In this document: positions 1 through 20,003 of the stretch, one piece after another | How the letters are laid out: each line of letters begins with the position of its first letter | Position numbering within the stretch: position 1 is the first letter of the stretch | Notes under the pieces: generated by a model | The model's input: the letters and a program-made list of their open reading frames with translations, nothing else | The model's database searches: none | Told to the model about the DNA's origin: nothing | From: Hepatocystis sp. ex Piliocolobus tephrosceles | Taxonomy: Eukaryota; Apicomplexa; Aconoidasida; Haemosporida; Plasmodiidae | DNA: 20,003 bases | Direction of reading: 5' to 3' | Assembly (NCBI GenBank): GCA_902459845.2 | Contig: CABPSV020000285.1 | Span: 1 to 20,003 of the forward strand | Position numbers and translations under genes: made by a program

Positions 1-245
1 AAAAAAAAAATTTATGGGCTTTTGTTTTATTTATTTTATTTTTTTTTTAGACAATACTTTTACAGTTTAGTAAAATATATGACCTCATTTTTTTTCGCTT
101 TATTTCTCATTCATTTATTACCATTTTGCTTATTACTTATTTCTCTTTTATATTTTACAATTTTATACCATTTTGATTTTTTTTTTTTTTAAACTTGCTG
201 TATAAAATAAATCGATTTTTAAGAAAAAAACATATTTTTTTATTT
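1..245. other. 3' flank of the 802-residue gene
   Basis: A/T-rich sequence beyond the stop codon of the minus-strand gene that ends at 246. It holds several short T runs and is presumably 3' untranslated and intergenic sequence. The short minus-strand open frame at 155-337 overlaps the real gene in another frame and is not supported. Confidence 0.5.
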
Positions 246-2654
246 TTATGGTATACTTTCATATTTATTGAATAGTGAAACAGACACAATTGTACGGAAA
301 ATAAAAAGAGGGATTTTAAAAAAAACAACACTATCAAATATTTGTTTATCAGTTTTTTCTGTTTCGTTACCTTTGTACATATTTAGAATTTTTAATTTTT
401 CATAAATAATTTTATTAAATGTATAATTACATATTTGAATATTCGTGTTATAATCTTCGTTAATTATATTATTAAAATAAAAATCAAAATAAAATTTTTT
501 TAATTTATTTATTAATTCATTAAATTCATTACTCTCTTCTATGCTGAATATATTTTGTTTAGTTTTTATGTTAGTTTCTTGCATTTTACAATAAAAAAAA
601 AATCTTTCTTTTTTTTTTAAATCTTTATTAAAATTTAATTTATTTTTTAAAATATAAATTACATTTTCTTCATTTTTATCTTTATCTTTTTCATTAATGT
701 TATGTTCCTTTTTTTTTTCGTTACTGTAATTTCCACTATTACATGTTGTATTATCGTAATTAACAACAACCCAATCCTTTTTAGGAGCATACAATTTTAT
801 TAATTCGCTACTTAATATGTTTTTATCACAATTCAAATTAATTAATTTACAGTAACATGAATATAAATTTTTTAATTCATCTGAATTGTTTAAACCAATA
901 GTTTTTGTTTTTTTTTCTCCATTTTTAAAAAAAAAATGATAAAAACAGGATAAAATGTATATTTCCTTTTTGTAAAAATGAGTCATGTTGCAAAAGACGA
1001 AGGGTTTTTTTTTTCGTCTTTGTTTGGGTAGAGATTGGTTTCTGTTGTTGTTGTTGTTGTTGTTGTTGCTGTTGTTGTTGTTGCTATTGCTGTTGTTGTT
1101 GTTGCTATTGCTGTTTCTACTGCTGTTGCTGTTTCTACTGCTGTTGGTTCTACTGTTTCTGCTGCTGTTGCTTCTGCTGTTACTGTTACTGTTGCTGCTT
1201 CTACTATTACTGTTGCTACCGTTGTTACTATCGCTACTGCTACTACTATTGCTGCTACTATTGCTGCTACTATTGCTGCTACTATTGCTGCTTCTATGAT
1301 TCCTACCATTTTTTACACTTGTGTGAGCACAATCCATGTCTACCATCTTAACCTCCTCACCTTTGAGTGGTAAATCTTCGTACAATAGACCCTCCCCCAC
1401 AGCATCATAAACATTTTCAAAAGAAGAGTCTAAGTAATTACATTCATAAGTATTTTTGTCATATATATATTTATTACATATTTTATTTTTATCTACATTA
1501 TATAAATATTCTTCATCTGAAATATTATTTACATAATGTGAAACAGTTTGTTTTTTAAATAAATTTAATTCTTTTTTTTTTATATGTTCAATATTATTTT
1601 TATTATTTATAAAAAACGCTCCATCGAAATTAATTTTAGGTATATATCTTTTTTTAATTCGTTCTTCTAATTCTTTTTGTTCTTTTATTTTAACTGTAAT
1701 CATATAATTGCGATATAATAACATATTTATGTTTTCATTCTCACAATATTGTTTATTATTATCATTATTATTGTGACCTGTATTTTTTATAATATTTTTT
1801 TTTATTTCTTCAACATTTTCTGAAATTTGAGAACTTATTTTTTGTTTATGTCCTACCACATATGTATTTTCAATAGGTGTCTGTTCTGTGTCCTTTTCAT
1901 TTTTATACATATGTACACCCTTTTCAACTGTATATGCTTCATGTTTTACTTGTACCTGTTCTCTATTAGTTACTTCTTGTAACGGTAGTTCTAATTTCGA
2001 AAAATAATTTTTTTTTTCCACTTTTTCATTGTACTCTTGTGTATAACTTATAGAGTTAAGATTTGAATTTGAAGATAAAGGTGTTGTCATAGGAGAGGAG
2101 CATGTGTTTCCTTTTTTTGAAACATTATATCTATTATAACTGTTGTAACTGTAACTGTTGTTGTTATTAATATTGTTCAGTATATGTGTCTCTATTTCTT
2201 TCTTTATATTAACATTAACACCTATAGGAACCCCATCAATATAATTGTGTTTTCTTAACAATGCATAAGATATACTATCATTAAAAAAAGTAAAACTAAT
2301 GTTATTATTATCCGTATAATCTTCTTCATATCTTACTATATTCTTTGTACTTATATCTTCATATATATTATCATCTTCATCAATATAATCATATAAATCT
2401 TTTTTAATTACATTTTCATTTTTATAAATACTCGATATATAATTACAAGGTTTAAATTTTGGTGCTTCCTCAATTATTTTTTTTTTTCTTTTTTTTTTTT
2501 CTATTATTTTTTTTTTCTTTTCATGAAATAACAAATTTTTGTAATAAATGTAAAAATCATAATCATCGTAATGTTTTCTTTTTTTTTTTAAAAATTCATT
2601 TTTTATTTCAGTTACATTCAAATCTGTAAGTGGGGTGCCTATAAAATCACTCAT
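246..2654 (-). CDS. Conserved-looking Plasmodium protein of unknown function, 802 residues, single exon
   Basis: I do not recognise this protein. The frame is open for 802 residues from an ATG at 2654 in an A-rich context (gagtaaaaATG) to a stop at 246. Residues 1-170 form a charged N-terminal block with a Lys-rich stretch at about 48-62 and a less biased segment (SYALLRKHNYIDGVPIGVN) near residues 130-150. The middle is Asn/Lys-rich. Residues about 453-538 are an almost pure Ser/Asn/Arg tract. A basic cluster (KQRRKKKPF) then opens a C-terminal block, about 540-802, which has aromatic, less repetitive sequence (DWVVVNYDN) and may be folded. No signal peptide or convincing membrane segment is visible. 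The two complex blocks separated by a low-complexity spacer suggest a real gene. The last ~45 residues follow an AAG-GTAACG site and could be intronic, but I found no good acceptor, so the simple stop is kept. The promoter region is shared with the divergent COG3 gene. Confidence 0.85.
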   Translation of the reverse strand: MSDFIGTPLTDLNVTEIKNEFLKKKRKHYDDYDFYIYYKNLLFHEKKKKIIEKKKRKKKIIEEAPKFKPCNYISSIYKNENVIKKDLYDYIDEDDNIYEDISTKNIVRYEEDYTDNNNISFTFFNDSISYALLRKHNYIDGVPIGVNVNIKKEIETHILNNINNNNSYSYNSYNRYNVSKKGNTCSSPMTTPLSSNSNLNSISYTQEYNEKVEKKNYFSKLELPLQEVTNREQVQVKHEAYTVEKGVHMYKNEKDTEQTPIENTYVVGHKQKISSQISENVEEIKKNIIKNTGHNNNDNNKQYCENENINMLLYRNYMITVKIKEQKELEERIKKRYIPKINFDGAFFINNKNNIEHIKKKELNLFKKQTVSHYVNNISDEEYLYNVDKNKICNKYIYDKNTYECNYLDSSFENVYDAVGEGLLYEDLPLKGEEVKMVDMDCAHTSVKNGRNHRSSNSSSNSSSNSSSNSSSSSDSNNGSNSNSRSSNSNSNSRSNSSRNSRTNSSRNSNSSRNSNSNNNNSNSNNNNSNNNNNNNNRNQSLPKQRRKKKPFVFCNMTHFYKKEIYILSCFYHFFFKNGEKKTKTIGLNNSDELKNLYSCYCKLINLNCDKNILSSELIKLYAPKKDWVVVNYDNTTCNSGNYSNEKKKEHNINEKDKDKNEENVIYILKNKLNFNKDLKKKERFFFYCKMQETNIKTKQNIFSIEESNEFNELINKLKKFYFDFYFNNIINEDYNTNIQICNYTFNKIIYEKLKILNMYKGNETEKTDKQIFDSVVFFKIPLFIFRTIVSVSLFNKYESIP
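1040..1300 (-). repeat. Coding Asn/Ser microsatellite tract
   Basis: On the plus strand this reads as imperfect trinucleotide runs (gtt, gct, act, tgc mixtures). On the coding minus strand they are AAC/AGC/AGT/AAT codons giving residues about 453-538 of the 802-residue protein, Ser-rich first and then almost pure Asn. The same DNA is open in other frames as poly-Leu and Ala/Val-rich strings, which are by-products of the trinucleotide period. Mixed codons suggest the tract has been held at protein level rather than being a fresh pure-triplet expansion. Confidence 0.85.
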
Positions 2655-2830
2655 TTTTACTCGAGACTTTTTTTTTATTTTTTTATTTTATATAATACAT
2701 GACCAATATATATATATTTTTTTTTTTTTTACTCAGTGGAGTTTGTATTATGTTTTTAAATGTGTGTTAATTGTTAAAGAGGGGTAAAGTAAGAACAAAA
2801 ACAATGAAAGTAAGCTATAAAGTAAAGCGG

Positions 2831-2878
<48 letters not shown>
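2831..2878. repeat. 48-nt poly-A tract
   Basis: An uninterrupted run of 48 A on the plus strand, directly next to the minisatellite that follows. It lies about 180 bp upstream of the minus-strand gene's ATG, so it reads as poly-T in that gene's leader or promoter. Exact length is likely to vary and is prone to sequencing error. Confidence 0.95.
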
Positions 2879-2879
<1 letters not shown>

Positions 2880-2880
<1 letters not shown>

Positions 2881-3118
2881 AACAAAAACAATAAAATATA
2901 AAAAAAGTAAAAACAATAAAATATAAAAAAAGTAAAAACAATAAAATATAAAAAAAGTAAAAACAATAAAATATAAAAAAAGTAAAAACAATAAAATATA
3001 AAAAAAGTAAAAACAATAAAATATAAAAAAAAGTAGAAACAATAAAATATAAAAAAAGTAAAAACAATAAAATATAAAAAAAAGTAGAAACAATAAAATA
3101 TAAAAAAAAGTAGAAACA
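2880..3118. repeat. 25/26-bp minisatellite, about nine copies
   Basis: Tandem units built around caataaaatataaaaaaagt. The c of the caata core recurs at 2889, 2914, 2939, 2964, 2989, 3014, 3040, 3065 and 3091, giving steps of 25 or 26 bp. The 26-bp units carry one extra A in the A run and a gtag instead of gtaa, so there are two sub-types. Units are nearly identical, implying recent expansion. Three overlapping minus-strand frames run open through the array, with tandem Phe/Tyr/Leu/Ile motifs, only because the unit contains no stop on that strand. Confidence 0.95.
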
Positions 3119-4192
3119 AAATTCTGTACACTCTTGAAATTCAAAAAATTAAATTTTATTTTGGAGTGCTCATTCTGATATTAATAAAATGAAAGAAGTA
3201 AATACAGAAAGGAAATTAATAAGTAGTACATAAATAAATAAAAATCTATTTATCAATATATAACATTACAAAAGAAATATAAAATAACTATCACAAGCAG
3301 AAAAGTAATCTATTTTTTTATTTAGACCAATATGCGAAGTGTGACTACACGCATGTATATAATAGCCTATGCATATATATATTTATATTTATATTATGTA
3401 CATGCTCTTATTTACTATTCCTTAAGCTCTTAGTGTTTTAATTTCAATTTTGGCTTTATCTTTGTTTTTTCTTTTGAACTTCATGCACATACATACGTAC
3501 ATACATACATGCATTTTTATTCTGCATTAATAATTATATATCATTAAAATATATATATATATATATATTATTCTTTTAGCCTTCAATCTTTATATATTTT
3601 TTTTATAAAAATGTTGTATTAACCAATATTCCTATTTTTTTTTTTTTTATGCTTTCTTCCTTTATGTTTTTTTCTTTATTTTTAAGAGGTAGTGTTTTTT
3701 TTTCTTTATTTTTAAGATATAGTGTTTTTTTTTTTTTTTTTTTTTCATTTGCTTAAGTGCTATTATGTGTATTTATGCACAAAACAGAGTATGTATTATA
3801 TAACAATTTTCACATGAACAAACACGTACAAATATGCATACAAAAAAAAAAAAAAAAAAAAAAAACTCATTAAAATATATTAGTACCGATTAACAATTAT
3901 TTCTTGTAATTTTACAATTGTTAATTAAAAAACATTCAACATATAGTTTTTAACATTTTTAAACGATATGTGTATAATTATATAAATGCATAACTCTATA
4001 AACGTATATTTTTTTTTTTTTTTTTTTTTTTTTTATATAGTATGATACCATTAAAGAGCAACAGTAATGAGTGAGAACACATATATTCGTATGTATAAAA
4101 ACATGTGTAGTTAAAATAGTATAAGGACTGTTTTTCTTGATTAATTTAGTAATTGAAAAAAAAGAAAAAAAAGAAAGAAAAAAAAAAAAAAT

Positions 4193-7100
4193 ATGAAAGA
4201 AGAAAATAAAAGAGGAATAGAAAAAAAAGAAGAAGACGCAAATGAAAGAGGTGTTAACACGATAGGAGAGAAAGACCCAGAAGACCAGCTTTATGCCAAA
4301 CTATTTGAATATATAACTAGAATCGAAAATTTTTCTTTTGATAATGTAAATTATAAAAAAAAAAAAAAAAATGAAACGTGCGAGTGTAAAACACGCACAA
4401 ATGTGGATACGGTTGGTATGAGCAAAAATAGGAGATCAACAGAAGAGAAAAAGGTAAATAAGAAAAATGAGGAAAGTTGCAAAATAAAAAATAGAAAAGC
4501 ATATAATACTAATAAAGCGACATATGACACCAATACATTGTACACATGTATGGATAATATAAGTGAATATAACACATTTTCTTCCATTGAAAATGGAAGT
4601 GCAACAGATAATACTCCTCTTCGTTCTGAAAAAAATAAAAATAAAAAACAAAAGAACTTACATCGTAATTATTGTAATTACTTTTCCCAAATCGATGAAA
4701 AAATAAACAAGCATGATACAAAAAACAATTGTAGCTATTATGATTTGTCACGTAGTTCACATTATAATGAAAAAGCTTTTCAAAACAATGACGTAAATTT
4801 ATACACTCATAAAAAAAAACATGTTGATAAAACAAAAAAAAAACAAAATTGTTATAATAATTGTTATAACAACAATGGATATAACAACAATGGATATAAC
4901 AATGGATATAACAATGGATATAACAATGGATATAACAATGGATATAACAATGGATATAACAATGGATATAACAACAATGAATATAACAACAATGAATATA
5001 ACAACAATGGATATATTGGGAAAAAAAAAAAAAAGAAAAAAAAAAAAATACACATATTTAACAATAAAAATGGTGATATATATATGGAAATTGAAAATTA
5101 TTATTTAACTTATAAACTGAGTAGAAAAATGGGAGAACATAAACATATGAATGAGCTAAAACTTATAAAAAATGAAAGAACATATAATTTACCAGAAATA
5201 TATAAAACTATTGAAAATATTTTAAGTAGTTATAAATTTATTAAAAATGAATTACAAACATTAAAACAAAATAAACGATATATTTATAAAAACTTTTTTT
5301 CAATTTTTTTAAATTATTATTGTAAATATTCAGAAGTAAAATTAATGAAATTAAATAAAAAAATAATAGAACGACATTTGTTGTATTATATGAACACAGA
5401 ACATTTCGAAGTTATTTTAAATAACATAGAACGAGATGAATACAAATATTTTATTGAAATATATAATAACTACTTTTTACAAAAACACGATCCCGAAACG
5501 AATAATAATAGTAGTTATTTTGATAAAATGGAATATTCTTCAACGGATAATTCGACAAGTGACTCTTCTAATGACTCTGAGAACAACTCATACAATAATT
5601 TAACAAACAGTTCGGAAGAAAATGTAGAATGGGATGGAGAGGACGAACAGGATGGAGAGGACGAACAAGATGGAGAGGACGAACAAGATGAAGAAGACGA
5701 ACAAGATGAAGAAGATGAAGAAGATGGAGAAGATGAACAAGATGGAGAAGATGAACAAGATGGAGAAGACGAATTTTCCACTTTATCCGAACTAACAGAT
5801 AAAAAAAAGCACAACACATTTATGTCTACAAATAGATTAAATAAAAACAGGGACGACGACGAGTATTGCAAATATTACCATTCTCCCGAAAAAAAAGAAT
5901 TTTATAAAGACGAGTTGGATAATGAGAGCACAAGTGAGCAACTTACAAACAATTTTACAAAAGCGGTAGCAAGAGAGATCGCAAAAAATAAAAAATATAA
6001 ATTAAACAGTGACTCAAAAACAACTAAACATATTTTAGATTGTTTTTGTAAAGAATTTCATAAAAAAGGTTTTGAAAAAAAAAACCTAAGTAATGATCCT
6101 ATAATAGCTAATATTAATTTACAAACAAAATATTTAGCTCAAAGTTTAACTAAAGAATTTTTTAAAAAAGTAAAAAAAGACCCTAAAAAACATATAAAAA
6201 CAAAAAAAAAAAATTACCCGTCCAAAAATTACCCGTCCAAAAATTACCCGTCCAAAAATAACCCCTCCAAAAATAGTCCTTATAAGAATAACGAAATTTA
6301 TTACATACTTGAATACTCTGAAAAAGCTATAAAATTTTTTAAAAAAAATAATACATATTTTAATGCTAAAAATAAAATAACAAAATATCGAGCTATTATT
6401 AAAAGAGTATTAAAATGTTTTATAAATTTATTTAGAAGTGTTTTAAATAATACTGATTTGAATATAAAAAATGAAAGTATATGTACAAACATTAATTTTG
6501 CAGATAACAATATAAACTTACACCAGATAAATGAATACATATACACAGACAAAACTGAGTTACTACATTGTGCATATATATCAAATAATTACCAAAAATC
6601 AAATCAAAATTATAGTTGTACAATAAACAATAATAATAGTATTAACAAATTAGAAAGTCTTAATAATGTAATTAGTGATAATATGTTTCTAATGAATGAA
6701 AATAAAAAAAACGAAACCAAAGAAACTTATAACATTAAAGATGAATCAAAAGAAGCTACATTGATTAATGAAATAAATCAAATGGATAATACTACTAATG
6801 ACTCAGAAAATGCAGTTACAGTTGCAGTTGCAGCTGCAGTTACTAAATGCGTCGATACAAATGCCAATATAAATAAAAACGAAAAATCTGATATAAATAA
6901 ATTTATTACTCAAGCAGACAGCAGTTTTCTTACTTCCACTACAACTCATATGGACCATACGACTCATACAACCCATACGACTCATACAACCCATACGACT
7001 CATATGGACATTTGCACTGAAAACCAAACCAAATACAACACGAGAAATAAAAAAGAAAACAAAATAACATGTTTAAATAAATTAATTAAAGATAAAGAAT

Positions 7101-8813
7101 TATTTTTAACTAATGATGAAGATGTAATAAATGAAATATATAACAATGTGAATATAATTTATTTCAGTAAATATATAAATGTTGTAGAATACTATGAAAA
7201 ATTTCGAATAAAATTAAAATGTATGAACAGTGTCATAAAATTTATTGCATCCAAATCTATAATTGTTAATGATCATAATAATAATAATAACGATTTATAT
7301 GTTGATGAATTTAATTCCTTAGAAGATTTATATGTAAGTACAAGATTAAAAATATTAAATAATAATATTTTACCTCAATTTTATTCTTTCGAAACAAACG
7401 ATATATGTAAATATATTAAAAACATTTGTTTATTATCGATATATATTTCAAAATTAGAATTTAGTTTATTTATTGAAATATTTAATAATGACGTAGATGG
7501 ATGTATTAATACTATTTTAAAAGTTATTGGTTTGTCTGTATATGACACTATTAAAGATAATATATACGAATTAAACAATATAAAAATTATAAGAAAAATT
7601 ATTCAAATGATTTATATAGATATATTAGAAACATATACAGAAAGTATTTATAATATATTACGTGATTTTTTAAAAAAATTATGTACCAACTTAAAAGAAA
7701 GACTTTTATATATAATAGAGTTATACATTTCTTATTATACAAAAAATATACAAGCTTCAATTCCTTACGTGTGTTTCAAGCCTATCAAAAAAAAATTTAT
7801 CAACATAGTAAATGATTTTTTATATCAGAATTATTTAGAACCAACTGGGACGACTCATAATGTTGACGTTGACATAGGAGTCGGTGGTGATATTGATGAA
7901 GGCGTCGAGATTGATGAAGGCGTCGAGATTGATGAAGGCTTAGAGATTAATAGTGGTTCCAAGATTATTAGTGGTGTGAATGGAAATGGTAAAAAAAAAA
8001 AAATAACCACAAATTTGAATACTTGTGACATTATTAATGAGACTAATATAAATGTAAATATTGACCTAAAACTGAATAATAAAGTAAATGATCAATCACA
8101 TGATTATAGCACACCAAGTGATAATACATCAAGTGATAATACATTAAATGATAGTACATCAAGTGATAGTATATCGAGTGAAAATAATTATAACCAACAT
8201 GAATATAATATGAATATATTAAATGAATCTAACGTATATAAATCATTTAGTTTTTATAATAATAAATATAATAAAAATACAAGTTATAGTTTTTCTGGAA
8301 TTGATATAAATATTATTGGTACTATTATTATATTAAAAAATATTAATTTTATAATAGAAGAAAATACACTACAAGAAATTTATAAAGAATGCTTAGAAAA
8401 CACATTAAATTCCATAATATACATTTATAAACAACATTTAAAAATATATAATAATGATATGTTTAATGGTTGCTTATTTTTAATCAAAAACTTAAGTTTT
8501 TTACTTTATCTATTTTATAAAATCACAAAAGATAAACAGTTTTTTTATTTATACTTGGATAAAAAACTAACAAAACACTTGTTATTTCAACAAACTGGTT
8601 ATATAAAAAACAAAAATGAAAAATTAAAATCGAAACATATTGACACTAGTGGAAATAACAATAACTATAACAAAATGTTATCAGAAAATAAAAATTCGAT
8701 TTTCCATTTTTTTAAAAAAGTTTATAATACACCATCAAATATGGATATGCAAAATAAAACATTGTTATTATTTAATGAGGCCATTTACAATTTTACTATA
8801 ACAACTATCGCAG

Positions 8814-8844
<31 letters not shown>

Positions 8845-9931
8845 CACCATGTGACAATATGGCAATGTGCAGTACACGTTGAGTAATACATATATGTTAT
8901 TATTACAATTGCTTAAACTGTCATTTGCGCTTACATTATTTTTATGTTTTTAATAAAAATGTGTTTCTTGGTATGTATATATGTATATGCACGTACATAT
9001 GTTCATATTGTTAATTTCCCAATATATGCAGTTTGTTCCCCTCTTATCAAAATATTGTCCACGGAATATAAAGAAAGCTATTCCGAAAAAGAAGAAGAAA
9101 TAAAAAAGGCGATAAACGAATTTATGAATGTTAAAACAAGTAATGAAAAAAAAAATAAAAGCAAAGGTGAAAGCGAAGGTGAAAACGGAGAAGAAAATGA
9201 AGAAGAAAACGGAGAAGAAAATGGAGAAGAGGACAAAAAAGAAGACGAAAAAGAAGACTTCATTTGTATAAATTACACTTCTTTCTCTCATTTAAATGAT
9301 ATAAATTTAGATATAATAAAAAAGTATGCTCAAAAAATAAACGAAAATAGTTACAACAGTAACACTAGTAATAGTAGCAATGAAAATAAAACTAATAAAA
9401 ATACGACAAATGATGATTTGATATCAACCCTTCAGACTTTTCAAAAAGAACTATATAGTTTATTTCCTAGAATTTATTTCTATATAAAAATATTTATTCT
9501 TACAAACGCCGATAAATCAAATGGATATATTTTTTTCAACAGTTTGTTTAGTTATATTATTGGCATCTTGAAGTATAAAATAATTTACATATTAAGGTAT
9601 GAGGCTGTACATTTGTATACGTGTGCGCACAACTTTAATTCGTTAATGTAGTTATATATATGTATATGACAGACGTAGATAAATTGCTTGCTTAGTTGTG
9701 TACCTTTTTTGTTTACTCATTGATCCTATTCTTTTTTTTTTATTTTTTTACAGCGAAGTATACATATTGTTAAATTACAAATATCCCGAACATGTTGGAA
9801 ATATCTTTAAAGGAAATTATATAAACGATATTTTATTTTTTTTGAAATATAATGATAATTATTCTTGTGACTTTTCAGACGTCCATAAATATTTCGATTT
9901 AAATAAAAATTATAGTTTTCTAAATAAGTGA
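4193..9931 (+). CDS. COG3: Conserved oligomeric Golgi complex subunit 3 (COG3/Sec34 family), three exons, 1788 residues
   Basis: Exons are 4193-8816, 9032-9596 and 9754-9931 (4624+565+178 nt = 1788 codons plus stop). Junction phases agree: G+TT makes Val1542 and AG+C makes Ser1730. COG3 is a subunit of the COG tether that captures vesicles recycling within the Golgi. Conserved islands follow COG3 order as I remember the family. These are YSEKAIKFF...RAIIKRVLKCF (about 705-745), GLSVYDTIKDNIYELNN (1113-1129), NLKERLLYIIELYI (about 1167-1180), the helix-rich segment before NGCLFLIKNLSFLL (1425-1438, like the family's DGxLFLIKHLL), and a LLLFNEAIYNF block running into exon 2. A C-terminal LISTLQTFQKEL...FNSLFSYI...PEHVG segment closes it. 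Animal COG3 is about 830 residues. The excess here is low-complexity inserts: Asn-Gly-Tyr, Asp/Glu-Gly-Gln, Tyr-Pro-Ser-Lys, Thr-His, Asp-Glu-Gly-Val and Ser-Asp-Asn repeats. The protein is expected to be cytosolic and peripheral on the Golgi, with no signal peptide. The family call is by eye only, and the residue similarity is modest. Confidence 0.82.
4850..5018 (+). repeat. Coding 12/15-bp array (Asn-Asn-Gly-Tyr)
   Basis: Units of aacaatggatat (12 bp) and aacaacaatggatat (15 bp) encode YNNG/YNNNG/YNNNEY repeats, residues about 219-276 of the COG3-like protein. Central 12-bp units are identical at nucleotide level. A Lys run from an A tract follows at 5021-5048. Confidence 0.92.
5634..5773 (+). 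repeat. Coding 18-bp array (acidic, Asp-Gly-Glu-Asp-Glu-Gln)
   Basis: Repeats of gatggagaggacgaacaa and close variants encode DGEDEQ/DEEDEQ, residues about 481-527 of the COG3-like protein. Synonymous differences (gac/gat, gag/gaa) separate an early and a late sub-block. Confidence 0.92.
6212..6275 (+). repeat. Coding 15-bp array (Asn-Tyr-Pro-Ser-Lys)
   Basis: About four to five copies of aattacccgtccaaa, the last ones diverged, encoding NYPSK repeats at residues about 675-696 just before the first COG3-like conserved block. Confidence 0.9.
6948..7008 (+). repeat. Coding Thr/His array
   Basis: Alternating acgactcat and acaacccat 9-bp units encode TTH repeats, ending at a Met-Asp. They lie in a variable insert of the COG3-like protein, residues about 920-939. 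Confidence 0.88.
7884..7950 (+). repeat. Coding 18-bp array (Asp-Glu-Gly-Val-Glu-Ile)
   Basis: Three copies of an 18-bp unit (gatgaaggcgtcgagatt), the third with gtc replaced by tta, giving DEGVEI/DEGLEI. It sits in an acidic, Gly-rich insert between two conserved COG3-like blocks. A Ser-Asp-Asn-Thr repeat follows at about 8108-8180. Confidence 0.88.
8817..9031 (+). other. COG3 intron 1 (215 nt)
   Basis: Donor CAG|GTAAAT at 8817 and acceptor atatatgcag|TT at 9031. The intron starts a stop within the first codons if read through (taa at 8822-8824), so splicing is needed to reach the downstream conserved block. Phase 1 on both sides. Confidence 0.85.
9597..9753 (+). other. COG3 intron 2 (157 nt)
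   Basis: Donor AAG|GTATGA at 9597 and acceptor ttttttacag|CGAAG at 9753 after a long T-rich tract. Phase 2 on both sides, restoring a Leu-Ser-Glu-Val join. Confidence 0.85.
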
Positions 9932-10789
9932 TCTAATTTTTAAAACAAACGATATGTCTATATATATATATATATGTGTTTTTTTTTTTGTTTGGCATTT
10001 CGTTTTTATTGATAAGATGATGGCATTTAACACTCGACGCAAAAAAAAACCAAAAAAAAAAAAAGGAGATAATAAGGGGGTAAAAAGGGGAGGTAAATAT
10101 AATATAAGAAGAATATAAGAAGGAGAAAAAATATATGCCAGATAAAATGCATAACATATAACGTGATTAAAATAGATAAACCATATTAAAAAAAAAAAAA
10201 AAAAAAAAAAATTATTTAATTTAATACTTATGAAAAATAAGTGGAAATTGACAAAATGTGACGGGATGTAGTAAATACAATAACTAAAATTATACTTAAA
10301 AATAAATAGAGTAAAATAGAGTAAAATAAAGCATTATTAAGTGAAAAATATATAATTTTTTTAAAAAATTAACACGGAAAAATGTATTTATTAAAATAAT
10401 GAAGGTAGAAAAAAAACAAAAAAAAAAAAGGAAAAATTACGCATATATATGTGAATATATATATATTTATATACATCATAACAATGGGATTGTATAGTGA
10501 AATACAAAACATGTATGATAAAACCATTTATACAATTGCGTGGTAAAGAAAGCCACAAAAATAAAAACACAAAAATAAAAACACAAAACTTAAAACAAAA
10601 CGGTATATAAAAAATTAGAGAACCGAATATTGACAGGTAAAATAAGAATCCTATTATTAAAACCTGTACATAAATCAATACATATAAAAAAACAATATAT
10701 AAGTAAACACATAAATTATGTAAAGTACTGGATTAAAAAGATAAATATAAAAAATGTTACATATGAGACTCTGTAGACTGACATAACAA
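9932..10789. other. Convergent intergenic region, no gene seen
   Basis: About 860 bp between the stop codons of the converging COG3-like and propeller genes. It should contain both 3' untranslated regions and polyadenylation sites. It holds an A run near 10186-10210, a short duplicated aaaataaaaacac near 10555-10585 and (TA)n stretches. The hydrophobic minus-strand frame at 10391-10678 looks like chance Phe/Ile/Leu coding of A-rich DNA. Confidence 0.55.
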
Positions 10790-12286
10790 TTATACAGTTT
10801 CCTCAATTGGGAAATCAATCAAATAAACACCCTTATCTGAAGAGAAAATAATTTTGTTATTTTTATGCCTAATATAATATGGCCACTTAAAATAAAACAA
10901 ACCCGTAGGTAATTTTATACATTTATAAAATATAAATGTTGATAAATTAAAACTAAAAATTTGATTTTCAACTAATATAAATAACATATTTTCTAAAGAC
11001 TTATATATATCTAAAATAATTTTTTTTAATTTTTTAATTCTATACATATCTATTGCTTTTTTAAAATCAAATATAATTAATCTTTTTCCATTTTTTGCAA
11101 CAATAATTTTTTCATCGTCTAAAAATTTCCCATGACTAATAAATGTGGAAGAAAAATCAACACAAAAAATTAATTCATGTTTAGACGTTTGACAATTTAT
11201 ATAAATTTTTATAACTCTTATATGACATTTTCCAAAACTACTTTTATAACATAATAAATAATTTGCATTAAAATCAAATATAATTATATTTTTTAAAAAA
11301 TTTTTATAAAAATAACTAGTAAAATTATTTTTTATATCATAAATAAATAAATTTTTAGAATTATTAAATAAAATAAAATGTTCGAAATTTATAACTTGTT
11401 TATTATTTATTGTTTCTATATTAATAGTATTAATAAATTCGTAAGTTTTTACATTAAAAATATCAATACAATTTTCATGATAAACATATACATAATTTGT
11501 GTCTATATAAATGGATTGTATATTATTATTTCTAAACATACACAAAATTACGTATTTTTTTGGACTATTATCAATACTTTCTTCGGCTATATCATGCCTA
11601 CTGTTATTGACTACCTCATGATATGTGTCATTTGTTACATTGTCCGATACATCTTTTTTTTTTCCTTGTTTTTTTATATTGATAATTATGTTGTTATTTG
11701 TTTTATCTTGCATACTTTGTTTAGAGTTATTTATTTTACTCACTTCTGTATTATTGAAATCGGTATAACTATCAATTGAAATATAATCGTCTTTATTATT
11801 GAATTCGTCTTTACTTTTTAATTGTTCAAGTTCTGTTTTACTTGAATTTATCAACTCTATTTTAGTAGTACATTTTTCTTCATCTTGTTTATCACTATAT
11901 GTAATATCTGTATTTACTGCCTTATGTTTTTTTGTCGTTATTCTATATAAACACACTTTACCCGTTAATGTGCCTGCAAAAAAACAAAAAAAAAAAACAA
12001 TTACATAACCAATCGTAGTATACATACATATATAAGTAGGTATACATATATAAGTAGGTATACATATATAAGTAGGTATACATATAAACTTAATAATACC
12101 TGTACATATATAATGGTCGTTTGTATATAAAACAACTATTGGATCAGATAATAGTGTCTGTATACAATTGTATAAAAGTACACCTTCTTTTTTCTTTTTT
12201 GCTTCTTTTTTTTCTCCACAACTATAAAAACATAAATCCTTTTTCCACTTTAAACAATTATTAATAATTTTAGTTCTGTTCTTCAT
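10790..12286 (-). CDS. WD40-like beta-propeller protein of unknown function, two exons, 456 residues
   Basis: Exons are 12286-12100 and 11973-10790 (187+1184 nt = 456 codons plus stop). The joined reading TNDHYICTG-TLTGKVCLYRI has the shape of a WD40 blade (strand, Gly turn, strand ending in a hydrophobic-x-hydrophobic pair) and is interrupted by the intron. An Asn/Lys/Ser-rich linker occupies about 80-200. After it, residues 201-456 contain five or six further strand-rich repeats, for example NYVYVYHENCIDIFNVKTYE, ILFNNSKNLFIYDIKN, IIVAKNGKRLIIFDFKKA, MLFILVENQIFSFNLSTF and IIFSSDKGVYLIDF. The regular spacing of turns followed by hydrophobic strands ending IFD, IYD or LIDF fits a seven-bladed propeller. 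Strict WD dipeptides are absent, so the family within the propeller superfamily is unclear. Such proteins usually scaffold complexes, and I cannot name a partner. There is no signal peptide. Confidence 0.8.
   Translation of the reverse strand: MKNRTKIINNCLKWKKDLCFYSCGEKKEAKKKKEGVLLYNCIQTLLSDPIVVLYTNDHYICTGIIKFICIPTYICIPTYICIPTYICMYTTIGYVIVFFFCFFAGTLTGKVCLYRITTKKHKAVNTDITYSDKQDEEKCTTKIELINSSKTELEQLKSKDEFNNKDDYISIDSYTDFNNTEVSKINNSKQSMQDKTNNNIIINIKKQGKKKDVSDNVTNDTYHEVVNNSRHDIAEESIDNSPKKYVILCMFRNNNIQSIYIDTNYVYVYHENCIDIFNVKTYEFINTINIETINNKQVINFEHFILFNNSKNLFIYDIKNNFTSYFYKNFLKNIIIFDFNANYLLCYKSSFGKCHIRVIKIYINCQTSKHELIFCVDFSSTFISHGKFLDDEKIIVAKNGKRLIIFDFKKAIDMYRIKKLKKIILDIYKSLENMLFILVENQIFSFNLSTFIFYKCIKLPTGLFYFKWPYYIRHKNNKIIFSSDKGVYLIDFPIEETV
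11974..12099 (-). other. In-frame, stop-free intron (126 nt) of the propeller gene
   Basis: Donor ACAG|GTATTATT at 12099 and acceptor tttttttgcag|GCACATT at 11974, both phase 1. The length is a multiple of three and there is no stop in the gene's frame, so the unspliced reading also stays open (498 residues). It would insert a Cys-Ile-Pro-Thr-Tyr repeat and a Phe/Val-rich stretch into the middle of a propeller blade, which argues for splicing. The T-rich tract before the acceptor supports this. The intron holds three 18-bp tandem copies of aagtaggtatacatatat (plus strand, starting 12034, 12052 and 12070). Confidence 0.75.
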
Positions 12287-12307
12287 TTTTTTTCGTTTAT
12301 TTTATTT

Positions 12308-12537
12308 TGTGTTTTGTTTATTTTGTGTTTTATTTTATTTTGTGTTTTGTTTATTTTGTGTTTTATTTATTTTGTGTTTTATTTATTTTGTGTTTTATTT
12401 ATTCTGTGTTTTATTTATTCTGTGTTTTATTTATTCTGTGTTTTATTTATTCTGTGTTTTATTTATTCTGTGTTTTATTTATTCTGTGTTTTATTTATTC
12501 TGTGTTTTATTTATTCTGTGTTTTATTTATTTGTGTG
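12308..12537. repeat. 16-bp minisatellite, about 15 copies, immediately upstream of the propeller gene
   Basis: Units of tgtgttttatttattc/t recur at 12308, 12324, 12341 and then every 16 bp from 12357 to 12517, with a last degenerate copy near 12534. Copies nearest the gene have ttttg or tttat variants and the distal block has ttctg. The array begins about 20 bp upstream of the gene's ATG (minus strand), so it lies in the 5' leader or core promoter. All three plus-strand frames are open only because the unit lacks stops. Confidence 0.93.
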
Positions 12538-13372
12538 TTTTATTTTTTTTTGTATTTTATTTATTTATGCAGTTTATTTATTTCTTCGTTTTTTTTATTT
12601 TTTATTTTTTACTATTATTGTTTTGTCATTTTAGATAATGGTAATATGTGTTGATGAATCCATATCGTCTTAATTTTTTTTTTTTTTTTTTTTTCACCAT
12701 AATTGTTTAAGAATAAAAAATTGACAAAAAGTGCAGCACATATGGGTACTTGTAAAATGAAAAAAATATAAATATGTAAAAATAATCAAATAATTAAAAC
12801 AAAAAAAAAATAAGCAAAAAAAAAATAAACAAAAACATAAGCAAAAAAATAAGCAAAAAAATAAGTAAAAAAATAAGCAAAAAAATAAACAAAAAAATAA
12901 ACAAATAAAAAAACAAATAAAAAAACAAATAAAAAAACAAATAAAAAAACAAATAAATAAAAAAAAAAGTTTATATGTATATTCTTATATATGCATATAT
13001 ACACATATATGACATATATATGCGTATCCAATTTTTTTTTCCTCCTTGCATGCATGAATAAATATGTAAATATTATTTGTCAATGGCTAAAATAAAAAAA
13101 TAAAAAAAATTATTTTTTTGTGTGGTCATAGTTGATGTTTTTTTTTTTTTTTTTTTTTTTTTTCTTTTCCCTTTTTATCAAGCACTTGGTTCATTCTATT
13201 TATCTTTTTTTAAACATATTCGCCAAAATAAATATTTTATGAAAAAGTTTATACGATAAAGGATCTTTTATTTTTTTTAAACGATAAAAAAAAGAAATAT
13301 ATATATATATATATATATATATATCATGTACGATATATACGCTGTTATACGCTTGTTCCTATTAAAAAAACA

Positions 13373-13407
<35 letters not shown>

Positions 13408-13591
13408 ATGAAAGCACTTTAACAGTTATTCATGTCACATAAGAAAGGTAATGTTATGAGGGAAAAAAAAAAATTAGAATCTCTTTAAAATAAAGATATA
13501 AAACTAACAGAAAAAAACTTAAAAATAGTAAAAATGTGTGAAAAATAAAAAAAGTATAAAAATGGATTACACATATGGGTGGATAACTGGA

Positions 13592-13626
<35 letters not shown>

Positions 13627-13885
13627 TGGCACACAAATAAATAAACACTCAAATGCTAATCTTAATTATAACATGAAATAAATACGAACGAAATTGTTAT
13701 ATACAACAGGAAAAAGCAATTTTGATCTAAATTGTGTCGGCTTATATTATTCTTATGTCAAAACACTCAAACATTTTAAACTAGTATTTCACGAAATTTA
13801 TTGTAAAGGTTTGGTATATAACCATTATAGGTTTAAGTATATAACATTCATGATATATAAAAACATAAATTTTAATGGAGTACAA

Positions 13886-13921
<36 letters not shown>

Positions 13922-14148
13922 ATATATTGTACAACATTTTTATTTTTACTTCAAGAATTTGCATAGCCAGTTTTTTTTTTTCTTATTTTATTATTTTTTT
14001 TTTTTAATATTATTTATGATAATATATTATTTATAACATATTATAACATGATGTATATATATATATATATACATAAGCATAGTGAAGTAAACAAAAAACA
14101 TAAAATCGTATATATCATAAAAAAAAAAAAAAAAAAAAGTGCCTCGTG
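12538..14148. other. Intergenic region between the propeller gene 5' end and the GINS-like gene 3' end
   Basis: About 1.6 kb with no supported gene. It contains T runs at 12674-12693 and about 13136-13163, an A-run near 13376-13405, (TA)n tracts near 13300-13324, 13598-13624 and 13889-13917, and a 12-bp A-rich array at 12811-12967. Both genes run on the minus strand, so the region should hold the 3' end of the upstream GINS-like gene and the promoter of the propeller gene. The plus-strand frame at 13694-13966 begins at TTG and has a somewhat protein-like opening, but it ends in a (TA)n run. Confidence 0.5.
12811..12967. repeat. 12-bp A-rich array in two sub-types
   Basis: First half is built of aagcaaaaaaat-like 12-mers and the second half of acaaataaaaaa-like 12-mers, the change occurring near 12900. 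On the minus strand it reads as Phe-Val-Tyr-Phe strings, which I treat as non-coding. Confidence 0.8.
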
Positions 14149-14960
14149 TCATAAATCTTGTAGAATATTTTCATCCTCATCTTCGTCTTCTTCATCTTTT
14201 CCTTTTATGAATGGCTCAAGTAAGTACGATGTAAAATCTATGGTGTTCGATCTTTCATTTAAATTTTTATCATATTTCCAAAAACCGTAAAGAGATAAAT
14301 TAACTAAATAAGTTTCAGAAAATTGTAAATTCTGTATATATATATGAGCAGAATGAACATCCAGCTCTTCTAAGTGCCTTATTATCTTTTCAGTTCGACA
14401 GTGTTTTATATCCTCAACATAACCTACCAGTAATAATTAAAAAAATGCATTAAAAAAAAATAAATAAATAATAAAAGACACAAATAGGAGCATATTATTT
14501 ATACATCAGATTAAAAAAAAAAAAAAAAAAAAGTATGTATGTATGTATGTATGTATACATACACATGCACATCTAATTAAAAATGTGTCAAATATAAGAA
14601 AAACACGGCACTTTTACGTATACACGCAGATATGTATAACTTCAAACTTAAACGCACCTGCCACTTTTGCCATATACTTAAAATAACTTTTTTGACCAAC
14701 TGTTTCGATAGGAGTAGCTTTTAAAAAAACTTTTTGATCAATAAACATATAACATATTTCAAAAAAATAAGGAGATGGTAATTCAAACAGTTCATTTGTG
14801 TTTTTATATTCTTCTGTTTTTATATTTACAAAATTTGATATATGAAACCAAAAAGGAAATTCAACATCAACATATGTAAAAGAAGAAAGAACAATTGCTA
14901 TATAAATTGGTAACCACTGTCTTTCTCCTGCTTTTATTGATTTTATGTTGAATCCCTTCA

Positions 14961-15011
<51 letters not shown>

Positions 15012-16237
15012 TGATAATTGAAAAAAGATTGAGTTAATAAGCTCGTACATGAGTAAATAAAGTAATAAAATAATGTAATCGCCCAAGTTCATATATAATC
15101 GTCCAAGCTTATATATAAACAATGAAATTCGAATAAACAAACGATTACATAAAACACACTCATAAAATGGCGAACATGTTTATTAAAATTTACATACATC
15201 TATTTAGCTTCTTTCTACAGTTTTATTTATTTATTTGTTTGTTTTTTTATTTTTTTTTTTTTTTTTTTTTTATTCAAGTTTTCCATTACCTCAATAAATT
15301 CTATAGCTACATCCGGAATGTCGACTAACGCTTTTACTACAACTAACTCTCCTAGAGCCTTATCATAAATTGACATATTAATAGCATCGTTTAAGAATAA
15401 CTTAGCATATTGTATATTAGTATAATGATATGAAGAATTGAATTTTAATGGTAAATATTCTATATCTATGTCAATATTAACTAAAGCTTTATTTATTACA
15501 GTGGGTCTACTTATATCTATTGTATCAATATATATTTTTTCATTAAATATTGATAAATCATTTTCTCCTATATCTATATTTTCTAAATATGAATATACGT
15601 TATGTATATTTTCTCTACAATTAAAATCATTATTTTTTTTTGATCTGATATATATTCCATTATTTAATACATATTCATATAAATTATTTGGTAACGGTAT
15701 AACATCAGCATAAGACATTAGAGTAATATAAATATTAAAATATCTATCATGTATAGCTTTAAAAACTAATATTTTTATTTCTGTTTTATAACTATCTTCT
15801 TTTTCATTATTTTCATTACTCTCCAAATCATATAAATTACTTTCAATTTTATCAATTAATGATTCAGCTATCATTTTTGTATTATCATCAATTTTTAAAT
15901 TTTTATTACCATATAATAACTGATTACGTAAATATTGAATATAATAAAAGGATATACATTTTTCAGTATTTTTATATGGTAAAGCAGGAAAATCAACTAC
16001 TACTACATTCTGGATTTGATTTTGATTTACGTTATCTTGTCTTTGACCTCTACCCGTTGGGCTATAATTACTATACGGAGTACTGCCATCTTCGTTATGT
16101 GCTCTTCTTGCATTTTTCCTGTTCAAATTCAATAAACTTTTATGACCTAAAGTACTACCATCTCGTAATATATCCTTTGTCGATACTCTTTTTTTGGGGT
16201 TTTGTTTTTTTTTAAAAATGGAAAATACATCATCCAT
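14149..16237 (-). CDS. PSF2: GINS replication-complex subunit: Psf2-like C-terminus joined to a possible Psf1/Sld5-like N-terminus, three exons, 506 residues
   Basis: Exons are 16237-15290, 14955-14658 and 14423-14149 (948+298+275 nt = 506 codons plus stop; junction phases 0 and 1). GINS joins Cdc45 and MCM in the replicative helicase in the nucleus. The Psf2 call rests on residues about 300-470. LPIYIAIVL (331-339) corresponds to Psf2's VPLWLAxxL. ELPSPYFFEI (374-383) corresponds to its MPSPYY element, with spacing from the first motif close to yeast and human Psf2. VEDIKHCRTEKI (418-429) followed by HIYIQNLQFSE (442-452) matches the D-x-x-R-x-x-K...H...NL...E signature of the helical A-domain. 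An acidic tail (about 490-506) resembles that of yeast Psf2. Met288 to the end is about the size of a whole Psf2. Residues 1-80 are basic with TP and SP sites at 53-54 and 59-60. Residues 85-287 contain a helical part (about 95-195) and then FNEKIYIDTID...YLPLKFNSSYHY...AKLFLNDAI, which resembles the Psf1/Sld5 C-terminal B-domain. Exon 2 has no usable Met near its start, so it must be joined to exon 1. Confidence 0.78.
14424..14657 (-). other. GINS-like gene intron 2 (234 nt)
   Basis: Donor GCAG|GTGCGT at 14657 and acceptor ttactggtag|GTTATG at 14424, phase 1 on both sides, giving VAG-YVEDI. Reading through instead gives a stop soon after (frame ends at 14614). The intron carries a short TATG/CATA tetranucleotide run near 14533-14560. 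Confidence 0.78.
14956..15289 (-). other. GINS-like gene intron 1 (334 nt) with a 48-nt poly-T before the acceptor
   Basis: Donor GAG|GTAATG at 15289, acceptor ...tttttgtgaag|GGATTC at 14956, phase 0. On the coding strand, 48 consecutive T (plus-strand A run 14962-15009) end five bases before the acceptor AG, an extreme polypyrimidine tract. Reading through gives a Lys-rich tail and stop at 15227, cutting the protein to 336 residues. Confidence 0.75.
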
Positions 16238-16271
16238 ATTCAGTTAGTTTTTTTTTTTAATTCTATAAAGC

Positions 16272-16318
<47 letters not shown>

Positions 16319-16709
16319 AGTGGTTGGGACATATTAACAAGTATACGTATATAAATGCATATGTACACATGTATTTATCAAGCCACGTTTTCAAACGAAT
16401 CGAGTTGTCTTATAATTATACTATCACCACCACTATATAATGACATTTACAAATATATTCAATTGTATACACATAAGTAAAAAAAAAAAAAAAAAAAAAA
16501 AATGTGTCTTATTTTTTATAATATTAATGGAAATTACTTAACGGTTTGAATTTTATTATTTTTTTTATTATTATTTTTTTTTTTTTTGCTTATTTTTGGC
16601 GGTTAGGCGAAGTTAATCTATTAACTAAAGCATATGCTTATACACATTATGTTTATTAACTATATTATAAATTGAGTTACCTTTATTATATTGCTAAAAA
16701 AATATATAC

Positions 16710-16749
<40 letters not shown>

Positions 16750-17339
16750 ATATATGTATATACTTTATTATTTACCAAAAAAATATAAACAGTGTCATAT
16801 TTTTAGGTATACAAGTATAAGCATAGATATTTTTTTTGAAATAAAAAATAAAACTTAAAATCACTTTAAGGAGTTAAAATTAATCAGAAAGCTAATACTA
16901 TAATCAAATAAGATTAATGATAAAACAAACTGTATAATTTTTATTTAAAAAAAGACATTATAGTGTAGTTTAACAGCTTTATTAACCAATAGAAAAGAAG
17001 AAAAAAAAATAGATAAATGGATAAATAAAGGCAGATGCGTTTTTATTTTTCACTTCCACTCTTTCATAATTAAAAAAGAAAGAGAGAAATGGAGAGAGCG
17101 AATTGTGATTTCATCATTATACTTTTAATTACATACGCTTAAATGTAATCACATATAATACATATATATAATGTGAATAAACTTCTTTCTAGGTTTTTTT
17201 TTTTTTTTTTATAGTAAATAATTAATGTTATAAAAATATAACTATTAAAAGTAACTAACATAAAGTAATATACATGATTTTTATGATGTATTTGACCTTT
17301 CTAGGATTGTATGTTTATTTATGTATATATGTGTGTATG

Positions 17340-17373
<34 letters not shown>

Positions 17374-20003
17374 TATTTATAAAACGCGTACTATATATAT
17401 AAACGTGCAAGGTATATATATGTATTCAGACACACTTATTATATACACATAATTATATTAAGTTTTAAATAAAACTTACTTTTTCGTTTAGTATTCACAT
17501 AAGTATACATATTATATTGGTAACTATTCATGCCTCTTTTCACTAGATTGTAACATTAGTAGAAGATAAACATCCACATATGTATAAACATTGTTACTAA
17601 AAGTAAATTTTTAATAAATAGATAAATGAGTAAATAAATATAAACAAATGATACAAGTCCATATATAACAATTTTCTTCATTCAAATTGACCTTTTAAAA
17701 AGTAGATGTAAAAGACACGCTTAAAACCACAAGTATATCAACATTTCATTAAAAAAAAAAAAAAAAATATATTTTACTGTATATTTGATGCTATTTATTT
17801 CTGTAAAAATTTGTAAAATGAATAAAAAACATATATATTCGTACACCCAATTGTATTAATTTTCTAATTAAATAATAGAAGTTATATATATATATAAATT
17901 ATTCAGAAAAAAACATGTGTCTTTTTTTAAATGATTAAATGTATATAACTAATTAATTAATGAATATACCTATTTTCTTATCTATTTATTTATGTATTAT
18001 TATTATTATTTTTTTTTTTTTTTTTTTCCATTTACTAAAGTAGTAAACTATTTATTTCACATTCTATAAAATATTTTTGTACATAATACTTTTACAGTTT
18101 ATATTTTTCTTAAAAAAAAGGCACTACTATATTATAAAAGTATATCCATATAGATACATGCTCTCACATCGCTTGTCTTTATAAATTTGTACATTTATAA
18201 CAAAACTATGTTGGTTTAATATATTCTAAAAATAAGATTGCTAGTATCTATCGTTTTTTTTTATCGTTTTTTATGGTTTTTTTTTTATCACTTTTCACTA
18301 ATTAAAAACGATGTTGCATATAAGCATATTATTAAAGAATCATAATAAAAAACGAGAATTAAAATAAGGTAGCACAATGATATATACCATTGTTTTGAAA
18401 AAAAAAACAAAAAAAATATATATATATATATATACAGAAAATCTGGATACAGAAAATGATTATAATTTTATTATATTTTTTTCAATATTATTATCTTTTG
18501 TTTTTTTAATAATAATGTCGTTTTTTCATTTTTATTTATTTATGGCATTATTTATTTATTTATGGTAATACTTTTTCTCGCTTTTTGAAAAAAAACATCA
18601 TGACTTTGGACTTATTAAAAAAAACGAAAAAAATATAGTAAATATATAAACAGCAATATTTAATTATTTTTCTGTTAAGCATTTTTACGAATTAAAATTT
18701 TATTTTATATTGAAACGTAGCACAACTACAAAAAAAAAAAAAAAAAAGAAGAAGAAAAAAAAAATTTTAATTGTTTTTTAATTACTATGTAGGTTAAGTC
18801 GAGAAATTTAACATATGTCTTTTGTACAACTATACATTCATATGCAAATATTCATTCGTTCATTGTTTATTTGTTTGTTTATTTATTTATTTGTTTGTTT
18901 GCTTATTTGTTTACTAGTTTTAATTATTCATTTATGCATTTATTTTATTTATGCATTTATTTTATTTATGTATTTATTTTATTTATGTATTTATTTTATT
19001 TATGCATTTATTTTATTTATGCATTTATTTTATTTATGTATTTATTTTATTTATGCATTTATTTTATTTATGTATTTATTTTATTTATGCATTTATTTTA
19101 TTTATGCATTTATTTTATTTATGTATTTATTTTATTTATGCATTTATTTTATTTATGTATTTATTTTATTTGTGCATTTATTTTATTTGTGCATTTATTT
19201 TATTTGTGCATTTATTTTATTTGTGCATTTATTTTATTTGTGCATTTATTTTATTTGTGCATTTATTTCATTTACTGATTTTGTTTATTCATACATCAAC
19301 CCCTATAATCATTTTAACTTATTCATTTTTTTTTTTTTTTGTTTACATGAATTTAAAAAAAAAAAAATGTGCTGTTATAGTTTTGTCTATTTTAAAATAA
19401 TTCCAAAATAAAAAAAAAAAAAAAAAACATAAATATGAAAATGAAATAGGAAGCATTTTTAGTTTTTTTTCGGCTTATTATTATTATTTTTTTTTTTACT
19501 TCTTATATGAATTTAAAATTAAGCTTCTTAAAACATTATTAAAATCGGCAGCACATGAGAGCATTTAAACCATAACCAAAAGCATGCCTATACAAAATTC
19601 GCGACAACAAACAACGACATATTTATAAATCTGATCAAGAAAATGAATATTTAATAAATAATTATTATGCATGGTAAAAAAAAATTACATAAAATAAATA
19701 TATAAATATTAAAAAAAAAATAAAATACATTTTACAACGATAACTCAATAAAAAAAAAATAAAAAAAAGAAAAAAAATATATAAAAAATATTAAAAACAT
19801 TAAAAATATTAAAAATACAATCACAATACATTAAATAACAAAAAAAAAAAAAAAAAAAAAAAACATATCAAAACAAATTTACGTTTATTAAAAACAATTT
19901 TTATTAAAAATAAATTAACTACTTAGAAATACACTCTCTATATATACATTTTATGCATGTGATGGTTAAATAAAAAAAATTATTTAAAAAAAAAAAAAAA
20001 AAA
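16238..20003. other. Gene-poor A/T-rich region
   Basis: About 3.8 kb with no convincing protein or RNA gene. It should include the promoter of the minus-strand GINS-like gene at its left edge. It contains a 42-nt A run at 16276-16317, a (TA)n tract near 16707-16745, T runs near 17195-17210, 17341-17366 and 18011-18028, A runs near the right edge, and a 17-bp minisatellite. A 63-residue Phe/Ile/Leu-rich plus-strand frame at 18377-18568 begins at an ATG but crosses a (TA)n tract, and I do not support it. Non-coding transcripts or a small spliced gene cannot be excluded by eye. Confidence 0.5.
18935..19274. repeat. 17-bp minisatellite, 20 copies
   Basis: Unit tgcatttattttattta, starting at 18935 and repeating every 17 bp without slippage to 19258-19274. 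Third position is c or t among the first fourteen copies in an irregular order. From the unit at 19173 onward the base before each tg changes from a to g, so the last six copies form a homogeneous sub-block. All three plus-strand frames are open because the unit contains no TAA, TAG or TGA, giving 17-residue periodic hydrophobic strings. Confidence 0.97.

What the first reader, a model, noticed from the sequence alone, without database searches (positions are those of the whole stretch)
14149..16237. Possible natural fusion of two GINS subunits in one polypeptide
The spliced protein carries a Psf2-like B-A module (about 288-506, roughly the size of free-standing Psf2). It is preceded by about 287 residues that look like an A-B module: a helical segment (about 95-195), then a strand-rich segment with IYID and LKFNSSYHY...AKLFLNDA, which resembles the Psf1/Sld5 B-domain. 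Elsewhere in eukaryotes the four GINS subunits are separate proteins. A fusion would fix the stoichiometry of two subunits and leave the parasite lacking one separate gene. The Psf2 part is the firmer half. The Psf1/Sld5 part is inference from short motifs.
Basis: partly seen in the sequence, partly recalled or inferred. Interest (0 to 1): 0.78.

Follow-up and report, generated by a model that had tools for sequence, protein, structure and literature searches.

The report
Fused two-subunit GINS protein, malaria relatives
In malaria parasites and their relatives, one gene appears to encode two neighbouring parts of the DNA-unwinding machine (Sld5 and Psf2) as a single chain; the Psf2 half is near certain, the Sld5 half is likely but not proven, and malaria parasites carry two diverged versions of the gene.

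The parts
15290..16237 (-). Exon 1: residues 1-316 (tail, Sld5-like module, junction, first ~32 residues of the Psf2 module)
   Evidence: spliced translation identical to P0001
14956..15289 (-). Intron 1 (334 bp, GT..AG, 80.5% A+T); its site, after residue 316, is inside the Psf2 fold
   Evidence: database proteins P0019 and P0021 diverge at the same place, as if reading into an intron
14658..14955 (-). Exon 2: residues 317-416 (most of the Psf2 B-domain, start of its A-domain)
14424..14657 (-). Intron 2 (234 bp, GT..AG, 76.9% A+T)
   Evidence: the paralog model P0030 has a low-complexity insert exactly here
14149..14423 (-). Exon 3: end of the Psf2 A-domain and acidic C-terminal tail, stop codon at 14149-14151
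15986..16237 (-). Residues 1-84: basic, less conserved tail, predicted disordered
   Evidence: pLDDT under 50 for residues 1-81; median identity 46% in 17 window-type orthologs
15698..15985 (-). Residues 85-180: three-helix segment resembling the A-domain of Sld5
15440..15670 (-). Residues 190-266: strand-containing, B-domain-like segment (low model confidence)
   Evidence: median identity 77% in 17 window-type orthologs, 32% in 10 paralogs, 23% in 9 piroplasm proteins
15443..15460 (-). Residues 260-265: E-(Y/F/L/M)-L-P-x-K; E, L, P and K in 39 of 39 aligned rows
15386..15439 (-). Residues 267-284: junction between the two modules, start of a long helix (268-295)
14248..15385 (-). Residues 285-474 (interrupted by both introns): complete Psf2 B-A module
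14152..14247 (-). Residues 475-506: C-terminal tail ending in an acidic stretch

Best explanation
The gene encodes a natural Sld5-Psf2 fusion: an AB-type, Sld5-like GINS module (about residues 85-266) joined through a short junction to a complete BA-type Psf2 (285-474). In the human GINS tetramer Sld5 and Psf2 are direct neighbours and the B-domain of Sld5 faces Psf2 over a broad surface, so the fusion makes an existing contact covalent and fixes a 1:1 ratio. Most likely the chain assembles with Psf1 and Psf3 into a three-chain GINS that activates MCM2-7 with Cdc45. The fusion predates the split of haemosporidians and piroplasms. In the haemosporidian stem the whole fused gene duplicated; the window copy is probably the version enriched in sexual stages. 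Shown: gene structure, Psf2 identity, conserved architecture, two paralog families. Inferred: Sld5 identity, assembly partners, stage use.
For: Psf2 half; local alignment to human Psf2 z 9.2, 0 of 300 shuffles as high, while Sld5, Psf1 and Psf3 score at noise (human sequences typed from recall). One transcript: the exon 1/2 junction lies inside Psf2, and five complete open frames of 491-499 aa sit on contigs of 1599-3333 bases; three of the five contigs have fewer spare bases (123, 186, 426) than the 568 bp of intron in the window gene. Sld5-like half: in the structure comparison of residues 79-296 Sld5 chains fill ranks 1-6 and 10 of 50 rows (2q9q_B: 73 residues at 2.2 A); rows show the best chain of each entry, so in ten GINS-holding entries that chain was Sld5. 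In the per-chain Foldseek list 8 of the top 50 rows are Sld5 chains and none is a Psf1 chain, all with E above 1. Residue offsets of the superpositions on human Sld5 (70 at the start, 81 at the end, from the ranges for 2q9q_B, 2e9x_D, 6xtx_D) equal those of a separate HMM alignment (residues 116-174 to Sld5 46-93). In 30 overlapping subsampled profiles human Sld5 outscored human Psf1 in 30 and fell in that register at both ends in 19. Geometry: Sld5-Psf2 is a natural contact pair, stated in PMC3114041 (section 7 read). Conserved architecture. A database label for the Babesia duncani protein is 'bifunctional GINS subunit'.
Confidence: 0.74

Rival explanations
1. Psf2 with a lineage-specific N-terminal extension: residues 85-284 are a helical domain of unrelated origin that gained a role in the apicomplexan replisome, and Sld5 is a separate diverged gene.
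For: No significant sequence match of the N-terminal half to Sld5 or Psf1; modest structure scores near unrelated helical bundles; the N-terminal half is less conserved than Psf2 between the two families and in piroplasms; [quoted passage not shown]
Against: Sld5, not generic bundles, fills the first six structure rows; register agrees between sequence and structure; the length and helix-then-strand order fit an AB-type subunit; the B-like part is as conserved as Psf2 within the window-type orthologs (77% against 79%).
Confidence: 0.19
2. Psf1-Psf2 fusion: the AB-type module is Psf1 rather than Sld5.
For: Psf1 has the same A-B order; short Psf1 alignments around the third helix recur at offset 82 in many of the 30 subsamples, always with negative scores; the profile of all rows aligned 31 columns to Psf1 by hhalign at shuffle level (6 of 40 shuffles as high).
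Against: Sld5 was the best chain in ten GINS-holding entries, and no Psf1 chain is in the top 50 of the per-chain Foldseek list against eight Sld5 chains; human Psf1 scored below human Sld5 in 30 of 30 subsamples; the contacts named for human GINS are Sld5-Psf1, Psf2-Psf3, Sld5-Psf2 and Psf1-Psf3, so Psf1 is not the adjacent partner of Psf2 (PMC3114041).
Confidence: 0.06
3. Gene-model artefact: two neighbouring genes (an upstream helical protein and Psf2) joined by a wrong splice prediction.
For: Exon 1 would give a 336-aa protein if intron 1 were retained (ORF 15227-16237), and two database proteins diverge at that point (P0019, P0021).
Against: The Psf2 fold begins about 32 residues before the junction, in exon 1; five complete joined frames on short contigs; the same joined architecture in haemosporidians and piroplasms.
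Confidence: 0.01

Closest known systems
Psf2 (GINS2), BA-type GINS subunit (human 2eho/2e9x, yeast, C. elegans 8ouw_B)
   Different: Carries about 284 extra N-terminal residues; the Trp of P-L-W-L-A is Tyr (36 of 36 rows covering it); acidic C-terminal tail.
Sld5 (GINS4), AB-type GINS subunit
   Same: Three predicted helices superpose on human Sld5 21-99 (73 residues, 2.2 A) in the register found by HMM alignment; a strand-containing segment follows, as in A-B order.
   Different: No significant sequence match; shorter stretch between helix 3 and the first strand (human strand position recalled); B-part not confidently modelled; fused to Psf2.
Archaeal GINS51 and GINS23 (2:2 tetramer)
   Same: One AB-type and one BA-type module, as in the two archaeal chains (PMC3114041, passages and section 7 seen).
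   Different: Here both modules are in one chain; the BA module is specifically Psf2-like, not an undivided GINS23.
'Bifunctional GINS subunit' of Babesia duncani (P0042) and 'DNA replication complex GINS protein, putative' of Plasmodium
   Same: Same family, collinear; complete entries mostly 469-534 aa.
   Different: These are database labels seen in listings; no subunit is named in them, and no experimental work on them was seen.

Membership tests
Psf2 | BA order: small beta B-domain followed by the GINS helical bundle | tested here: met
Psf2 | Pfam PF05916 helical bundle above curated cut-off | tested here: met
   32.9 bits against 22.3, residues 352-470
Psf2 | Closer to Psf2 than to Psf3 | tested here: met
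   Profile hits six PSF2 chains and no PSF3 among ten listed; local alignment z 9.2 against 0.3 (human sequences typed from recall)
Psf2 | Trp47 conserved in BA-type subunits (PMC3114041) | tested here: not met
   Tyr in 36 of 36 rows with a residue there; 3 of 39 rows are gapped. The paper calls its own conservation analysis preliminary, so I do not take this Trp as strictly defining; filing as Psf2 rests on the fold and the sequence matches.
Sld5 | N-terminal GINS A-domain (helical) | tested here: inconclusive
Sld5 | C-terminal B-domain (Pfam SLD5_C, PF16922) | tested here: inconclusive
   No SLD5_C match in any protein scanned; short strands in the expected order but low confidence
Sld5 | Significant sequence similarity to Sld5 | tested here: not met
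   No significant score by Pfam, PDB phmmer/hmmsearch, hhalign or HMM against shuffles. So the half is called Sld5-like, not filed as Sld5.
Psf1 | Psf1 fold or PSF1_C (PF24997) | tested here: inconclusive
   No Psf1 row among the 50 listed (best chain of each entry only), which does not exclude it; no PSF1_C in the proteins scanned or in the incomplete genome
GINS complex | Physical assembly with the other GINS subunits, Cdc45 and MCM | not testable with these tools
   Needs purification or imaging
Fusion that replaces a separate gene | No separate Sld5 in the same genome | tested here: inconclusive
   Four Sld5 or Psf1 protein queries and two Pfam families found nothing, but the held genome lacks even the paralog P0030 and the search is insensitive

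The most novel reading that the evidence does not exclude
The GINS of haemosporidians and piroplasms is a three-chain complex built on a fused Sld5-Psf2 chain, and malaria parasites duplicated this chain into two stage-specialised versions, so that the replicative helicase changes its GINS scaffold between asexual replication and the very fast genome replication of sexual stages. (A more extreme version, about 0.05, is that GINS is reduced to two fused chains: a homodimer in piroplasms and a pair of paralogs in haemosporidians, as in archaeal 2:2 GINS.)
Probability: 0.3. Interest if true: 0.82.

Novelty: new variant of a known kind. Interest (0 to 1): 0.6.

Why it matters
GINS is described as a heterotetramer of four subunits in eukaryotes (PMC3114041), and Plasmodium GINS has been called only putatively identified (PMC5872521). 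A fused, ancient and duplicated Sld5-Psf2 chain would help explain why Sld5 is hard to find by sequence in these parasites, would define what the parasite helicase is made of, and would make a direct question testable: whether malaria parasites use different CMG helicases for asexual and sexual replication.

Tried and rejected
Sequence proof of Sld5: hhalign of four N-terminal sub-profiles against Sld5 and Psf1 gave nothing clear. In one search three of them (piroplasm, window-type, all) were compared with Sld5, Psf1 and Psf2 against 40 column shuffles each. The two best were piroplasm against Sld5, 1 of 40 shuffles as high but over only 8 columns, and piroplasm against human Psf2, also 1 of 40. 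Local alignment of P0021 with human Sld5 looked high (10, 25 and 12 of 2000 shuffles as high with three matrices), but its register disagrees with the structure. In a table of 39 single sequences the highest was P0039 against human Sld5 (z 4.6; 5 of 2000 shuffles as high), also in another register. Of the five single sequences inspected, P0038 lies in the structural register throughout, with its W-A-R-D-Q on W-M-N-E-K of Sld5; P0004 and P0009 match it along helix 3 only; P0039 and P0021 do not. I do not count these as evidence. A by-eye match of the Babesia B-segment to the Sld5 B-domain is a lead only.

Separate GINS subunits in the own genome: Pfam Sld5_C and PSF1_C, human and plant Sld5 and Psf1 found nothing. 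A Psf3 candidate (L001) is weak: Pfam E 0.0033 under the cut-off, no PDB GINS match, alignment to human Psf3 z 1.9, 19 of 300 shuffles as high. One search shows the genome is incomplete, so these blanks carry little weight.

Literature: ten searches. In what they listed I saw no paper on a GINS fusion in Apicomplexa; three listings were cut (20 of 190; 40 of 350; 15 of 25), and the library holds open-licence papers only. PF3D7_1335500 gave no paper. In PMC3307487 the terms Plasmodium and Apicomplexa do not occur. The main texts of PMC5457135 and PMC11750109 hold no GINS term.

Full report
What is there. On the minus strand, 16237-15290, 14955-14658 and 14423-14149 join in frame into a 506-aa protein; both introns are GT..AG, 334 and 234 bp, with 80.5% and 76.9% A+T against 71-76% in the exons. 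The product is identical to an NCBI protein of Hepatocystis sp. ex Piliocolobus tephrosceles, listed as 'conserved protein, unknown function' (P0001).

One chain, one transcript. Intron 1 falls after residue 316, some 32 residues into the Psf2 fold, so exon 2 alone cannot make a complete Psf2 and exon 1 carries its beginning. Relatives P0019 and P0021 diverge at the same site, as if reading into an intron. Five relatives with uninterrupted frames of 491-499 aa (P0015-P0018, P0020) come from contigs of 1599-3333 bases in a source labelled 'lgn'; three contigs have 123, 186 and 426 bases beyond the frame, less than the 568 bp of the window gene's two introns. I take these as spliced RNA; the label is not explained by the tool.

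Register test. The superpositions on human Sld5 have the same end points: 2q9q_B model 13..102 to 21..99, 2e9x_D 13..103 to 21..100, 6xtx_D 13..98 to 21..95; model residue n is protein residue n+78, so offsets are 70 at the start and 81 at the end. An HMM of 39 N-terminal sequences, which knows nothing of the superposition, aligns residues 116-174 to human Sld5 46-93: offsets 70 and 81. The score is only 4.1 bits. Among 8 real GINS sequences and 960 shuffles, human Sld5 ranked third and first of the real ones; the top shuffle scored 10.4 bits. The piroplasm profile aligns in the same register to human Sld5 when read through alignment A5, but its better match, plant Sld5, lies elsewhere. In 30 subsampled profiles (13-15 sequences each, overlapping, so not independent) human Sld5 beat human Psf1 in 30, 19 fell in the structural register at both ends, 8 matched at one end only and 3 lay elsewhere with scores as good. 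Against: the window-type sub-profile aligned elsewhere, the paralog sub-profile gave no human Sld5 row, yeast Sld5 stayed at noise, the best single sequences are split over registers, and no other sequence method reached significance.

Geometry. PMC3114041 (section 7 read; [quoted passage not shown] An A-B module followed by a B-A module puts the Sld5 B-domain next to Psf2 in sequence as in space.

Spread and duplication. The three homolog searches returned 21, 28 and 11 proteins, 42 in all. The 13 named Plasmodium entries of the first search are 69-76% identical to the query. The second search revealed another family of the same architecture (P0020, P0022-P0032), including a second Hepatocystis protein (P0030, 534 aa) and P. 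falciparum (P0029), about 36% identical to the window protein. The third gave one entry for each of nine named piroplasm species; the Babesia duncani entry is named 'bifunctional GINS subunit'. Entries are clusters at 90% identity, so this is not a copy count. In a tree of 40 rows (P0019 and P0041, fragments, left out) the window-type family (18), the second family (12) and piroplasms (9) are each one side of a strongly supported branch. The root is not tested, and the tool flags long branches (P0021, P0042); with piroplasms as outgroup the duplication falls in the haemosporidian stem. Both families have Psf2-type C-terminal halves (z 9.2 and 9.0), so the second is not a disguised Psf3. Within the window-type family the B-like segment (median 77%) and the junction (83%) are as conserved as Psf2 (79%), the helical segment less (65%; 17 orthologs). 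Further out the N-terminal half is clearly less conserved: helical 30%, B-like 32%, Psf2 45% against the 10 paralogs, and 14%, 23%, 34% against the 9 piroplasm proteins.

Stage. In PMC7973279 (passages seen) PBANKA_1349400, 'candidate DNA replication complex GINS protein', is third in the table of the most down-regulated transcripts (-31.6-fold) in uis12(-) blood stages, a mutant with about 80% fewer gametocytes. I infer that it is the window-type ortholog from the P. gaboni tag PGSY75_1335500 and from recalled synteny with TRAP (PF3D7_1335900, PBANKA_1349800); no call checked this. It suggests gametocyte enrichment, sex unresolved; no expression data for the other paralog were seen.

What could not be settled. 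Whether separate Sld5 or Psf1 genes exist: six genome searches were blank, but the held genome (12.4 Mb, 611 contigs) gave no own copy of P0030, and even this window's Psf2 exon reaches only E 0.5 with PF05916. A Psf3-like ORF (L001) is a weak candidate.

Verdict. Psf2: near certain. AB-type Sld5-like module fused to it: likely (0.74). Fusion ancient and duplicated in haemosporidians: well supported as to architecture. Stage-specialised GINS: an attractive inference.

Noticed in passing
P0020, P0022-P0032; P0030 in Hepatocystis: A second, ancient haemosporidian paralog of the whole fused protein (~36% identical), so malaria parasites carry two fused GINS chains.
   Followed up: partly
PMC7973279, Table 2: P. 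berghei PBANKA_1349400, probably the window gene's ortholog (inferred), is among the most reduced transcripts in a gametocyte-poor mutant, pointing to sexual-stage expression.
   Followed up: partly
P0030, around residue 416 onward: The public model of the Hepatocystis paralog carries a DIHMGIHI-type low-complexity insert exactly at the intron-2 site of the family, probably an unspliced intron in the annotation.
   Followed up: no
L001 1150-1830 (G000:C1, around 24008-24289): A 226-codon ORF with weak PF05916 similarity (E 0.0033, under the cut-off), a candidate separate Psf3.
   Followed up: partly
window 15443-15460 (residues 260-265): E-x-L-P-x-K is the only stretch with columns invariant in all 39 rows (E, L, P, K) and lies at the junction of the two modules; its role is unknown.
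   Followed up: no
window 10790-12286 (-), 4193-8824 (+), 246-2654 (-): Neighbouring ORFs: one with a sub-threshold CNH domain (E 4e-4), two large ones without any Pfam match at E 0.1.
   Followed up: no
   Followed up: no
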